From positions 1-64,000 of the forward strand of contig NZ_JARNTW010000002.1 of the NCBI RefSeq assembly GCF_029433105.1: a DNA stretch of 64,000 nt, given 5' to 3'. Position 1 is the first letter of the stretch. Every line of letters starts with the position of its first letter. The notes beneath the pieces were generated by a model, which was given only the letters and a program-made list of their open reading frames with translations, made no database searches and was not told the DNA's origin. The position numbers were made by a program, and so were the translations under genes. Origin of the DNA: Runella sp. MFBS21 (GTDB lineage Bacteria; Bacteroidota; Bacteroidia; Cytophagales; Spirosomataceae). Of this stretch, positions 1 to 64,000 are shown one piece after another.

Positions 1-90
1 TATTGAACATACTGACATTCAAAATGCCGCTAAATGCCGTTCTGATAAGGGTACTTTGTTACATATTTTTGGTAAAATCGCTACCGCTTT

Positions 91-1024
91 GTGCATTTAC
101 ATCTTTTTCAACTCTTGATTCGCATTAGTACTCAATGGGTACTAGCCCAAACTCCGATTCGAGTCAATGAAAAATCTTCCACACGACATGGCCCTGAAAA
201 CGGGTCGCTCATTATCATTGGTGGTGGACAAGTCACTCCCGAAATATGGAGTAAATTTGTGGAGCTAGCAGGCGGAAAAGAAAAAGCAAAATTGGTGGTC
301 GTGACTGCTGCTGCCGGAGACACTGCCGCTTTGAACCCAGCCGCAGTGGAATCTCTAAAAAAAAATACAGGGGTAGCCAAAGTTACGCTTCTACATACTA
401 AAAGCCTCAAAGAAGCAAACAGTGAGGCTTTTGTAGCGCCACTTCGTGAAGCAACGGGAGTATTTTTTGTAGGAGGGCCGTCAGTGGCGTATTGCTGATT
501 CTTACCTAAATACGCTCACGCATCAGGCATTCCAAGAGGTGTTGGATCGTGGAGGTGTGATTGCCGGTTCATCGGCAGGGGCCAGTATTCAGGGTTCTTT
601 CCTCTGGCGCGGCGATACCAAAGGGCCGCATATTCTAGTGGGAGACCATACACAGGGGCTTGGATTTTTGAAAAATTCAGCCATTGACCAACACTTGCTG
701 CGTAGAAATCGTGAGTTTGATTTGGTGGAATTTATCAAACATTCACCAGAATTGATCGGCATTGGCTTGGATGAGTCTACTTCCATTGTGGTGCAAAAGG
801 ACTCGTTGGAGGTACTTGGGAAATCGTACGTTGTGATTTATGATTACAATACCATTATTGGAAACGGGGATAAACATACCGTGAACAATCAGGAAGTAAA
901 TACGGCTTCCAACGGCCCGTTCTTTTTCTTGGGCAACGGTCAAAAATATGATCTTTTAAACCGTAAGGTCATTAAAGAACCTGCACGTCGTCAGTCTCCG
1001 GCTACTCAAGCTAATAACAAATAG
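91..1024 (+). pseudogene. Cyanophycinase-like peptidase (S51), frameshifted
   Basis: Two overlapping-frame pieces (91-498 and about 484-1024) together read as one S51/cyanophycinase-like serine hydrolase. The first piece has the IIIGGGQVTPEIW strand and ends VFFVGG; the second carries the nucleophile elbow GVIAGSSAGA and the later GLDESTSIVV segment. Skipping one C near 474-485 (GGGCCGTCAG) joins GG to RQWRIADSYL, as expected for the family, so there is one extra base. The family hydrolyses cyanophycin or related aspartyl peptides, often in the periplasm. The N-terminus ends in an Ala-Gln signal-cleavage-like site (VLAQ), but the GTG at 91 is a poor start and a second shift upstream is possible. 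True decay and a homopolymer error cannot be separated here. Confidence 0.8.
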
Positions 1025-1032
1025 CGTTTTTA

Positions 1033-1068
1033 TACTGCCAAGGCTAAGTCATCTTGGTTTTGGCAGTA
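1033..1068 (+). terminator. Weak hairpin after cyanophycinase-like gene
   Basis: Nine-base perfect arms TACTGCCAA (1033-1041) and TTGGCAGTA (1060-1068) lie just after the stop at 1024. The downstream stretch is CAAATTTT and not a clean T run, so termination is plausible but weak. Confidence 0.4.
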
Positions 1069-1129
1069 CAAATTTTACCCGTTTTGTCGATTCCCGTAAA
1101 GCATATCTCTAAACCTAATCTCTCAAAAA

Positions 1130-2389
1130 ATGCCTTCGATTTCTAAAAATCCCTTACTTTCCGAAGACTGGACGGTAGTAGTATTGGGCTTTGCAATTTT
1201 ATTGATTACTCTTGCTGGCTTTGTATTGCCCGTACCTACCTTTGGTTGGGAAAGTACTTCCGATCTGTTTGAAAAAGTACTTTCTTTGAAAAATCTACAA
1301 ATCATTCTTATTCAACTCATTGCAGTTGTGGTAATCGCGATTGCCGGTGCTTCACTGACGGGTAAAGAAATAAAGCCTTTTTTGATCGGCTTGCCTGTTG
1401 TCTATTTTTTAACCATTATTGCCCTCATCATTGCGGGAAACAGCGGTGTAAAATCCATTAATCTGGAAGCGGTGATTTTCAGTTTGGCGATTGGGCTGGT
1501 GATAGGCAATCTTGTGAAACTACCCAATTGGCTCAAATCAGCACTTTCTACCGAAGTATTTGTAAAAATCGGACTAGTACTTTTGGGAACCACCATTATC
1601 TTCTCCGATATTCTTAAAGCAGGTTCTTTAGGGTTGATTCAAGCACTGATTGTGGTGATTTCGGTCTGGTATTTTGCGTTTTGGGTTTCCAAAAAACTGG
1701 GCATCGACGAAGAGCTTTCTCTCATTATTTCGAGTGCCGTTTCTATTTGCGGGGTTTCGGCGGCTATTGCTACGGCGGGCGCCATCAAAGGGGATTCAAA
1801 AAAACTTTCCTATGTTATTTCGTTAGTATTGATTGTGGCAGTGCCTATGATGATTTTTCAGCCTTACATTGCCAAATGGTTGGGGCTTTCGGAAGAAGTA
1901 ACAGGAGCTTGGCTGGGCGGTACTATTGACACCACTGGCGCAGTAGCCGCCGCAGGTACGTTGGTGGGAGAAACGGCCCTGAAAATCAGTACTATTGTTA
2001 AGTTCTCGCAAAATGTTCTCTTAGGCGTCGCTGCCTTTGCCATTTCTGTTTACTGGACGTATACCAACCACCCCTTGGCCAAAGATAAAGATACAAAACC
2101 AACGGCGGGTATTATTTGGGAACGCTTTCCCAAGTTTGTTATCGGTTTTTTGGCTGCTTCGGTACTGTTTTCGTTTTTCCTTACTCCCGAAACGGTCAAT
2201 AATGTCAAGGGAAGTCTTAAAAATTTACAGGGACTATGGTTTGCGTTGGCATTTACAAGCATTGGCCTCGAGACCAATTTTTCAGATCTATTCAATGCTG
2301 AAAACAAAAAACCGCTCTATGCCTTTTTGATCGCCCAAATCTTTAATATTTTCATCACTTTGGCAGTTTCGTATTTTCTCTTTCGCTAA
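1130..2389 (+). CDS. YeiH-family putative sulfate exporter (UPF0324)
   Basis: A 419-residue polytopic membrane protein with about ten hydrophobic helices. It carries the family segments GVSAAIATAGAI (about residues 205-216) and GGTIDTTGAVAAAG (about 263-276) followed by KFSQNVLLG, which place it in the YeiH/UPF0324 (Cons_hypoth698) family. Members are annotated as putative sulfate exporters, but transport has hardly been tested, so the substrate is unproven. The ATG at 1130 follows an AT-rich leader with no competing upstream start. It stands alone: the next gene on the same strand begins 132 bases later and is unrelated. Confidence 0.85.
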   Translation: MPSISKNPLLSEDWTVVVLGFAILLITLAGFVLPVPTFGWESTSDLFEKVLSLKNLQIILIQLIAVVVIAIAGASLTGKEIKPFLIGLPVVYFLTIIALIIAGNSGVKSINLEAVIFSLAIGLVIGNLVKLPNWLKSALSTEVFVKIGLVLLGTTIIFSDILKAGSLGLIQALIVVISVWYFAFWVSKKLGIDEELSLIISSAVSICGVSAAIATAGAIKGDSKKLSYVISLVLIVAVPMMIFQPYIAKWLGLSEEVTGAWLGGTIDTTGAVAAAGTLVGETALKISTIVKFSQNVLLGVAAFAISVYWTYTNHPLAKDKDTKPTAGIIWERFPKFVIGFLAASVLFSFFLTPETVNNVKGSLKNLQGLWFALAFTSIGLETNFSDLFNAENKKPLYAFLIAQIFNIFITLAVSYFLFR

Positions 2390-2521
2390 TCTGGTTTGTA
2401 CCTGATGTAGGGTCAGATGTGAATGTAGCGGAAAGAATACTCAAAAAATTTGTGTCAAAATACGCTCTAAATCTATAGGATATATAAGTTTAATTATTGT
2501 TCATTTTAATTTTTTTCAATC

Positions 2522-3352
2522 ATGAAGTTTACCGACAGCTTAATTTATTATGAGATTCTTGGTTTGCTAATCGCGTTCAGCATAGCTGAATTTTTGACAG
2601 GAGCTTTTAAAAGCGGAAAATGGAACAAAAACGAATGGCACATTACCATTGCCGGATTGGCGCTGTCAAGTGTCATTACGCGCCCGTTGAGTTTTCTGTT
2701 TACGGCCTATGTGCTCAACTACTTTTTCCCTGATTATTATAATTATTTTTCGGGGATTTCACTTTGGGCCGGCGTGCTTATTACCTGCATTTTGGAGGAT
2801 TTTACTCAATACTGGTGGCATCGCGCAGCGCATACTTATGAGTGGCTTTGGAAAGGACACCGAGTGCATCATTCCGCACCAGAAATGAGTGTTTTTCTAT
2901 CTGGAAGAAATTCATGGGTTTATTTGCTGCTTTTTCCCTCTCGGATTGTTTCTGCAACATTGGTTTTTCTTGGGTTTGGGGAAGCATTTATTATCGGTTA
3001 TTTCCTGAAAATACTGATCGGGATTTCGGCTCATTCCAGTATTCGTTGGGATAAACCCCTGTACGCCATTAAATGGCTTCATCCCATCATGTGGGTAGTG
3101 GAAAGAGTCATTTCTACTCCGGCTACCCATCATGCTCATCATGCCGCAAGCGATAAAGATGGTATTGGAGTGATTAACGGCAACTACGGAAACATGTTTT
3201 TTATTTGGGACATCATTTTCGGGACAGGTAAAATAACGCGCCAATATCCTGAGACGATCGGGCTGGAAGAGTATTATGAAGAGCCTTGGTATGTTCAACT
3301 GGGCTATCCGATTTTTAAATCAAAAGATAAAAGAAGTGAAATGTCGAAATAA
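2522..3352 (+). CDS. Sterol desaturase / fatty acid hydroxylase family protein
   Basis: A 276-residue integral membrane di-iron enzyme. The three histidine clusters of the family are visible: HRAAH (about residues 100-104), HRVHH (112-116) and HHAHHA (about 203-208). Hydrophobic segments occupy the first 95 residues and residues about 130-165. Family members hydroxylate or desaturate lipid chains, sterols or carotenoids using O2; the substrate here cannot be told. The neighbours, a YeiH-like transporter and a TPR protein, give no pathway hint. Confidence 0.85.
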   Translation: MKFTDSLIYYEILGLLIAFSIAEFLTGAFKSGKWNKNEWHITIAGLALSSVITRPLSFLFTAYVLNYFFPDYYNYFSGISLWAGVLITCILEDFTQYWWHRAAHTYEWLWKGHRVHHSAPEMSVFLSGRNSWVYLLLFPSRIVSATLVFLGFGEAFIIGYFLKILIGISAHSSIRWDKPLYAIKWLHPIMWVVERVISTPATHHAHHAASDKDGIGVINGNYGNMFFIWDIIFGTGKITRQYPETIGLEEYYEEPWYVQLGYPIFKSKDKRSEMSK

Positions 3353-3506
3353 TTCAGGAATTACTTAATACAATTCCATTTGGGCGGTTCTCTATTGAAA
3401 ATAAGAATGTACGAAATACTTATTTGTACCAAAAATTTGGACAGAAAAAGTAGCTGCCTCCATTTTCGAACCCAAAATCTGGTAAACCGCATTTATCAAT
3501 ACTGAT

Positions 3507-4985
3507 ATGATACTCCGTTTTCCCTTCATGATCTGTTTAGTCGTGCTTTTCCAAAGCGTTTTTGCTAATGATTTTGATTTTACACCAAATCTTCAAAAAG
3601 CCTATTTTGAGGTTTTTAAACTCAAGCTTCCTACATCCCAAAAGCTGATTGCTGCCGAAAAACCATCAAATCCGTTTAAAATTTATCTATCTAATTATAT
3701 AGATATGATTGAAGTGCTGAATTCGGATAGCGAAGCCGCTTATGAAAGATTTGTAAACAAAGAAGGAAAACGGCTGGAATTCATTGAACAATTGAATCAA
3801 AACTCACCCTATAACCGATTTTTAAGGGCCGAAGTAAAGATGCAACTGGCAGTGGTCAAAATTAAATTTGGCAATGAAGTTAAAGCGGCCTGGAATATCG
3901 TTCAGGCGGCTCGTTTATTAGAAGAAAATCAAAAGCTCTTTCCCAATTTTGTGCCTCAACTTAAATCTTTAGGTTGTTTGCATATTTTGATTGGATCAAT
4001 ACCCGAAAATTATAACTGGGTAATTAAGCTTTTAGGTATAAAGGGTAATATTAAACAGGGTGTTGAGGAGTTAAAATTGGCTGGAAAAGATGAGATATGG
4101 GGGTTGGAAGCCTCTTTAATCTCCTTTTTTTTGCAAGAATATTTATTGAAATTTGGTGAGAGAGAAAATGTAAATTTACTTAAGGTCCTTGAAAATCACC
4201 CTGACTGCTTGAGTTTTTACATCATTGCTGTCAGTATATTACTTAAAACCGGCCAAGCTGACCAATCCGCTTTTCTATTGAAAAAATATTCATTTGGCGA
4301 GGAGTATCCTACATTCCCAATTTTAGATTTATACAAAGCGGATGTTCATTTATACAGGGGTGATTATTTATCAGCAGGGCGAGAATATGCTCATTTTTTA
4401 GAAAACTTCAAAGGAAGCACCTATCTCAAAGAAACATATTTTAAATTATTTCTTTGCTATTGGCTAACAGGGGAAGAATCAAAGGCAACACAAATACTGT
4501 CCAAAATTCCGGTCGTTGGAAAAACGATTTCAGAAGCAGATAAAGCCGCCGAAAAGTTCTATGAAAATTATACCAAGACCCATCAATTACCTAATAAGAG
4601 CCTCCTTCAAATTCGGTTAGCTACTGATGGGGGATACTACGAAAAGGCCGCAAGATTAGCAACAAATTTATCGGAGAAAGCACTGATTACATTGAAAGAG
4701 AAAGTTGAATATAATTTTCGGGTAGGCCGAATTTTTCAAAAAAACAATCAACCCGAAAAAGCTATTGAGCACTTTAAGCGAGCTATTCGTTTAAATGAGA
4801 AAGAAAACTGGCATTTTGGTGCAAGTTCGTCCTTGCAGATTGGCTATATTTATCAACTAAAAGGGCAACGTCCGTTGGCTAAAGACTTCTTTAATCAGGC
4901 GATATCCTACAAAAAACATGAATATAAAAATACGATTGATGGTAAAGCCCGTGCTGCTTTAACTGAGATGGGGTATATTGATTGA
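3507..4985 (+). CDS. Exported TPR-repeat protein (TTC39/IML2-like)
   Basis: A 492-residue protein with an N-terminal signal peptide (hydrophobic residues about 3-20, ending VFAND). The rest is helical and repeat-like. The stretch around residues 150-185 (LKSLGCLHILIGSIPENYNW, then LLGIKGNIKQG) resembles the IML2/TTC39 type of TPR protein, and a canonical TPR pair is seen near residues 405-475 (EKAIEHFKRAIRLNE; AKDFFNQAIS). Such proteins are scaffolds, so no enzymatic role is implied. It is followed by a scar of mobile-element debris. Confidence 0.7.
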   Translation: MILRFPFMICLVVLFQSVFANDFDFTPNLQKAYFEVFKLKLPTSQKLIAAEKPSNPFKIYLSNYIDMIEVLNSDSEAAYERFVNKEGKRLEFIEQLNQNSPYNRFLRAEVKMQLAVVKIKFGNEVKAAWNIVQAARLLEENQKLFPNFVPQLKSLGCLHILIGSIPENYNWVIKLLGIKGNIKQGVEELKLAGKDEIWGLEASLISFFLQEYLLKFGERENVNLLKVLENHPDCLSFYIIAVSILLKTGQADQSAFLLKKYSFGEEYPTFPILDLYKADVHLYRGDYLSAGREYAHFLENFKGSTYLKETYFKLFLCYWLTGEESKATQILSKIPVVGKTISEADKAAEKFYENYTKTHQLPNKSLLQIRLATDGGYYEKAARLATNLSEKALITLKEKVEYNFRVGRIFQKNNQPEKAIEHFKRAIRLNEKENWHFGASSSLQIGYIYQLKGQRPLAKDFFNQAISYKKHEYKNTIDGKARAALTEMGYID

Positions 4986-5030
4986 GATGCTTTCTGACTT
5001 TTGAATTTGTGAAGCCACTCAACTACAGAC

Positions 5031-5098
5031 TATGATTACAATACCATCATTGCAAACGAAAATAACACACCCTAAATAATCAGGAAGAGAAGACCTCC
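5031..5098 (+). pseudogene. Fossil fragment of the cyanophycinase-like gene
   Basis: Bases from 5031 match bases from 839 of the cyanophycinase-like gene: an identical 17-mer (TATGATTACAATACCAT) followed by CATTGCAAACG versus TATTGGAAACG and then AATCAGGAAG in both. The similarity covers roughly 65-70 bases with small gaps and is not in an open frame. It is best read as the leftover of a second decayed copy, or of a partial duplication, 4.2 kb away. Confidence 0.65.
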
Positions 5099-5193
5099 AT
5101 AGCCTCTTTTATTATTCCGTAAGTCGGCCATATGAGTAACGCGTTATTATGGGCGATATAAGTACATGACAAAAAAGGCTTTTCCGCCCCGAG

Positions 5194-5397
5194 TTGTTAT
5201 CTTGTGGGTCACCACAACTCAAAAGATATGGCAAAGAAGGCAAAAAGTTGGCTAAACATAGTGATTTACAGGATTATTTGGGTAAAGAACTACCCATAAA
5301 TGCAGCACGGATAAAAGTTCAAAGCGTTAATTTTGAACGATTGGCACAGGGTTTTGATAACCCTGTCGAGTTAAGTTCGAATTTACGTAGCTCTTAA
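5194..5397 (+). mobile_element. IS4-like transposase N-terminal fragment
   Basis: The frame reads KLAKHSDLQDYLGKELP, INAARIK, VQSVNFERLAQGF and SSNLR, then stops. In my recollection this matches the N-terminal helical part of IS4-family transposases common in Cytophagales, where the hydrophobic helix between the INAARIK and VQSVNFE parts is normally about a dozen residues longer. The fragment therefore has an internal deletion as well as a missing catalytic part. The only start is TTG at 5194; it is very unlikely to be functional. Confidence 0.65.
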
Positions 5398-5505
5398 CCA
5401 ACGGGCAATCAGATCTAAATCAACCGCATACCCACTAAAAAAACGCTGTATTCTGCGTAGATTACTACATAGCTGTGCATCGTACGGGTGCGTATGGGAG
5501 ATAGT
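5383..5505 (-). mobile_element. IS4-like transposase fragment, inverted
   Basis: Read on the minus strand, this stretch encodes SNLRRIQRFFSGYAVDLDLI followed by ARWL. That is the natural continuation of the SNLR end of the plus-strand fragment at 5194-5397, but in opposite orientation and repeating SNLR. So either an inversion broke a single element with a small duplication, or pieces of two copies have been juxtaposed. No terminal repeats or catalytic residues remain. Confidence 0.65.
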
Positions 5506-5729
5506 ATGAACATTTCTAATAATTTAATTCTTGCTTTATGCTAAGGTAAAAGTAAAGCAGTTTCCCTATTTTTACCCTCCATGAGTCAATTAGGTTTGTT
5601 TTATAAGTCTTGGTAAACCCATTTTATAAATCTTTTTGCTCTTATTTTGACAGGAAAAGTAATATTAGCACAAAACTTTACCGTTGAATTGAAGAGACTC
5701 TGCTTTTAGAATGCCTTTGTAGTAAGAAT

Positions 5730-5778
5730 ATAAACTCAACGTTGGCAAGGTTCAAAACCTTGCCAACGTTGAGTTTAT
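5730..5778. repeat. 23-bp perfect inverted repeat, likely leuS terminator
   Basis: Perfect 23-base arms (5730-5752 and 5756-5778) containing AACCTTGCCAACGTT enclose a 3-base loop (CAA). It starts 11 bases beyond the leuS stop and would form a very stable hairpin in the leuS transcript, but no strong T run follows on the minus strand. The high symmetry also fits a dispersed REP-like palindrome. The rest of 5506-5729 shows nothing recognisable. Confidence 0.7.
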
Positions 5779-5788
5779 GATATTTTCG

Positions 5789-8572
5789 TTATAAAACAAC
5801 ATTTACAATCCGTTTTGGAACGACTACCACTTTTTTAGGTGCTTTGCCTTCCAACCATTTTTGAACCGTATCATTGGCCAACACCCCTTGTTCGATGTCT
5901 TCTTTTGACATATCGACAGGGAAAGCGAGGTTGGCACGAACTTTACCATTGATCTGGATTGGGTACTCAAACGAGCTTTCTACCAAATACTTGGGCTCAA
6001 ACACAGGGAACGGAGCGGTGGTCAATGTTCCTGCTTCGTTGCCCAAAGCCACCCAAAGTTCTTCGGTAATGTGAGGGGCATACGGTGACAACAAAATGAC
6101 CATTTCTTTCAAGATGGCTTTTTTGTGGCACTTCAAATCACTCAATTCGTTGACCCCAATCATAAACGTCGAAACAACCGTGTTAAACGAATAACGCTCA
6201 ATGTCTTCCTCCACGCGCTTGATGGTACGGTGCAATACCTTCAATTCGTCGGCGGTTGGCTCGGCATCCACCAATTTCGATTTACCCGTTTGGTCCTCAA
6301 AGAACAATCGCCAAAACTTACGCAAGAAGTTCGACGTTCCGCTGATGCCGTTGGTATTCCACGGTTTAGCGTCGGTCAATGGCCCCAAAAACATTTCGTA
6401 CATCCGCAAGGTATCAGCACCGTATTTGTCAACAATGTCGTCAGGGTTTACGACGTTGTACTTCGATTTTGACATTTTTTCAACTTCCCAACCGCAGATG
6501 TATTTGCCATCCTCCAAAATAAATTCAGCATTGGCAAAGTCTTCACGCCAGTTTTTGAAGGCTTCAGTATTCAAAACATCGTTTTCTACCATATTTACAT
6601 CAACGTGCAATTTGGTCGTCTCGTACTGGTCTTTCAAGCCATAACTTACAAAAACGGGTTTTGCATTATCACTTGATTTCAAGCGATACACAAAATTACT
6701 CCGTCCCTGAATCATACCCTGATTCACCAACTTCGCCGCAAATTCTTCGTGAGGTACTAAGCCCAAATCTTTCAAGAACTTGTTCCAAAAACGGCTGTAC
6801 AACAAGTGCCCCGTAGCGTGTTCGGAACCACCCAAGTAGAAGTCGATACGTTGCCAGTAGTCGATGGCCTCTTTAGAAGCAAATGCCTCGTTATTTTGAG
6901 GATCCATGTAGCGGTACCAATACCACGACGAGCCCGCCCAACCTGGCATTGTGCTCAATTCATAATCGTATTCTCCTTTGTATTTCCACCCTTCGGCGCG
7001 GCCTAGTGGCGGTTCGCCCGTTTCGGTGGGAAGGTATTTGTCAATTTTGGGCAATTCTAATGGCAAATCTGCCTCATCAATCAAGTACGGAACACCGTCT
7101 TTGAAATAAGCAGGCACAGGTTCCCCCCAATAACGTTGGCGACTAAACACCGCATTACGCAAGCGGTATTGTACCTTACCCTTACCCAATTTACGTTCTT
7201 CCAACCACTTGATAAGTGTGTCGGTCGCCTCTTGGTACGTCATTCCGTTGATAATACCCGAATTGATGTAATGACCTTCTTTGGTATTGTCAGCTTGTTG
7301 GTCAGTGTCTTTTTGGGTATCCAAAATCGGGATAATGGGCAAACCAAAATTCGTTGCAAAGTTCCAGTCGCGCTGATCACCCGAAGGAACCCCCATCACA
7401 GCCCCTGTTCCGTATCCTGCCAAAACATAATCGGCCAAATAGATAGGTACTTTTTCTCCGCTGAACGGATTGATACAATAACTTCCCGTGAACACGCCTG
7501 ACACTTTCTTTTCGGCCATGCGATCTACCTCACTACGACTTGCCGCCCACTTGATATAGGCTTCTACGTCGGCCTTTTGGGCAGTAGTTGTGAGTTCAGC
7601 AGCCCACTCATGTTCTGGAGCTAAGACCATAAAGCTAACGCCGTAAATAGTGTCAACGCGGGTCGTAAATACTTCAATTAGTTTATCTTGACCATCAACA
7701 GCAAACTTTACGGATGCTCCCTGTGAGCGACCAATCCAGTTGCGTTGTTGTTCTTTCAATGGCTCAGGCCAGTCGATGGTATCTAGCCCATTTAACAAAC
7801 GGTCGGCATAGGCAGTGATGCGCATCGCCCACTGTTTCATCAATTTACGCTCCACCGGGAACCCACCACGCTCCGACACGCCGTCTTTCACTTCGTCGTT
7901 TGAAAGGACAGTGCCTAAGCCTGGGCACCAGTTCACAAACGATTCTTCGGGAAACGTAAAGCGATACTTTAACAACACCAATTGCTGTTCTTTTTCACTC
8001 ATCGCATTCCACTCGTCTGCGCTAAACTCCGTCACGTCTTCATCACAAACGGCATTCACCGCTGCCGAACCACCTTGCGCAAATTGCTCAACCAAATGAC
8101 TGATTGGCAATGCTTTGTCGGCTGTACGGTCATAGTAGTGATTGAACAACTGCATGAAAATCCACTGCGTCCACTTGTAATAATTGGGGTCAGAGGTACG
8201 AATCTCACGGCTCCAATCGTAGCTAAAACCAATGTTTTTTAGCTGAGAAATAAATGTATTGATGTTTTGCTCAGTCGTAATGGCTGGGTGTTGACCCGTT
8301 TGAATCGCATACTGCTCAGCGGGCAATCCAAAGCTATCAAAACCCATTGGGTGTAAAACATTAAATCCTTTAAGTCTTTTATACCGCGAAATAATGTCAG
8401 AAGCAATATAACCCAGTGGATGCCCTACGTGCAGACCCGCTCCCGAAGGATAGGGAAACATGTCGAGGACATAATATTTGGGTTTATTGTGGTCGATTTC
8501 GGTCTTAAAGGTTTGGTTTTCTTCCCAAAACTGCTGCCATTTTTTTTCGATTTCGCGGTGATTGTATTCCAT
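5789..8572 (-). CDS. leuS: Leucyl-tRNA synthetase
   Basis: A 927-residue class I aminoacyl-tRNA synthetase that charges tRNA-Leu. The HIGH-type signature is in [16 protein letters not shown] (about residues 41-56) and the KMSKS loop in EKMSKSKYN (about residue 700). The CP1 editing domain lies between them ([16 protein letters not shown]), with the [14 protein letters not shown] segment before the second half of the active site. Length is normal for bacterial LeuRS. It is transcribed alone, divergent from the Uma2 gene, and a strong inverted repeat follows its stop. Confidence 0.98.
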
Positions 8573-8702
8573 TTTTTTCTGTTATCAGTATATCGGTTAG
8601 CCGTTATTTGGAGATTGATGATAGCTTCAACGGATAACTATTAACAATTCAACAGATAACGGTTACAAAATAGGCCGCAAAATTACAGGTTTTCGATGAC
8701 TT

Positions 8703-8733
8703 TTGGGGTTTGGAACTGAAATTGTTATTTTTG
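8703..8733 (+). promoter_or_regulatory. Bacteroidota-type promoter for the Uma2 gene
   Basis: TTG at 8703-8705 and TATTTTTG (matching TAnnTTTG) at 8726-8733, separated by 20 bases, fit the Bacteroidota housekeeping promoter. Transcription would start near 8740, about 16 bases before the ATG at 8756. Confidence 0.6.
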
Positions 8734-8755
8734 GTAAAAAAACGCGGTTAAAACT

Positions 8756-9343
8756 ATGGTCGCCTTGGATGAATATGTATTGAAGTTGCCTGAGGAAATT
8801 CGTTGGGACGATGCCACGTTTTTGGCATTTTGTCGCATGAACGACGAGCTCAACATCGAAAGAGACGCCGAAGGAAATATCATTATCATGTCACCTACCA
8901 ATACTTTATCAGGATTTTACGAGAATAAGTTGCTGTTTGTTCTTGAGCTATGGAATCATACCGCAAAGCTAGGATACACCTTTAGCTCCTCCGCAGGCTT
9001 TACATTCAAAGATGGCTCCATGCGCGCGCCAGATGCGTCTTTTATCCTCAAAGAACGGTTTGACGCCTTGCCCGATAGTGAAAAAAATCAGTTTGCGCAC
9101 ATTGCCCCTGATTTTGTGGCGGAGCTGCATTCCAAAACAGATAGCCTCCAAAAACTTCAACTTAAAATGAAATCATATATTCAAAACGATGTACGGTTGG
9201 GCTGGCTTATCGACCTTGCGGACAAAGAAGTATGGGTATATCGACAAAACGGGACGATTTCACGTGTTCCGTTTACTGCCCAAAAAGTCTCTGGCGAAGA
9301 AGTGTTATTAGGTTTTGAGCTGGATTTGAGTGTTTTTGAGTAA
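8756..9343 (+). CDS. Uma2 family (DUF820) nuclease-fold protein
   Basis: A 195-residue protein of the Uma2/DUF820 family, a PD-(D/E)XK nuclease-fold group that is widespread and multiply paralogous in Cyanobacteria and Bacteroidota. Visible family parts are GNIIIMSPTN near residue 40-50, a RAPDASFI strand holding the expected metal-binding Asp, VAELHSKTD with the second acidic residue, and LGWLIDLADKEVWVY. Cellular function is unknown for most members. A good promoter precedes it and kdsB follows 79 bases later. Confidence 0.85.
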   Translation: MVALDEYVLKLPEEIRWDDATFLAFCRMNDELNIERDAEGNIIIMSPTNTLSGFYENKLLFVLELWNHTAKLGYTFSSSAGFTFKDGSMRAPDASFILKERFDALPDSEKNQFAHIAPDFVAELHSKTDSLQKLQLKMKSYIQNDVRLGWLIDLADKEVWVYRQNGTISRVPFTAQKVSGEEVLLGFELDLSVFE

Positions 9344-9422
9344 AGTTTTTTGAAATTTGTAGCCAAAAACTTTGTTAATTTTCGACAGAACTCTTTTTAA
9401 GAGTATAACATATTTACTTGAA

Positions 9423-10169
9423 ATGATTATTGGAATTATACCCGCACGCTATGCTTCGACGCGCTACCCCGGAAAACCGCTCATCGACATTCAAGGTAAA
9501 ACCATGATTGAACGCGTATACGAGCAGGCCTTGCGGGCAAAGTGCCTTTCAGATGTTATCGTTGCTACTGATGATGAACGTATTCTTAAGCATGTCCAGT
9601 CGTTTGGTGGTAAAGCAGTAATGACTCACCCCGACCATCCAAGCGGAACAGATAGATGTTGGGAAGCAGTTCAAGCGGTATCGACTTACGGAAAAGAAGG
9701 ACGATATGTTATCAATATTCAAGGCGATGAGCCTTTTGTCGCACCTGAGCAAATTGATGAATTAGGGGCAGTGCTTGATGGCAAGGTAGAATTGGCCTCG
9801 CAGATGATTCCGGTTAGCGACCACGAATTGTTGTTTGATATGGGGGAAGCGAAGGTGATTGTAAATCAAGATTTCGAAGCTATTTATTTTAGCCGTCAGG
9901 TGATACCATTTTTGAAAGGCGTTGACCCACAAGAATGGCACAAACATCATACCTACTATCGTCAGGTGGGAATGTATGCCTATCGTGCGGATATATTAGA
10001 AAAAATCACTCAATTGCCTGTCTCAGATTTGGAAAAAGCCGAATCGTTGGAGCAATTGCGGTGGCTACAAAACGGCTACAAAATAAAAATGGTGCTTACT
10101 TCTTACGAAAGTCACTGCATTGATACGCCAGAGGATGTAGAAAAAGTGCTTCGGATGATGCATCTTTAA
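9423..10169 (+). CDS. kdsB: CMP-KDO synthetase (3-deoxy-manno-octulosonate cytidylyltransferase)
   Basis: Activates KDO with CTP for lipid A core synthesis in the cytoplasm. The protein starts MIIGIIPARYASTRYPGKP, the nucleotide-binding signature, and carries NIQGDEPFV and the C-terminal CIDTPEDVE segment. I chose the ATG at 9423 because residues upstream of it are not part of the family and the family begins directly with this beta strand; that gives 248 residues, the usual length. Confidence 0.96.
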   Translation: MIIGIIPARYASTRYPGKPLIDIQGKTMIERVYEQALRAKCLSDVIVATDDERILKHVQSFGGKAVMTHPDHPSGTDRCWEAVQAVSTYGKEGRYVINIQGDEPFVAPEQIDELGAVLDGKVELASQMIPVSDHELLFDMGEAKVIVNQDFEAIYFSRQVIPFLKGVDPQEWHKHHTYYRQVGMYAYRADILEKITQLPVSDLEKAESLEQLRWLQNGYKIKMVLTSYESHCIDTPEDVEKVLRMMHL

Positions 10170-10199
10170 GCCTATTTTATCATAAGTACAATCGCTGAT

Positions 10200-11261
10200 A
10201 TGACACCTCCCTCGTCTTCTAGGTTTGGTCTTTCGCCCGGAACACTCGTATATGTAGGGCCCGAAGTAGCACATGATACTACCCTTACTTTGGTGGAGTA
10301 CAATGAGCAATACTACGAACATCGTTCCCTCAAACACCTTAAAGACTGCCAAATATCGGGAGATAAGCCCTACATCAGTTGGCTTGATGTGGACGGAATT
10401 CATGAGCCACTGGTCATTGAAACCGTGGGCAAGCTGCATAATATTCATCCGCTTGTGTTAGAAGATATTATGAATACCAAGCAGAAGCCCAAAATCGAAT
10501 TTTATGGCGATAGTTATGTGTTTGTGACGCTGAAGATGTTTTATTGGGATGAGAAAGAAGGGCAGATAGATGCCGAGCATACGAGTTTTGTGTTGGGAGC
10601 TAATTATCTCATTTCTTTTCAAGAAAAAAGAACGGGCGATATTTTCACACCCGTACTGGAGCGTATCAAAGCATCTGTGGGCAAAACCCGCCGCAATGGC
10701 GCGGATTATCTGTTGTTTTCGTTGATAGATTTGATAGTAGACAATTACCTCGAAATCCTTGAAAAAGTAAGTGAAGAGTTGGAGGAGCTTGAAGGGAAGA
10801 TTTTAGCAGGCAAACACAAAGACCCCATCGGGCAACTTTATAACCTAAAACGTCAGCTTACTTTGATGCGCAAGCATGTGTGGCCCTTGCGCGATATGCT
10901 CAGTCAAGGGCTTCGCGAAAACTCTAAACTCATCAGCAAGAGTGTATTCCCTTATTTTAGAGACGTACATGACCACGTCACCAATGCCATCGATTCCATT
11001 GATTCTAATCGGGAATTATTGACGGGGTTGATTGATATTCACTATTCGACCCTCAGCTCGCGTATGAACAGTGTCATGAAAACGCTCACGATTTATTCGG
11101 CGGTTTTTATGCCTTTGACTTTTATAGTGGGGATTTATGGGATGAATTTTGATAATATGCCTGAGCTTCGTCACCCTGATGGTTATTTTTATACCTTGGG
11201 CGGAATGCTGGTACTGGCTATGGGGCTGTTGGTGTATTTTAAAAGGCGTGGATGGATGTAA
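10200..11261 (+). CDS. corA: CorA magnesium/cobalt transporter
   Basis: A 353-residue CorA-type divalent cation channel. It has the large cytoplasmic N-terminal domain, the long helix rich in acidic and basic residues (about 160-290), two C-terminal membrane helices, and the signature YGMNFDNMPE (about residues 317-326) that forms the selectivity loop. It starts 30 bases after kdsB on the same strand and could be cotranscribed. Confidence 0.95.
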   Translation: MTPPSSSRFGLSPGTLVYVGPEVAHDTTLTLVEYNEQYYEHRSLKHLKDCQISGDKPYISWLDVDGIHEPLVIETVGKLHNIHPLVLEDIMNTKQKPKIEFYGDSYVFVTLKMFYWDEKEGQIDAEHTSFVLGANYLISFQEKRTGDIFTPVLERIKASVGKTRRNGADYLLFSLIDLIVDNYLEILEKVSEELEELEGKILAGKHKDPIGQLYNLKRQLTLMRKHVWPLRDMLSQGLRENSKLISKSVFPYFRDVHDHVTNAIDSIDSNRELLTGLIDIHYSTLSSRMNSVMKTLTIYSAVFMPLTFIVGIYGMNFDNMPELRHPDGYFYTLGGMLVLAMGLLVYFKRRGWM

Positions 11262-11313
11262 TAAGCCTATTTAAGATAAAACTCAATCTCAAAAACAGTA
11301 GGTATCTGACGGC

Positions 11314-11349
11314 CTTGGACTTTGAAAATAATGTAACTTAAAGTCCAAG
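11314..11349 (+). promoter_or_regulatory. Stem-loop immediately upstream of uxuA start
   Basis: Perfect ten-base arms CTTGGACTTT (11314-11323) and AAAGTCCAAG (11340-11349), extendable by a GG/CC pair around a mismatch, end only four bases before the ATG at 11354. In the mRNA it would sit against the initiation region. It could equally be a terminator of corA, though no T run follows. Confidence 0.5.
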
Positions 11350-11353
11350 ACCT

Positions 11354-12469
11354 ATGTCACACTCTCGCCGTACTTTCATCAAAAAAAGCACTTCTTTTGC
11401 GATCCTCACTATGGGTGGAGCTTCGGTAGTTTCGCCCAAAAAACATTCCAATGAAGACTTACGTATTTTTACAAAAGATGCAGGAATGCAGCTTTGTGAG
11501 GCATATTTTTTTGGAATGAACGAACAAAAAATAGCCCTGACTAAGCAGCTTGATGTGCTAGGAGCAGTGGGGGGCATCAGCCCCGCGATGGTGGGATTGA
11601 AAGAGGTCAAGCCTTGGGAAATGACCGCCGTCAAAGCCGTGAAAGAAGCATGGGATAAAGTGGGGCTTCAACTTAGGGTAATAGAAGGCCCGCCTTCCTT
11701 GGGCGAAAAAACCAAACTAGGATTGGAAGGGCGGGACGAAGAAATCGCCAATTTTATTACATTCATGAAAAATCTTTCCCAAGTGGGAATAGATACCATA
11801 TGCTACAATTGGATGCCCGTGATAGGCTGGTACCGTACCCAAAACGACCGCCCTGGCCGTGGAGGAGCATTGGTAACGGCTTTTGACAATGAAGCTATCA
11901 AATCACTCCCGCTTACTTCATACGGAGAATTTTCGAAAGAAAGTTTGTGGAAAAACCTAGACTATTTCTTGAAAGCGGTAGTGCCCGAAGCCGAAAAAGT
12001 GGGTATCAAGCTAGCGATGCATCCCGACGACCCGCAAGTGGATAGTGTAAGAGGAATAGGGCGTATCATGAATACGGTAGATTCTTTCAAAAAACTATTG
12101 AAAATGTATCCGAGTCCGAGCAATGGTATTACGATGTGTCAAGGCAATTTTGCATTGATGGACAAAAACATCAACATCCCACAGCTTATCAAAGAGTTTG
12201 GCAAAAGTATTCACTTTGTGCATTTTAGAAATGTGCGCGGAGATAAATACAATTTTGAAGAGACCTTTCACGATGAAGGAATCATTGATATGTATGAAGC
12301 CATGAAAGCCTATTATGAAATTGGATTCCGAGGCGCGATTCGTCCTGACCATGTTCCTACGATGGCAGGAGATAGCAATCAATACCCTGGCTATAGTACA
12401 ATCGGAACGCTCTACGCTATCGGGTATATGCGTGGGCTGATGGAGGCTGTGAGTAAAACAAAGCGCTAA
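11354..12469 (+). CDS. uxuA: Mannonate dehydratase (UxuA-like), exported type
   Basis: A 371-residue TIM-barrel enzyme resembling UxuA, which dehydrates D-mannonate to 2-keto-3-deoxygluconate in hexuronate catabolism. Metal and substrate regions include CYNWMPVIGW, LAMHPDDPQVDSVRG, HFVHFRNVRGD and RPDHVPTMAGD. The N-terminus SRRTFIKKSTSFAIL is a Tat-type signal, so the protein may be exported, which is common in Bacteroidota homologues but unlike cytoplasmic E. coli UxuA. No other uronate genes are nearby, so substrate is inferred from family alone. Confidence 0.85.
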   Translation: MSHSRRTFIKKSTSFAILTMGGASVVSPKKHSNEDLRIFTKDAGMQLCEAYFFGMNEQKIALTKQLDVLGAVGGISPAMVGLKEVKPWEMTAVKAVKEAWDKVGLQLRVIEGPPSLGEKTKLGLEGRDEEIANFITFMKNLSQVGIDTICYNWMPVIGWYRTQNDRPGRGGALVTAFDNEAIKSLPLTSYGEFSKESLWKNLDYFLKAVVPEAEKVGIKLAMHPDDPQVDSVRGIGRIMNTVDSFKKLLKMYPSPSNGITMCQGNFALMDKNINIPQLIKEFGKSIHFVHFRNVRGDKYNFEETFHDEGIIDMYEAMKAYYEIGFRGAIRPDHVPTMAGDSNQYPGYSTIGTLYAIGYMRGLMEAVSKTKR

Positions 12470-12483
12470 GAAAAGGGCAATTA

Positions 12484-13245
12484 TCAATTAAAACTTACTA
12501 ACAAAAGCCATAGCGCAATTCCTAAAGCTGTACCTCCCAAAGTACGTAAATAGCGTCTACGTTCGCGCTTTCGTTGCTCGGGTGTCATATCTTTGAATGG
12601 AATGAGTGTTTTGCTAATTCCGCGCCCCAAAAAGTAAAACCCTCCCGCCAGAATACCAATGCTCAACAAACCCACTATCACCGCCCCAAAACCATAACTG
12701 CTACAGGCTAAGTTGCAGGCCAAAAGAGCCCCCACATAAGCCAAGGCTACACCTACCACAAACAATACAAAGCTGCCGATGCGACGGCCGGTGGAGGAAG
12801 ACTCCTTTTGTTTGAAGTGCAATAAGGGCCTTTTAGCTTTTGGCAAGCTATTTGATTCGGAGGTTACGGAATGGGTATATTGGCTAGCATGAAGAGTGGC
12901 GGTAGGTGTAGGGAAGGCCGACATACGCTCCAGTAAACCACCGGCTATACAATAAGCGATAAGGTTTAGACAAAACATGACTCCCAAAGATTGTTTCTCC
13001 CATCTATATCGATGAGCCTTGATTTGGGTGCTTGTTTCTAACAGACTGTATTGATTCCATAGAAAACGCAGCATAATTACTCCGCCAATAACCACAAAAA
13101 GCACACCTGCGGGTAGAGTCCCCCACCACTCGCTTCCTACTATAATCCCAATTAAGAAATTGAAAATTTCTATCATTACAATGAGCGTAATGGCAATTTT
13201 GGGGTGGTTAGCAGCCCAAAACGAAATAGATTTGAGAGATGCCAT
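12484..13245 (-). CDS. Membrane protein of unknown function
   Basis: I do not recognise this 253-residue protein. Hydrophobic segments near residues 14-35, 39-60, 90-108, 148-170, 176-203 and 233-252 suggest about six membrane helices, with a polar linker rich in Ser, Lys and His in the middle (about 110-147). It converges with uxuA (14 bases between stops) and diverges from the PIG-L gene. Confidence 0.7.
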   Translation of the reverse strand: MASLKSISFWAANHPKIAITLIVMIEIFNFLIGIIVGSEWWGTLPAGVLFVVIGGVIMLRFLWNQYSLLETSTQIKAHRYRWEKQSLGVMFCLNLIAYCIAGGLLERMSAFPTPTATLHASQYTHSVTSESNSLPKAKRPLLHFKQKESSSTGRRIGSFVLFVVGVALAYVGALLACNLACSSYGFGAVIVGLLSIGILAGGFYFLGRGISKTLIPFKDMTPEQRKRERRRYLRTLGGTALGIALWLLLVSFN

Positions 13246-13321
13246 GAGTGCTTGAGATTAAAAAATGGTGGAAGAATTTATAATCAAAAATAGAAGAAAT
13301 TTATTCTTATCCAAAGTTTTG

Positions 13322-13329
13322 TAGTTTTG
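13322..13329 (+). promoter_or_regulatory. -7 element upstream of PIG-L gene
   Basis: TAGTTTTG matches TAnnTTTG and lies 28 bases before the ATG at 13358. No clear TTG was found at the expected -33 position, so only the -7 half is supported. Confidence 0.4.
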
Positions 13330-13357
13330 TCAAATCACTCGCAAATTTTGCCAAACT

Positions 13358-15850
13358 ATGAGAAGAACCAAGTTTTACCTCCTTTTTACTTTTCTCTTTT
13401 CCACCCTTATTCTTCAAGCTCAAGTAAAGCCTCTCACTTCGAGCGAGATTCTGTTAAATCTTAAAAAATTGAACGTGTTGGGCAGTGCGATGCACATTGC
13501 GGCTCACCCCGACGACGAAAACACGTTGCTTCTTACTTATTTGTCGAAAGAACGGCTCGTTAAAACGCAATACTTGGCCTTGACTCGAGGCGATGGAGGT
13601 CAAAACCTCATCGGGCCAGAGCAGGGGGAATACATAGGTATCATACGTACCCAAGAGCTATTGGCAGCTCGTCGTATCGATGGTGCCGAGCAGTTGTTTT
13701 CGAGAGCTTATGATTTTGGTTTTTCTAAAACCCGCGAAGAAACCTTGAAGTTTTGGGGAGAAAACAATATCCTTTCGGATGTAGTGTATCATATACGCAA
13801 AAACCAACCGGATGTGCTTATTACGCGCTTTCCGCCAGATGCACGCGCCGGCCATGGTCATCATAATTCCTCCGCTTTTTTGGCTGAATTGGCTTTTAAG
13901 ATGGCAGGTGACCCTACCCAATTTCCCGAACAACTCAAGGAAGTAAAACCTTGGCAGCCGAAGCGAATCGTATGGAATACATTTTCGCCCGGTTTTTCTA
14001 ATCAAAAACCCACCGACAAGGGGAGCTTTATCACGGTAGATATTGGTGGATATAATACATATTTGGGGAAATCTTATGCCGAAATTGCCGCCGAAAGCCG
14101 TAGTTCTCACAAAAGCCAAGGGTTTGGTTCAGGTGCTAATCGCAATGCAAGGGTGGATTTTATGATGCATAAAGATGGTTCTCCTGCCGAAAAAGACCTT
14201 TTTGACGGTGTTGATATGTCATGGAGTCGGGTCAAAGGTAGCGAACAAGTAGCGTTGCTAGTGGACCAAGCAATTCGGAATTACAATATCAATTATCCTG
14301 CTTCGTCAGTGCCAGTGTTGGTGAAAATATACCAAGAACTAGGAAAATTAGATGGTCAAAATAAATATGTTCAGCAGAAAAAAGCCGAAATAGAAGTCTT
14401 GCTTCAAAATTGTTTAGGGCTTTGGTTTGAAACCAATCCTACCGACTATGCCGTGGCTCAAGGCGACCGCGCCGAGGTCAAAGTGAGTGCAGTGAAAAGA
14501 GCTGATTATCCTTTAAAACTTACAAAGTTGCAGTTTTTGGGAGTCAATAGAGATTCGACGTTGAATTTAGACCTTAAAAACAATGAGCTAACCAACCTTA
14601 CTTTTAATTTTCAAGTACCTAAATCAACGCCGATTTCACAACCTTATTGGCTCGAAAAACCCATCAAAAATGGGGCTTTTCAGATAGATGACCAATCCAA
14701 ACTAAGTACACCCGAAAATATCCCAACTCTCCAAACCGCTTTTACCTTTGTAATAGACGGACAGGCGTTTATTTTTAGCAAACCTTGGGTCTATAAATCT
14801 ACCGACCCCGTGGATGGAGAAGTGTATCGCCCTTATGAAATACGACCCGAAGTGACCGCCAACGTTACTGAAAAAGTGTATGTATTTGCAGACAATCAGC
14901 CTAAAACGGTAGAAGTATTGGTAAAAGCACATCGCCCCAATGTAAAAGGTACGATGGCTTTTGAGGTACCTTCTGGCTGGCGTGTCGAACCAGCGCAAAT
15001 TCCGTTTGAATTACCCGAAAAATACCAAGAAAAAATAGTGACAGTGAAGGTGTTTCCGTCGGCTGAGCAAAGTGAAGTGAAGCTAAAAGTTATCACAAAA
15101 ACCGAAAATGGAGAAAATGCCTATAGTCTCAAAACGGTAGAGTATAAACATATTCCGACACAAACGATTTTTCCTACGGCAACTACTGCTTTGGTAAAAC
15201 TTGACATCAAAAACAAAGCAAAAAACATTGGCTACATAGCCGGAGCAGGCGATGAAGTGCCGGCGGCTTTGCGTCAAATGGGCTGCCAAGTGACTTTGCT
15301 TGATGAGGGCGCATTGAGCAAAAATCTCGCCGTGTATGATGCGATTGTAGTGGGAGTAAGGGCTTACAATACCGAAGAACGCATAAAATATTTTCAAGAA
15401 AAACTCATGGATTACGTCAAAAATGGCGGTACTATGGTAGTACAATACGTGACGGCAGGTGGATTTGGGAATACGCTCAAAGTAAAAGAAATGGGGCCGT
15501 ATCCTTTCAAAGTAGGCCGCGACCGCGTGACGGAAGAAGATGCCGAAATGAGAATCTTACAACCTGCACATCCGATTTTGAATACTCCCAACAAGATTAC
15601 TGCCAAAGATTTTGAAGGCTGGATTCAGGAAAGAGGGATTTATTTTGCGGTAGAATGGGACAAAAATTATGTGACCCTCTTCTCTGCCAACGACACCGGA
15701 GAAGCGGCCAAAGAAGGTAGTCTTATTTATGCGCCTTACGGCAAAGGGCATTTTATTTATACAGGTATTGTGTTTTTTAGAGAATTACCCGCTGGTGTCC
15801 CGGGAGCCTATCGGCTTTTTGCCAATATGATTTCACTAGGTAAAAAATAA
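13358..15850 (+). CDS. Exported PIG-L deacetylase with C-terminal ThuA-like domain
   Basis: An 830-residue secreted protein (signal peptide about 1-21, ending LQAQ). The N-terminal LmbE/PIG-L domain has the zinc motif HPDDE (residues 50-54) and a second cluster RAGHGHHNSS near residue 165; this fold deacetylates N-acetylglucosaminyl compounds. A beta-rich middle (about 350-620) follows, then a flavodoxin/ThuA-like part (DAIVVGVRAYNTEERI; GGTMVVQYVTAGG) at about 660-820. The domain order is known from Bacteroidota; the substrate is likely a cell-wall or polysaccharide sugar but is not visible in the sequence. Confidence 0.88.
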   Translation: MRRTKFYLLFTFLFSTLILQAQVKPLTSSEILLNLKKLNVLGSAMHIAAHPDDENTLLLTYLSKERLVKTQYLALTRGDGGQNLIGPEQGEYIGIIRTQELLAARRIDGAEQLFSRAYDFGFSKTREETLKFWGENNILSDVVYHIRKNQPDVLITRFPPDARAGHGHHNSSAFLAELAFKMAGDPTQFPEQLKEVKPWQPKRIVWNTFSPGFSNQKPTDKGSFITVDIGGYNTYLGKSYAEIAAESRSSHKSQGFGSGANRNARVDFMMHKDGSPAEKDLFDGVDMSWSRVKGSEQVALLVDQAIRNYNINYPASSVPVLVKIYQELGKLDGQNKYVQQKKAEIEVLLQNCLGLWFETNPTDYAVAQGDRAEVKVSAVKRADYPLKLTKLQFLGVNRDSTLNLDLKNNELTNLTFNFQVPKSTPISQPYWLEKPIKNGAFQIDDQSKLSTPENIPTLQTAFTFVIDGQAFIFSKPWVYKSTDPVDGEVYRPYEIRPEVTANVTEKVYVFADNQPKTVEVLVKAHRPNVKGTMAFEVPSGWRVEPAQIPFELPEKYQEKIVTVKVFPSAEQSEVKLKVITKTENGENAYSLKTVEYKHIPTQTIFPTATTALVKLDIKNKAKNIGYIAGAGDEVPAALRQMGCQVTLLDEGALSKNLAVYDAIVVGVRAYNTEERIKYFQEKLMDYVKNGGTMVVQYVTAGGFGNTLKVKEMGPYPFKVGRDRVTEEDAEMRILQPAHPILNTPNKITAKDFEGWIQERGIYFAVEWDKNYVTLFSANDTGEAAKEGSLIYAPYGKGHFIYTGIVFFRELPAGVPGAYRLFANMISLGKK

Positions 15851-15947
15851 CCGTTGCCGATTTTGTGTCATTTATAATGCCCAATAAGTCTTGGGAAGTT
15901 TTTTTTAATACTTTCCAAGACTATCTTAACTCATTACAGCCTTTTCA

Positions 15948-17141
15948 ATGTTTTTCGAGATATACGATAAAATATATTCAGGTACTACTCAGTGGATTGA
16001 TAGATTTACGGCTACTAAGTATTGGCAGTGGAAGTATGTTGCTTTTTTGACAATCTATATTCTAATCACTTCTTGTCCCAACTATTACTTACTAGGTGGT
16101 AATCGAAACGATAGCAAAAAAACAGTCTATATCCTAAAACTAGTAGATTGGATAGCGGCTCATCCATTTCAAAACTTTCCCGCCCAATATCTCAATTCTG
16201 AGGAGTTAGGTAGTGGTATGAAATCCCATTTTGCCAAGCGTCCAGGGCGTGTTGCCGTGCCGCTTTTTTGTAGGTTTTTAGGGCTGAATGCTCAGCATTA
16301 TATTTGGATACAGCATTTGTTGGGGTGTTTGTTTTTATGGGGACTTATAAGGTGGCTTACATTATATACAAATGTGCGAATAGCCATGATATCCGCTTTC
16401 ATGATGGCCAATTTGTTTGTGGTTAAGTGGTTTTATTACGACTTTTTTTATTACGACTCTACGGCTTTTTTGCTGATGTTCGTGGCTATTATGTACCGAA
16501 ATCCACTTCTTATTATTGGGAGTGTTGTGATATCAGGTTTTGTAGATGAGCGTTCTGTGATTGGAAGTGGTGGGATACTACTGTGGTGGCTGTGGCAAGA
16601 GAGTAAAGGTAAACTTTACATCTCAGACCTAGCAGATTTTAAAAAATATAGGGCAACTTGGGCTACTATATTTGGAGTATTGCTGGTCATAAGTCTTCGT
16701 ATTATGGTGTTACGTTTTACAACGCTTGAGGTCGATACTTCGCTGATAGGTAAGAATCCTATTCTCCAAAACATGAATACATGGCCTATTGCATTATTTA
16801 TGACTTTCGAAGGAGCTTGGGCTGTGATTTTGATGACTATTTTGACCCTTTATTACGATAAGAAATGGGCTTTTTTAGTCTTGTTTATGACAACTTTATT
16901 GGCGATTTTTTTGGGAGGTATGATTGTCATTGACCTCACGCGTAGTTTTAGTTATGGTTTTTTGTTGATACTGTTTAGTTTGGTTTACCTTTATTCACCA
17001 TCGCGTTCGGTGCAAATGGAGCGGGCGCTATTGGGATTGGCGGTAAGCTGTGTATTGGTACCTACTTATTACGTATATGGCCCAGAGATGAGTTGGTTGT
17101 CGCCCCTTATTCTGAAAATCCAAATTTTCTTGCGGGCTTAG
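15948..17141 (+). CDS. Multi-spanning membrane protein, unknown
   Basis: A 397-residue protein with about ten hydrophobic segments from residue 28 onward. I do not recognise a conserved motif. It ends 14 bases before a GT39-like glycosyltransferase on the same strand and resembles it in topology, so it may take part in the same surface-glycan process as a transferase or polymerase-like partner; that is inference from context. The start at ATG 15948 is chosen because it gives a short polar leader before the first helix. Confidence 0.65.
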   Translation: MFFEIYDKIYSGTTQWIDRFTATKYWQWKYVAFLTIYILITSCPNYYLLGGNRNDSKKTVYILKLVDWIAAHPFQNFPAQYLNSEELGSGMKSHFAKRPGRVAVPLFCRFLGLNAQHYIWIQHLLGCLFLWGLIRWLTLYTNVRIAMISAFMMANLFVVKWFYYDFFYYDSTAFLLMFVAIMYRNPLLIIGSVVISGFVDERSVIGSGGILLWWLWQESKGKLYISDLADFKKYRATWATIFGVLLVISLRIMVLRFTTLEVDTSLIGKNPILQNMNTWPIALFMTFEGAWAVILMTILTLYYDKKWAFLVLFMTTLLAIFLGGMIVIDLTRSFSYGFLLILFSLVYLYSPSRSVQMERALLGLAVSCVLVPTYYVYGPEMSWLSPLILKIQIFLRA

Positions 17142-17155
17142 TTTTTTTAAATCAT

Positions 17156-18730
17156 ATGAGTCAATCTCCGTCTTTCTGGCAGCCTTCCGAGCAGCAATAC
17201 AAGCGTTTTATATGGGCTTGTATGGGCTTGGGTGCCTTCTTTAGGCTTTTTCATTATTTCAGTAATCGGTCGCTCTATACGGATGAAGCGTATTTAGCCA
17301 ACAACTTGCTTGTGCGTAATTTTGGAGAATTGACCCAGCCTCTTGACACAGCCCAACATGCGCCGCTCTTTTTTTTATGGGTGCAAAAATTCAATCTTTT
17401 ATGGGCGGGCAATGGCGAATTGGCACTACGGCTTTTTCCCTTAGTGGTAGGTTTAGTAGCACTTTTACTGTTTGAAAAACTATTAAAGGTTTTTAGAGTA
17501 GGTAAAGTAGGAAGTATGGTGGGTTTTGCTGCTTTTGCTTTTGCACATCCTTTGGTATATTATTCGTCAGAGTCGAAGCAGTACATTGTGGAGGTGCTGT
17601 GTACTATTTTAGGGCTTTTGATGTATTTTCGTTTTAGAAATACTTCGTCGTGGCGCGATTATTTGGTATATGCCACCGTAGGAGTAGCGATACTGTGGTT
17701 TTCATATTCATCTTTATTTGGATTAGCGAGTATCGGGTTGGTACATTGTTGGCAACTTTTACGTCAGAAACAATGGGTGCAATTGCGGATTTTTGTGGTA
17801 GTTTATGCAAGTTGGGGAATTAGTTTTTTGTTAAACTACTTACTTATCATTGCTCCCAATAGCCTTCAATCAGGCGAAATACAAAGTATGTGGCTTGATG
17901 CTTTTGCACCTTTTCCACCTACATCAGTAGCAGATTTGAAATGGCACTTTATTACTTTATTTTCTCTCTTCGATTATCCATTGGGGCTCAATTGGTCGTT
18001 TTTGCCACCCCATGTTCCTTATTATTTCACATTTGCTGTCTTTGCTTTGGGTGTGATGATACTTGGTAGTTGGGTGTTGTACCAACGCTCTAAAGCTGAG
18101 TTGCTTTTGCTTATTTTGCCTATTGGCTTGACTTATCTCGCATCTGCTTTAGGAAAATATCCTTTTGCTGAAAGGCTTATGTTGTTTGCGGTACCCTATT
18201 TTTTTGTTTTGATGGCTATCGGTGCGCAGCAACTTTATCAAATGGCGATGTACAGAAGGTTGCGAAGTGTGTGGGTTGTCATGCTTTTGATTGTGATAGC
18301 TCCGATGATTTCGGCGATAAAGGATGTTGTTTACGAAAAAGAATTTGGAGGATGGAAACGAAGAGAGATGAAAGCAGCGATTTCTTTTTTGAAAACCCAC
18401 AAAAAGTTACAGGAGGTGCTGTATATCAATCATATAGCGTCGGCATTGCCTTATTATAATAAAGTAGAAGCCCTGAATTGGTCTTATCAGATGTTTACGA
18501 TTGATGTAGTTCCTCCTGTGAATGAGCGGGAGATTTTAAGGCAAATTTATCTCAACAAACAACAGTCCGATACTTTTTGGATAGTGGTAGCCGGAGATTC
18601 AGAAATGGATAAAACCGCCGCTCCTTTGACCCATAAGCAAGCTTTTATTTACTTTTTTGATACTCATTTCCAAAGATTACAGCAGTTTAGAGCCAAGGGA
18701 ATATATACCGCCCAATACCGGTTTAGGTAA
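17156..18730 (+). CDS. GT39/ArnT-like membrane glycosyltransferase
   Basis: A polytopic protein of 524 residues when started at ATG 17156 (14 bases after the previous stop; the frame is open further upstream but would overlap that gene). SLYTDEAYLANNLL near residues 37-50 matches the first periplasmic loop of PMT/ArnT enzymes, where an acidic residue is catalytic, and HAPLFFLWVQKF follows as in this family. Such enzymes transfer a lipid-linked sugar to an acceptor across the membrane. Donor and acceptor are unknown. Coupled with the preceding membrane protein. Confidence 0.75.
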   Translation: MSQSPSFWQPSEQQYKRFIWACMGLGAFFRLFHYFSNRSLYTDEAYLANNLLVRNFGELTQPLDTAQHAPLFFLWVQKFNLLWAGNGELALRLFPLVVGLVALLLFEKLLKVFRVGKVGSMVGFAAFAFAHPLVYYSSESKQYIVEVLCTILGLLMYFRFRNTSSWRDYLVYATVGVAILWFSYSSLFGLASIGLVHCWQLLRQKQWVQLRIFVVVYASWGISFLLNYLLIIAPNSLQSGEIQSMWLDAFAPFPPTSVADLKWHFITLFSLFDYPLGLNWSFLPPHVPYYFTFAVFALGVMILGSWVLYQRSKAELLLLILPIGLTYLASALGKYPFAERLMLFAVPYFFVLMAIGAQQLYQMAMYRRLRSVWVVMLLIVIAPMISAIKDVVYEKEFGGWKRREMKAAISFLKTHKKLQEVLYINHIASALPYYNKVEALNWSYQMFTIDVVPPVNEREILRQIYLNKQQSDTFWIVVAGDSEMDKTAAPLTHKQAFIYFFDTHFQRLQQFRAKGIYTAQYRFR

Positions 18731-18745
18731 AATATCCGCTAATGA

Positions 18746-20440
18746 TTATTTGCCTGCTACTCTAGCATTCAGGTTTTTAATTTTTTTCAAGCCTTTGCGT
18801 TTTAGTACGCATTTGGCCATAGCCTGTCTTAGGCTTCGCCACAAAGTAGCAAAATAAGACTTTTTAGGATCGCGGGTATAGTCGATAGCGCCGCTTCGGA
18901 TGGGTGCATTGGGCGAAGGGTTGTTGTCTTGAATAAAGACCAAATCCGCAATTCCAGTAATAAGCTTTCGCTTGCTCAAATTACCTTCTTCGTCTATTTT
19001 CAGAATTGAAGTTTTGAGGTCGTTATAAAGCAAAGTGCCATGTCCTTTGACCCTATATTCGTCACCTTTCATCGAAAACTTAAAACTTCTCACCACGCCC
19101 GATTCAATTTTGGTTAAAGCGAGGGGCTGAGTGACTGGATTGAGACGTTTTAAATCTATTTCACCTAGTTGGCCATCGCAGCTAAAAGTGCCTCTTGGTG
19201 AAGCGATATTGAACTTAAAGAGCGTAGTGAGTGGTGCTACTCCCATAAATTCGCTTTGGATGTGTGCTTCACAGATAGGGTTTTGATGGAGCGCGAGGCT
19301 ATCGTTGGTGAGGTTGTAGAGCTTGCCGTGGGTAAGATTGAAATTAACGCCTCCGCTAGCTTCGGTGTCGGGATTGAATTCTGAATAAGAAATCAAAAAG
19401 TTTTCTACTTGCACTGTATCAAGTTTCATTTTGAAAGGCAATCGGCGAAATTGTTGCTGAGGGTACTTTCCCACTTTCGACCCACGAGCAGGGTAGGTAC
19501 CATCTCCAAAAATATCAATGTTGCCGCGTTTGATGATGGCTTGGTCAGCTATCAATTTTTTTTCAAAAACTAATGCATCAAGGTTGACTTGATTGACCTC
19601 GATGTCGTGAAAGACAAAACCGATTCTGTCGTTTCCGTCTGCGCGGGTGGTGAAGGCGCGCCCCTTAAATTGTGGTGTATAATGAATTCCTTTGATACTA
19701 ATTCGCCTTTTTTGGGAGGAAAATGAAATGCTATCAAGCCTAAAATCGTGCAATGCTCCTATCGACGGAATCGATAGGTTGGAGAGTTGAAAAGCGGTAT
19801 TTTTGGAATAATAAAAACGTGTAGAATCTTGATGAGATAATGAATCAATCAAAAAATCAGTGATATTGACATTGAGTTTTTCGAGAACAATACGCTGCGG
19901 ATAAGGCTTAGTTTTGTCAGAAAAAGTAAATTTAATGCCTTCAAAGTCGATTTTTTTTACCCTAAAAGATTTTACAAATTTTGAAATTACTCGGTAAGGT
20001 GAAGGCTTGCTGCGTGTGGTCAGAGGGGCTGGTTTTTGTTGAATAATTTCTACAGTTGGTTGACTAATTTTGATTAAATCAATTTCAAGTTTTCGACTAA
20101 AAACAAGTTTCAGTAGTTTAATATCGCGAAGGCTTACTTCTGGAATAGTGCCTTTGTACGTAAAATGCGAGGTCGATTGTTTATTGATTTGTTGTTGGTA
20201 AAGAGCCGTATCGAGGGTAAGTTTGATTTTTGTGAGTATGGCATTACCTGCCAAAGGTTCGTATTGAAGGCGGTCAAAGTTGATTTGATAGATGCCATCG
20301 GAGCTTTCTGCTACTGCGCTTTTGAGGGTTTTAGCGAGCAACGGCTCCAAATAATATTGACGTATAAGGCGCACCCCCAGCACCAAGGCGATGACTGCCC
20401 CTCCTACGATGATGGCCCATTTGGTGATTTTATTGCTCAT
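18746..20440 (-). CDS. AsmA-like periplasmic membrane-anchored protein
   Basis: A 564-residue protein with one N-terminal membrane helix (about 7-25) and a long beta-rich remainder with the recurring pattern of AsmA/DUF748 proteins (for example LTKIKLTLDTALY, FEGIKFTFSD, NLTHGKLYNLTND). AsmA-like proteins are anchored in the inner membrane and reach across the periplasm, in some cases moving lipids. The specific role here is unknown. It converges with the GT39-like gene (15 bases apart). Confidence 0.6.
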   Translation of the reverse strand: MSNKITKWAIIVGGAVIALVLGVRLIRQYYLEPLLAKTLKSAVAESSDGIYQINFDRLQYEPLAGNAILTKIKLTLDTALYQQQINKQSTSHFTYKGTIPEVSLRDIKLLKLVFSRKLEIDLIKISQPTVEIIQQKPAPLTTRSKPSPYRVISKFVKSFRVKKIDFEGIKFTFSDKTKPYPQRIVLEKLNVNITDFLIDSLSHQDSTRFYYSKNTAFQLSNLSIPSIGALHDFRLDSISFSSQKRRISIKGIHYTPQFKGRAFTTRADGNDRIGFVFHDIEVNQVNLDALVFEKKLIADQAIIKRGNIDIFGDGTYPARGSKVGKYPQQQFRRLPFKMKLDTVQVENFLISYSEFNPDTEASGGVNFNLTHGKLYNLTNDSLALHQNPICEAHIQSEFMGVAPLTTLFKFNIASPRGTFSCDGQLGEIDLKRLNPVTQPLALTKIESGVVRSFKFSMKGDEYRVKGHGTLLYNDLKTSILKIDEEGNLSKRKLITGIADLVFIQDNNPSPNAPIRSGAIDYTRDPKKSYFATLWRSLRQAMAKCVLKRKGLKKIKNLNARVAGK

Positions 20441-20562
20441 TTTGGAATCGATTGATACTGGTGTGTCTGAAATTATATCTTTAAAATTTCATGCCAGTAT
20501 CAACCGATAAGTCCTTGCGAGACTTCAATAAGCCTTCTTAAAAAAAGCAATCCTTTATTTTA

Positions 20563-21036
20563 TTAGGAATGAGCTAGTTCTGATTTCCACTCAAAAGAAG
20601 GTAATTGAATAGGGGCAAGCAATTGCTCTTCGAGTAGATTGGCCCATTCGTTGATATACAGAACCACATCATCCCTAAAATTATGACGTAGGTATCGTTT
20701 ATTTTCAGGAAGACGAATCAAGATACGCGGATCAGATAAGCGTTCGAGGTGTTTAAGGTCGTCGGGGGCAAGGCCAGCAGCCATCATTTCATTGAGGAGC
20801 AAATCCATCGGCAAGCCGCTAGTGGGGCAGTAGTCGTTGAGTTGCTCGTTCCAGTCGCCGCGTCCATTGGCGAGTGCATGGGCGTGGATTTCGGCTTTGG
20901 TAAGTTGGGTGATTTCTTGGGCTAAGTTGCCGCAATTGCAGCTACCCATATGGCCCCACTGATAAGGAGAGCCTTGTTCGATTTTCTTGGCGGTGCGGCG
21001 TAGTGCAGCGATAAGATCAAGATTGGGACGAGCCAT
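20563..21036 (-). CDS. Conserved hypothetical protein, Cys-rich N-terminal half
   Basis: A 157-residue soluble protein. HMGSCNCGNLAQEIT (about residues 29-43) holds two close cysteines and a third occurs in DYCPTSGLPMDLLL, so a metal or cluster site is possible. I recall similar uncharacterised proteins in Bacteroidota, but no function is established. It stands alone between the AsmA-like gene and the S41 peptidase. Confidence 0.65.
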   Translation of the reverse strand: MARPNLDLIAALRRTAKKIEQGSPYQWGHMGSCNCGNLAQEITQLTKAEIHAHALANGRGDWNEQLNDYCPTSGLPMDLLLNEMMAAGLAPDDLKHLERLSDPRILIRLPENKRYLRHNFRDDVVLYINEWANLLEEQLLAPIQLPSFEWKSELAHS

Positions 21037-21214
21037 ACCCTTAAATGTTTAAGTTGGTTGAAGCATTAAGTTGTGTACTTGTTGGCAAAACGTCTTGTTA
21101 AGAGTTTTTGTTTTCAAGCAATTTATGTATTTTTTTGCAAAAATATGATTCAAACATATAGTTTGGAAGCCTACAAAACGACCTTCTGAAGCCTCATTCG
21201 AAATTTTCCACTCA

Positions 21215-22705
21215 ATGAAATATTATAGTATCTTACTTGTATTGTCTTTCTTTTTTTTGATAGCCTGTAGCCCTAAATTCGACCCCCAACGGACCTATTC
21301 AGTAGAACAAACCCGCAGTGATTTTAGACTGATGCGAGCAGCATTGTTGGAAGCTCATCCGGGAATATATCGCTATACTTCGTCAGACAGCATTCGTTGG
21401 ATTTTTGATAAAACCGAGCAAAAACTTGACCACCCCATGACTGAACGAGAGTTTAGGAGGGTCGTAAATCCTGTTTTTTCGTATATACGCTGCGGTCATA
21501 CGGATATTTATCCTTCCAAACAGTATACCCGCTATATCAAAAAAAACAAACCCAGAGAATTTCCTCTTTCTGTATTTTGGGCCAAAGACAAACTCAAAAT
21601 CACCCAAAACCGTACCGACGATACTACCCTCGTACCCGGTGTGGAAATAATAATGGTTGACAATCGCCCGATTGATAAGATAATGAATGAAATGCGCGAC
21701 CTTATTCCGTCGGATGGTTATAATCAAACTTTTAAGATTAATCTTATCAACGGGAATTTTGGGTCGTTTTATCGCTATCTGTATGGCAACAACGATACCT
21801 TTAAAATAAGTACGAAAGACAGTACTGGCAAAATCCGTCATTTGACCTTAACCTACACCATTCCTCCTAAGCCTCTCAGAAGAAAAAATACGCCCAAGCC
21901 CGTAGCTTCTCCCAAACCTAACACCGTGCCTACGGCTTCTCCTTTGCCACGACCCAAACTGCCCAAAGGAGATCGGCGTCATAATTTGAAGATTTCAAAT
22001 AGAGATAGTACTGTGGCGATTTTGGATATTAATACATTTAGGGACAATGGGCATCGTAAATTTTATAAAAAGGCTTTTAGGAGTATTCAAGAAAACAATA
22101 TCAAAAACTTGGTGATTGATTTGAGAGCCAATGGTGGTGGACGGTCGGATGCTAGTGTCAATCTGATGTCGTATTTGTTGGATGCTGATTATGTAGTTTA
22201 TGATACTATTCAAGCCATCAAGCGACGTCCTTCGTTTAATCGGCATTATGGAGGTAAGTTATTACGGTTCTTTGCACGAAATTTTTGGTCAAAAAAGACA
22301 CCTACGGGGACTCTCAGCAACCGCTCTACGGCTAAAGTCCATCATCCCAAGAAAAAGTGGGGATTCAAGGGCAATGTATACTTACTTACCAACGGTGGGT
22401 CTTTTTCGGCGGCGGCGATTTTTCCTTCGATTATCCAGCAGTATAATCCACGAGCGGTAGTAATTGGACGCGAAACGGGTGGCGGACGCTATGGTTGCAA
22501 TGCTTTTATTTCGCCTTATTTGACCTTACCTCAGACCAAAGCCAAAGTCCGAATTCCGATGTTTAAGATAGTGCTACATCTTCCTGGACGCGACCAAGGG
22601 CACGGCGTTATGCCTGATTATCCCGTGGAATATACGTATGAAGATGTGGCAAAAAATCGAGATTTAGACATCGAGAAAGTGTATGAATTGGTCAAAAATA
22701 AGTAA
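21215..22705 (+). CDS. S41 family peptidase, lipoprotein
   Basis: A 496-residue protein with a lipoprotein signal (LIACSPK, Cys about residue 18), so it sits in the cell envelope. The C-terminal tail-specific-protease domain has DLRANGGGRSD (about residues 302-312) and NGGSFSAAAIFPS (about 393-405), where the Ser after GGSF is the likely nucleophile. A proline-rich linker (about 225-250) separates it from the N-terminal part. A TetR regulator follows 17 bases later, probably in the same operon. Confidence 0.88.
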   Translation: MKYYSILLVLSFFFLIACSPKFDPQRTYSVEQTRSDFRLMRAALLEAHPGIYRYTSSDSIRWIFDKTEQKLDHPMTEREFRRVVNPVFSYIRCGHTDIYPSKQYTRYIKKNKPREFPLSVFWAKDKLKITQNRTDDTTLVPGVEIIMVDNRPIDKIMNEMRDLIPSDGYNQTFKINLINGNFGSFYRYLYGNNDTFKISTKDSTGKIRHLTLTYTIPPKPLRRKNTPKPVASPKPNTVPTASPLPRPKLPKGDRRHNLKISNRDSTVAILDINTFRDNGHRKFYKKAFRSIQENNIKNLVIDLRANGGGRSDASVNLMSYLLDADYVVYDTIQAIKRRPSFNRHYGGKLLRFFARNFWSKKTPTGTLSNRSTAKVHHPKKKWGFKGNVYLLTNGGSFSAAAIFPSIIQQYNPRAVVIGRETGGGRYGCNAFISPYLTLPQTKAKVRIPMFKIVLHLPGRDQGHGVMPDYPVEYTYEDVAKNRDLDIEKVYELVKNK

Positions 22706-22722
22706 AGCAGAAGACTTACGAT

Positions 22723-23301
22723 ATGAGAACCAAAGACGAAACCAAAGTAAAGTTGATTCTAAACACTGCGCTCAAAATGATTGCGAGGGTAGGGTTGGCG
22801 GGGCTTAAAATGTCGGATTTGGCCAAAGAAGCAGGAGTCGCTACCGGAACAGTTTATATCTATTTTGAGGACAAAAATCACCTGATTCGGGAGTTGTATA
22901 TGTATTTGCATCATGCACACGCCCGCGACCTTGTGCGGGACATTGGAGAGAGTGAACCGCTCAAAATAAAAATCAAAAAAATGAGCCGTAACTACCTCCT
23001 CGACCAAGTAAGTCATCCTGAATATGGCGCTTTTTTGGAGCAGTATTTTCGCTCACCTTATGCCGAAACCAACGATGCCATGCAGGTCGAAAGGGAACTA
23101 TTAACGCAGCCGTTACATAGTTTGGTGGTAGAAGGTCAGTATCAGAGTCTCATCAAAGAAGCAGATCCTGTGCTGCTCGTTACGCTCATTTGTGGAATGC
23201 TCAATGAGGTAGCCAAAAAACTTATCTATGCTCAAAAGGAAATGACTCCCTCAGAATGGGAACTGACGTTTAGTGTGCTTTGGGATGGAATTAGAAGTTA
23301 G
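22723..23301 (+). CDS. TetR family transcriptional regulator
   Basis: A 192-residue regulator. The N-terminal helix-turn-helix is clear: MIARVGLAGLKMSDLAKEAG then VATGTVYIYFEDKNHLI (about residues 19-56). The C-terminal ligand-binding domain is not specific enough to assign. It follows the S41 peptidase by 17 bases and may be cotranscribed with it. The acyltransferase downstream is separated by about 140 bases and could be a target. Confidence 0.92.
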   Translation: MRTKDETKVKLILNTALKMIARVGLAGLKMSDLAKEAGVATGTVYIYFEDKNHLIRELYMYLHHAHARDLVRDIGESEPLKIKIKKMSRNYLLDQVSHPEYGAFLEQYFRSPYAETNDAMQVERELLTQPLHSLVVEGQYQSLIKEADPVLLVTLICGMLNEVAKKLIYAQKEMTPSEWELTFSVLWDGIRS

Positions 23302-23440
23302 ATAGCCACCCAATGACCTCATAATAAAAGTTTTAGTAGACTTTGCTCATTTAAGCTTTAATTAGAGTCGCGAAATGTAGCTCCTTTCTTTGATAAGATA
23401 GGAAAGAAGGTTTTCGTTTAAGGTCTAACTAACTTCACTT

Positions 23441-24790
23441 ATGCTTTTTTATATTCTTCTTAAATGGATAATCCGGGTTGCTTTAAGGGTATTTTTTAGG
23501 CGTTTTCAGGTAGATGGCCTAGAAAAGCTAAAGGCATCCAAAGGACCATTGATATTGGCTGTCAATCACCCTAATACCTTTATGGACCCACTTATCGTGG
23601 CTACACTGATGCCACAGCGGGTAGCTTTCATTGCCAATGGCAGTATTTTCAACCGTTTTACCCGACCGATTTTTAAGTACTTGCACGTCATACCTGTTTA
23701 TCGCAAAAAAGATACTTCGGATGTGCCACTTTCGCCCGCCGAACTCAACAAACAAACTTTCCAACGGTGCTATGATTATTTGGAAGCGCGAGGAACAATT
23801 CTGATTTTTCCAGAAGGAACGAGTGAGATTGAGCGGCGTCTGCGTGAACTCAAAACCGGAACGGCCAGGATTGCATTAGGGGCGGAGTACGAAAACGACT
23901 TTCAATTAGGTCTCACTATTTTGCCAATTGGTCTCAATTACTCCAATCCTATTCATTTCAGAAGTGAGGTGTTTGTTAATGTAGGGCAACCGATTGCTGT
24001 TTCAGATTTTAAGGAAAAATACCGACCCGATAGTTTTGAAACAGTGGAGGAAGTAACGGATTTGATTCAAAAAAGACTCAGTGATACGGTGATTATCACC
24101 GAAGATGACGAAGAAGATACCTTGGTAGGTCAGATTGAGACATTGTACAAAAATCAATTGTTTGAAGATTTGTTGCTGAATCGTCGTTTGAAAAAAGATG
24201 AATTTTTTCTGATTAAACAAATAGTAACTGCCGTCAGACATTTTGAAGAGCAACGTCCTCAACTTTACAAATCACTTCAAACTCAACTCACTAACTACTT
24301 TGACAATCTCAAACAGTTGCATCTTTCGGACGAAGTATTTGCACAGACGCGGCGCATCTATCCATACCTTTGGCAGACGATATTGCCTTTAGTGATAGGT
24401 TTTCCGATTTATGTATTAGGCTTGATTTTCAATTATATACCCTATATACTTCCTTCCAAAATCGCTCGTTTGATTACTTCCGACGCCACCTATCGTGCCC
24501 CTCTTATGATGAGTCTTGGGGTGGTTGTTTTTCCAGTAGTCTATGCTTTTCAGATAGGGGTGATACATTCATTTTTTCAAGATGTTTGGCTTACTTTGGG
24601 CTTTGCGGTTTTGCTTCCCTTGAGTGGTTATTTTGTATTGTGGTATTGGGATGTGGTCGTGAGATTAAGGCATACTTGGCAAGCTCTCCGATTATTCCGT
24701 CATAAACCTTCTTTGATGAAAAGTTTGATAAACCAAAGAAATGGTATATTTGAGGAGCTAAAGGAGGCGAAAAAAAATTACCTGAGGTAG
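23441..24790 (+). CDS. Lysophospholipid/glycerol-3-phosphate acyltransferase (PlsC-like)
   Basis: A 449-residue membrane acyltransferase. The catalytic segment reads NHPNTFMDP (about residues 43-51), spaced HX5D and not the usual HX4D, and the second block is FPEGTSEIERRLRELKTGTA (about 127-146). Both resemble the Sct1/Gpt2-like branch of PlsC-fold enzymes as I recall it. Two pairs of hydrophobic segments lie in the C-terminal half (about 310-350 and 355-410). It likely acylates glycerol-3-phosphate or a lysophospholipid; the donor is unknown. Confidence 0.82.
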   Translation: MLFYILLKWIIRVALRVFFRRFQVDGLEKLKASKGPLILAVNHPNTFMDPLIVATLMPQRVAFIANGSIFNRFTRPIFKYLHVIPVYRKKDTSDVPLSPAELNKQTFQRCYDYLEARGTILIFPEGTSEIERRLRELKTGTARIALGAEYENDFQLGLTILPIGLNYSNPIHFRSEVFVNVGQPIAVSDFKEKYRPDSFETVEEVTDLIQKRLSDTVIITEDDEEDTLVGQIETLYKNQLFEDLLLNRRLKKDEFFLIKQIVTAVRHFEEQRPQLYKSLQTQLTNYFDNLKQLHLSDEVFAQTRRIYPYLWQTILPLVIGFPIYVLGLIFNYIPYILPSKIARLITSDATYRAPLMMSLGVVVFPVVYAFQIGVIHSFFQDVWLTLGFAVLLPLSGYFVLWYWDVVVRLRHTWQALRLFRHKPSLMKSLINQRNGIFEELKEAKKNYLR

Positions 24791-24921
24791 TTTTGGTATA
24801 TTATTTCCTTTTGTTGTTAAAATCCTACGTCTATTCTAATAGCAAAGCGCAAGGAGTGTTTTGGAAAAAAGAGAAGAGAAACGTCTCAGGAAGTGGGTTA
24901 GGATTTTCCAACCTCCAACCT

Positions 24922-24929
24922 TATATTTG
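24922..24929 (+). promoter_or_regulatory. -7 element at the receiver gene, near-leaderless transcript
   Basis: TATATTTG (TAnnTTTG) ends eight bases before the ATG at 24937, so the predicted transcription start falls at or next to the start codon. A matching -33 TTG is not obvious. Confidence 0.45.
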
Positions 24930-24936
24930 CTAATAT

Positions 24937-25371
24937 ATGAAAAACGAAAAGGTTAATATTTTCTATATTGATGATGATGCAGATGACCGTATGCTTTTTG
25001 AAGAGGCATTGGCGGAAGTAGATAAGAGCATCGCTCTCACTGCTTTAGAAGATGCGGATGAGTTGCTATATATTTTGGACAATCCTCCTCCTGTCCCGTA
25101 TCTTATCTTTGTAGATTTGAACATGCCGCGTAAAAACGGTTATCAGCTACTAAAAGAAATTAAATCGAATCAATCATTTCGGAGGTTTCCAGTGTTGATT
25201 TTGACTACTTCGGCTGAAGAAGAAGCTATCGAAAATGCTCGCTTGCTTGGTGCAAATGCTTTTATTACGAAGCCTAGCAATTTTGCGTCCCTAAAAGCTA
25301 TCTTGAACAAATGCCTAAAGTTGGACTGGAATATCGCCAGCCCTCATGGCTTTGTGATTGGTGCCAACTAA
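24937..25371 (+). CDS. Single-domain response regulator (Rcp1-like)
   Basis: A 144-residue stand-alone receiver domain. The acidic pocket is IDDDADD (residues 11-17), the phosphoacceptor is Asp60 in FVDLNMPRKNG, Thr/Ser in LTTSAEE and Lys in ITKPSNF complete the site. The family includes Rcp1, the partner of cyanobacterial phytochrome Cph1. It lies about 130 bases upstream of heme oxygenase and bacteriophytochrome on the same strand, so it is the natural phosphoacceptor of that kinase. Confidence 0.88.
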   Translation: MKNEKVNIFYIDDDADDRMLFEEALAEVDKSIALTALEDADELLYILDNPPPVPYLIFVDLNMPRKNGYQLLKEIKSNQSFRRFPVLILTTSAEEEAIENARLLGANAFITKPSNFASLKAILNKCLKLDWNIASPHGFVIGAN

Positions 25372-25503
25372 TTCACCATAATTTGAGTAGTGTGAGTGCA
25401 TATAATCTTTGTGTGCATAAAATACGTATAATATAGTGTAAGCAGAGCGAAAAATGGAGGGGACAAAATCTTTTTGTACCACTATAACTTTGATAAATTA
25501 CGT

Positions 25504-26130
25504 ATGCAAGACGCAACGATTGATTATACTCAAGATAGAAAAAAAGAATTTCTAAAAAGACTCCGTATGCATACGCAGTCTCAACATACAGCGCTAGAAG
25601 AGCACCCATTGTCGGTTTCTCTTTTCAAAGAAGAGGTGAATTTAGATGATTACCTACGATATTTAAAGGCAATGTATGGGGTAGTAGCTGGTTTTGAAGA
25701 AGCCTATTATCCAATTTTGAAAGATTGGGTACCGGCTATTGAGCTCCGTCGCAAAACCCCTTGGCTTGCACAGGATTTACAACTGCTCAAGAGCGATATA
25801 CCTTCTTCTATATCCGTACCCACCTTTTTAGAATATTCTCCAAACCCAGCTTATTTGTTGGGTAAAATGTACGTTATGGAGGGCTCTGCACTGGGAGGGG
25901 CTGTTATTTATAAACACTTACAACCCAAACTGGGATTTTCGCCTGAGGAGGGAGGGCGTTATTTTTATGGCTATGGGAGCCAAACAGCAGGCATGTGGAG
26001 AGCTTTTTTGGAAGTGTTGACTACGCAAGCATTGGTAGAAAATGCCGAGCCAAATATACTAAAAGGCGCAGCGGAGCAGTTTGTAGCTATACAAACATTT
26101 TTCGACACCCAATTATTAGTATCTCGATGA
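25504..26130 (+). CDS. bphO: Biliverdin-producing heme oxygenase (BphO-like)
   Basis: A 208-residue heme oxygenase. His28 in MHTQSQHTALEEHPL is the likely proximal heme ligand and the distal helix reads LLGKMYVMEGSALGGAVIY (about residues 119-137), with its Gly-rich part over the heme. It opens heme to biliverdin IX-alpha, the chromophore of the neighbouring phytochrome. The start ATG at 25504 is preferred to TTG at 25474; a TAACTTTG box at 25485-25492 lies between them. Its stop overlaps the bphP start by four bases (ATGA), implying coupled translation. Confidence 0.93.
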   Translation: MQDATIDYTQDRKKEFLKRLRMHTQSQHTALEEHPLSVSLFKEEVNLDDYLRYLKAMYGVVAGFEEAYYPILKDWVPAIELRRKTPWLAQDLQLLKSDIPSSISVPTFLEYSPNPAYLLGKMYVMEGSALGGAVIYKHLQPKLGFSPEEGGRYFYGYGSQTAGMWRAFLEVLTTQALVENAEPNILKGAAEQFVAIQTFFDTQLLVSR

Positions 26131-28388
26131 TTATCAATACCATTGTCAATCGCGATATAGCCAATTTAAAGGATTGTGAAAGTGAACCAATCCATATTCC
26201 AGGAAGTATTCAGCCGCATGGATTTCTTTTGGCTTTTGATGCAGCGTTTAAGGTCGTTTATGCCAGCGACAATTGCTCCGTTTTTATAGGAGTTCCTATT
26301 GAAAAAATCTTAAACAATCGTTTTGGGGCGATTTTTTCTCCAGCGATAGAGGTAGCTCTCGAAACACATCTCAAACAATATGGCTCCCAGGTGGCGCAGC
26401 CTTTTGTACTCGAATATCAAAATCAAAAATACAACTGCACACTACAACCTACTGGACAGTGGTATTTGTTTGAAGCAGAGCCTTTTCCTGATGGTCATTT
26501 ACGGCTTCCAGATTTGTATAATCAAACTCGGAAGTTTGTCCATTATCTTCAAGAAACAGCTACGTTACAGTCTCTTTGTCAGTTGATTGCGGCCGAAACT
26601 CGCGACATTACGGGCTACGACCGGGTGATGATTTATAAGTTTGATGAGGCTTATAATGGGGCAGTGATTGCCGAAAGCAAGCGCGAGGATTTGGAGCCGT
26701 TTTTGGGGCTTCATTATCCTCATACTGATATTCCTCCTCAAGCGAGAGAGCTTTATTTGCGCAACCTTATGCGTATGATAGCCGATGTACATTATGAGCC
26801 AGTGCCTATCCTAACGACCCAGCATAGCACTCACCGCGATTTGGATTTGAGTTTGTCGGTATTGAGAAGTGTGTCGCCGATTCATATTGAATATCTCAAA
26901 AACATGGGCGTAGGTGCGACGCTCACGATTTCGATTATCAACAATCATCGACTGTGGGGGCTTATTTCTTGTCATCATTATAGTCCCAAAAATCTCCCTC
27001 ACTATACGCGCCTTTCGGCACTGCTACAAGGGCATTTTTTATCTTCCCAAATCAACGTCCGTCAACAGGCCGAAGAGTATGCTCTCGCCAAAAATGTGGA
27101 ACAGAGCTTGGAAGTAATTTTAAATATGACGTCTCACGTTCATCAGGATTTTATTCCAAGGTTTCTGACAAATGAGCATAGCTTAAAAGTCGTAAACGCC
27201 CGAGGAATGGCGATTTTGTACGACAACAAACTATATCTACATGGTACAACACCTACCGAAGAGGAAGTATATCAATTGATAGGTCAATTGTCCAACATCT
27301 CAAAAGGAAACGTATTTTATACCAACAAACTGGTAGACGTCTATCCTAAGGCTGAGCAACTTACGACTACTGCGGCAGGAGTAATATATTATCCTTTTGG
27401 GGGATATTTGCAGGACTGTATACTTTGGTTTAGACCAGAGACTCCTCAAGAAGTAAATTGGGCGGGCGATCCCTCAAAATCTATTGAATATAATCCAAAC
27501 GGTCTTTCTCCGCGCAAATCTTTTGATTTGTGGAAGCAAATCAAAAGATTTGAAAGTCGTCTGTGGGAAAAGCCCGAATTGACAGCCGCTGCTACGGTAT
27601 CCTATGCGCTTCAAACACAAATACATCTCAACCAGCTTACGCAGGATAAAATAAAACTGGCTCAGCTTAGCGATAAACTCCAAAAAGCGGTATCCGAACT
27701 CGAAAACATCAACTGGATAAGTACGCATGATTTAAAAGAACCATTGCGAAAGATACAGACTTTTGCGTCGCGTATTTTGGAAGATGAGCACAACACTTAC
27801 GCACCTATGGTGATTCAGTCGGTGACTAGGATGAAAGATGCTGCCGTAAGGATGCAGACGCTCATTCAAGACTTGGTCGCTTATTCGCAGGTAAGTAAAA
27901 GTCAGAACCAGCTTGTAGATACCGACCTTAATAAGATAAATGAAGAGGTATTGGCTGAGTTGGCGAGCGAAATCAACGAAAAAAATGCGGTTGTAGAATC
28001 GGATACTTTGCCTTCGGTAAAAGGCGTTTCGTTTTTACTGAAACAGCTATGGATTAACGTGATAGGTAATGCGCTGAAATTTAGCAAAACACACATCCCA
28101 TTGTCTATCCAAATCAGATGTACCATGGTCGAAAAAACAGTAGAAGGACGACTGAAATCTTTCTACCAAGTTTCCTTTATCGACAATGGTATAGGATTCG
28201 ACAATGAATATGCACACCAGATATTTGAGGTTTTCAAACGCATTCATAGTCCAAGTCAATACCGAGGTTCAGGAATTGGTCTGTCGATTTGTAAAAAAAT
28301 TATGGAAAATCATCACGGGTTTATGGACGCTCAAAGTCAGAAAAATGTCGGCACAATCATCCGAGTATATTTCCCGACTGTGCTTTGA
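26127..28388 (+). CDS. bphP: Bacteriophytochrome histidine kinase
   Basis: A 753-residue red/far-red photoreceptor kinase when started at the ATG overlapping the bphO stop. Cys17 in KDCESEPIHIPGSIQPHG is the bacteriophytochrome bilin attachment residue. PAS (about 18-115), GAF (about 135-310, with DRVMIYKFDE and HYPHTDIPPQAR) and PHY (about 320-500) follow, then a HisKA domain with phosphoacceptor His in ISTHDLKEPLRKI (about residue 535) and an HATPase (DNGIGFDNEYAHQIFEVF; GSGIGLSICKKI). The usual PASDIP reads PHTDIP here, keeping the Asp. It forms one light-signalling unit with bphO and the upstream receiver. Confidence 0.95.
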   Translation: MIINTIVNRDIANLKDCESEPIHIPGSIQPHGFLLAFDAAFKVVYASDNCSVFIGVPIEKILNNRFGAIFSPAIEVALETHLKQYGSQVAQPFVLEYQNQKYNCTLQPTGQWYLFEAEPFPDGHLRLPDLYNQTRKFVHYLQETATLQSLCQLIAAETRDITGYDRVMIYKFDEAYNGAVIAESKREDLEPFLGLHYPHTDIPPQARELYLRNLMRMIADVHYEPVPILTTQHSTHRDLDLSLSVLRSVSPIHIEYLKNMGVGATLTISIINNHRLWGLISCHHYSPKNLPHYTRLSALLQGHFLSSQINVRQQAEEYALAKNVEQSLEVILNMTSHVHQDFIPRFLTNEHSLKVVNARGMAILYDNKLYLHGTTPTEEEVYQLIGQLSNISKGNVFYTNKLVDVYPKAEQLTTTAAGVIYYPFGGYLQDCILWFRPETPQEVNWAGDPSKSIEYNPNGLSPRKSFDLWKQIKRFESRLWEKPELTAAATVSYALQTQIHLNQLTQDKIKLAQLSDKLQKAVSELENINWISTHDLKEPLRKIQTFASRILEDEHNTYAPMVIQSVTRMKDAAVRMQTLIQDLVAYSQVSKSQNQLVDTDLNKINEEVLAELASEINEKNAVVESDTLPSVKGVSFLLKQLWINVIGNALKFSKTHIPLSIQIRCTMVEKTVEGRLKSFYQVSFIDNGIGFDNEYAHQIFEVFKRIHSPSQYRGSGIGLSICKKIMENHHGFMDAQSQKNVGTIIRVYFPTVL

Positions 28389-29172
28389 GTACATCGTTAA
28401 GGATTTGTAAAACACCATTTTCATCGTTGGTTTTGGCCCTAAAACGTGCCGCTTCCTTTACATATTCATGGGCATTTTCCATGGCGTAGGAGTAATAGGC
28501 CTGATGCATCATTTCGAGGTCGTTGAGATAATCGCCAAAGACCATAGTCTCATCGATACTCACTCCATAGGTTTTTTGTAATATGGCAAGAGCTTGGCCT
28601 TTATTGGCAAGTTTGTGTGATATATCTAGCCAGATACCCGCCGACACTTTTACTTGTAGCGGTGCTTCCCATGGTTTGAAATGCAGATAACTATTGGTAG
28701 CAGAGCCTGCCAAATCGCAGATGCTTACTTTCAAGCACGAGTCGTCGTCGATTTTGAGTAAATCATCTACTAATTCGTAGCGTTCAAAATACTTCGTAAA
28801 CTGTGCCCAAAAGGCGTCTTCCGTATTTTCGACATACGCTTTCTTTTTCCCACACAAGATAGGATAAGCATTTGGAATTTGACGTGCTACCCGAATCAAC
28901 TCTTTGGTAGTGAGATTATCAAGCGACTGCACATATAGTTCTTGGTTTTGAAATACTACATAACTACCATTTTCGGCAACAAAAATAACGTCGTCTTGGA
29001 TAGGCTCAAAGCGCTTGCGGAGATTGTAATATTGGCGACCACTAGCAGCCGCAAAATACAAGCCCCTAGCTTTTAGTTCATCAAAAAGTGGATAAAATGT
29101 ATCACTCAATTCCCCTTTGGAATTGAGCAAAGTTCCGTCCATGTCGGTGGCTATCAGTTTAATGTCTTTCAT
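28357..29172 (-). CDS. Cof-type HAD phosphatase
   Basis: A 271-residue haloacid dehalogenase-family phosphatase of the Cof type. Motif I is ATDMDGTLLNSKGEL (about residues 8-22), motif II AASGRQYYNLRK (about 58-69), and motif IV GDYLNDLEMM (about 212-221) with the Lys of motif III in SHKLANKGQALAIL. These enzymes dephosphorylate sugar phosphates or flavin-type cofactors; the substrate is not predictable. Its 3' end overlaps bphP convergently by 32 bases. Confidence 0.92.
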   Translation of the reverse strand: MKDIKLIATDMDGTLLNSKGELSDTFYPLFDELKARGLYFAAASGRQYYNLRKRFEPIQDDVIFVAENGSYVVFQNQELYVQSLDNLTTKELIRVARQIPNAYPILCGKKKAYVENTEDAFWAQFTKYFERYELVDDLLKIDDDSCLKVSICDLAGSATNSYLHFKPWEAPLQVKVSAGIWLDISHKLANKGQALAILQKTYGVSIDETMVFGDYLNDLEMMHQAYYSYAMENAHEYVKEAARFRAKTNDENGVLQILNDVLKAQSGNILG

Positions 29173-29336
29173 GTATAAGTAAGGAGAATTTGTGGCTCAG
29201 AAGTTCACTATGATTGATGACATCTGTTTACTTTTTTCAAAAATGTACTATTTTTAAACCAAGCAATGGTTTTTATCACATAAGCAACTAAGCAAAATTA
29301 AGCGAGTATAAAGCTAATTTTATTTTAACCCCATGC

Positions 29337-29457
29337 CTTTAGGCTGGGGATACAATCTGAGAGCTTTACGTGGGGCTTTAGCCCTGATTTTTTGACAAAA
29401 AGGCGTAAAAATCAGGGCTGAAGCCCTACGTTGTGCTTTACCCACCCCAGCCTAAAG
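29337..29457. repeat. REP/MITE-like double hairpin
   Basis: Outer arms CTTTAGGCTGGGG (29337-29349) and CCCCAGCCTAAAG (29445-29457) are perfectly complementary. Inside, 25-base arms 29368-29392 and 29407-29431 match with two differences and contain GGGCTTTAGCCCTGA-type sequence. The whole resembles the intergenic palindromes associated with RAYT transposases or short MITEs in Bacteroidota. The remainder of the 450-base gap between the HAD gene and 29624 shows nothing else. Confidence 0.7.
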
Positions 29458-29623
29458 TCGGAGCGCTGATGCGACGTGGAGTGAAAGGAGTCACCTATTG
29501 TTGATAATATCCAGTTTAACATTGCATAATTATTTAAGTCTTAGTTTACAATCAATCCACAAAAAAATGGGTATGGCTTGCCTTTTTTGTCCTTAAAAAA
29601 GTGGATAGAAAAATCTTTTTAAA

Positions 29624-30589
29624 ATGAAGTACATAAAAAAACTAAGGGTGCTTTTGATGGTTTGGGGAAGTAGCCTTGCAGTTTATGGACAAGTAGCGAC
29701 TTTAAACACCAGCCAACGATGGCTGCTTTTGACTGAGCAATCCCAGCACCGACTTTTGGTAGTGGATGTAGACAACGGAAAAGAGGTATGGGAGTGGAAA
29801 CCCGAAGCCTCAAATGTAAAGCCCGAACACGTCAAATGGTTTTCGAATCCTAGTGATGCCAAAGTGGTATACAATGGCGAATATGTTATCACTTGTGCCT
29901 CTGGTGGTGGAATTGCTTTGATTAGGGTGAAAGACAAAAAAACGGTGTTCTATGCCTATGCAGGAGGCAATACACATTCGGTAGAAGTATTGCCCGATGG
30001 TAATCTCGTAAGTGCTTCTAGTACTGGAAATTATCTTTCTGTTTTTTCAATAGACACTTTACGTTTTCCCGACCATGTATACCGAAAAGACTTGTTTATC
30101 CCCTCAGGCCATAATGTGGTTTGGGATCGTACCCAGCATTTGCTGTGGTCGGCTGGGATGAATACCCTATACGCTTATCAGTACAATTTTAATCGTGCTA
30201 CTCCCCAGCTTCGGCAGATTGATTCGTTGATGTTTTCGTCTACCCGTACAGAAGCTCATGATTTGTTTCCTCTAAAGGGTGTTGACAAACTTTGGTTGAC
30301 TGATTTGACAAATGTGTATATTTTTGAAACCCATAGCCGAGCATTGCAAAAGGTAAGTGGGCCTGCACATGTCAAAAGTGTAAGCTCCCGAAAGGAAGAT
30401 AATGAAGTGGCGATTAGTCATCCAAAGCAATCGTGGTGGACCGACGAAATACAGGATTTGAATGGCAAACGAATCTATCAGAAGGAAGGGTTAAAAATTT
30501 ATAAAGCACGCTGGTGTGTTCTAAATTCCTTTAGTTATCCTCCAAACCACTCTTTGAAATATACCAGCTTGCCTATATCTAAACCTTAA
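29624..30589 (+). CDS. Exported beta-propeller-like protein (DUF6528-type)
   Basis: A 321-residue protein with a signal peptide (about 1-23, ending VYGQ). It shows repeated short beta blades such as RLLVVDVDNGKEVWEWKP, GIALIRVKDKKTVFYAYAG and VLPDGNLVSASSTGNYLSVF, typical of a six- or seven-bladed propeller. The closest family I can name is DUF6528, at moderate certainty; function is unknown. It precedes the two-component pair by 33 bases and may share its transcript. Confidence 0.7.
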   Translation: MKYIKKLRVLLMVWGSSLAVYGQVATLNTSQRWLLLTEQSQHRLLVVDVDNGKEVWEWKPEASNVKPEHVKWFSNPSDAKVVYNGEYVITCASGGGIALIRVKDKKTVFYAYAGGNTHSVEVLPDGNLVSASSTGNYLSVFSIDTLRFPDHVYRKDLFIPSGHNVVWDRTQHLLWSAGMNTLYAYQYNFNRATPQLRQIDSLMFSSTRTEAHDLFPLKGVDKLWLTDLTNVYIFETHSRALQKVSGPAHVKSVSSRKEDNEVAISHPKQSWWTDEIQDLNGKRIYQKEGLKIYKARWCVLNSFSYPPNHSLKYTSLPISKP

Positions 30590-30622
30590 AAACGACTTTC
30601 AAAAATCACAAACGCATTCAAA

Positions 30623-31312
30623 ATGGAAAATACGGCGCAGTTGTTATTAGTAGAAGATGAATCTAAAGTCGCAGCATTCATAAAAAAAGGCCTCGAAAGG
30701 CAGGGTTTTAAAGTAGATATTGCGGAAGACGGCCGGCTTGGAAAACAGTTTTTTGATGAACGTACCTACGATTTGCTAATTTTTGATGTCAATCTTCCCT
30801 ACATGGATGGGGTAGAACTCGCTGCTTATGTGCGGACCAAAAATACTCAGATCCCCATTTTGATGTTGACGGCCTTGGATACCACTGCCGACAAACTAGC
30901 GGGATTTGATGCGGGCGTGGACGATTATTTGGTGAAGCCTTTTGACTTTATGGAGTTGATTGCGCGTCTCAAAGCATTGCTCAAACGCGTAATCAAAACC
31001 AGTGAATCTACGAATATTTTGAAAGTAGCCGATTTGGAATTGGATTTAGATCAGAAAATAGCGCGGCGAGGCGGGCAAGCCTTTGAGCTTACGGCCAAAG
31101 AATTTGCGCTTTTGGAATATCTGATGCGCAATCGGGGTAGAGTCGTATCTAAGATTGATATTGCCGAGAAAGTATGGGATATTGATTTTGATACCGGTAC
31201 CAACTTTATAGAAGTCTATATCAATTATTTACGGAAAAAAATCGATAAAGATGCCTCTTCCAAATTGATCCATACGGTAGTGGGCATGGGCTATACCCTT
31301 AAAGAAAAATGA
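30623..31312 (+). CDS. OmpR/PhoB-type response regulator
   Basis: A 229-residue regulator with a receiver domain (acidic pocket VEDES, phosphoacceptor Asp55 in IFDVNLPYMDG, Lys in LVKPFDF) and a winged-helix DNA-binding domain (FELTAKEFALLEYLMRNRG; then VYINYLRKKIDK and VVGMGYTLK). Proteins of this class bind tandem direct repeats spaced by about one helical turn. The kinase gene overlaps its end by four bases. The repeat-bearing promoters at 33.0-34.2 kb are its obvious candidate targets. Confidence 0.95.
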   Translation: MENTAQLLLVEDESKVAAFIKKGLERQGFKVDIAEDGRLGKQFFDERTYDLLIFDVNLPYMDGVELAAYVRTKNTQIPILMLTALDTTADKLAGFDAGVDDYLVKPFDFMELIARLKALLKRVIKTSESTNILKVADLELDLDQKIARRGGQAFELTAKEFALLEYLMRNRGRVVSKIDIAEKVWDIDFDTGTNFIEVYINYLRKKIDKDASSKLIHTVVGMGYTLKEK

Positions 31313-32673
31313 CAATTCGAAATCGTCTTACGGCACTTTTTACGGCAGTAGTGTCGGTGTTGCTACTATTGTTTTGTATTGTCATTTACTTTTTTGCAGA
31401 ATATCATCGGCAAGAGGAGTTTTTTAAACGCTTGCGAGAAGAGGCACGAACTACGGTGGAGTTGCTTTTTGATAAAGAAACCATTAGTCCTGAATTGCTC
31501 AAATTGCTGGATCGCAACCAAATGACGGTACTTCATCAAGAGGAAATCATTGTTTATGATTATCAAAATAAGCTTCGCTATGAGAGCGGAACCGATTATC
31601 TCAATATCGATAAAGCTACCCTCGACCGGGTCAGGGTAGAAAAAGAAGTACGATGGCGCGAAGGACAGCGGGAGATTGTGGGAATTTATGTGGTAGATCG
31701 CCAAAACCGCTTTGTGGTTTTTGGCTCAGGGATAGACAAGTACGGTTTTAGAGAGGTTCAAAACCTTGCGCTTGTGATGGCAATTGGGTGGTTTTTGGCT
31801 ACTATGGTGGTCGCTGTGGTAGGATGGATATATGCTTATCGGGCTTTGGAGCCTCTCAAAAAACTCATCGCACGAGTAGACGATATCACTGCTTCACGAC
31901 TAGATTTACGGGTAGAAGTGTCTAATAGCCAAGATGAAATAGGGCAGCTTGCCGAGCGCTTCAATCATATGCTTGATCGTTTGGAAGATGCTTTTCGAAT
32001 GCAGAGAGCTTTCGTTTCGAATGCATCCCATGAGCTTCGCACACCACTTACGGCTATCACGGGGCAAATAGAGGTAGCACTTATGGACAACGATCCTCAA
32101 GAATGGCAAGATACATTGCGCTCAGTATTAGAAGACGCTCGTCAGCTCAATCGCCTTTCCAATGGGCTATTGTCTTTGGCAAAGGTGAGTATGGACGAAT
32201 CGGCGGTGAAATTTACGCCAGTGGCTATTGACGAAATATTTTGGCAAGTGCGAAGCGAAATCATGAAAGCGCATCCCAAATTTAGCGTAAGAGTCGATTT
32301 AGAAGGGTTTTCGAATGATGCAGCACGTTTTGAGGTGATGGGCAACGAACCTTTACTGCGAGTGGCATTGACTAATTTTATGGAAAATGGCTGTAAATTT
32401 TCGCCCAATCATACGGTCAATGTAAAGTTTAATAATCTTCCTAATACTTTAGAAATCCAGTTTCACAATATAGGGCCAGTGATTCCGGCCGATGAGCTAC
32501 CACATATCTTCAAACCTTTTCGGCGAGCTACCAATGCCCGCCAAGTAGCAGGACATGGCATAGGGCTATCGCTCACAGAGCGTATTGTAAGGCTACACCG
32601 AGGAAGAGTGGTAGTAGAATCAGAAGAACCCAAAGGCACCACTTTTACCTTGGTTCTTCCCCATAAGTTTTAG
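31309..32673 (+). CDS. Sensor histidine kinase with HAMP domain
   Basis: A 454-residue membrane kinase, ATG overlapping the regulator stop (ATGA). Two membrane helices (about residues 9-29 and 152-174) bracket a sensor region of about 120 residues; then HAMP (about 175-230), HisKA with His in FVSNASHELRTPLTAITG (about residue 243) and HATPase (MENGCKFSPNH; GHGIGLSLTERIV; GTTFTLVLP). The signal is unknown. It pairs with the upstream OmpR-type regulator. Confidence 0.95.
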   Translation: MTIRNRLTALFTAVVSVLLLLFCIVIYFFAEYHRQEEFFKRLREEARTTVELLFDKETISPELLKLLDRNQMTVLHQEEIIVYDYQNKLRYESGTDYLNIDKATLDRVRVEKEVRWREGQREIVGIYVVDRQNRFVVFGSGIDKYGFREVQNLALVMAIGWFLATMVVAVVGWIYAYRALEPLKKLIARVDDITASRLDLRVEVSNSQDEIGQLAERFNHMLDRLEDAFRMQRAFVSNASHELRTPLTAITGQIEVALMDNDPQEWQDTLRSVLEDARQLNRLSNGLLSLAKVSMDESAVKFTPVAIDEIFWQVRSEIMKAHPKFSVRVDLEGFSNDAARFEVMGNEPLLRVALTNFMENGCKFSPNHTVNVKFNNLPNTLEIQFHNIGPVIPADELPHIFKPFRRATNARQVAGHGIGLSLTERIVRLHRGRVVVESEEPKGTTFTLVLPHKF

Positions 32674-33042
32674 TATCTCCTAACACTGAACATCCCGAAT
32701 CTAGGTGATTTGATTTTTGCTAGATAGGCCCATTCCCTTCGCTTGATGTTTGGCTTCTTCGAAGCTACAAGACATTGCTGCCTCTGAGAGGCAAAAAAAT
32801 TCTATCAAGCAAGTCCGAAAAAAACAGAAGACTTTGGAGAAGTCAAACCTAACTAGCTTTTGAGTATAAAGCTCAAGTCTGTTAAGGTAGCTTATGTTTA
32901 TAGGTATTTTAGATAAGTAATTGCAAAAATTAGTTTCTATTATTTTTTATTCTGAAAGTAAGTTTAATCGCTTGATAATCTGTGATATATAGTTAATTGA
33001 TAACAATTGACAGACTAAGACTATTACTTAGGTAAAAATAGA
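32674..33042. other. AT-rich intergenic stretch
   Basis: No gene is supported in this stretch. It holds two short palindromes, GCTTCTTCGAAGC (about 32753-32765) and TGCCTCTGAGAGGCA (about 32779-32793). Neither is followed by a T run in the direction of the upstream kinase gene. The last 30 bases contain CTAAG-like half-matches leading into the operator at 33043. Confidence 0.5.
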
Positions 33043-33100
33043 TTCTAATGTGATTCTAATACTGAGCTAAGTTGGTTCTAATGTTGAGGCCTTAGTTTTG
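33043..33100 (+). promoter_or_regulatory. Regulated promoter 1: four 11-bp-phased repeats plus -33/-7
   Basis: TTCTAAT occurs at 33043, 33054 and 33076, with a degenerate copy (AGCTAAG) at 33065, giving four units exactly 11 bases apart. TTG at 33072-33074 and TAGTTTTG at 33093-33100 form a Bacteroidota promoter with an 18-base spacer. The last repeat begins 17 bases before the -7 box. The arrangement is that expected for activation by a tandem-binding OmpR/PhoB-type regulator. It drives the HNYK-repeat gene at 33195 through a leader of about 90 bases. Confidence 0.75.
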
Positions 33101-33194
33101 CAATGTCAAAAGACAAACAGATAGTAGCAAAAAAGCTACGCTGTGTATTCCAAAAACAGATAAGTATTCCATTATATAAAAATCAGAAATTACG

Positions 33195-33593
33195 ATGAAA
33201 ACGTTCGTTCATATTCTTATAGCATTTGTATTGGTAGGTAGCACTGTAGCTGTAGCTCAGAGCAGCCTCAACTCCCCTCATAACTACAAGCGCCCGGTGA
33301 GTCAGAAATCTTCTAAAAGCGAAAATGCGCTAGTAGTTTCAGCCGAGCAGCGAGCAGTCCCGTTGAAGTTGCAAAACAACGTAGCTTCGGCTCACAACTA
33401 TAAGCGTCAAGGTGGAGCTAGTGTAGAGAAAGAGGCAACACTCGTATTGGCGAGTCCAGTGATAGGTCCTGTGCCGCAAAATCCGTTGTTGTTGCCTAAT
33501 CACTACAAGAGCCAAAAGCCGATGAAAGTAGAAGAAAGAGTAGCGCGGAAGGTAGTATTGCCGGAGGCTCCCAAAGATAGTTTGAGCAAGTAA
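33195..33593 (+). CDS. Secreted HNYK-repeat small protein, copy 1
   Basis: A 132-residue protein of no family I recognise. A signal peptide (about 1-21, ending AVAQ) is followed by about 110 residues with three degenerate repeats of roughly 37 residues, each opening with an HNYK-like motif: SPHNYKRP (27-34), SAHNYKRQ (65-72) and PNHYKSQKP (101-109). The mature part is basic and low in aromatic residues other than the motif Tyr, and no cysteine is present. It has its own promoter and terminator and a close paralogue at 34311. Confidence 0.8.
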   Translation: MKTFVHILIAFVLVGSTVAVAQSSLNSPHNYKRPVSQKSSKSENALVVSAEQRAVPLKLQNNVASAHNYKRQGGASVEKEATLVLASPVIGPVPQNPLLLPNHYKSQKPMKVEERVARKVVLPEAPKDSLSK

Positions 33594-33709
33594 ATTGCTC
33601 CTGGGGGTGGTCACAAGAAATTGCCCCCAAACCAAATTAAAAAGCACGATTCTTTTTCCATCCATACCATTGTTATTTAGTTTAGATTAGAAAACTGGTT
33701 TAAAGACAA

Positions 33710-33745
33710 ACAGCCTCGAAGAGTTTTCTTCGGGGCTGTTTTTTG
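33710..33745 (+). terminator. Intrinsic terminator of HNYK unit 1
   Basis: A 13-bp stem (ACAGCCTCGAAGA with TCTTCGGGGCTGT, two G-U pairs) and a GTTT loop are followed by six T. The 3' untranslated stretch before it (from CCCAAACCAAATT to GGTTTAAAGACAAA) is also conserved at the second copy. Confidence 0.88.
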
Positions 33746-33796
33746 GCAGTCATGCCTTCGAAATTTCCTTTGCTTATGTGAAGATTGTATAAAAGC

Positions 33797-33854
33797 TTCT
33801 AAGGAAATTCTAATGTAAGTCTAAGTTGGGTCTAATGAGGGCTAGATAACTTTG
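33797..33854 (+). promoter_or_regulatory. Regulated promoter 2: four 11-bp-phased repeats plus -33/-7
   Basis: Units at 33797 (TTCTAAG), 33808 (TTCTAAT), 33819 (GTCTAAG) and 33830 (GTCTAAT), each 11 bases apart. TTG at 33826-33828 and TAACTTTG at 33847-33854 give the same 18-base spacer, and the same 17-base distance from last repeat to -7, as promoter 1. The 58-base span is identical although the surrounding sequence is unrelated to the duplicated units. It drives the gene at 33876. Confidence 0.75.
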
Positions 33855-33875
33855 TCACATTTAATTTTCAAAATT

Positions 33876-34160
33876 ATGGCACGCTATTCTCTTGATTATT
33901 CATTCAAAAACACATTTCCTAGCCCGCCTCAGAAGCGTAATTACGGCTTGATGTGGGGGATAGGTATGTTGTTGTTTGCGTTTTTGTTTTTCGGAGGAAT
34001 CGGAACCGCATTTCATTTCCGAAACTCTCATTTATCGTTAGTGAAAGCTCATAATAGACTGAAAGTGAGTTATGATTCGCTTCATTCGGCCAAACAACAC
34101 GCCGACTATCAACTCTATGAAATGAAAGCTAAATTGCAGCAGCTCGGCGGCACACCTTAA
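33876..34160 (+). CDS. Small single-span membrane protein with coiled coil
   Basis: A 94-residue protein, not recognised. Residues about 23-44 form one membrane helix (MWGIGMLLFAFLFFGGIG), preceded by a short polar segment and followed by a helical, coiled-coil-prone tail (about 52-90, KAHNRLKVSYDSLHSAKQ). The ATG at 33876 is preferred to upstream in-frame codons because the -7 box ends at 33854, which puts the transcript start near 33861. It sits between the duplicated HNYK units and carries the same type of promoter. Confidence 0.7.
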   Translation: MARYSLDYSFKNTFPSPPQKRNYGLMWGIGMLLFAFLFFGGIGTAFHFRNSHLSLVKAHNRLKVSYDSLHSAKQHADYQLYEMKAKLQQLGGTP

Positions 34161-34163
34161 AAA

Positions 34164-34221
34164 TTCTAATACCTTTCTAATATTAGCCTAAGTTGCTTCT
34201 AATACCGTCGCCGTAGCTTTG
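34164..34221 (+). promoter_or_regulatory. Regulated promoter 3: four 11-bp-phased repeats plus -33/-7
   Basis: TTCTAAT at 34164, 34175 and 34197, with GCCTAAG at 34186, gives four units 11 bases apart. TTG at 34193-34195 and TAGCTTTG at 34214-34221 repeat the 18-base spacer and 17-base repeat-to--7 distance seen at the other two promoters. It begins four bases after the stop of the previous small gene. It drives HNYK copy 2 with a leader nearly identical to that of copy 1. Confidence 0.75.
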
Positions 34222-34310
34222 CAATGTCAAAAGACAAACAGATAGTAGCAAAAGCTACACTGTGTATTCCAAAAACAGAGAAGTATTCCATTTTAAAATC
34301 AGAGATTATT

Positions 34311-34712
34311 ATGAAAACGTTCGTTCATACCCTTATAGCATTTGTATTTTTAGGTTCGACTGTGGCCATAGCCCAAAGCAGTCTCAATTCTCCACACAAC
34401 TACAAGCGTCCAGTAAGCCAGAAGGTAGCTAAAAGTGAGAGCTCTCTCGTTGTATCAACCGAGGAGCGGGCAGTCCCGTTGAAGATGCAGAACAACATAG
34501 CTTCGGCGCACAATTATAAGCGCCAAGGCGGCGCCAATATAGAGCAAGAAGCAACACTCGTATTGAGTACACCTGTGATAGGACCTGCTCCACAAAATCC
34601 TTTTTTGTCGCCTAATCACTACAAAATTCAGAAACCAATGCCTGTAGAAGAAAGAGTAGCTTATAAAGTGGAAACACCTCCTTCTCAGCTAAAAGATACA
34701 GTGAGCAAATAA
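34311..34712 (+). CDS. Secreted HNYK-repeat small protein, copy 2
   Basis: A 133-residue paralogue of the protein at 33195, about three-quarters identical by eye. Signal peptide (ending AIAQ) and the three motif copies NSPHNYKRP, SAHNYKRQ and PNHYKIQKP are kept. Most changes are conservative and the frame is intact, which suggests both copies are under selection. I start at ATG 34311, where the signal peptide begins; an in-frame ATG at 34224 lies in the leader that is shared with copy 1, where it is not in frame. Confidence 0.8.
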   Translation: MKTFVHTLIAFVFLGSTVAIAQSSLNSPHNYKRPVSQKVAKSESSLVVSTEERAVPLKMQNNIASAHNYKRQGGANIEQEATLVLSTPVIGPAPQNPFLSPNHYKIQKPMPVEERVAYKVETPPSQLKDTVSK

Positions 34713-34828
34713 TTTTGCTCAGGGGTGATTGCTTGCAATTGCCCCAAACCAAATTGTAGCAACGATTCTTTTCCTTCCACACCATTACTATTATTGTTTA
34801 GATTAAAGAACTGGTTTAAAGACAAAAA

Positions 34829-34860
34829 GCCCCGAAGATTTTTCTCCGGGGCGCTTTTTT
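34829..34860 (+). terminator. Intrinsic terminator of HNYK unit 2
   Basis: GCCCCGAAGA and TCTCCGGGGC pair with one mismatch and are followed, after GC, by a run of six T. The position and flanking sequence (GGTTTAAAGACAAA before it) correspond to the terminator of unit 1. Confidence 0.8.
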
Positions 34861-34880
34861 ATGGTCTTATTAGTAATAGC

Positions 34881-35645
34881 TTATTTTTGACAAAAATAAA
34901 TAATTTCGTTGGCCGGAAGGGCAAAAAGCTTTACTTCTTGCGGCGTCAGTTGGTCCATCACAAAACGGTCTTCGGTTACTTTAAATCCGCCTTTTTCGAG
35001 GCGTTTGCCATAATCTCTCCCAAAAAGGCGCAAGTGGTCATCCTGCCAAAAATGCTTTTCTCTTTCTTTGGGATCAGTGATAGAGGCGTCTTCATAAGTT
35101 GTAGCTTTCGACAAATCTTGGGGAGATTGGATAATCGCCCATCCACCGGGTTTCAACACACGATATAGCTCCGACATAGCCTTTATATCATCGTCGACGT
35201 GTTCCATGACGTGGTTGCAAAAAGTGACATCGAAGGTATTGTCAGGAAAAGGAATTTGGTGAATATCCATTTTGACTTTCGCCAAAGGCGATTCAATATC
35301 GGCGGTGATATAATCCAAGTTTTTCATTCGCTCAAAACGGTCGATAAAACAATATTCGGGAGCTACGTGTAGTAATTTGAGATTATCTTTAAAAAAATTT
35401 GTTTTACGCTGAAGATATAAGTACATCAAGCGGTGTCGTTCAAGTGATAAGCAATGAGGACAGAGGGCATTGTCGCGTCCTGAACGCCCATAGGGTAGAA
35501 ATTTACGAAATTCGCTACCACATACGCTACACTTAACCCCTTTTCCTAAATAAAGAATAGATAAAGCACGTGCCCCAAAATGACTCACAAGTTGTAAGTA
35601 TTTGCGCGGGACGTGTCTCAGTACCCAACTAATGATTTCTTTCAT
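34881..35645 (-). CDS. Class I SAM-dependent methyltransferase with zinc-ribbon-like start
   Basis: A 254-residue methyltransferase. Residues about 38-62 carry a CxxC pair in KCSVCGSEF and a second in ALCPHCLS, a likely zinc knuckle. The Methyltransf_11-type core follows: LLHVAPEYC, YITADIESP, IPFPDNTFDVTFCNHVMEHV (about 131-150) and LKPGGWAIIQSP. The substrate is not known; similar proteins occur near glycan genes, but no such genes are adjacent here. It diverges from the gene at 35736. Confidence 0.88.
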   Translation of the reverse strand: MKEIISWVLRHVPRKYLQLVSHFGARALSILYLGKGVKCSVCGSEFRKFLPYGRSGRDNALCPHCLSLERHRLMYLYLQRKTNFFKDNLKLLHVAPEYCFIDRFERMKNLDYITADIESPLAKVKMDIHQIPFPDNTFDVTFCNHVMEHVDDDIKAMSELYRVLKPGGWAIIQSPQDLSKATTYEDASITDPKEREKHFWQDDHLRLFGRDYGKRLEKGGFKVTEDRFVMDQLTPQEVKLFALPANEIIYFCQK

Positions 35646-35735
35646 TCGCTAATTTTATGAGATTTTTTTCAACAATTACTGCAAAGTTTTTACTTTTCGA
35701 CTTAAAAGCAAAACCTAAAGACACCAACTACAAAT

Positions 35736-36092
35736 ATGATTCCAAAAACCTCAAAACCACCCGGCCAAAAATTGGTCAAACGCATGAGTTCCCGTACCAA
35801 ATGGATGATACTGGGCCCGCTAAGTACTCTATTTTTGGGGTATGGGTTGTGCGTATTTAGCGAAGCAGGGCACCTGAAGCATACCAATGCTCCTTTTCGT
35901 CAATGGTTTTTGATGGGTACGTATAGCTTGATCGTAATCAATGGTGCCCTTGTGATGTTTGGGCAAGCCGTCATTTTTCGCATTCAGTATAAATATCGCC
36001 AAGAAATGCGCCGAAAATTGAAAAAAATGCAGAAAGAGTGGGAGACTGCCCTCAAAAAGAAAAATGCCGCTCAAGGCGGCAAATTTGGTTAA
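35736..36092 (+). CDS. Small membrane protein, unknown
   Basis: A 118-residue protein with two membrane helices (about residues 24-44 and 61-83) and a very basic, charged C-terminal helix (RRKLKKMQKEWETALKKKN). I do not recognise a family with a function. Its last four bases overlap convergently with the small minus-strand gene at 36089. Confidence 0.65.
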   Translation: MIPKTSKPPGQKLVKRMSSRTKWMILGPLSTLFLGYGLCVFSEAGHLKHTNAPFRQWFLMGTYSLIVINGALVMFGQAVIFRIQYKYRQEMRRKLKKMQKEWETALKKKNAAQGGKFG

Positions 36093-36238
36093 GCTTTAGC
36101 GGCAAATTCAGCCTTGATAGCCTCTACATCAACTTTTTTGATTTCTGGCTTCCACAAACGTTGCTTCATTAGTTTTTGCTCGTTTTGCGGTATCATTACG
36201 TTGCGCTTGCTTTTACGCAAAAGTTTAGTCACGCCCAT
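36089..36238 (-). CDS. Small conserved basic protein (49 aa)
   Basis: A complete 49-codon frame, ATG to TAA: MGVTKLLRKSKRNVMIP followed by QNEQKLMKQRLWKPEIKKVD and a short tail ending AEFAAKA. The composition (14 Lys/Arg, no Cys) and N-terminal basic stretch look like a ribosome-associated or nucleic-acid-binding protein, and I recall small Bacteroidota proteins beginning MGVT with basic runs and ending in an AEFAAK-like tail. The function is unknown. It diverges from hisS. Confidence 0.6.
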   Translation of the reverse strand: MGVTKLLRKSKRNVMIPQNEQKLMKQRLWKPEIKKVDVEAIKAEFAAKA

Positions 36239-36416
36239 TGTAGTATTATCTTTAAATGATGGTTCTAAAAAATGAGCCGCAAAAATACGGACTTCTTTTT
36301 AAAAAAGTAAGTGCTCTGTGCTTTTTTTTCGGGGGAGGTGCTACTTTTGTGGTTTCTTTGAACAGGCTACAGGTACGCAAACGGTGGCTCTTCGATTCTT
36401 ATTAACTCCTAATATA

Positions 36417-37802
36417 ATGAGTAAACCTTCTTTAGCGCGTGGGACGCGTGATTTTGGTCCCGCGCAAATGACCAAACGCAACTACATCTTTGATATTATT
36501 CGACGTGTATTTCAAAAATATGGATTTCAACCCCTCGAAACCCCTGCTTTCGAAAACTTGTCGGTACTGATGGGGAAATACGGGGATGAAGGCGATCAAC
36601 TTTTGTTCAAAATACTCAATTCTGGGAATTTTGCCGATGGCCTCAAAGAAGACCACCTTCAAGAAGGCTATAAAAAATTAACGCTCAAAATCTCCGAAAA
36701 AGGGCTTCGTTATGACCTCACTGTACCTTTTGCTCGCTATGTAGTGATGAATCGCGGAGAGCTGGTGATGCCCTTCAAACGCTATCAGATTCAGCCGGTA
36801 TGGCGTGCCGACCGACCACAACGGGGGCGCTATCGGGAGTTTTATCAGTGTGACGCCGATGTGGTTGGGACCGATTCTTTGCTTTGCGAAGCCGAAATCG
36901 TACTCATGATTCACGAAGTGCTGCGCGCCTTGGGGCTTGCAAGCTTTGCCGTCAAAATCAACAACCGTAAGATATTAAGTGGTATTGCAGAAATAATTGG
37001 TGCCCCCGGACAAGAAGGCCCTATGTGCGTGGCAATTGATAAGTTGGACAAGATTGGCAAAGACAAGGTGGAAGAAGAACTGGCAGAAAGAGGATTTTCG
37101 GCAGAAGCTATTCAGAAACTGCAACCTATTTACGGATTAGCCGAGGAGCAAACGGATATTTTTGGTAAACTGCGTGAGTGGTTGGCTACTTCTGAAATTG
37201 GGATGAAAGGCATTTCGGAACTTGAGGAGGTATGGAAAAAGGTCTCAAACTTTGGACTTGATTCTCCGTTGATGCAGCTCGACGTCACGCTCGCACGTGG
37301 CTTAAGCTATTATACAGGTGCTATTTTTGAGGTAAAAGCCAATAAACCCAACGGCGAACCCGTCCAAATGGGAAGTATCTCAGGAGGAGGACGCTACGAC
37401 AATCTCACGGGTACTTTCGGTATGCCGGGGCTATCTGGAGTAGGTATTTCTTTCGGGGTAGATCGTATCTATGATGTTTTGGAAGAATTAGGACTTTTTC
37501 CAGAAAATCAGTCGGTTTCTACCCAAATCATGATTACTAATTTCGATGCGGAAGCGGAAGCATATGGTCTGGGGGTATTACGGCAAGTTCGTGAAGCAGG
37601 AATTAATGCAGAGCTATATCCTGATGCCGCCAAGCTCAAAAAACAATTTGACTATGCCGACCGCAAGCGTATTCCCTATGTGTTGATTGTAGGTTCGGAC
37701 GAAATTCAAACGGGTATTTTATCTCTCAAAAACATGAAAACAGGAGAGCAAGAAAAACTTCTTCTTACTGATATTATCTCAAAGATTTCCAGTGCTTTAT
37801 GA
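36417..37802 (+). CDS. hisS: Histidyl-tRNA synthetase
   Basis: A 461-residue class II aminoacyl-tRNA synthetase. Motif 2 is YQIQPVWRADRPQRGRYREF (about residues 120-139), the histidine-specific segments are LDVTLARGLSYYTGAIFEV and SGGGRYDNL, and the anticodon-binding domain follows from about 370. The ATG at 36417 gives the family start (MSKPSLARGTRDFGP); further upstream the frame is open but not conserved. A U-rich terminator lies about 75 bases after the stop. Confidence 0.97.
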   Translation: MSKPSLARGTRDFGPAQMTKRNYIFDIIRRVFQKYGFQPLETPAFENLSVLMGKYGDEGDQLLFKILNSGNFADGLKEDHLQEGYKKLTLKISEKGLRYDLTVPFARYVVMNRGELVMPFKRYQIQPVWRADRPQRGRYREFYQCDADVVGTDSLLCEAEIVLMIHEVLRALGLASFAVKINNRKILSGIAEIIGAPGQEGPMCVAIDKLDKIGKDKVEEELAERGFSAEAIQKLQPIYGLAEEQTDIFGKLREWLATSEIGMKGISELEEVWKKVSNFGLDSPLMQLDVTLARGLSYYTGAIFEVKANKPNGEPVQMGSISGGGRYDNLTGTFGMPGLSGVGISFGVDRIYDVLEELGLFPENQSVSTQIMITNFDAEAEAYGLGVLRQVREAGINAELYPDAAKLKKQFDYADRKRIPYVLIVGSDEIQTGILSLKNMKTGEQEKLLLTDIISKISSAL

Positions 37803-37876
37803 AACAATCCGAGAGGAGAAACCTTGGTTTGTTCAAAGTAAGTTAGAGTATATTAGTGAAGTTTTAGAAATTATAT

Positions 37877-37906
37877 AAAAAGTACTTTGTTTTTAAAAGT
37901 ATTTTT
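37877..37906 (+). terminator. Intrinsic terminator of hisS
   Basis: AAAAAGTACTTT and AAAGTATTTTT-type arms (with G-U pairing) around a short T-rich loop, ending in a run of six T. The stem is AT-rich, hence of moderate strength. Confidence 0.55.
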
Positions 37907-37954
37907 TATATAATTGTATACTTTATTATTCTAAAACTTAAATGGTTATCACTC

Positions 37955-38170
37955 ATGAAAAACAAAGCAGGTGTCATTAGTGGCTTTATCTTGGGCGTAG
38001 GGGGCTTTCTTTTAGTATTTAAGTTGGTCTTCTTGGATAGGATTGCACCATCAGATGAGCTAGCTCCGGGTATAGTGGTTATTATTTCAGTCATCAATGG
38101 ATTTGTATTTGCTTTTATCGGCTCTCAAATTCAGAATTATTTTACCAAAAACAACAATTACAAAATTTAA
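37955..38170 (+). CDS. Small two-helix membrane protein, unknown
   Basis: A 71-residue hydrophobic protein with helices at about residues 5-25 and 39-57 and a short polar, Asn/Lys-rich end. No family is recognised. Base composition is AT-rich, like the following gene at 38311, and the two may have arrived together. Confidence 0.55.
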   Translation: MKNKAGVISGFILGVGGFLLVFKLVFLDRIAPSDELAPGIVVIISVINGFVFAFIGSQIQNYFTKNNNYKI

Positions 38171-38310
38171 GAAATAGACTGTGAAAGCTATTTTTCAATT
38201 TTGTATGCTTTCCAAGGTTATAAAAAAAACTTCTTTATCAGGTTGATAAGAGCGTGAAAAATATATTTGGTAAATTTCTAACTCGTAAAAGTTGAATCGT
38301 TTCTTTGATT

Positions 38311-39138
38311 ATGAAAAAAAAAGGTTTGGAAATTTTACTTCGCTACAAAAGTTACTCTAGAGCTACTCAATCTTTTAATAAAATCACTGAAGAAGAATTT
38401 AAGCTAGCAAAAGAAGAAGGTTTTATGTTCGATAAAATCATGCTTTCTCATAATCAGTCTGTTGATTGGCTGATAGAGGCTCGTAAAAAAGTGAAGAAAA
38501 CTCATGTCACAAGTTGCTTTATTTCTAGTTTGTTAAGTAATAGGCTAGATTGGAGGTGTGGCTTATCAGCTTATGTTTTGAGTATGCATTATCCGCATCA
38601 TTCTTATACATACGAGCCTTCCAACGAGTTATCTACCTGCAGTGTTTGTGGGGAGTATGTTCTTAATGATTTTGAAGAAATTGATTTATCTTTTTATAAT
38701 AGTTCTCGTTTTCGAAATGGCATAGCAATTTGTGGGAATGAAGTACAAGCTAGTTTACTAGCATTTTGTCTTGAGCAGCATAGCCAAATACCAGAATTCA
38801 TGCCTTCTCAGGCAGATATAAAAGTTTTTAAGGGCATTATTGAGGTTATCAGTCAAGCAAAGTTTACTGATACACCAAATGACCTAGAAAAATCTTTAGC
38901 TGCTAAAAAATTGTTTAAATCTAATCATTGGCAAAGGAGACACTTTCTTGAAACATTAGGATTTTGTAATATACTTGAGCATCCAAAAGCTAGAGGGTAT
39001 ACTGCAAATTTTGTACCTCCAAATAAACGGTATAAAAACGACCACTTGAGTGAATGGGATTATCCAATTAGGTTGTGGCGAGGTCAGTATGGAATAAATC
39101 AGAAAGCTATTGGCTATTGGTTTGGGGAGTTTTTCTGA
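38311..39138 (+). CDS. Hypothetical protein, AT-rich, possible acquired gene
   Basis: A 275-residue protein I do not recognise (ATG at 38311, preceded only by TTG in frame). A CxxC pair occurs in STCSVCGEYV (about residues 109-118). The rest is helical with clusters of charged residues and ends in a basic/aromatic stretch (WRGQYGINQKAIGYWFGEFF). Codon use favours A/T much more than in hisS or yidC on either side, consistent with lateral acquisition. The adjacent 39.1-39.8 kb stretch holds a decayed gene. Confidence 0.6.
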   Translation: MKKKGLEILLRYKSYSRATQSFNKITEEEFKLAKEEGFMFDKIMLSHNQSVDWLIEARKKVKKTHVTSCFISSLLSNRLDWRCGLSAYVLSMHYPHHSYTYEPSNELSTCSVCGEYVLNDFEEIDLSFYNSSRFRNGIAICGNEVQASLLAFCLEQHSQIPEFMPSQADIKVFKGIIEVISQAKFTDTPNDLEKSLAAKKLFKSNHWQRRHFLETLGFCNILEHPKARGYTANFVPPNKRYKNDHLSEWDYPIRLWRGQYGINQKAIGYWFGEFF

Positions 39139-39458
39139 TTACTGTTTTCTTCCGACAAGCATATTTGGACGAGCAATAACTTACCCCAAACTATCATTTA
39201 TTTGGGGCAAAAATGGTGCCGCGTCTCTGACGCAAAGCATGTAAGCTAGAGAGTCTTTCGTAACTACTGTTATGAAAGACTCTTCTTAGATTCTCGTTAT
39301 CAACTCTTTTCCTACTTTTTTACTATTTCCATGTCCGTTCTTGAAGTCAATGGCTTGACTTTGAGTCGAACCAAAAGTTTGCCTTTTCGAGCAACAAAAA
39401 TACAAAAATGCTACTTTTCACTATGAAAAAAGCTTTATCACCGAAGCCGCTGAGTTGT

Positions 39459-39718
39459 TTATAGCCAGAGGGATTTCGATTCAACAAACGAATCAAACAA
39501 CTTATCGGTGGTTTCAACATTACCAAAACGTTCAAAAGCATAGTATAAAGTGCTGTTTTTATCAGTGAGTTTTGCGGTATAAATTCGCTGTATATTCAGG
39601 TATCATCCTGCATGCTGTCTTTTTGGGGAGTTAGTTGAGCATTGGGACCTAAAATGAGTTCACTTTCCACCGCAGTGAGATTGATAATTTTTGAAAAGTA
39701 TCCCCTAATAGAGTCCAT
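39459..39718 (-). pseudogene. Decayed minus-strand gene (about 86 codons)
   Basis: On the minus strand an ATG at 39718 opens MDSIRGYFSKIINLTAVESE and runs 40 codons to a stop at 39596. One base later in frame the sequence continues coherently as RIYTAKLTDKNSTLYYAFER followed by FGNVETTDKLFDSFVESK to a stop at 39459. Both parts have coding-like composition. The opening resembles N-termini of Crp/Fnr-type regulators, but the rest does not extend that match. It is best treated as a frameshifted remnant. The remaining 39139-39458 shows nothing I can assign. Confidence 0.5.
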
Positions 39719-39735
39719 ATTTCTAAGCGAAGCAT

Positions 39736-39780
39736 TCATCAAAAAAGGCTTGGAGATAATCCCCAAGCCTTTTTTGATGA
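39736..39780. terminator. Terminator hairpin downstream of yidC
   Basis: Eighteen-base perfect arms (39736-39753 and 39763-39780), GC core AGGCTTGG/CCAAGCC flanked by A and T runs, so it works in either direction. It lies 16 bases past the yidC stop. Confidence 0.9.
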
Positions 39781-39795
39781 TTAGTTAAAAAGGTT

Positions 39796-41676
39796 TTAGT
39801 TCTTCTTCTTCAACTGTTGACGTTTTGCTTCTGTTTGCTTTTTAGCGTCGTCAGCCTGTTTTTTGGCTTCTTCAGCGGCTTTCATAGAGCGTTCAAGCAT
39901 ATCCGAAAACTTAGATTTCTTTTTCTCTCCCGAAGCGATTTTCTTACGGTTATCTTCCAAAATACCCCTGATCTTGTCGTCATTTACAAAACGGCGAATC
40001 ACTTGCTGTTGAATGATAGTCACTACGTTTGAAACCAGATAGTAAAAACTCAATCCTGCGGGGAATGTATTCATGATAAACATAAACATCACCGGCATAA
40101 AATACGTCAACATACGCATGTCGGGCATGCCAGGCTGCTGTACTTGAGTAGGAGTGATTTGATTGTTGTACCAAGCATACACAAGCTGCGACACGGTCAT
40201 CGCAAGTGTAAAAATACTTACGTGTGCTCCATAAAAAGGAATCGCAAATGGCAATTTGATAGGCGCATCGTAGGTAGACAAGTCGCTAGCCCACAGAAAA
40301 GACTGCTGACGAAGCTCAATTAGATTCGGAAATAAGAAAAACAAAGACATCAAAATAGGCATCGTGGCCAGTACCGGAATACATCCACTCAGTGGACTCA
40401 CACCCACTTGCTGGTAGAGCTTCATTTGTTCTTGCTGCATTTTGGTAGGGTCATCGCCTACTTTTTCTCTGATAATAGCCAGCTCTGGAGCAAGCATGCG
40501 CATTTTGGCCATACTTACATACGACTTATAAACGAGCGGTGTCATGAGAAGTTTTACAATCAATACTAGCACAATGATGAGCAAACCGTAGTTAGAAATA
40601 AACTTCTCTAAAAAGTTGAACATCGGAACAAAGAAAAACTTGTTGAGGGGTTTCAAAAACGCATATCCCAAGTCTACATTATCCCCAAAATCAGGCGCAG
40701 CTTTTACTTCTTTTACTACTTGATAGTCGTTAGGGCCAAAGAAAAACTGAAAATTTCCTTTGCCTGCTTTCAAATCAGTGGTAGCAATTGCCCCTTCACT
40801 TTGCATCGTTTTGATGTAGTCATTGTTGGTAGCGTCTACGAGTGATTTTAGCGTCACATTGTTGAGGAGAGAGCTTTTAGCAATAAAAGCCGTCACGAAA
40901 TATTTGTTTTTGTGTGAAAACCACGAAACAGGTTGTTCAATTTTTTCTTCCACATTGTCACCTTGTCCTCTTCCTATATCAGAAAGGCTACCGTCGGAGT
41001 AGTAATTGGTGGTTACTACTTTACGGTTTTCGGCCATGTCGTTTTCAAATTGTTTTAGTTTGTCTTGCCATACAAAACGTGTAGGGTCGTTTTTAACTAA
41101 AGCATCTAGGCCTACCAATTGTACATCATAATCAATCAGATAGCCACTGCCTTGAAGGGTATAGGTTTGGTCGATGTATTGATTGGCACCTAGGGCTAAT
41201 CTAAACGAAACTTTCGTAGATTGCCCTGCTGTGAGAGTGGTATTGGCAGCAGTGGTGGTGAAATATAAATCTGAAAGATTGATATTGCCTTTAGTGGTAG
41301 GAAGTTCTAAACTGAACTTACTGCTTTTGTCGTCGATAAGGTAAAGAGGCTGTTGCTCATAAGTTTTGTATTTTTTGAGTAAAACTTCTTTGACGTTTCC
41401 GCCTTTGGTACTAAAAGTGACACGCAGGTCTTCGTTTTCGACCACAATATCTTTGGCAGTTCCTTGAGCAGCGCTCGAAAAATCTCCATAAATAGCCTTG
41501 GCAGAGACTGAGTCTAACTGTCTTTGGGCAGGAGTGGTAGCGGCTGGATTGCTAGGGGTAGTTTTGGCTTGGCTAGTGGGAGTAGGCTTGGCGGGTTCGG
41601 GACTTGGAGCTAACCATCCATATACCGCTAGCATTGTCATAATAAGCACTAATCCAATAATTTGATTTCTCTCCAT
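39796..41676 (-). CDS. yidC: Membrane protein insertase YidC
   Basis: A 626-residue inner-membrane insertase/chaperone. Residues 1-20 form the first helix (IIGLVLIMTMLAVYGW), a Ser/Thr/Pro/Ala-rich linker follows, then the large periplasmic beta domain (about 80-340) and the five-helix insertase core (about 350-560) with YQQVGVSPLSGCIPVLATMP. The C-terminal tail is strongly basic and charged, suiting ribosome contact. The yidD gene lies elsewhere in the window (59606). Confidence 0.96.
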   Translation of the reverse strand: MERNQIIGLVLIMTMLAVYGWLAPSPEPAKPTPTSQAKTTPSNPAATTPAQRQLDSVSAKAIYGDFSSAAQGTAKDIVVENEDLRVTFSTKGGNVKEVLLKKYKTYEQQPLYLIDDKSSKFSLELPTTKGNINLSDLYFTTTAANTTLTAGQSTKVSFRLALGANQYIDQTYTLQGSGYLIDYDVQLVGLDALVKNDPTRFVWQDKLKQFENDMAENRKVVTTNYYSDGSLSDIGRGQGDNVEEKIEQPVSWFSHKNKYFVTAFIAKSSLLNNVTLKSLVDATNNDYIKTMQSEGAIATTDLKAGKGNFQFFFGPNDYQVVKEVKAAPDFGDNVDLGYAFLKPLNKFFFVPMFNFLEKFISNYGLLIIVLVLIVKLLMTPLVYKSYVSMAKMRMLAPELAIIREKVGDDPTKMQQEQMKLYQQVGVSPLSGCIPVLATMPILMSLFFLFPNLIELRQQSFLWASDLSTYDAPIKLPFAIPFYGAHVSIFTLAMTVSQLVYAWYNNQITPTQVQQPGMPDMRMLTYFMPVMFMFIMNTFPAGLSFYYLVSNVVTIIQQQVIRRFVNDDKIRGILEDNRKKIASGEKKKSKFSDMLERSMKAAEEAKKQADDAKKQTEAKRQQLKKKN

Positions 41677-42109
41677 TATTTTGGTTTTAACGTTATCTTT
41701 ATTCGTTGAGTCCTATTCTGCTGTGGGTCGATGCGTCATAGTTGTTTTTGCAGAATAGATTTCTTCAACATTTTTTTCAAAAAGCGGGTGCAAAGTTAGT
41801 GAGTTTTCAAGAAATAGCACTTGGAGAAGGGATGAGTGGTAATATTTTAGTGAAAATTTAACGCAAATGCTTAAAAAATGAATAATTGGTGAAAATTTTT
41901 CTTGACACAATCACGTTTTAGAGTTAACATTGCAAAACATTTCTGACAACACCGCGGTACCATCTGATACTGATAGACCCAAAGACCGCCTCCCTTGTTC
42001 AGTTCAAGCTTTCAATCCTATTTAATTTCTTGGTTAGCTCTCAAATTGTTAAACACCTAATAGTAAAAGAATTCCTTGTGTAAAGTCTCTCTTTACCTCT
42101 CCCTATTTT
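41677..42109. other. Divergent intergenic region between yidC and rho
   Basis: On the minus strand, TAACTTTG (plus-strand CAAAGTTA at 41791-41798) fits the -7 box for yidC, though no -33 TTG is seen at the right distance. A convincing rho promoter is not visible. Leaders of about 110 bases (yidC) and an undefined length (rho) may be present. Nothing else is recognised in this 433-base stretch. Confidence 0.4.
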
Positions 42110-43861
42110 ATGCTCAGTACTGACGATCTCAACAACAAACTCCTGTCGGAGTTAAGAGTTCTTGCCGAACAAATCGGACTCAAAGACTACAATAAATTAG
42201 CAAAAAAAGATCTTATAAACAGGATTTTAGAACGCCAATTGACTGCTGCGCAGCCAGAAGCGAATACTCCTGCCAAACGACCACGTAAGGGGAATGAAAC
42301 GGCCGCTGTCGAGAAAAAAGTACAGCCTTTAGCCGAAATTCCTCCCGTTCGTGAATATACCCATTCTGACCATACCGAAAAACGATCTAAGCGTCAACGA
42401 ATCCAAAAAGAAAAAGCTGACCCTCAAGTACCTATATTATTCACTACACCAGCACTTGAAGCACAAGGCGCTTTGGAGGATGTTCCGCCTCCAGTAGAGG
42501 AAGCACCCGTATTGGAGGAAGCAGTTGTACCTAATGCGTTTGCAGAAGATGAAGGATTTGAAGATTTAAAAATAGAAGATTTACCAGAAGATGAATTTTT
42601 GGATACATCTTTTATTACTGAAAATCTTGAGATTGAGTCACCTATTGAGATTGAGCCGCCTAAGCCCGAAGAAAAACCACGCGAATACAAAGACGAATAC
42701 TATAACAAAGTCAAACGTCAGTATAACAACTACGTCAAAGAATTTGATGGTTTAATTATCAATGAAGGCGTGCTGGAAATTATGTCTGATGGAGGATATG
42801 GCTTCTTACGTTCGGCTGACTACAATTACCTTGCTAGCCCCGACGATATATACGTTTCGCCTTCGCAAATTAAATTGTTTGGCCTTAAAACCGGTGATAG
42901 CATTCGAGGTTCTGTAAGACCTCCCAAAGAAGGTGAAAAATATTTTGCGTTGCTTAGAGTTGAAACCGTCAATGGAAAAACAACCGAAGAAATTCGTGAC
43001 CGTATTCCGTTTGAGTATTTAACTCCCCTTTTTCCTGAAGAACATATCAAGCTCAGTGGAAAAGCCGACAATTATTCGACTCGTGTTTTAGACTTATTTG
43101 CACCTATCGGAAAAGGGCAACGTGGGATGATTGTGGCGCAGCCCAAAACTGGTAAAACGGTATTGCTGAAAGAAATAGCCAATGCTATTACGCGCAATCA
43201 CCCCGAAATTTACCTCATTATACTACTCATTGACGAACGCCCCGAGGAAGTAACAGATATGCAGCGTAGCGTAAGGGCGGAAGTTATCTCTTCTACCTTT
43301 GATGAGCAAGCCGACCGTCACGTAAAAGTGGCGGGGATTGTACTCGAAAAAGCCAAACGCATGGTAGAGTGCGGGCACGATGTAGTGATTTTGTTGGACT
43401 CTATTACGCGCCTCGCCCGTGCACACAATACCGTTACTCCTGCCTCTGGCAAAATCCTGTCGGGTGGGGTAGATGCCAATGCTTTACACAAGCCCAAAAG
43501 ATTTTTTGGCGCAGCTCGTAACGTAGAAAATGGAGGATCACTTACGATTATTGCTACGGCATTGATTGATACAGGCTCTAAAATGGACGAGGTAATTTTT
43601 GAAGAATTCAAAGGTACTGGTAACATGGAGTTGCAGTTGGATCGTCGTTTGGCCAACAAACGTATCTATCCAGCTATCGATGTGATGTCGTCAGGTACGC
43701 GTCGTGAAGATTTGCTGCTTGATAAAGAAACCCTCCAACGTATGTGGATTCTCCGTAAGCATTTGTCGGATATGAATCCCAACGAAGCAATGGATTTCTT
43801 GCTCGACCGCATGAAAGGAACTCGCACCAACGAAGAGTTTTTGGTGTCGATGAATCGCTAA
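42110..43861 (+). CDS. rho: Transcription termination factor Rho
   Basis: A 583-residue RNA helicase of the long Bacteroidota type. An N-terminal Rho_N helix-extended-loop-helix domain ([20 protein letters not shown], about residues 13-32) is followed by a disordered, first basic then acidic insertion (about 45-205), the RNA-binding cold-shock-like domain ([16 protein letters not shown]) and the ATPase core with Walker A QPKTGKT (about 344-350) and DSITRLARA (about 429-437). The insertion explains its length relative to the 419-residue E. coli protein. Confidence 0.96.
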
Positions 43862-43882
43862 GCGTTTTTTTATTCATAAAGA

Positions 43883-43924
43883 CTACAAAATGAGCCCGCT
43901 CCACTGAGCGGGCTCATTTTGTAG
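43883..43924. terminator. Bidirectional terminator between rho and the RsmI-like gene
   Basis: Nineteen-base perfect arms, core TGAGCCCGCTC / GAGCGGGCTCA with a CACT loop, flanked by AAAA and TTTT so that it serves both convergent genes. Confidence 0.93.
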
Positions 43925-43928
43925 GTGG

Positions 43929-44627
43929 TTAACCAATTAAAAAAACGGTTGGCTTTTTGTGTAAGTCCACCTGATGTTTTTTCCAGTCTTTGGCCGTGAA
44001 GGTTTTGACAAATCCGTCTGGCGCCGTTAGATGACAAGCCACACAGATGCGGGTGCTGGGGTCACAATGTAGTACCAAATCTTCAAGAAGCTGATTGTTT
44101 CGGTAAGGCGTTTCTATAAAGAGCTGGGTTTGTTTTTTGGTAATCGCTTCTTTTTCTAATTGCTTAATCGCTTTGATTTTTAAAGCCTTTTCAATGGGCA
44201 AATACCCGTGAAAAACAAAAGACTGACCACTCATTCCTGAAGCCATTAGTGCAAGTAACAGAGAAGAAGGCCCTACCAAGGGAATGACTTCTATGCCTAA
44301 CTGATGGGCAATTTTGACCGCAATTGCGCCTGGGTCAGCCACTCCTGGGCATCCTGCTTCCGACATCACTCCCGCATCTTTGCCTTCTTTCAACAACTGC
44401 TTTAACTGATTCAACGTATCTGTTTCGGGCGTGTCTTTGTGAAGCTCAAGAAAAGAAAGCTCGTCTATGATTTTGCCAGTTTTGAGAGAACTAATAAAAC
44501 GCCGTGCGGTTCGTAGGTTTTCAACAAAAAAAATATCCAATTTTTTAACCACTTCAGGGATAAGTATAGGCAAAACACTCTCCATAGTATCGGGTGCAAG
44601 TGGTGTCGGAATTAAGTATAATTTCAT
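43929..44627 (-). CDS. RsmI-like SAM-dependent methyltransferase
   Basis: A 232-residue tetrapyrrole-methylase-fold protein resembling RsmI, the enzyme that 2'-O-methylates C1402 of 16S rRNA. Visible parts are YLIPTPLA, VENLRTARRFIS, SEAGCPGVADPG (about residues 91-102), VIPLVGPSSLLLALMASG and FIETPYRNNQLLE. Canonical RsmI is longer (about 285 residues) and has SDAGTP in place of SEAGCP, so it may be a paralogue with a different target. Its ATG overlaps the end of the upstream hydrolase by four bases. Confidence 0.82.
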   Translation of the reverse strand: MKLYLIPTPLAPDTMESVLPILIPEVVKKLDIFFVENLRTARRFISSLKTGKIIDELSFLELHKDTPETDTLNQLKQLLKEGKDAGVMSEAGCPGVADPGAIAVKIAHQLGIEVIPLVGPSSLLLALMASGMSGQSFVFHGYLPIEKALKIKAIKQLEKEAITKKQTQLFIETPYRNNQLLEDLVLHCDPSTRICVACHLTAPDGFVKTFTAKDWKKHQVDLHKKPTVFLIG

Positions 44628-45400
44628 TGTAAAAAACTAACAAGCGATTTGACAAAAGCCTCGGGTTGCTCGGCTTGTACCCAATGGCTCGCTCCTTCGA
44701 TAGTATCTACTATCGAATTTGGAAACAACTCTTTTATTTTTGGTAAATCTTTGTCACGTACATAGCCTGACTTTTCACCTCTCATAAAAAGGGTAGGTTC
44801 TTCTACTACTCGCTGATTGGTAATGTCCTGACTAATGATTTCGATGTTTTCGTCTAAAACGGGCAAATTGATGCGCCACGCAAAATTTCCTTCTTCGTTG
44901 CGGTAGAGATTCTTAAGTAAAAACTGACGCACCGACGGACTAGGCTCATACTGACTTAGTATTTGGTCGGCTTCATTGCGGTTTTGGAGTGTATCGAGCG
45001 GAATAGCTTTCAAGCCTGCCAATATATCCCCATGATGTACTTTGTACAATCTAGGTGCAATATCTACTACCACCAAATGACTAAAAGTATCGGGGTATTG
45101 CATGGCGTATTGCATTACGGTTTTTCCTCCCATAGAATGCCCTATTAAAATAGGTTTTTCTAATTGTTGCTGTTGGATAAAATCGTGCAAATCATCCGCT
45201 AATTCTGGATAAGAATGGGTAGGGAGTTGGGGCGACCGCCCGTGGTTGCGTTGGTCAACACTATAAACCGAAAACCCATGTTCGGCTATCACTTTGCTGA
45301 TAGTGAGCCAGTTGTCAGCAGAGCCAAACAGCCCATGAAGAATAATAATGGGGCGACCTGCGCCTATTTGACGAAAAAAAAGTTGCATTGCTGTCTTCAA
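44624..45400 (-). CDS. Alpha/beta hydrolase (YbfF-like esterase)
   Basis: A 258-residue alpha/beta hydrolase. The oxyanion region is ILHGLFGSADNW, the nucleophile elbow GHSMGG (about residues 97-102), an acid lies in FPNS/EKSGYVRDKD region and the catalytic His in GASHWVQAEQPE (about 236-247). YbfF-type enzymes are acyl-CoA thioesterases/esterases; substrate unproven. Stop overlaps the RsmI-like gene start (ATGA), so the two are probably cotranslated. Confidence 0.9.
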   Translation of the reverse strand: MKTAMQLFFRQIGAGRPIIILHGLFGSADNWLTISKVIAEHGFSVYSVDQRNHGRSPQLPTHSYPELADDLHDFIQQQQLEKPILIGHSMGGKTVMQYAMQYPDTFSHLVVVDIAPRLYKVHHGDILAGLKAIPLDTLQNRNEADQILSQYEPSPSVRQFLLKNLYRNEEGNFAWRINLPVLDENIEIISQDITNQRVVEEPTLFMRGEKSGYVRDKDLPKIKELFPNSIVDTIEGASHWVQAEQPEAFVKSLVSFLQ

Positions 45401-45482
45401 AAACGCTTTTGTTGGTTTTACAAAGATAGCAAGGCAACTTTCTACCCCAAGTGCTCTGGGGGATTTAATTAGTATTGAGAAA

Positions 45483-46040
45483 TTAATCTTCGAGATTCAA
45501 GACTCTTTTTACTTCATTATAATCTTTCCAATTGACATTGCCCAAACGGGCCCCCGTGGCTGGAGGAACGATCACAGCGCGATACTCTTCATCCGTAAAA
45601 AAGTTGCTCACATTCACGGCTTTAGAGAAAGAGATAAAAGCCGAAATTTTGCCAGGTTCGGCGGCAAATGAGTAAGTTACATGAGCACCGTCAAAATAAG
45701 TATCCCAGGGTACTGCATTGACAAAACTTTTGTTGGAAGCTACGCGGTTGTAAAGTAATACCATTCCGCCATCAAGCGTTTTTTGGGTCAGATACGTCTG
45801 AATCGCCCCTCCTTGCAGTCCGATTGAAGTGTACAGCTCATTTTGGTCGTAATTGGTCACAAAAGATTGTTTAGAGATAGAGACCCAGTTGGTCGAATAA
45901 AACGCCGCCCCACTGCTACCGGGGTCGCCCTTAGGGCCTTGTACTCCTTGCGGGCCTTGTGGACCGGGGTCGCCTTGAGGGCCTGTGCACGCTGATACCA
46001 AAACAATCAATGCAAGTGATAGATAACTTAAGATTTTCAT
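45483..46040 (-). CDS. Lipoprotein with short collagen-like segment
   Basis: A 185-residue lipoprotein: signal SLALIVLVSACTGPQG with the lipid Cys near residue 19, started at ATG 46040 where the signal peptide begins. Right after the Cys comes a short collagen-like Gly-X-Y stretch (about residues 21-42, GPQGDPGPQGPQGVQ repeated in kind), then a beta-rich domain of about 130 residues. Such surface lipoproteins are frequent in Bacteroidota; function unknown. Confidence 0.8.
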   Translation of the reverse strand: MKILSYLSLALIVLVSACTGPQGDPGPQGPQGVQGPKGDPGSSGAAFYSTNWVSISKQSFVTNYDQNELYTSIGLQGGAIQTYLTQKTLDGGMVLLYNRVASNKSFVNAVPWDTYFDGAHVTYSFAAEPGKISAFISFSKAVNVSNFFTDEEYRAVIVPPATGARLGNVNWKDYNEVKRVLNLED

Positions 46041-46336
46041 AGTATTGTTAGAGAATTCTTCGGCCTCCACGAAGAATAAATTTAAAGGTGAATCATATCT
46101 GAGAGGCTCATTGACGAAGATATGAGTGGATTGTAATTGAACAAATTATTTTAAATATCCCTTCTAACGCCTATTCGCCCAAAAACCATATAGGGGACGG
46201 TTTATATTTTATTATTCGGGCTATCAGTAATAAAAAATAGTAATATCAGAACAAAAGTCGATAAATTTAGTAATTTTAGATGCCCTTCTTTCGCTTATTT
46301 TGTATGTAATTTTGGGCATATATAACTACTCAATTT

Positions 46337-47002
46337 GTGGAAAATATTAAAAAGACACTCAATACGGCGTCTTCTCATCGATTGTTTCCTGTCAGAGTTA
46401 TACTTGCTGATGACCATCAGTTTGTGTTAGAGACTTTAGAGCTTTTAACGAATGGTATTTCACATTTGGAGGTAGTTAAAACTTGTAAAGAAGGTAGTGA
46501 AGTATTGTCTTTTTTGCGAGAAAACACGGCTGATCTGGTAATTGCAGATTTTAGGATGGAGGGAATGGATGGCATCAGCATGGCCCGAAACATCCAACAA
46601 TTTTATCCTAATGTAAAAGTGATGATGCTTACGATGTCGGATGAGATAGACTCTCTTAGGCAAGCGGTGCAGGCTGGAGTGGTTGGGTATGTGCTCAAAA
46701 AAGTCGGAATCGAAGAACTCAAAGAAGCGATTGAAATTGTAATCAGTGGAGGTAAATATTTTGATCAAGAAAATTTGTATCGCCTATTGCAACAACCCAT
46801 TTCTGGTGAGCCGCTTCTGACCAATCGTGAACTTGACATCATTCGACTCATTGCCCAAGAAGCTACTACATCCGAAATGGCTGATAGACTTTTTATTAGT
46901 GAAAAAACCGTCGAGACGCACCGTCGTAATATTATCAATAAACTAGGCGTAAAAAACTCGGTAGGAGTAGTGATGTATGCTGTTAAGCGGGGATTGGTAT
47001 AG
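46337..47002 (+). CDS. NarL/LuxR-type response regulator
   Basis: A 221-residue regulator: receiver with Asp71 in VIADFRMEGMDG and Lys in YVLKKVG, then a LuxR-type HTH (TNRELDIIRLIAQEA; SEMADRLFISEKTVETHRR). The start is GTG at 46337 because no ATG precedes the receiver strand. It is convergent with, and overlaps by 20 bases, the HisKA_3 kinase gene, the likely partner. Confidence 0.92.
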   Translation: MENIKKTLNTASSHRLFPVRVILADDHQFVLETLELLTNGISHLEVVKTCKEGSEVLSFLRENTADLVIADFRMEGMDGISMARNIQQFYPNVKVMMLTMSDEIDSLRQAVQAGVVGYVLKKVGIEELKEAIEIVISGGKYFDQENLYRLLQQPISGEPLLTNRELDIIRLIAQEATTSEMADRLFISEKTVETHRRNIINKLGVKNSVGVVMYAVKRGLV

Positions 47003-48749
47003 TTATTTCTATCTTGGTACCTGTTTCGTGATTTACCTCTAGTTTACCGTGCAGATTATGAGTTCTGGTTTCCACATTTTTCAATCCCATGCCATTGTGA
47101 TTTTGTATCGTTGGCATACCCACACCATTATCTTTAATGAGGAGTTTTATTTCTTGTGAAGTAGCGCCCAAAATCAATTGAGCTTGAGAAGCATGAGCAT
47201 GGCGTAAAATATTGGTAGTAAGCTCTAAGGCAATATTGTAAAGTTCAAACTCAATATTAGGCGAAAATCTAAGGGGTAAGTTCGGAACACTCAAAGTGAA
47301 TCGGGTTCGACCGAGTTCGTTAAGGTCATTAGTTAATTTTTCTAAAGCGGCTATTAGCCCAGCAGACTCAAATTTGGTAGATATCAGATTGCGTGAGATG
47401 AGTCGAAGCTCAGTCAAAGATTCTGCCAAAGCTTGATCTACTGAGTCATATAGTTTGGCATTAGCAGGATTGAGAGCGTGTTTATCTATCATCTGAAATC
47501 GCCATCTTATACCCGTGATTTTGGAAACTAGATTATCATGTAAGTCAGAGGCCACACGCTTTCGTTCTTGCGTTTGTCCAAGCAAAAGAGCAGTTGATAT
47601 TTCTGCATTTTTGGCTTCTAGTTCTTTCTTCGTTTTTCGAAGATTGTTGCTATACCAAACCAGCCCTCCCACAATCAAGAGCAGAATGGCAGCAGCTATT
47701 ATGGCATAATTGAGGCGTTGCTGTTGGAGTTGGGCTTCTTTTTCTGCCGCAAATTGTTTACGTTCGGCGGCTAGTTTTTCTTCCATAAAAACCCCATTTT
47801 TAAGCAATGCCTCTTCTCGTAGGCTATCTTGCAAAGCATAACTCTCTTCTTTATAAATAAAGGCTTCTTGCCAGCGTCCTTGTTCTTTGAGGGTACGGTA
47901 CAGGTAATCTAAAAATACACGCTTGAGTTCAGGCATTTTGAGGACTTGTAGTAAGTTAAGCCCCTTTTTAACCCACTCTTCCGCTTCTATAAATTTTTTG
48001 TTGTTGAGTAAGACGGGTACCAAACCATTCAAGATGATGATACTAAACCACTTATTATCTATTTTTTGTGCTATTTTAAAAGCAGATTCAAAGTGATTTA
48101 TGGATTTGGGATAATCTCCGTAATAGTGGCAATATTTGCCCAGCACTTCATGAGCATACATGAGTTTTTCTTCGTCTTGTTGTACCTCTAAGGTTTGTAA
48201 ATAAGCTTCACTAGCTTTAATGACTCGTAGGTTGGTGGCTTTGGTGAGAGGCTGGTCGGGTTCTGTAATTTTCAGATTATCTGGATAGTGAAAGTTGGAT
48301 TGGGTACGGCCTTCAGTGGTTATGGCTTGGTAAAAGGCCGCTTTTTCTGACTTGCCGTCCAGATAGTTGGCAGATTCAAGAATGTACAAATCTTTGATGA
48401 CCGATAGATACCAGTCCTTTTTGTTTAGTTTTTTGAATAATTCAGCTGCTTTATGAAACTCTTCCCGTCCGGCAGCTTTGTTGGTCAGCCGCACACGCGA
48501 ATTGACCAAACTTTGGCCTTTGTAATAATACCCTTGGGCTATCAAGAAGGGAACTCCGGTGCTTTGGGCAAAGCGCAAAGCACCAGAGGCGAAGTAGTAA
48601 CTAGAATCGGTATTGAAGTCGGGAGTTTCGCTATTGTATTTTTGAAATAGTTGTACGTAGGTGTCAAATCGTAAGGAATCAGTACCCGTTTGACCCCAAG
48701 CGTATGTACAGCATAGTATTGATAAAGACAGCAATAGAGCGTTTCTCAT
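46983..48749 (-). CDS. TPR-containing sensor histidine kinase (HisKA_3)
   Basis: A 588-residue kinase. A signal peptide (about 1-19) leads to a periplasmic TPR region (about 20-315), then one membrane helix (about 350-370), a coiled coil, the HisKA_3 box RKRVASDLHDNLVSKITG (phosphoacceptor His about residue 405) and an HATPase (NIALELTTNILRHA; DNGVGMP; GMGLKNVETR). This is the usual partner type for NarL regulators in Bacteroidota. Its promoter region faces the exported-protein cluster at 49040 and includes two palindromes. Confidence 0.92.
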   Translation of the reverse strand: MRNALLLSLSILCCTYAWGQTGTDSLRFDTYVQLFQKYNSETPDFNTDSSYYFASGALRFAQSTGVPFLIAQGYYYKGQSLVNSRVRLTNKAAGREEFHKAAELFKKLNKKDWYLSVIKDLYILESANYLDGKSEKAAFYQAITTEGRTQSNFHYPDNLKITEPDQPLTKATNLRVIKASEAYLQTLEVQQDEEKLMYAHEVLGKYCHYYGDYPKSINHFESAFKIAQKIDNKWFSIIILNGLVPVLLNNKKFIEAEEWVKKGLNLLQVLKMPELKRVFLDYLYRTLKEQGRWQEAFIYKEESYALQDSLREEALLKNGVFMEEKLAAERKQFAAEKEAQLQQQRLNYAIIAAAILLLIVGGLVWYSNNLRKTKKELEAKNAEISTALLLGQTQERKRVASDLHDNLVSKITGIRWRFQMIDKHALNPANAKLYDSVDQALAESLTELRLISRNLISTKFESAGLIAALEKLTNDLNELGRTRFTLSVPNLPLRFSPNIEFELYNIALELTTNILRHAHASQAQLILGATSQEIKLLIKDNGVGMPTIQNHNGMGLKNVETRTHNLHGKLEVNHETGTKIEITIPIPA

Positions 48750-48816
48750 AGACCAGCAAAAATTGTGTTTTAAGTAACAGGCTAATTTTCACATTTCCAA
48801 TACCGTTTGCTAAAAT

Positions 48817-48854
48817 CAGGGAATTCCCTGAAGGAGAGACTCAGGGAATTCCCT
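48817..48854. promoter_or_regulatory. Paired 12-bp palindromes, candidate operator
   Basis: AGGGAATTCCCT occurs at 48818-48829 and again at 48843-48854, start to start 25 bases. Flanks CA/TG extend the first to 14 bases. They lie between the divergent kinase gene (start 48749) and the exported-protein gene at 49040. Symmetric sites of this size suit a dimeric regulator such as the nearby NarL-type protein. Confidence 0.6.
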
Positions 48855-49039
48855 AATGAAAAATCAAGGAAGATAGGTATTTCTATATGTTTTTGATTTT
48901 TAGAACTTTACGGCTGAAAATTGACAAGTTTTATGACAGTATAATGTGGGTAATATAGGTCAGGGAAAGGGGTAATTAGGCTGTGTCTTTTGGGTCGGTA
49001 GATGTTTTTTAATAAAGAGTTACTTTTCTTTAAATCGAT

Positions 49040-50068
49040 ATGAAAAAGAGCCTCATTTTTTGGACAGTACTAGGGGTATTTTCCTTACGTATCTTTGGAC
49101 AAACGTCGAACAACCAAAGTTCTACTCTTTCGGAGAAGGAACTACAAGCGGCTCGCGACATCATGACTAAGTTTAATACTCAGCTTGAAGTAGAGCTTAA
49201 AAAACGGGCGGAGTATCCACAAATGCTCAAAGACATACAAGCACTCAAGGGAATAAAAGACCCAAATCTGAGTAAAAGTGCGGTCAAAGCGTATCAGAAT
49301 ACCTACAAAAAAACGCTAGACGAGTCAATCGCTAAAGCAGGGCTAGACATAAAGAAACTGCATACGTCGTTGGCGACAGTGCTAAAAATGGGTACTTGGA
49401 CTTACAACGATTACAGCATTATTTATAACAAAATCGTACAAGGTACCTTAACGCCTATCGCTACTAGTTCCAGAACAGAAACCGTTGCGTTGACAGGCTT
49501 TACCGAAGCAGTTGAAAAACAACAACTAGGAGGAATAGCGAGTCATGCCTTTAGTTCAAATTCTCTTGTAAGTTTTGTGAGAGTGGAGCAAGGCGGAACC
49601 AATGAAATAAAAATAGCATTAGACAAAGATTTTAACCTACCCACTGACGCAAAGAAAATAACAATCAATGTAAAAGCGACAGTCGCTATTGATGCCTATT
49701 CTTACACGTTAGGGGCGTTTTCGTCAAGTTATACCCAAATCGTGTTTCACCCTTTTGGGCCTAAAGGACTCAATCATATTACTGCCGGGACCATCGCCCT
49801 TCCTAGTGCACCTTATACGAGGGTTATACATGTCTTTGGGGTCATTGGGTGGGTTTCACAAGATGGTTTTCAGGCCCCAATCAATGAATCCTATGTGGTA
49901 AAAAGACCTCTAAATTCAGGTGAAACTGCCAATCCCCTCATGAATCCTACAAGTATTGCTACAGGTTTTGCCATCCGTTCGCAGACAATAGTAGCTGGGA
50001 TAGGTTCGCAGGCAGGTGCGCAAGCAAGCGTCAGCGATATTCGTATCGAAGCGTTATTAGAATACTAA
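49040..50068 (+). CDS. Exported protein, paralogue A
   Basis: A 342-residue secreted protein (signal peptide about 1-20, ending IFGQ) with no family I recognise. Residues about 30-115 form a charged helical domain (STLSEKELQAARDIMTKFNT; AYQNTYKKTLDESI), and the rest is beta-rich. The helical part is clearly related to that of the next gene: EYPQMLKD versus KYPQMKNE, and KAYQNTYKKTLDES versus EKYQNTYRSVMDEA. It heads a run of four exported proteins. Confidence 0.7.
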   Translation: MKKSLIFWTVLGVFSLRIFGQTSNNQSSTLSEKELQAARDIMTKFNTQLEVELKKRAEYPQMLKDIQALKGIKDPNLSKSAVKAYQNTYKKTLDESIAKAGLDIKKLHTSLATVLKMGTWTYNDYSIIYNKIVQGTLTPIATSSRTETVALTGFTEAVEKQQLGGIASHAFSSNSLVSFVRVEQGGTNEIKIALDKDFNLPTDAKKITINVKATVAIDAYSYTLGAFSSSYTQIVFHPFGPKGLNHITAGTIALPSAPYTRVIHVFGVIGWVSQDGFQAPINESYVVKRPLNSGETANPLMNPTSIATGFAIRSQTIVAGIGSQAGAQASVSDIRIEALLEY

Positions 50069-50089
50069 ATCACTAATAAATATACCTCT

Positions 50090-51064
50090 ATGAAAGGGTT
50101 TGTATTTTGTATGTTAGCAATAGGGCTTTTTAACTACACCTCTGCATGGGCGCAAGACGACAAAGCTTCGCTGTCTGAGCAAGAGCAAAAAGCAATCGAA
50201 AATGTGATGAAGGCTTTTAACCAAAAATTAGAAGTTGCGCTTCTGAAACAGGATAAGTATCCACAGATGAAAAATGAGTTGGAAAAGATGAAAATGCTTA
50301 AAACAGCCAAAGAACGCTCGGCCGCCGTTGAAAAGTATCAAAACACTTACCGCTCGGTCATGGACGAGGCCATGACCCTAGCGCAGCTTTCTCGTAGTGG
50401 GTTGCAGCAAGCATTAGAAGCAGCGGCCCCACGCTATACTTTTAAGTTTTCAGCAAATTATACGATTGAAATGATTCTGAGGGCGACTAGAGGAAACCTG
50501 GCCTTGAGTGTTTGGCAGCCCCCCCCGCAAGTAACCGTTATAAATCTTGGTAAGTTTGAACGAATATTAAGTTATGACGGATACATAGCAGGACACCAAG
50601 AGATAACCTATACAGATAATTCGGCTAAATTAAAGGCCATGTCGGTTGGGGCGGGTATGTATAAAACAATGGTCATTTATCAAAAAAAATACGCTGTACC
50701 AGTTAATGTCCGAAAAGCAACCTTACATGTCAAAGCCAAATTGAAGGGTGACGCTTATGCCCTATGCATTGGAGGGTCTGTAAGTAGTGTTAGTTCAGGT
50801 TATTGCTCCATTGGTTCCAAAGGAGAAGCAAGTAGGATTAATTTGCTTTTTAAAGATATTTATGCTTCTCATTTGCTTGTTTTTGCATGGGTCGGTTATG
50901 AAGATGCAGAGCTTGAATTAGACGAAAGGATAGACTTGCCTCTTGGCAAAGAAGTAGAGATTAAATTTAATACATCTGCAAGCGCTACAGTAGCACTTTC
51001 TAGTTATGCAGAAGCCAATACCTCTATCAGTGAGATAAGTGCAGAAGTCTATTTAGAAAATTAA
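50090..51064 (+). CDS. Exported protein, paralogue B
   Basis: A 324-residue secreted protein (signal peptide about 1-22, ending AWAQ) and tandem paralogue of the gene before it, 21 bases downstream. The helical N-terminal domain (SEQEQKAIENVMKAFNQKLE) is the better conserved half. The C-terminal beta domain differs strongly but keeps the pattern of VxxATLHVKAKLKGDAY versus KITINVKATVAIDAY and ends in a similar SxSEISAEVYLE strand. Function unknown. Confidence 0.7.
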   Translation: MKGFVFCMLAIGLFNYTSAWAQDDKASLSEQEQKAIENVMKAFNQKLEVALLKQDKYPQMKNELEKMKMLKTAKERSAAVEKYQNTYRSVMDEAMTLAQLSRSGLQQALEAAAPRYTFKFSANYTIEMILRATRGNLALSVWQPPPQVTVINLGKFERILSYDGYIAGHQEITYTDNSAKLKAMSVGAGMYKTMVIYQKKYAVPVNVRKATLHVKAKLKGDAYALCIGGSVSSVSSGYCSIGSKGEASRINLLFKDIYASHLLVFAWVGYEDAELELDERIDLPLGKEVEIKFNTSASATVALSSYAEANTSISEISAEVYLEN

Positions 51065-51111
51065 ACTTAACCGCCATACCGTTTCTGTACCTTGCCGACA
51101 TTGTTTAGCTT

Positions 51112-52203
51112 ATGTATGCACGTATTATTTTTGTACTCATTGTGATGAGCTGTAGTGTTTGTGCACAGACCGAAATCCCTACACTCAACGCCGACAAACC
51201 GCTCGAATTTACCATTCCAACATCGGCGGCTTTTGACTTGCTCGGAGTGACACCCGCCCAAGTCACCAAGCCAGGCAATATCCGCGATTTTAAGGTGGAT
51301 TGGTCGTTTGCATCATGGCGACTTAAACCCAACATCGCTATTCAGGCACAGCCGATTTGGGAAATATTTTATAATCGAGCCAACTTGCAAAAATACCAAG
51401 GAGCCACAAAATGGATGAAGTTGCTCTCTACCCTTGACGTATCGGCAGGTACTATTGAAGACGACAATCAATTGCGAAGGTTGGCCATAGCTGCTAAAAT
51501 CACTCTATTCCGAAGCCATGATCCTATGGATGAACCTGATTTATTGCGAGGAGCTACCGAACGCTACTACGAACAACGACAGGAGTTGATTAATGTTCAA
51601 CAGCGATTAAGTGATTCACTTCAAAGGCTTCCGACTACGTCCGAATACTTGGAAATTCGGATGACAGTGTTGCAACAAGCACAAGCTTTAGAGACTCAGT
51701 TGACGATGTTGGAAAAGCTGCAAAAACAGACAATCTCCACCTTAGCCAATACTTATTTAAAGGAACACTGGAATGCAAGTTTTCTGGATGTAGCTGTAGG
51801 AAAATCGTACAATTACCAAAAAGACCAGCTCGATAGTCTTAACCTTCAGCAAGATGGTGTGGCCGTGTGGGTCAACGGATGCTTGGGATTAGGGCGTAAA
51901 TGGCTCATGACTGGTATGCTTCGTTTTACACAGGTTAATATACCGCACCGCCCCAATACTCAGGAACTACAGGGCGGACTTAGTATTAGGTACGGAAGTC
52001 CGAAGTTCAATTTCTTCGTAGAAGTCCTTAATCGTGATCGGCAGAATCTGTTTCGATTTCAATCCGTAACTATTGCGTATGGGGGTGATTGGCGTTTTGG
52101 TAAGAATGTTATGCTCAGCTATGGTGTACGGACGGTGTACGGACAGCGTTTTTCGTTTAAACAATTGGTTCCAGTGGCAAGTATTGCCTGTATGATGAGA
52201 TGA
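51112..52203 (+). CDS. Exported protein with outer-membrane barrel-like end
   Basis: A 363-residue secreted protein (signal about 1-19, ending VCAQ). The opening SAAFDLLGVTPAQVTKPGN segment and the later DWSFASWRLKPNIAIQAQPIW are reminiscent of Bacteroidota outer-membrane proteins; a coiled-coil-like middle (about 150-215) follows. The last 130 residues alternate polar and hydrophobic residues in strands (GVAVWVNGCLGLG, LQGGLSIRYGS, VMLSYGVRTVYG), as in beta barrels. It follows paralogue B by 47 bases, so the four genes may form one unit. Confidence 0.6.
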   Translation: MYARIIFVLIVMSCSVCAQTEIPTLNADKPLEFTIPTSAAFDLLGVTPAQVTKPGNIRDFKVDWSFASWRLKPNIAIQAQPIWEIFYNRANLQKYQGATKWMKLLSTLDVSAGTIEDDNQLRRLAIAAKITLFRSHDPMDEPDLLRGATERYYEQRQELINVQQRLSDSLQRLPTTSEYLEIRMTVLQQAQALETQLTMLEKLQKQTISTLANTYLKEHWNASFLDVAVGKSYNYQKDQLDSLNLQQDGVAVWVNGCLGLGRKWLMTGMLRFTQVNIPHRPNTQELQGGLSIRYGSPKFNFFVEVLNRDRQNLFRFQSVTIAYGGDWRFGKNVMLSYGVRTVYGQRFSFKQLVPVASIACMMR

Positions 52204-52270
52204 TTTTTAGATAACAATGCTTGCTAATCGTAGAAAATAAAATCCTCCACGAAAATTAATGGTTACCTCT

Positions 52271-53155
52271 ATGAAATCTATCTTGTTTTTATGTAGCCTT
52301 TTATGCTATTGCTTTAACCTATGTGCACAAGAAGAACTGCTTTATTCTAAAGAGGGAAGTATAGGAATAGGAGCAGAAATGACAAGTGGTATGTATTCTG
52401 TGACAATGGAATTTCCAGTAGAGACCAATACCCCTTTGCGTGTCACTGCCAAACTCAATGTACCTAGTCGTTGTTTTTTTGAAGTGATTGATAATACAGG
52501 CTTCATGGTAGGAGGTGGGACAAGAACTTTTGAAAACCCCGCCGATCAATCATTACCAGCCCCGATTACGGTTCTAAATGTATCTTCGACTCCTTCGGCT
52601 GGTAAATTTGGGTGTGGAGTTGTTTGGCGAGTGAATATCAGATTTCCTGATATAAGAGTTGGAACAGACTCCAAAGTATTGGCAACACTCGAAGTCTTTG
52701 GAAACCCCACTCGTAAAAAAATTGTGTTTTCACCCACCATTTTGAAGATAAATTCAGCGCAAGAAGCCTCTGTCTCCCTTGCCAGTTTCCCGTCTATTTC
52801 AGGCAAGGTTAGTATTATGATAGGTTGGAATAGCGGTGAAAACTATCCAGAAAAAATCTTAATTTCTATGCCCAAAAGCAGTGAAATTAAACTTACGACT
52901 GCTCAAATACAACAATTAATAAGTGAAACACGGAGTACCGTTCCTACTAAACGTCCAACTTCGTCTGTTGAGATTCAGCCTAACAATAACTATTTTATAT
53001 TCACATTTGATAAACCCAGCGGTGTCCAGACAGCTACGCTAAAAGTGATTACCACAACCAATAGTTTTTTTTCAATTGGTTTTAAAGGAATCTGGCACGT
53101 ATGTCCTTTTAGTAGAGCAAATTTGATGGAGTTGATTTCATTATATAATCCTTAA
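52271..53155 (+). CDS. Exported protein, unknown
   Basis: A 294-residue secreted protein. I start at ATG 52271 because the signal peptide (MKSILFLCSLLCYCFNLCAQ) begins there; an in-frame ATG exists at 52259. It is beta-rich with Cys residues in the first third (SRCFFEVI, KFGCGVVWRV). No family recognised. It closes the exported cluster; a strong inverted repeat follows. Confidence 0.65.
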   Translation: MKSILFLCSLLCYCFNLCAQEELLYSKEGSIGIGAEMTSGMYSVTMEFPVETNTPLRVTAKLNVPSRCFFEVIDNTGFMVGGGTRTFENPADQSLPAPITVLNVSSTPSAGKFGCGVVWRVNIRFPDIRVGTDSKVLATLEVFGNPTRKKIVFSPTILKINSAQEASVSLASFPSISGKVSIMIGWNSGENYPEKILISMPKSSEIKLTTAQIQQLISETRSTVPTKRPTSSVEIQPNNNYFIFTFDKPSGVQTATLKVITTTNSFFSIGFKGIWHVCPFSRANLMELISLYNP

Positions 53156-53178
53156 ATCATTTCTTTTTTTGATGGAAA

Positions 53179-53226
53179 GATTTGTCCCCCTCTAAAAGTC
53201 GGTTAACTTTTGGAGGGGGACAAATC
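53179..53226. terminator. 21-bp inverted repeat, terminator of the exported cluster
   Basis: Arms 53179-53199 and 53206-53226 (containing TTTGTCCCCCTC / GGAGGGGGACAAA) match except for one T-G pair, with a 6-base loop. CTTTATTTTT follows, giving a U-rich tail. The repeat overlaps the promoter of the next gene. Confidence 0.75.
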
Positions 53227-53242
53227 TTTATTTTTATCTTTG
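53210..53242 (+). promoter_or_regulatory. Promoter of the 53269 small gene
   Basis: TTG at 53210-53212 and TATCTTTG (TAnnTTTG) at 53235-53242 with a 22-base spacer. The downstream arm of the terminator hairpin lies inside it, so folding of the DNA or passage of upstream transcription may affect it. Confidence 0.5.
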
Positions 53243-53268
53243 CCCCAAACCAAAAATCAGAAACAACA

Positions 53269-53499
53269 ATGAGTTTACAGAAATCATATCCTTATCTCTA
53301 CCGCTGGGCAGAGACCTACGGAAGAGTGGAATTTGGACGGTTGGAAGAGGCGGAAGGAGTAGTAAGATGCATCGACGAAAGTGGGATTGTTTTTGCTTCT
53401 CCCAAAAAAGTCAAAGACCTTGATGCCGCGCTTAAAATGGCCGAAGATGCTATTTATGAATGGTTTGAAATCAACGACCCCGACGAATTGGATGATTGA
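53269..53499 (+). CDS. Small conserved hypothetical protein (76 aa)
   Basis: A 76-residue acidic soluble protein (MSLQKSYPYLYRWAETYGRV; then DLDAALKMAEDAIYEWFE). The ATG at 53269 lies 26 bases downstream of the -7 box, which rules out in-frame codons further upstream. I recall similar small proteins upstream of purK in Cytophagales, but no function is known. It ends 40 bases before purK. Confidence 0.65.
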   Translation: MSLQKSYPYLYRWAETYGRVEFGRLEEAEGVVRCIDESGIVFASPKKVKDLDAALKMAEDAIYEWFEINDPDELDD

Positions 53500-53539
53500 A
53501 AAAGGGAGGAAAATAAAGTACTAACAAATCAATAATAAC

Positions 53540-54673
53540 GTGTTTGATATTAAACAAAAAGTAGGTGTTTTGGGCGGAGGACAGCTTGGGCTGATGCTCT
53601 TGCAAGCTGCGGTTGACTGGAACTTGCACGTCAAAATCTTAGACGCTGCCGACGCACCATGCGCTGCCATTGCTCCCGAATTTGTAGAGGGTTCTTTACA
53701 AGATTACGAGGCTGTGTATCAGTTTGGACAAGACGTAGAAGTCCTCACAATTGAGATTGAAAAAGTAAACGTAGAGGCACTTGAAGCACTGGAAAAAGAA
53801 GGTAAAAAGGTATTTCCACAGCCTCATGTAATCCGACTGATTCAGGATAAGCGTACCCAAAAGCAGTTTTATCGTGACCACGGCTTACCTACTGCCGATT
53901 TTGTATTGACCCAAAATCGAGAAGATGTCAAAAACCACCTCGATTTTTTACCTGCTTTTCACAAATTAGGCCGCGACGGATATGACGGCAAAGGTGTGCA
54001 ACGCATCGCCTCCGTCGAAGATATATCTAAGGCATTTGACGCGCCAGGCTTGTTGGAAAAAGCCGTAGATTTTGAAAAAGAGCTCGCAGTGATTGTGGCT
54101 AGAAATGAAAGAGGTGAAGTGGTTACTTTTCCCACGGTGGAGATGGTGTTTCATCCCGAAGCCAATTTGGTGGAGTACTTATTTGCCCCCGCCGAAATTT
54201 CGGATGAGATTGAAAAACAAGCCAAAGAATTAGCTATCCGCACCGCACAAGCCATCGGTATTGTAGGGCTTCTGGCGGTCGAGATGTTTTTGACCAAAGA
54301 TGGGCAAGTGCTTATCAATGAAGTTGCCCCTCGTCCTCACAACAGCGGTCACCATACCATTAGAGCTAATTTTACGTCTCAATTTGAGCAGCATTGGCGT
54401 GCCATCCTTAATTTGTCTTTAGGGGATACTACAGCTTATACTCCTGCTGCAATGGTCAATCTGCTGGGAGAAGAAGGGCATACAGGAGCCGCCTATTATG
54501 AAGGTATGGAAGAAGTACTTGGAGTACATGGTATTTATCCTTTTTTGTACGGTAAAAAAATCACCAAACCATTCCGTAAAATGGGCCATATCACCGTCAC
54601 TGATAGCACCTTGGAAGGTTTAAAACAAAAGGCGGATTGGGTCAAAAATGCTTTGAGAGTAATCTCAAAATAA
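53540..54673 (+). CDS. purK: N5-carboxyaminoimidazole ribonucleotide synthase
   Basis: A 377-residue ATP-grasp enzyme that carboxylates AIR in de novo purine synthesis, in the bicarbonate/ATP route with PurE. The family features are the N-terminal KVGVLGGGQLGLML, RDGYDGKGVQ, EKAVDFEKELAVIVARN and EVAPRPHNSGHHTIRA (about residues 260-275). The start is GTG at 53540, needed to include the first strand. PurE is not in the window. Confidence 0.96.
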   Translation: MFDIKQKVGVLGGGQLGLMLLQAAVDWNLHVKILDAADAPCAAIAPEFVEGSLQDYEAVYQFGQDVEVLTIEIEKVNVEALEALEKEGKKVFPQPHVIRLIQDKRTQKQFYRDHGLPTADFVLTQNREDVKNHLDFLPAFHKLGRDGYDGKGVQRIASVEDISKAFDAPGLLEKAVDFEKELAVIVARNERGEVVTFPTVEMVFHPEANLVEYLFAPAEISDEIEKQAKELAIRTAQAIGIVGLLAVEMFLTKDGQVLINEVAPRPHNSGHHTIRANFTSQFEQHWRAILNLSLGDTTAYTPAAMVNLLGEEGHTGAAYYEGMEEVLGVHGIYPFLYGKKITKPFRKMGHITVTDSTLEGLKQKADWVKNALRVISK

Positions 54674-54797
54674 CGAACCAATAGGGTAAACGCAACGTTA
54701 GATAATTAGGACTTCCTGAGTTTACAACTATTGATTAAGGCTAAAATTTGGAAAGTCTCGTTTAGTATCTATGAAATATCACCATTAGCCATTAGAT

Positions 54798-56117
54798 ATG
54801 ACACCCAATCTCCCAAAAACTGAACTTAAGCGCGTCGTAATCATAGGCGCGGGGTTTGGTGGGCTTATGCTTGCACGTAAGCTATCGCAACGTTCTGATT
54901 TACAGATTGTATTAATCGACAAAAATAATTACCACCAATTTCAGCCGCTTTTTTATCAAGTGGCCATGGCGGGCTTGGAGCCTAGCTCTATTTCTTTTCC
55001 ACTTAGGAAGGTATTTCAATCCAAAAAAAATGTTCATATCCGAGTCACAGAGGTGTTGAAGATTGATACAACTGCCAATGTCATCGAAACCAAACTAGGC
55101 CCCGTCGAGTATGACTACTTGGTAATAGCTACTGGTGCAGATACCAATTTTTTTGGAATGAAAAATATGATGGAGAATGCCCTTCCGATGAAATCAGTGT
55201 CGGAAGCTTTGGCATTACGTAATCGGATGCTCCAAAATTTTGAAGATGCCCTCAGTGTCGAAACCGTCGAAGAGCGACATGGATTGATGAATGTGGTCAT
55301 CGTAGGGGGCGGCCCTACGGGTGTGGAAGTAGCGGGTACCTTGGCCGAAATGAAACGGCACATTCTTCCGAAAGATTATCCAGAGCTCAACTTCGACTCC
55401 ATGCAGATATATCTTTACGAATCTTCGCCCGAAGTACTGGAAGTAATGTCTGACCAATCTTCTAAAAAAGCCAAACAGTATCTGACAGATTTGGGCGTAA
55501 ACTTGCGCTTAGGGGTAAGAATCATCGATTTTGATGGCAAGTATGCTACCACCAATACTGGTGACCGTATTCGTACCAACAACCTGATTTGGGCGGCAGG
55601 AGTGAAAGCCAATGGACTTGAAGGAATCCCGGCGGAAGTATATGGCCGTGGGGGACGTATCAAAGTCAATCGTTTTAATCAAGTCGAAGGTCTGCCCAAT
55701 GTATTTGCCGTAGGGGATGTAGCTTTGATGACCGAAGAAAAATTTCCCAATGGTCACCCCCAATTAGCCCAACCTGCTATGCAACAGGGTGAATTGTTGG
55801 CCAAAAATCTAGTCCGAATCATCAAAGGCGAGGAGCCTAAGCCATTTGTGTATAAAGACTTAGGATCTATGGCTACCGTAGGCCGAAACTTGGCGGTCGT
55901 AGATTTGCCTTTCTGGAAGTTTCAAGGCTTTTTTGCTTGGCTTACTTGGATGTTTGTGCACTTGATTTCAATCGTTGGGGTCAAAAATCGACTGTTGATT
56001 TTTATCAACTGGCTTTGGAATTATATCACTTATGACCAGTCTTTGCGCCTGATTATCAAGCCCAAGATTTTGAAAGAAAAGGAGCCAACGCCCGTTTTAG
56101 AAAAAGAAATAGCTTAA
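54798..56117 (+). CDS. ndh: Type II NADH:quinone oxidoreductase
   Basis: A 439-residue single-subunit NADH dehydrogenase at the inner membrane. FAD-binding GAGFGGLMLARKL (about residues 16-28), NAD-binding VIVGGGPTGVEVAGTL (about 167-182), NVFAVGDVAL and AQPAMQQGELLAKNL are all present. The C-terminal hydrophobic stretch (about 375-420) anchors it to the membrane. It gives a non-proton-pumping entry for NADH electrons alongside the complex I represented here by nuoH. Confidence 0.95.
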   Translation: MTPNLPKTELKRVVIIGAGFGGLMLARKLSQRSDLQIVLIDKNNYHQFQPLFYQVAMAGLEPSSISFPLRKVFQSKKNVHIRVTEVLKIDTTANVIETKLGPVEYDYLVIATGADTNFFGMKNMMENALPMKSVSEALALRNRMLQNFEDALSVETVEERHGLMNVVIVGGGPTGVEVAGTLAEMKRHILPKDYPELNFDSMQIYLYESSPEVLEVMSDQSSKKAKQYLTDLGVNLRLGVRIIDFDGKYATTNTGDRIRTNNLIWAAGVKANGLEGIPAEVYGRGGRIKVNRFNQVEGLPNVFAVGDVALMTEEKFPNGHPQLAQPAMQQGELLAKNLVRIIKGEEPKPFVYKDLGSMATVGRNLAVVDLPFWKFQGFFAWLTWMFVHLISIVGVKNRLLIFINWLWNYITYDQSLRLIIKPKILKEKEPTPVLEKEIA

Positions 56118-56282
56118 AACAAAATCTGGGCTTTCTATCAATATTGACCCTCTTCGAGGCTATTTTTAGTGCATATAACCTGCTCTGGAAATAGCTTCGG
56201 AGATGCCCAACATAAGTTTTAGCCACAAATAGTGGGCTTCTACCTTGCATCCGCTCACCAATCTCCATGATGACTCACGTTT

Positions 56283-56714
56283 TTAGGCAAGACTGCGTAT
56301 CCAATAGACCCCTACGGTAAATATTACGCCCCATATCACTCCCCAAAGTAGCATCTGACTGATGATGATAAAACGGGATACTTTGAAGGAAACAGCAATC
56401 AAAGTACCTCCAATGGGTGTAAAAAGGAGGGGGGTCAACAATGCAATCCCCGTTATGCCAGCTCTTTTCCAGACTTTGACCGCCATACGAGTACGCTTGC
56501 TAAAAAGACGCGGTTTCTGAGAACGATAGCGCGCGATTAGGTTCTGAATGGCTGTCCCTAAAAATACAAACAAAACGACGCTCAGCATCATGCCTATGAT
56601 GGTACAGATAGTAGTTTCCCACCACTCTAATCCTAAAGCTACGCCCGTGACAGGCCCGGCAAAAAACTTCAACATGCTGGCTAAAATCACCGAACTATAT
56701 TTGGCCCACGGCAT
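56283..56714 (-). CDS. Small multi-spanning membrane protein, unknown
   Basis: A 143-residue protein with about four hydrophobic segments (about residues 6-28, 33-55, 86-107 and 112-140) and a basic loop (ARYRSQKPRLFSKRTR). The LLTPLLFTPIGGTLIAVSF stretch resembles the small multidrug export (Sm_multidrug_ex) family in outline only. Transcribed opposite to nadA. Confidence 0.55.
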   Translation of the reverse strand: MPWAKYSSVILASMLKFFAGPVTGVALGLEWWETTICTIIGMMLSVVLFVFLGTAIQNLIARYRSQKPRLFSKRTRMAVKVWKRAGITGIALLTPLLFTPIGGTLIAVSFKVSRFIIISQMLLWGVIWGVIFTVGVYWIRSLA

Positions 56715-56845
56715 TGTAGTTGGAATATTTTGTGAAATGATTGCTTAAAATGATTGCTTGTGGCACTACCACAAGCTAAAATCCCAAAGATACACTTAAA
56801 TTCAAAAAACAATTTGTGTAAGTTTGAGCCAAATATCAGAAGCTA

Positions 56846-57844
56846 ATGGAAATCCTTGAACAAGTACAAAAATACGGCTATGTGCGCGAAACGGTCGCAC
56901 CCGAGATTGACCTCGTTGCCGAAATCAACCGCTTGCGGAAAGAAAAAAATGCCGTCATATTGGCTCACTACTACGTAGATGGTGCCATTCAAGACCTGGC
57001 AGATTATATTGGCGATAGCCTCGGGCTTTCGCAACAAGCCGCAAGTACGCCGGCGGATATGATTGTATTCTGTGGGGTTCACTTCATGGGTGAGACCGCC
57101 AAAATCCTCAGCCCTGAAAAAAAGGTGGTGATTCCTGACCTCAATGCAGGCTGCTCCCTGGCCGATTCGGCGCCTGCCGATAAATTTGCGGCTTTCAAAG
57201 CCCAATACCCCGACCACCTCGTGCTTTCTTACATTAACTGCTCAGCCGAAATCAAAGCACTTTCGGACATTATCGTGACTTCGTCGAATGCCGTAAAAAT
57301 AGTAGAACAAATCCCTAAAGACCAGAAGCTTATCTTTGCGCCAGATGCCAATTTGGGGCGCTATGTGGCCAAAAAAACGGGTCGTGACATGGTACTTTGG
57401 GATGGTGCCTGTATCGTACACGTGGATATTTCGGAAGCAAAATTGAAAGCTTTGCGCGAAAAATACCCCAATGCTTTGCTTGTAGCCCACCCCGAATGTA
57501 AAGACAATATTTTGCTTCAAGCGGATTTTGTAGGCTCTACCACGGCTATTTTGAAGTTTGTGAGCGAAAGCCAACACGACGAGTTCATTGTGGCAACCGA
57601 AGCGGGGATTTTGCATAAAATGAAACAAGCGGCAGCCGGTACGGGCAAAAAAATCATCCCAGCACCAGCTACCGAAAACAATACCTGTGCTTGTAGCGAA
57701 TGCCCGTACATGAAAATGAATACGGTCGAAAAACTCTACAATTCACTTTTGTACGAACAACCCGAAATCACCGTTCCTGAAGATATTCGCCTCAAAGCCT
57801 ATGATTCGGTAATGCGAATGCTAGAAATGAGCAAAAATTTGTAG
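56846..57844 (+). CDS. nadA: Quinolinate synthase A
   Basis: A 332-residue [4Fe-4S] enzyme that condenses iminoaspartate with DHAP to give quinolinate in NAD synthesis. Cysteines expected for the cluster appear in [17 protein letters not shown], in NCSAEIKA and in [16 protein letters not shown] (about residue 275-290). Substrate region [20 protein letters not shown] is typical. It ends only one base before the Zeta-toxin-like gene. Confidence 0.96.
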
Positions 57845-57845
57845 A

Positions 57846-58430
57846 ATGCCTAGCTTGTATATCATTGCAGGCCCCAATGGAGCAGGAAAGACTACTGCGG
57901 TTAAAGTGCTTTTACCCGACGTTTTTCAAGTAAATACTTTCATTAATGCAGATTTAATAGCGGTGAAGCTAAATCCAAAATTTCCAGAATCTGTGGCGAT
58001 GGAGGCAGGTCGGCAGATGTTAGTTGAAATCGAAAGGTGCTTAAATAATCGAGTAACTTTTGTAATAGAGACAACTCTTGCCACAAAATCATATGTCAAC
58101 CTAGTGAAAAAGGGGCAAATAATGGGATACGAAGTAGTGTTGATTTATTTTTGGTTAGAAAGCCCTACTCACGCAATAGAACGAGTGGCACGACGTGTTA
58201 GACAGGGAGGCCACCACATTGCAAGTGAGGTGATCGTGCGTCGTTACTGGAGAGGGCTGAAAAATCTAATAAACCTATTTATTCCGTTGGTAGATAAATG
58301 GATCATCTTTGATAACTCTGATTATACGCAGGGGCATCCTTGGCGAATTGCAGAACGATTGCCCCAAGGCGATATGATTGTTGAAAACGCTGAACTTTGG
58401 CTAAAAATTAACAATAATGAAAATTCTTAA
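57846..58430 (+). CDS. Zeta-toxin-family P-loop kinase/ATPase
   Basis: A 194-residue P-loop protein: Walker A GPNGAGKTT (residues 9-17), then INADLIAVKLNP with the Asp that in Zeta toxins contacts the substrate, FVIETTLAT with the catalytic-base-like Glu-Thr, and VARRVRQGGHHIASEVIVRR. Zeta toxins phosphorylate UDP-N-acetylamino sugars, yet many chromosomal relatives have no known target. It follows nadA by one base and overlaps a small ORF at its end. Confidence 0.82.
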   Translation: MPSLYIIAGPNGAGKTTAVKVLLPDVFQVNTFINADLIAVKLNPKFPESVAMEAGRQMLVEIERCLNNRVTFVIETTLATKSYVNLVKKGQIMGYEVVLIYFWLESPTHAIERVARRVRQGGHHIASEVIVRRYWRGLKNLINLFIPLVDKWIIFDNSDYTQGHPWRIAERLPQGDMIVENAELWLKINNNENS

Positions 58431-58560
58431 ACGAGACCCTTTGTTTGAAAAGATAGAACAAGCGTTGTTAAAAGCTTATCATCATATCCCTGCGGAACTA
58501 GAAGCCGAAAAGAAGAAGAAAGCCGAGGCTCACTTACCGTCTAAAACTCAAACGAAGTAA
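58417..58560 (+). CDS. Small protein overlapping the Zeta-like gene (47 aa)
   Basis: A 47-codon frame, ATG at 58417 overlapping the previous gene by 14 bases, reading MKILKRDPLFEKIEQALLKA followed by a strongly charged helical tail (LEAEKKKKAEAHLP). Its size and tight coupling suit a regulatory or antitoxin-like partner, but epsilon antitoxins are unrelated in sequence as far as I can see. Coding potential is supported by the overlap and helical, charged composition only. Confidence 0.5.
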   Translation: MKILKRDPLFEKIEQALLKAYHHIPAELEAEKKKKAEAHLPSKTQTK

Positions 58561-58583
58561 ATTTTGCAACCATAATTTATCCA

Positions 58584-59480
58584 ATGAAACCCACCCTTTT
58601 AATCCTTGCCGCAGGAATGGGCAGCCGCTACGGCGGCATCAAACAACTCGATCAGTTTGGTCCCAATGGCGAAACTATCATCGATTATTCGCTTTATGAT
58701 GCCATCCGCGCTGGTTTTGGCAAAGTAGTGTTTATCATCCGCGAAGAACTACGCAATGATTTTGAAGAAGTGTTTGCCCCCAAACTTCAAGGAAAAATAG
58801 ACTACGACTACGCTATCCAAGGTTTTCAGAGCTACGTGCCTGAGGCTTTGGGGCAAATCGAACGTGCCAAGCCGTGGGGAACAGGCCACGCCATGTTATG
58901 CGCTTGGCAACAGACGGATACGCCTTTTGCGATTATCAATGCCGACGATTTCTATGGATTGGAAGCCTTTGAATTAGTGGCCGATTTCTTAAAAAATAGC
59001 ACCGACGATACCGAGCATACTTTGATTGCATACGAAGTAAAAAAGACCTTGTCCGAAAACGGAACCGTATCGAGAGGCGTGTGTGAAGTCAATGATAGTG
59101 GCTATCTCGATGTAGTGACGGAGCGTACCAAGATATTTCCGCAAGAAGATAAAATCTTCTTTGAAGAAAACGGTGACCTGACCGAACTTACGCCTGAAAC
59201 GCCTGTTTCGATGAATTTTTGGGGTTTTAAGCCTTCGGTATTTCCGATTACGGAGGCATTGTTTACCGAATACGCCCACCAAAACTACAATGCGCCTAAG
59301 GCCGAATTTTATATACCCGTGGTGGCTACGCATCTCATCAAAAGCGGTGCCGGACGTTTGAGAGTGATTCCGAATGCTTCGGAGTGGTTTGGGGTGACTT
59401 ATCCCGAAGACAAGCCTACCGTACAGGCAGCCCTCCAAAAACTACACGAAGCTGGAAAATACCCCAATCGATTGTGGTAA
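58584..59480 (+). CDS. Sugar nucleotidyltransferase
   Basis: A 298-residue nucleotidyltransferase. [20 protein letters not shown] (about residues 4-23) is the nucleotide-binding signature, [10 protein letters not shown] and INADDFYG (about 113-120) the metal and substrate part. Family members make NDP-sugars; the sugar and nucleotide are not determined. It is on the same strand as the Zeta-like pair but separated by 23 bases. Confidence 0.85.
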
Positions 59481-59490
59481 GAACACAAAT

Positions 59491-59588
59491 TTGTCATGCA
59501 GTCTTGTCATGTAGTCTTGTCATGCCGTCTTGTCACGCCGTAGGCATCTACAATCAACCGCTGATTTTAGATGCCTACGGCATGACAA
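59491..59588. repeat. Tandem 13-bp repeat joined to a 21-bp inverted repeat
   Basis: TTGTCATG-type units begin at 59491, 59504, 59517 and 59530, each 13 bases apart. The fourth continues into a 21-base arm (59530-59550, including GCCGTAGGCATCTA) that pairs with 59568-59588 with one mismatch around a 17-base loop. It separates the nucleotidyltransferase from yidD. Confidence 0.75.
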
Positions 59589-59605
59589 AGCAACTATTCA
59601 TTCTT

Positions 59606-59815
59606 ATGAAAACCATCCTCGTCTTTGTGGTAAGAGCCTATCAGGTGATGTTGTCGCCTTATTTGCCCAACTCTTGCCGTTATACGCCTACTTGCTCGCA
59701 GTACATGATTGAGGCTGTACAAAAACACGGGGCATTGAAAGGCGGCTGGATGGGCCTCAAGCGTATTGGTCGCTGCCACCCGTGGGGTGGGCATGGGCAT
59801 GACCCCGTGCCGTAG
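59606..59815 (+). CDS. yidD: Membrane protein insertion efficiency factor YidD
   Basis: A 69-residue amphipathic protein that helps YidC-dependent insertion at the inner membrane. The family pattern is clear: [20 protein letters not shown] (about residues 13-32) with the three-cysteine region, then [18 protein letters not shown] at the end. I start at ATG 59606, since the frame upstream is not conserved and runs through the inverted repeat. Confidence 0.93.
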
Positions 59816-59839
59816 TATCTCATTTTTAAGCCACGGACT

Positions 59840-60357
59840 ATGAAATATCCGCGTAAACTTTCTTCAGGAGCCAACAATACCGTCATTGTTTTGTCAGATA
59901 CGGAGGTGGCCAAGCTGTATTTGCAAGATACTCGCTCTGATATTGGGTCGGAGGCTGAGAAAATGAAATATGCTAATGGCGTTAATGGGTTGGTGGTCAG
60001 GTTTGTAAGGTTGGATTATGACGAAAACTTACAAGCCGAAATGTTGGTAATGGAGCGCATCCGCCCGATAGATTACCGTGCTTATGAAGTCGAAATACGC
60101 GAACTCAGGTTAGATGTATTTGAAGATGAACTCCGTGCTCTTCATCAAGCGGGATTTGTGCATCGTGACCTCAAGCGCCCTCTGATATAGGCGGTTTGGC
60201 ATTTGACAATATCTTACTTACCGAACAGGGCTTGCGCCTCATCGACGTGGGGATTTCGGCCCTGCGTTCACAAGTAGGTTTGAGAATTTTTGAAAAGTAC
60301 GTAGAAGCCGAATTGCAAGAAATGCAGCAGTTTAGAACCTATTTCTTAAACAGGTAG
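59840..60357 (+). pseudogene. Protein-kinase-like gene, frameshifted
   Basis: A small kinase-like protein split by one missing base near 60175-60185 (in AAGCGCCCTCTG). Before it, ANNTVIVLSDTEVAKLYLQD looks like a glycine-loop region and FVHRDLK is the catalytic loop. After it, the second frame continues GLAFDNILLTEQGLRLIDVG with the Asn and DVG (DFG-like) residues, to a stop at 60357. Adding one C restores about 172 residues. Small RIO-like or atypical kinases of this sort are known in Bacteroidota. Decay and assembly error are both possible. Confidence 0.7.
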
Positions 60358-60430
60358 TATCTCTTAGGAGAATATTGGTTATGCAAAAAGGATTTTTGCG
60401 TAGTTTTGGGCGCAAATTTTCGCAATCCTC

Positions 60431-61516
60431 ATGCCTTTCACGCTTCCTATATTTTTGGTCATGGCTCTTTCATCGGTGGTGGTGGGAGTCTATCTCGAAC
60501 GCAAAATCTCGGCCTTTATCCAAGACCGACTTGGCCCTATGGAAGTGGGAAAATGGGGCTTGCTACAGCTTGTGGCTGATTTGCTAAAACTACTTCAAAA
60601 AGAAGACATTGTACCAGCCGCCGCCGACCGCAAACTTTTCTTGATTGCGCCTTTGGTGATTTTTACGGCTATTTTTGCAGGCTACGCAGTCTTGCCATTA
60701 AGTCCTGATTTACAAGGCTCTACTACAGCAGTAGGGATTTTTTATTTGCTTACGATTATCTCCGTGGATGTGATAGGTATTTTGATGGCGGGCTGGGGTT
60801 CCAACAACAAATTTGCACTTTTTGGAGCGGTACGTTCGGTTGCGCAGATAGTATCTTACGAAATTCCACTAGGCTTGGTGGTGCTATGTGTAGTCATGAC
60901 TGCCCAAACGCTCGACTTACAGACGATTAGCTATCAACAAGGGCTTTACTCAGAAGAAACGGTCTATCTTTTTGGTCTCAAATCCTTGGGAATCGACATC
61001 ACGGGGATTGGTGGTTTTCTGAGCTGGAATATCATCAAAAATCCTTTTTTGCTGATTGCTTACATTGTATTTTTTATTACTACGCTCGCCGAGTGCAATC
61101 GTGCGCCCTTTGATATTCCTGAAGGTGAGTCAGAGCTAGTAGGCGGGTTTCATACCGAATATTCAGGAATGCGCTGGGCGCTGCTGTTTTTGTCCGAATA
61201 CGCCATGATGTTGCTTGTGTCGCTCTTGGGAGCCATTTTGTTTTTGGGGAGCTGGAATACACCGCTACCCAATATCGGCCCTCTGCGCCTTGCCGACTGG
61301 ACAAGTGGTGCTCCTGGCACTATTTGGGGAAATGTTACGGGTGCTTTTTGGCTGATTTCCAAGGCTGGAATTGCCATTTTGATACAAATGTGGGTACGCT
61401 GGACTTTCCCCCGTTTGAGGGTAGATCAGCTCATGTTTTTGTGCTGGAAAGTACTCACTCCCGTGGCTTTGATTCTCTTTCTTATCTGCGGAATCTGGCG
61501 TTTATTGATGATTTAG
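60431..61516 (+). CDS. nuoH: NADH-quinone oxidoreductase subunit H
   Basis: A 361-residue membrane subunit of complex I at the quinone site. Typical parts are YLERKISAFIQDRLGPMEVG (about residues 22-41), LKLLQKEDIVP, EIPLGLVV and the acidic loop ECNRAPFDIPEGESELVGGF (about 216-235). Eight or so helices. No other nuo genes are within the window, so the subunit set is dispersed or this copy is separate from the main operon. ATG 60431 is the first start giving the family N-terminus. Confidence 0.95.
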   Translation: MPFTLPIFLVMALSSVVVGVYLERKISAFIQDRLGPMEVGKWGLLQLVADLLKLLQKEDIVPAAADRKLFLIAPLVIFTAIFAGYAVLPLSPDLQGSTTAVGIFYLLTIISVDVIGILMAGWGSNNKFALFGAVRSVAQIVSYEIPLGLVVLCVVMTAQTLDLQTISYQQGLYSEETVYLFGLKSLGIDITGIGGFLSWNIIKNPFLLIAYIVFFITTLAECNRAPFDIPEGESELVGGFHTEYSGMRWALLFLSEYAMMLLVSLLGAILFLGSWNTPLPNIGPLRLADWTSGAPGTIWGNVTGAFWLISKAGIAILIQMWVRWTFPRLRVDQLMFLCWKVLTPVALILFLICGIWRLLMI

Positions 61517-61536
61517 AAAATAAATCCAACAAAAAA

Positions 61537-61569
61537 TTGGAATTTTAAAAATACTTTTTTCTACTTTTG
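61537..61569 (+). promoter_or_regulatory. Promoter of candidate ncRNA A
   Basis: TTG at 61537-61539 and TACTTTTG (TAnnTTTG) at 61562-61569 with a 22-base spacer predict transcription from about 61576, just after the nuoH stop. Confidence 0.6.
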
Positions 61570-61575
61570 TGGCGT

Positions 61576-61746
61576 CAAACTAAACAAAACACGTCCGATG
61601 CTTTTTACTTCCTATGACATACTGAGCACCACCACCGCGAGAATCCGTGGGTGCAGGGGGCATATAGGAGTCGATTGTGACGTATTTTAGGTAGCTATCA
61701 AACCTCAAAATATACAGCCTGACTCCCCTGAGTCGGGCTTTTTTTT
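61576..61746 (+). ncRNA. Candidate small RNA A upstream of PcfJ/RNA ligase genes
   Basis: A transcript of about 170 bases is framed by a good promoter (61537-61569) and a strong terminator (AGCCTGACTC/GAGTCGGGCT, loop CCCT, then eight T, 61716-61746). Motifs in order CGTCCGAT (61592), CGTGGG (61646), GGAGTCGA (61667) and AGGTAGC (61689) recur in the same order in element B. A 30-codon frame (61598-61690) exists inside, but it is not conserved in B and has no coding-like composition; a leader peptide role cannot be excluded. Confidence 0.55.
61716..61746 (+). terminator. Terminator of candidate ncRNA A
   Basis: Ten-base perfect stem AGCCTGACTC/GAGTCGGGCT (one T-G pair), loop CCCT, followed by eight T. 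Confidence 0.92.
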
Positions 61747-61784
61747 ATTGACTGAATCACCCCCAATGCAATTAAAATCATGAA

Positions 61785-61986
61785 CAATTTACTCATTCAC
61801 ATCCCTATCCCGTCCGATTCGTATGCTTCGCGTCAGCGGTGTATTTCGTGGGAATGGGTGTGTGATATGGCAACCAAGGTTGCAAAAAATATGATTCTGG
61901 AGGTCCGAATACAAGTGGATAGGTAGCGTCAGCGATACGCCCTTCACTTACCCCCGACCTGCAGATGAGCAAGTCGGGGGTTTTTG
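61785..61986 (+). ncRNA. Candidate small RNA B
   Basis: Shares ordered motifs with element A: CGTCCGAT (61811), CGTGGG (61857), GGAGGTCCGA (61899) and AGGTAGC (61921). It adds a stem-loop GCAACCAAGGTTGC (61870s-61880s), a T-arm-like GGTCCGAATAC (61902) and a possible long-range closing helix CGTATGC (61820-61826) with GCGATACG (61932-61939). Its own terminator is at 61950-61986. A promoter is weak (TTG at 61748). A 48-codon frame (61780-61926) lies across it. Ends are approximate. Confidence 0.5.
61950..61986 (+). terminator. Terminator of candidate ncRNA B
   Basis: CCCCCGAC and GTCGGGGG pair (8-9 bases) with an inner TGC/GCA pair and are followed by TTTTTGTTTTT. It lies 38 bases before the PcfJ-domain gene. 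Confidence 0.9.
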
Positions 61987-62024
61987 TTTTTAGAGCATTG
62001 ATAGTCAATAATTTTAACAAAGAA

Positions 62025-63314
62025 ATGAGCAATCATAAACATATATCAAGACAGCGCCGAATGTACTTGAAATACGAAGAAGCCCAACAAGAAGCGGCGT
62101 TGGCGGGGGCTTTAAAGGAATCATCAAAACGCCACCGAAATTTTTTGTACGTAGTACAAGAACTCAAAAAAGAAACTTTTAATCATGCCTTGGGGCAGCA
62201 AGACCGTCGTTATAGCGAGTTGAATGGGTTTTTGAACGATGAGAATTGGGTAAAAATAAAAGCAAATTTGCTAGAAGGGCTAGCAATTTTGACGGAAGTT
62301 CTGGAGAAAAAATGCCCGGAGTGGTTTAAGGATACGGATTATCTAATTGCGATGTTGATGGTAGGTCGCTATCGCAAGGCTTGGCTCAACCCGCTTGAAA
62401 CATGGCGCCCCAAAGCCAAAAACGATTATAGCAGGTTCATGGAATTGGTATCTTACTTGTTTTTGAAATACGAAGCACCACGATTTCTGTATCACGCTTT
62501 TTTTCATCCGGAAGATTATGTCTACCTCGGCACATTCATTTTTTTGGGGAATGGCGGAAGTATGAAAGAAGTCCATTTTCCAGTGAAATTGACCAAACGG
62601 ATGCAATATTATTTTTTGCACGCGCCTGAGGGATTGAGGGTTACGCAGGCGGTACGTTGGGCTCAAGTATGCGGCATGGGCGGCGATTATGAATTAGCCC
62701 ACCGATTGGCTTATTCGTCACTGGGCTATGATGCCAAACGTGATGAAGCACTTTGGGAAGATTTTGTCAGGATTTTGATACAAGGTGGGATGTTTAATTT
62801 GGATAAAACCACCGAACTGATTGACTACGTAAGGGCAAGCTGTCAGCAGAATCCAGCGTATTCGTTGAAAGGCCGAACTTTGCAGTCCCTTTTGCGTCAA
62901 AGTGCCGAGTGGCATCACCAAATAGCTCGTGTGAAAGGCTTAAAACAGCTCGTAGCTTGGCAAGGAATGGACTGGCCTACCTTTGAAGTAGTAGAAGGAA
63001 AAGAGGAATGTACGATTGCTTACAAAATGGTAGAGTTGCTATCCAACAAGGAGTTGCATGACGAAGGACAGCGAATGCACCATTGTGTAGGGTCGTATGC
63101 CGAAGATTGTTTTTTGGGGAGAACACGTATCTTTTCCCTAAGAAGCTATCAATTTGGCACCGAAGAACGCCTTGCTACCATCGAAATTGACGTGCGTCAG
63201 CGGCGTATTGTACAGGCCAAATACCGCTACAATCAAAAAATCAGTGATAAAGCTAAAGACCTATTGAATCAGTGGGCAGTACGCCAAAGGCTCGTGTTGT
63301 CGCGCTATCTTTAG
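62025..63314 (+). CDS. PcfJ-domain protein
   Basis: A 429-residue protein with a C-terminal PcfJ-like domain: LHDEGQRMHHCVGSYAEDCF (about residues 347-366), TRIFSLRSYQFGTEERLATI and a final YRYNQKISDKAKDLLNQWA. The HHCVGSY core and the following ERLATIEI match are typical. The name comes from plasmid pCF10 PcfJ; the function is unknown. The N-terminal 330 residues are helical with many basic patches, suitable for nucleic-acid binding. ATG 62025 follows the ncRNA B terminator directly. It precedes an RNA ligase by about 100 bases. Confidence 0.85.
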   Translation: MSNHKHISRQRRMYLKYEEAQQEAALAGALKESSKRHRNFLYVVQELKKETFNHALGQQDRRYSELNGFLNDENWVKIKANLLEGLAILTEVLEKKCPEWFKDTDYLIAMLMVGRYRKAWLNPLETWRPKAKNDYSRFMELVSYLFLKYEAPRFLYHAFFHPEDYVYLGTFIFLGNGGSMKEVHFPVKLTKRMQYYFLHAPEGLRVTQAVRWAQVCGMGGDYELAHRLAYSSLGYDAKRDEALWEDFVRILIQGGMFNLDKTTELIDYVRASCQQNPAYSLKGRTLQSLLRQSAEWHHQIARVKGLKQLVAWQGMDWPTFEVVEGKEECTIAYKMVELLSNKELHDEGQRMHHCVGSYAEDCFLGRTRIFSLRSYQFGTEERLATIEIDVRQRRIVQAKYRYNQKISDKAKDLLNQWAVRQRLVLSRYL

Positions 63315-63345
63315 AAAGATGCTGAATCATTAAGTAGAAATAACT

Positions 63346-63373
63346 CATAACGTTGTGGAAATGCAGTGTTATG
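63346..63373. repeat. Short palindrome before the RNA ligase gene
   Basis: CATAAC (63346-63351) and GTTATG (63368-63373) pair perfectly around 16 bases, followed by CGCCG. It recalls the folded ends of integron-type attC recombination sites in outline, but the consensus does not match fully. Confidence 0.3.
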
Positions 63374-63415
63374 CGCCGTTTTTCTTCAAGTCAAACCCTT
63401 TTGAGCAATAATAAA

Positions 63416-64000
63416 ATGAGAAAATTAGCAAGTATTCAAAAAATTAAAGCATTAGAACCAATTGAAGGTGCTGATGCAATTGAAAAAGCGACTGTATTAG
63501 GTTGGCAGTTGGTTGTAAAGAAAGGCGAATTTAATGTAGAAGATATGGCTGTTTATTGTGAAATAGATAGTTTAATGCCCGATAAGCCTGAATTTGAATT
63601 TCTTAAACCACGAGGCATGAGAATAAAAACCGTAAGGCTTCGTGGTCAAGTATCGCAAGGAATTTGTTTCCCCTTATCAATTTTACCAAACGATTTTGCA
63701 GTTGTTGAAGATGCTGATTGCACTGATATTTTAGGGATAACAAAATACGAACCTGCTATGCCAGCTTGTTTAAGTGGTATTGCAAAAGGCAAATTCCCTT
63801 CTTTTATTCCTAAAACTGATGAAACAAGGGTTCAAGTTCTTCAAAAAGTATTAGATAAATACAAAGGCGAAAAATGTTATGTAACTGAAAAACTTGATGG
63901 TAGTTCGGCAACATTTTATGTGAAGGATGGCGAGTTTGGTGTATGTAGCAGAAACCTTGAACTAATTGAAGATGCTGAAAATAGCTTTTGGAAAGTTGCA
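63416..64000 (+). CDS. ATP-dependent RNA ligase, DRB0094/Rnl5-type (partial, 3' cut by window)
   Basis: 195 codons from ATG 63416 remain open to the window end. The N-terminal OB-like domain has MRKLASIQKI and RIKTVRLRGQVSQGICFPLS (about residues 69-88), as in the Deinococcus DRB0094 family. The nucleotidyltransferase signature EKLDGSSATFYV (residues 158-169) puts the adenylated Lys at position 159, and SRNLEL follows as motif III-like. It seals nicked RNA using ATP. Codon use is more AT-rich than in nuoH or the PcfJ gene, hinting at acquisition. Confidence 0.9.
   Translation, partial: MRKLASIQKIKALEPIEGADAIEKATVLGWQLVVKKGEFNVEDMAVYCEIDSLMPDKPEFEFLKPRGMRIKTVRLRGQVSQGICFPLSILPNDFAVVEDADCTDILGITKYEPAMPACLSGIAKGKFPSFIPKTDETRVQVLQKVLDKYKGEKCYVTEKLDGSSATFYVKDGEFGVCSRNLELIEDAENSFWKVA

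Follow-up and report, generated by a model that had tools for sequence, protein, structure and literature searches.

Behind a two-component gene pair of Runella sp. MFBS21 lie three short genes whose promoters carry the same set of phased repeats, and the question that this locus raises is what reads these repeats and to what effect. It touches on an open question of wider scope, how paralogous response regulators avoid one another's sites, and to our knowledge most two-component regulons of the Bacteroidota are unmapped. Direct repeats one helix turn apart are classic sites of OmpR/PhoB-type regulators. Here we examine the three promoters and their setting in the window (the whole 64,000-nucleotide stretch of DNA analysed, to which all positions without a contig name refer), in the whole genome of 7,878,171 bases and in relatives, with 59 genomes being compared in all (its own and 58 others).

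The regulator, its kinase and three short genes

The response regulator gene (30623..31312, forward strand) encodes a receiver domain and a winged-helix DNA-binding domain of the CusR/CzcR-like kind, with a tyrosine, Tyr202, in the recognition helix. Both domains score above their Pfam cut-offs (PF00072 with 93.5 bits and PF00486, Trans_reg_C, with 91.2 bits), the domain content of the OmpR/PhoB family. The best-scoring NCBIfam model is TIGR01387 (CusR/CzcR/CopR), with 241.1 bits against a cut-off of 279.2. The sensor histidine kinase gene (31309..32673, forward strand; Pfam HAMP, HisKA and HATPase_c) overlaps the regulator gene by 4 bases, and its product scores 200.7 bits with TIGR01386, under the cut-off of 292.55. 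A gene for a DUF6528 protein (29624-30589) is located directly 5' of the regulator gene. No repeat array was found in the 1.8 kb that precede the regulator gene; some relatives do have one there.

The gene pair is followed by three short genes on the same forward strand, each with its own promoter. Target 1 (33195..33593) is an open reading frame for a protein of 132 amino acids with HNYK motifs and, judged by eye, a probable signal peptide; it has no Pfam match above the cut-off and no NCBIfam match, although relatives exist in Runella and R. zeae DSM 19591 encodes an HNYK protein that is 93% identical. Target 3 (34311..34712, read from an inner ATG of its open reading frame) encodes a 133 amino acid paralogue of target 1. 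Target 2 (33876..34160, read from the first ATG downstream) encodes 94 amino acids with one hydrophobic stretch by eye and has no Pfam match. A metal-efflux regulon was considered and found to be unsupported, as the regulator misses the TIGR01387 cut-off and none of the three targets matches a pump family in Pfam or NCBIfam. Past each HNYK gene, one can see by eye an inverted repeat with a stretch of T behind it (33711-33745 and 34827-34862), and these look like intrinsic terminators.

Three promoters of one geometry

The consensus for Bacteroidota promoters comprises a -7 box, TAnnTTTG, and a -33 TTG. All three promoters, which start at 33043, 33797 and 34164 on the forward strand, have a -7 box of this type and extend over 58 bp with four TCTAA-type units at a period of 11 bp. 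In promoter 1 (P1, 33043..33100) the units lie at 33043 (TTCTAAT), 33054 (TTCTAAT), 33065 (AGCTAAG) and 33076 (TTCTAAT), with a TTG at 33072-33074 and the -7 box TAGTTTTG at 33093-33100. Promoter 2 (P2, 33797..33854) has units at 33797 (TTCTAAG), 33808 (TTCTAAT), 33819 (GTCTAAG) and 33830 (GTCTAAT), a TTG at 33826-33828 and the -7 box TAACTTTG at 33847-33854, whilst those of promoter 3 (P3, 34164..34221) are found at 34164 (TTCTAAT), 34175 (TTCTAAT), 34186 (GCCTAAG) and 34197 (TTCTAAT), with the TTG at 34193-34195 and the -7 box TAGCTTTG at 34214-34221. A preliminary description of this DNA had reported four repeats phased at 11 bp, a spacer of 18 bases and a distance of 17 bases from the start of the last repeat to the -7 box; on reading the letters, every position that it named proved right, and both distances are exact in all three promoters.

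P1 and P3, including their leaders, are 82% similar over 91 nt (direct repeat families D1, D3 and D4), and phased AT-rich DNA can bend. The repeats could thus be a bent or extended promoter element that RNA polymerase itself reads, or a by-product of duplication, with no regulator involved. This is scarcely credible: the arrays adjoin regulator genes and their core tracks a regulator residue (see below), and P2 serves an unrelated gene. That the middle promoter belongs to such a gene had been noted before and stands, as target 2 is unlike targets 1 and 3, and its homologues in several other Runella species also lie behind an array. Duplication as the sole cause of the repeats was rejected in view of P2 and the homologous genes that have arrays in other Runella. 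The similarity between the two HNYK genes runs from promoter to start codon, taking in the leaders 33101-33180 and 34222-34300 (repeats D1, D3 and D4), in which a short inverted repeat, GTAGC...GCTAC, is visible by eye; the HNYK leader may be transcribed and have a regulatory or stabilising role.

Rarity of the pattern in the window and the genome

The repeats were scanned for as the pattern TCTAA-N6-TCTAA-N7-CTAA-N6-TCTAA. Exact matches number three in the whole 7.88 Mb genome and are P1, P2 and P3, so the genome-wide occurrence of TCTAA units at an 11-bp period, a point raised in the preliminary description, is confined in its exact form to these promoters. When up to three mismatches are allowed, the genome has 19 matches, where the control with the reversed pattern yields 4, and the window has 4, where 0.09 would be expected by chance and 0 of 100 shuffles reach that number. 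Looser units combined with the -7 box (up to three mismatches) gave 10 matches in the genome and 3 for the control. A scan that presumes no core and demands a perfect TAnnTTTG, run at periods of 10, 11 and 12 over the window and 10 regulator loci, returned P1, P2 and P3 only, all at period 11.

Conservation and linkage to regulator genes

Across the 59 genomes, the pattern with at most one mismatch is found at 71 places, as against one for the reversed pattern. In 13 Runella genomes, a pattern that includes the -7 box has 95 matches with up to two mismatches, its reversed control none. We compared the 71 places with 150 CusR-like regulators, taken from among the matches listed from the 59 genomes and including many orthologues. 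Forty-one places are no more than 6 kb from a listed regulator, where 0.44 would be expected from their share of the DNA, and 40 of them share the strand of the regulator; the 41 represent 27 regulator loci, and some places overlap. Among the other 30, several adjoin an unlisted two-component gene or precede an HNYK gene, and the surroundings of others gave no match to a regulator or kinase.

The same linkage is seen from the side of the regulators. An array was called where units with the core (C/T)TAA(T/G) scored at least 20 of 24 and the -7 box matched in 5 or more of its 6 letters, a threshold chosen on these data. By these criteria 71 of the 150 loci (among the matches listed) have an array and 79 have none, with 0 for reversed, 0 for complement-only and 4 for opposite-strand controls. 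All 12 Runella genes that match the 30623 regulator at E 4e-120 or better among the matches listed, its own genome counted, have an array nearby. A relative, G008, encodes a regulator 99% identical to it (contig C25).

It might be argued that the arrays are sites of one or more other paralogous Tyr202 regulators and that the neighbouring gene does not encode the main binder. Other Tyr202 regulators of the genome do have similar units, for example beside C16:53554, cross-binding is possible because several Tyr-type paralogues share the motif, and there are the arrays around which no regulator or kinase match was found. We regard such a binder as quite improbable, as the genome has its three exact copies all beside the 30623 regulator, 41 of the 71 places lie near listed regulators against 0.44 expected, and the 12 Runella regulators closest to it among the matches listed each have an array in their surroundings. 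The product of the neighbouring gene is our preferred binder.

In other Runella species, arrays are located 5' of homologues of the 94 amino acid protein (94 to 102 amino acids long) and of the HNYK protein, and also 5' of Band_7 and TerB-like genes, the TerB label resting on a score below the cut-off (20.4 vs 24.4 bits for the 120 amino acid target). The HNYK gene of R. limosa and of R. defluvii has an array even though it is separated from the regulator, by some 46 kb or by its place on a different contig. Two arrays of the TCTAA type (G005:C117:4175-4231 and G005:C425:2714-2770) are found in a small Runella genome of 4.3 Mb (570 contigs), in which one TCTAA array stands 5' of an HNYK gene and no close regulator orthologue occurs among the matches listed. 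Several other genes keep company with arrays. A gene of 159 to 162 codons behind some of them reads like a universal-stress protein, with no Pfam match in its first 130 residues; a Runella protein ahead of an array (L067) has a leucine-rich-repeat match, and a like gene is seen by eye behind an array in G019 (L093); and some other array loci carry efflux-like genes, again by eye.

Period and position of the arrays

The period was examined in two ways. In the first, units had to agree with one another on any core, with TAnnTTTG anchored 17 bases after the start of the last unit; a score of 22 of 28 is reached at 25 of the 150 loci (among the matches listed) at period 11 and at 0 to 3 loci at periods 7-10 and 12-16. 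Anchor offsets of 16, 17 and 18 gave 23, 25 and 26 loci at this score. The test does not discriminate between these offsets, as a frame of 7 bases is free to slide, and the value of 17 rests on the second approach, a search for arrays that ignores the -7 box, over 190 loci (the 150 from among the matches listed and 40 hold-out loci described below). Here period 11 is found at 67 of the 190 loci, and each other period from 7 to 16 at 0 or 1. The arrays contain at least two head-to-tail YTAA-type hexamers 11 bp apart, the composition of a PmrA-type box.

In relation to the start of the regulator gene, 118 distinct arrays (chosen with the -7 box) are placed as follows: 68 lie at +1900..2300, 12 at 2300-2800 and 10 further on, the remaining 28 are upstream and none falls at 0..1900. 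In the loci inspected, +2030 to +2110 is just past the kinase gene.

Residue 202 and the core of the repeat

By their core, arrays divide into a TCTAA kind and a TTTAA kind. By majority, the cores of the 71 array-bearing regulators (among the matches listed) are TCTAA in 31 cases, TTTAA in 26 and mixed in 14. When residues 125 to 228 were scanned, only residue 202, in the recognition helix, separated the clear core groups by the rule used: 30 of 31 regulators in the TCTAA group have Tyr202, whilst all 26 in the TTTAA group have Phe (18), Leu (7) or Met (1). Every one of the 14 mixed-core regulators has Tyr202, and because of this tyrosine may tolerate T better than phenylalanine or leucine tolerate C.

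The contrast between tyrosine and phenylalanine was chosen on the first 150 loci, and a prediction was written down before a hold-out set was scanned. This set comprised 40 loci, hand-picked blind to residue 202 and in part from genera already in the first set; 20 of them had been fetched and were as yet unscanned when the prediction was written. An array was found at 19 of the 40 and none at 21 (controls 0, 0 and 3), and by majority all 19 fit the prediction, 12 pairing Tyr with TCTAA and seven pairing Phe or Leu with TTTAA. With both sets pooled and eight ties dropped, 80 of 82 pairs agree and two disagree. In unit 2, 97% of 80 Tyr-type arrays have C as the second core base, and 97% of 38 Phe/Leu/Met-type arrays have T.

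Common descent could also match residue and core. On the best tree, from a quick build that left out residues 190 to 212, residue 202 changes six times and the core eight times. Well-supported branches force just one change of residue 202, and the phylogenetic pair test, with one pair, has no power; since only one change is forced, common descent is only partly excluded as the source of the match. From the letters of regulators and sites, it is most likely that Tyr202 reads the C of TCTAA and that paralogues with Phe or Leu at residue 202 use TTTAA. On balance it seems probable that many paralogous two-component systems of Runella, its family and some more distant relatives have in common a rigid architecture of four 11-bp units at a distance from TAnnTTTG that is exact to the base, that a one-residue code partly separates them and that a regulator and its sites change in step during evolution.

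Elsewhere in the genome, this geometry recurs in arrays of the TTTAA type (G000:C9:76779-76835, C12:163793-163849, C12:473255-473311 and C12:429793-429849). The C9 array lies 2 kb past the start of a Phe202 regulator and that at C12:429793 lies 2.65 kb past a Leu202 regulator. The surroundings of the arrays at C12:163793 and C12:473255 (L272 and L273) gave neither a regulator nor a kinase match, and for this reason these two may act in trans.

How the arrays may act

The search that ignored the -7 box yielded 128 arrays with a score of at least 21. Within -40..+80 of the start of the last unit, 58 of these have a perfect TAnnTTTG and 70 have none, and 46 of the 60 boxes so found lie exactly 17 bases past that start. 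A fixed distance with cover of the -35/-33 region is the arrangement of a class II activator site. The preliminary description had also placed a -33 TTG between repeats 3 and 4; this holds for the three promoters of the window and fails as a conserved feature, as TTG is in place in 10 of 80 distinct Tyr-type arrays and 1 of 38 Phe/Leu/Met-type arrays. We therefore dropped it from the architecture as a local feature.

These figures also bear on the direction of control. A protein bound to the array would sit on the -33 region and could keep sigma out, and the regulator might act in this way as a repressor that blocks polymerase. Repression is possible but less likely than class-II-type activation, and we judge it unlikely: repressor sites need not hold a fixed distance to the -7 box, and both the distance kept in 46 of 60 cases and the rarity of the -33 TTG are as expected of an activator that takes the place of the -33 contact.

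We consider it very likely that each 58-bp element is an array for two tandem dimers of the 30623 regulator, which is predicted to activate the three genes once phosphorylated by the 31309 kinase. A tandem site of the OmpR/PhoB type had been proposed in outline for this regulator, and the linkage (71 of 150 loci, among the matches listed), the conservation and the covariation of core and residue lend it support. Geometry, conservation, linkage and covariation are read directly from sequence, and from them we infer binding, a tetramer, activation and a signal. Two phosphorylated dimers would occupy the four units on the same face of the DNA, with one winged-helix domain on each TCTAA(T/G) unit. 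The last unit, 17 bases ahead of the -7 box, would place a domain over the -33 region; because there is no conserved TTG under this unit, the regulator probably takes over a contact usually made by sigma. The bound regulator would thus replace the missing -33 element and recruit RNA polymerase by class-II-type activation, a step argued from position. Phosphorylation by the 31309 kinase would then turn on the two HNYK genes and the gene for the 94 amino acid protein together.

Comparison with known systems

Among the top matches in the open-access literature, we found no paper on the array motif or on the Runella regulators. Tandem 11-bp repeats for OmpR/PhoB regulators are already known; as far as searches show, the novelty lies in a rigid four-unit form tied to the -7 boxes of Bacteroidota, in its occurrence across many paralogous systems and in the code at residue 202. 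With a fixed architecture, candidate targets can be read from raw genomes, and two HNYK proteins and a 94 amino acid protein, which match no family above the cut-off, gain a candidate regulon. Residue 202, for which a solved structure shows a corresponding contact, offers a testable specificity switch over many natural pairs of regulator and site.

Likeness to CusR, CopR and PcoR goes as far as the best-scoring model, yet the regulator stays below its cut-off and none of the three targets matches a pump family. Among solved structures, PcoR matches the DNA-binding domain best, and it has an arginine at the place of Tyr202. The sites of Escherichia coli CusR are described as inverted repeats. 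In class II activation by PhoB, tandem 11-bp repeats end beside a core promoter element, with the pho box at -35. The pho box sequence is quoted in PMC4832192 as CTGTCAT(A/T)4CTGTCAT. PhoB sites differ from the Runella arrays in core motif, unit number and promoter class.

The PmrA (BasR) box of Enterobacteriaceae has tandem head-to-tail half-sites, CTTAAT and CCTAAG, separated by five base pairs (PMC3973317), and resembles the Runella arrays in its YTAA-kind hexamers and OmpR/PhoB-family regulator. PmrA makes a base-specific contact through Asn196 in helix 8, and the spacing of the residues named in PMC4660055, rather than an alignment, puts Asn196 at the place of Tyr202. The two systems differ in having two half-sites as against four and Asn as against Tyr or Phe. 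PmrA promoters are also of a class other than the Bacteroidota type.

A parallel for residue 202 is found in Mycobacterium tuberculosis PhoP, whose Tyr220 aligns with Tyr202 with no gap up to that point. According to PMC4832192, Tyr220 hydrogen-bonds the C of TCACAGC and the 7-bp motifs are separated by a 4-bp spacer to give a period of 11; the paper also mentions that binding can extend to trimers and tetramers given proper repeats. PhoP differs in the motif after TC, in that its complex was solved with two units, and in being only distantly similar as a regulator. By inference from this analogy, the base equivalent to the PhoP-contacted C would be the C of TCTAAT. Phenylalanine and leucine have no hydroxyl group, and the change from C to T in the core fits these residues for that reason. 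Residue 202 had been singled out by sequence before the PhoP contact came to light.
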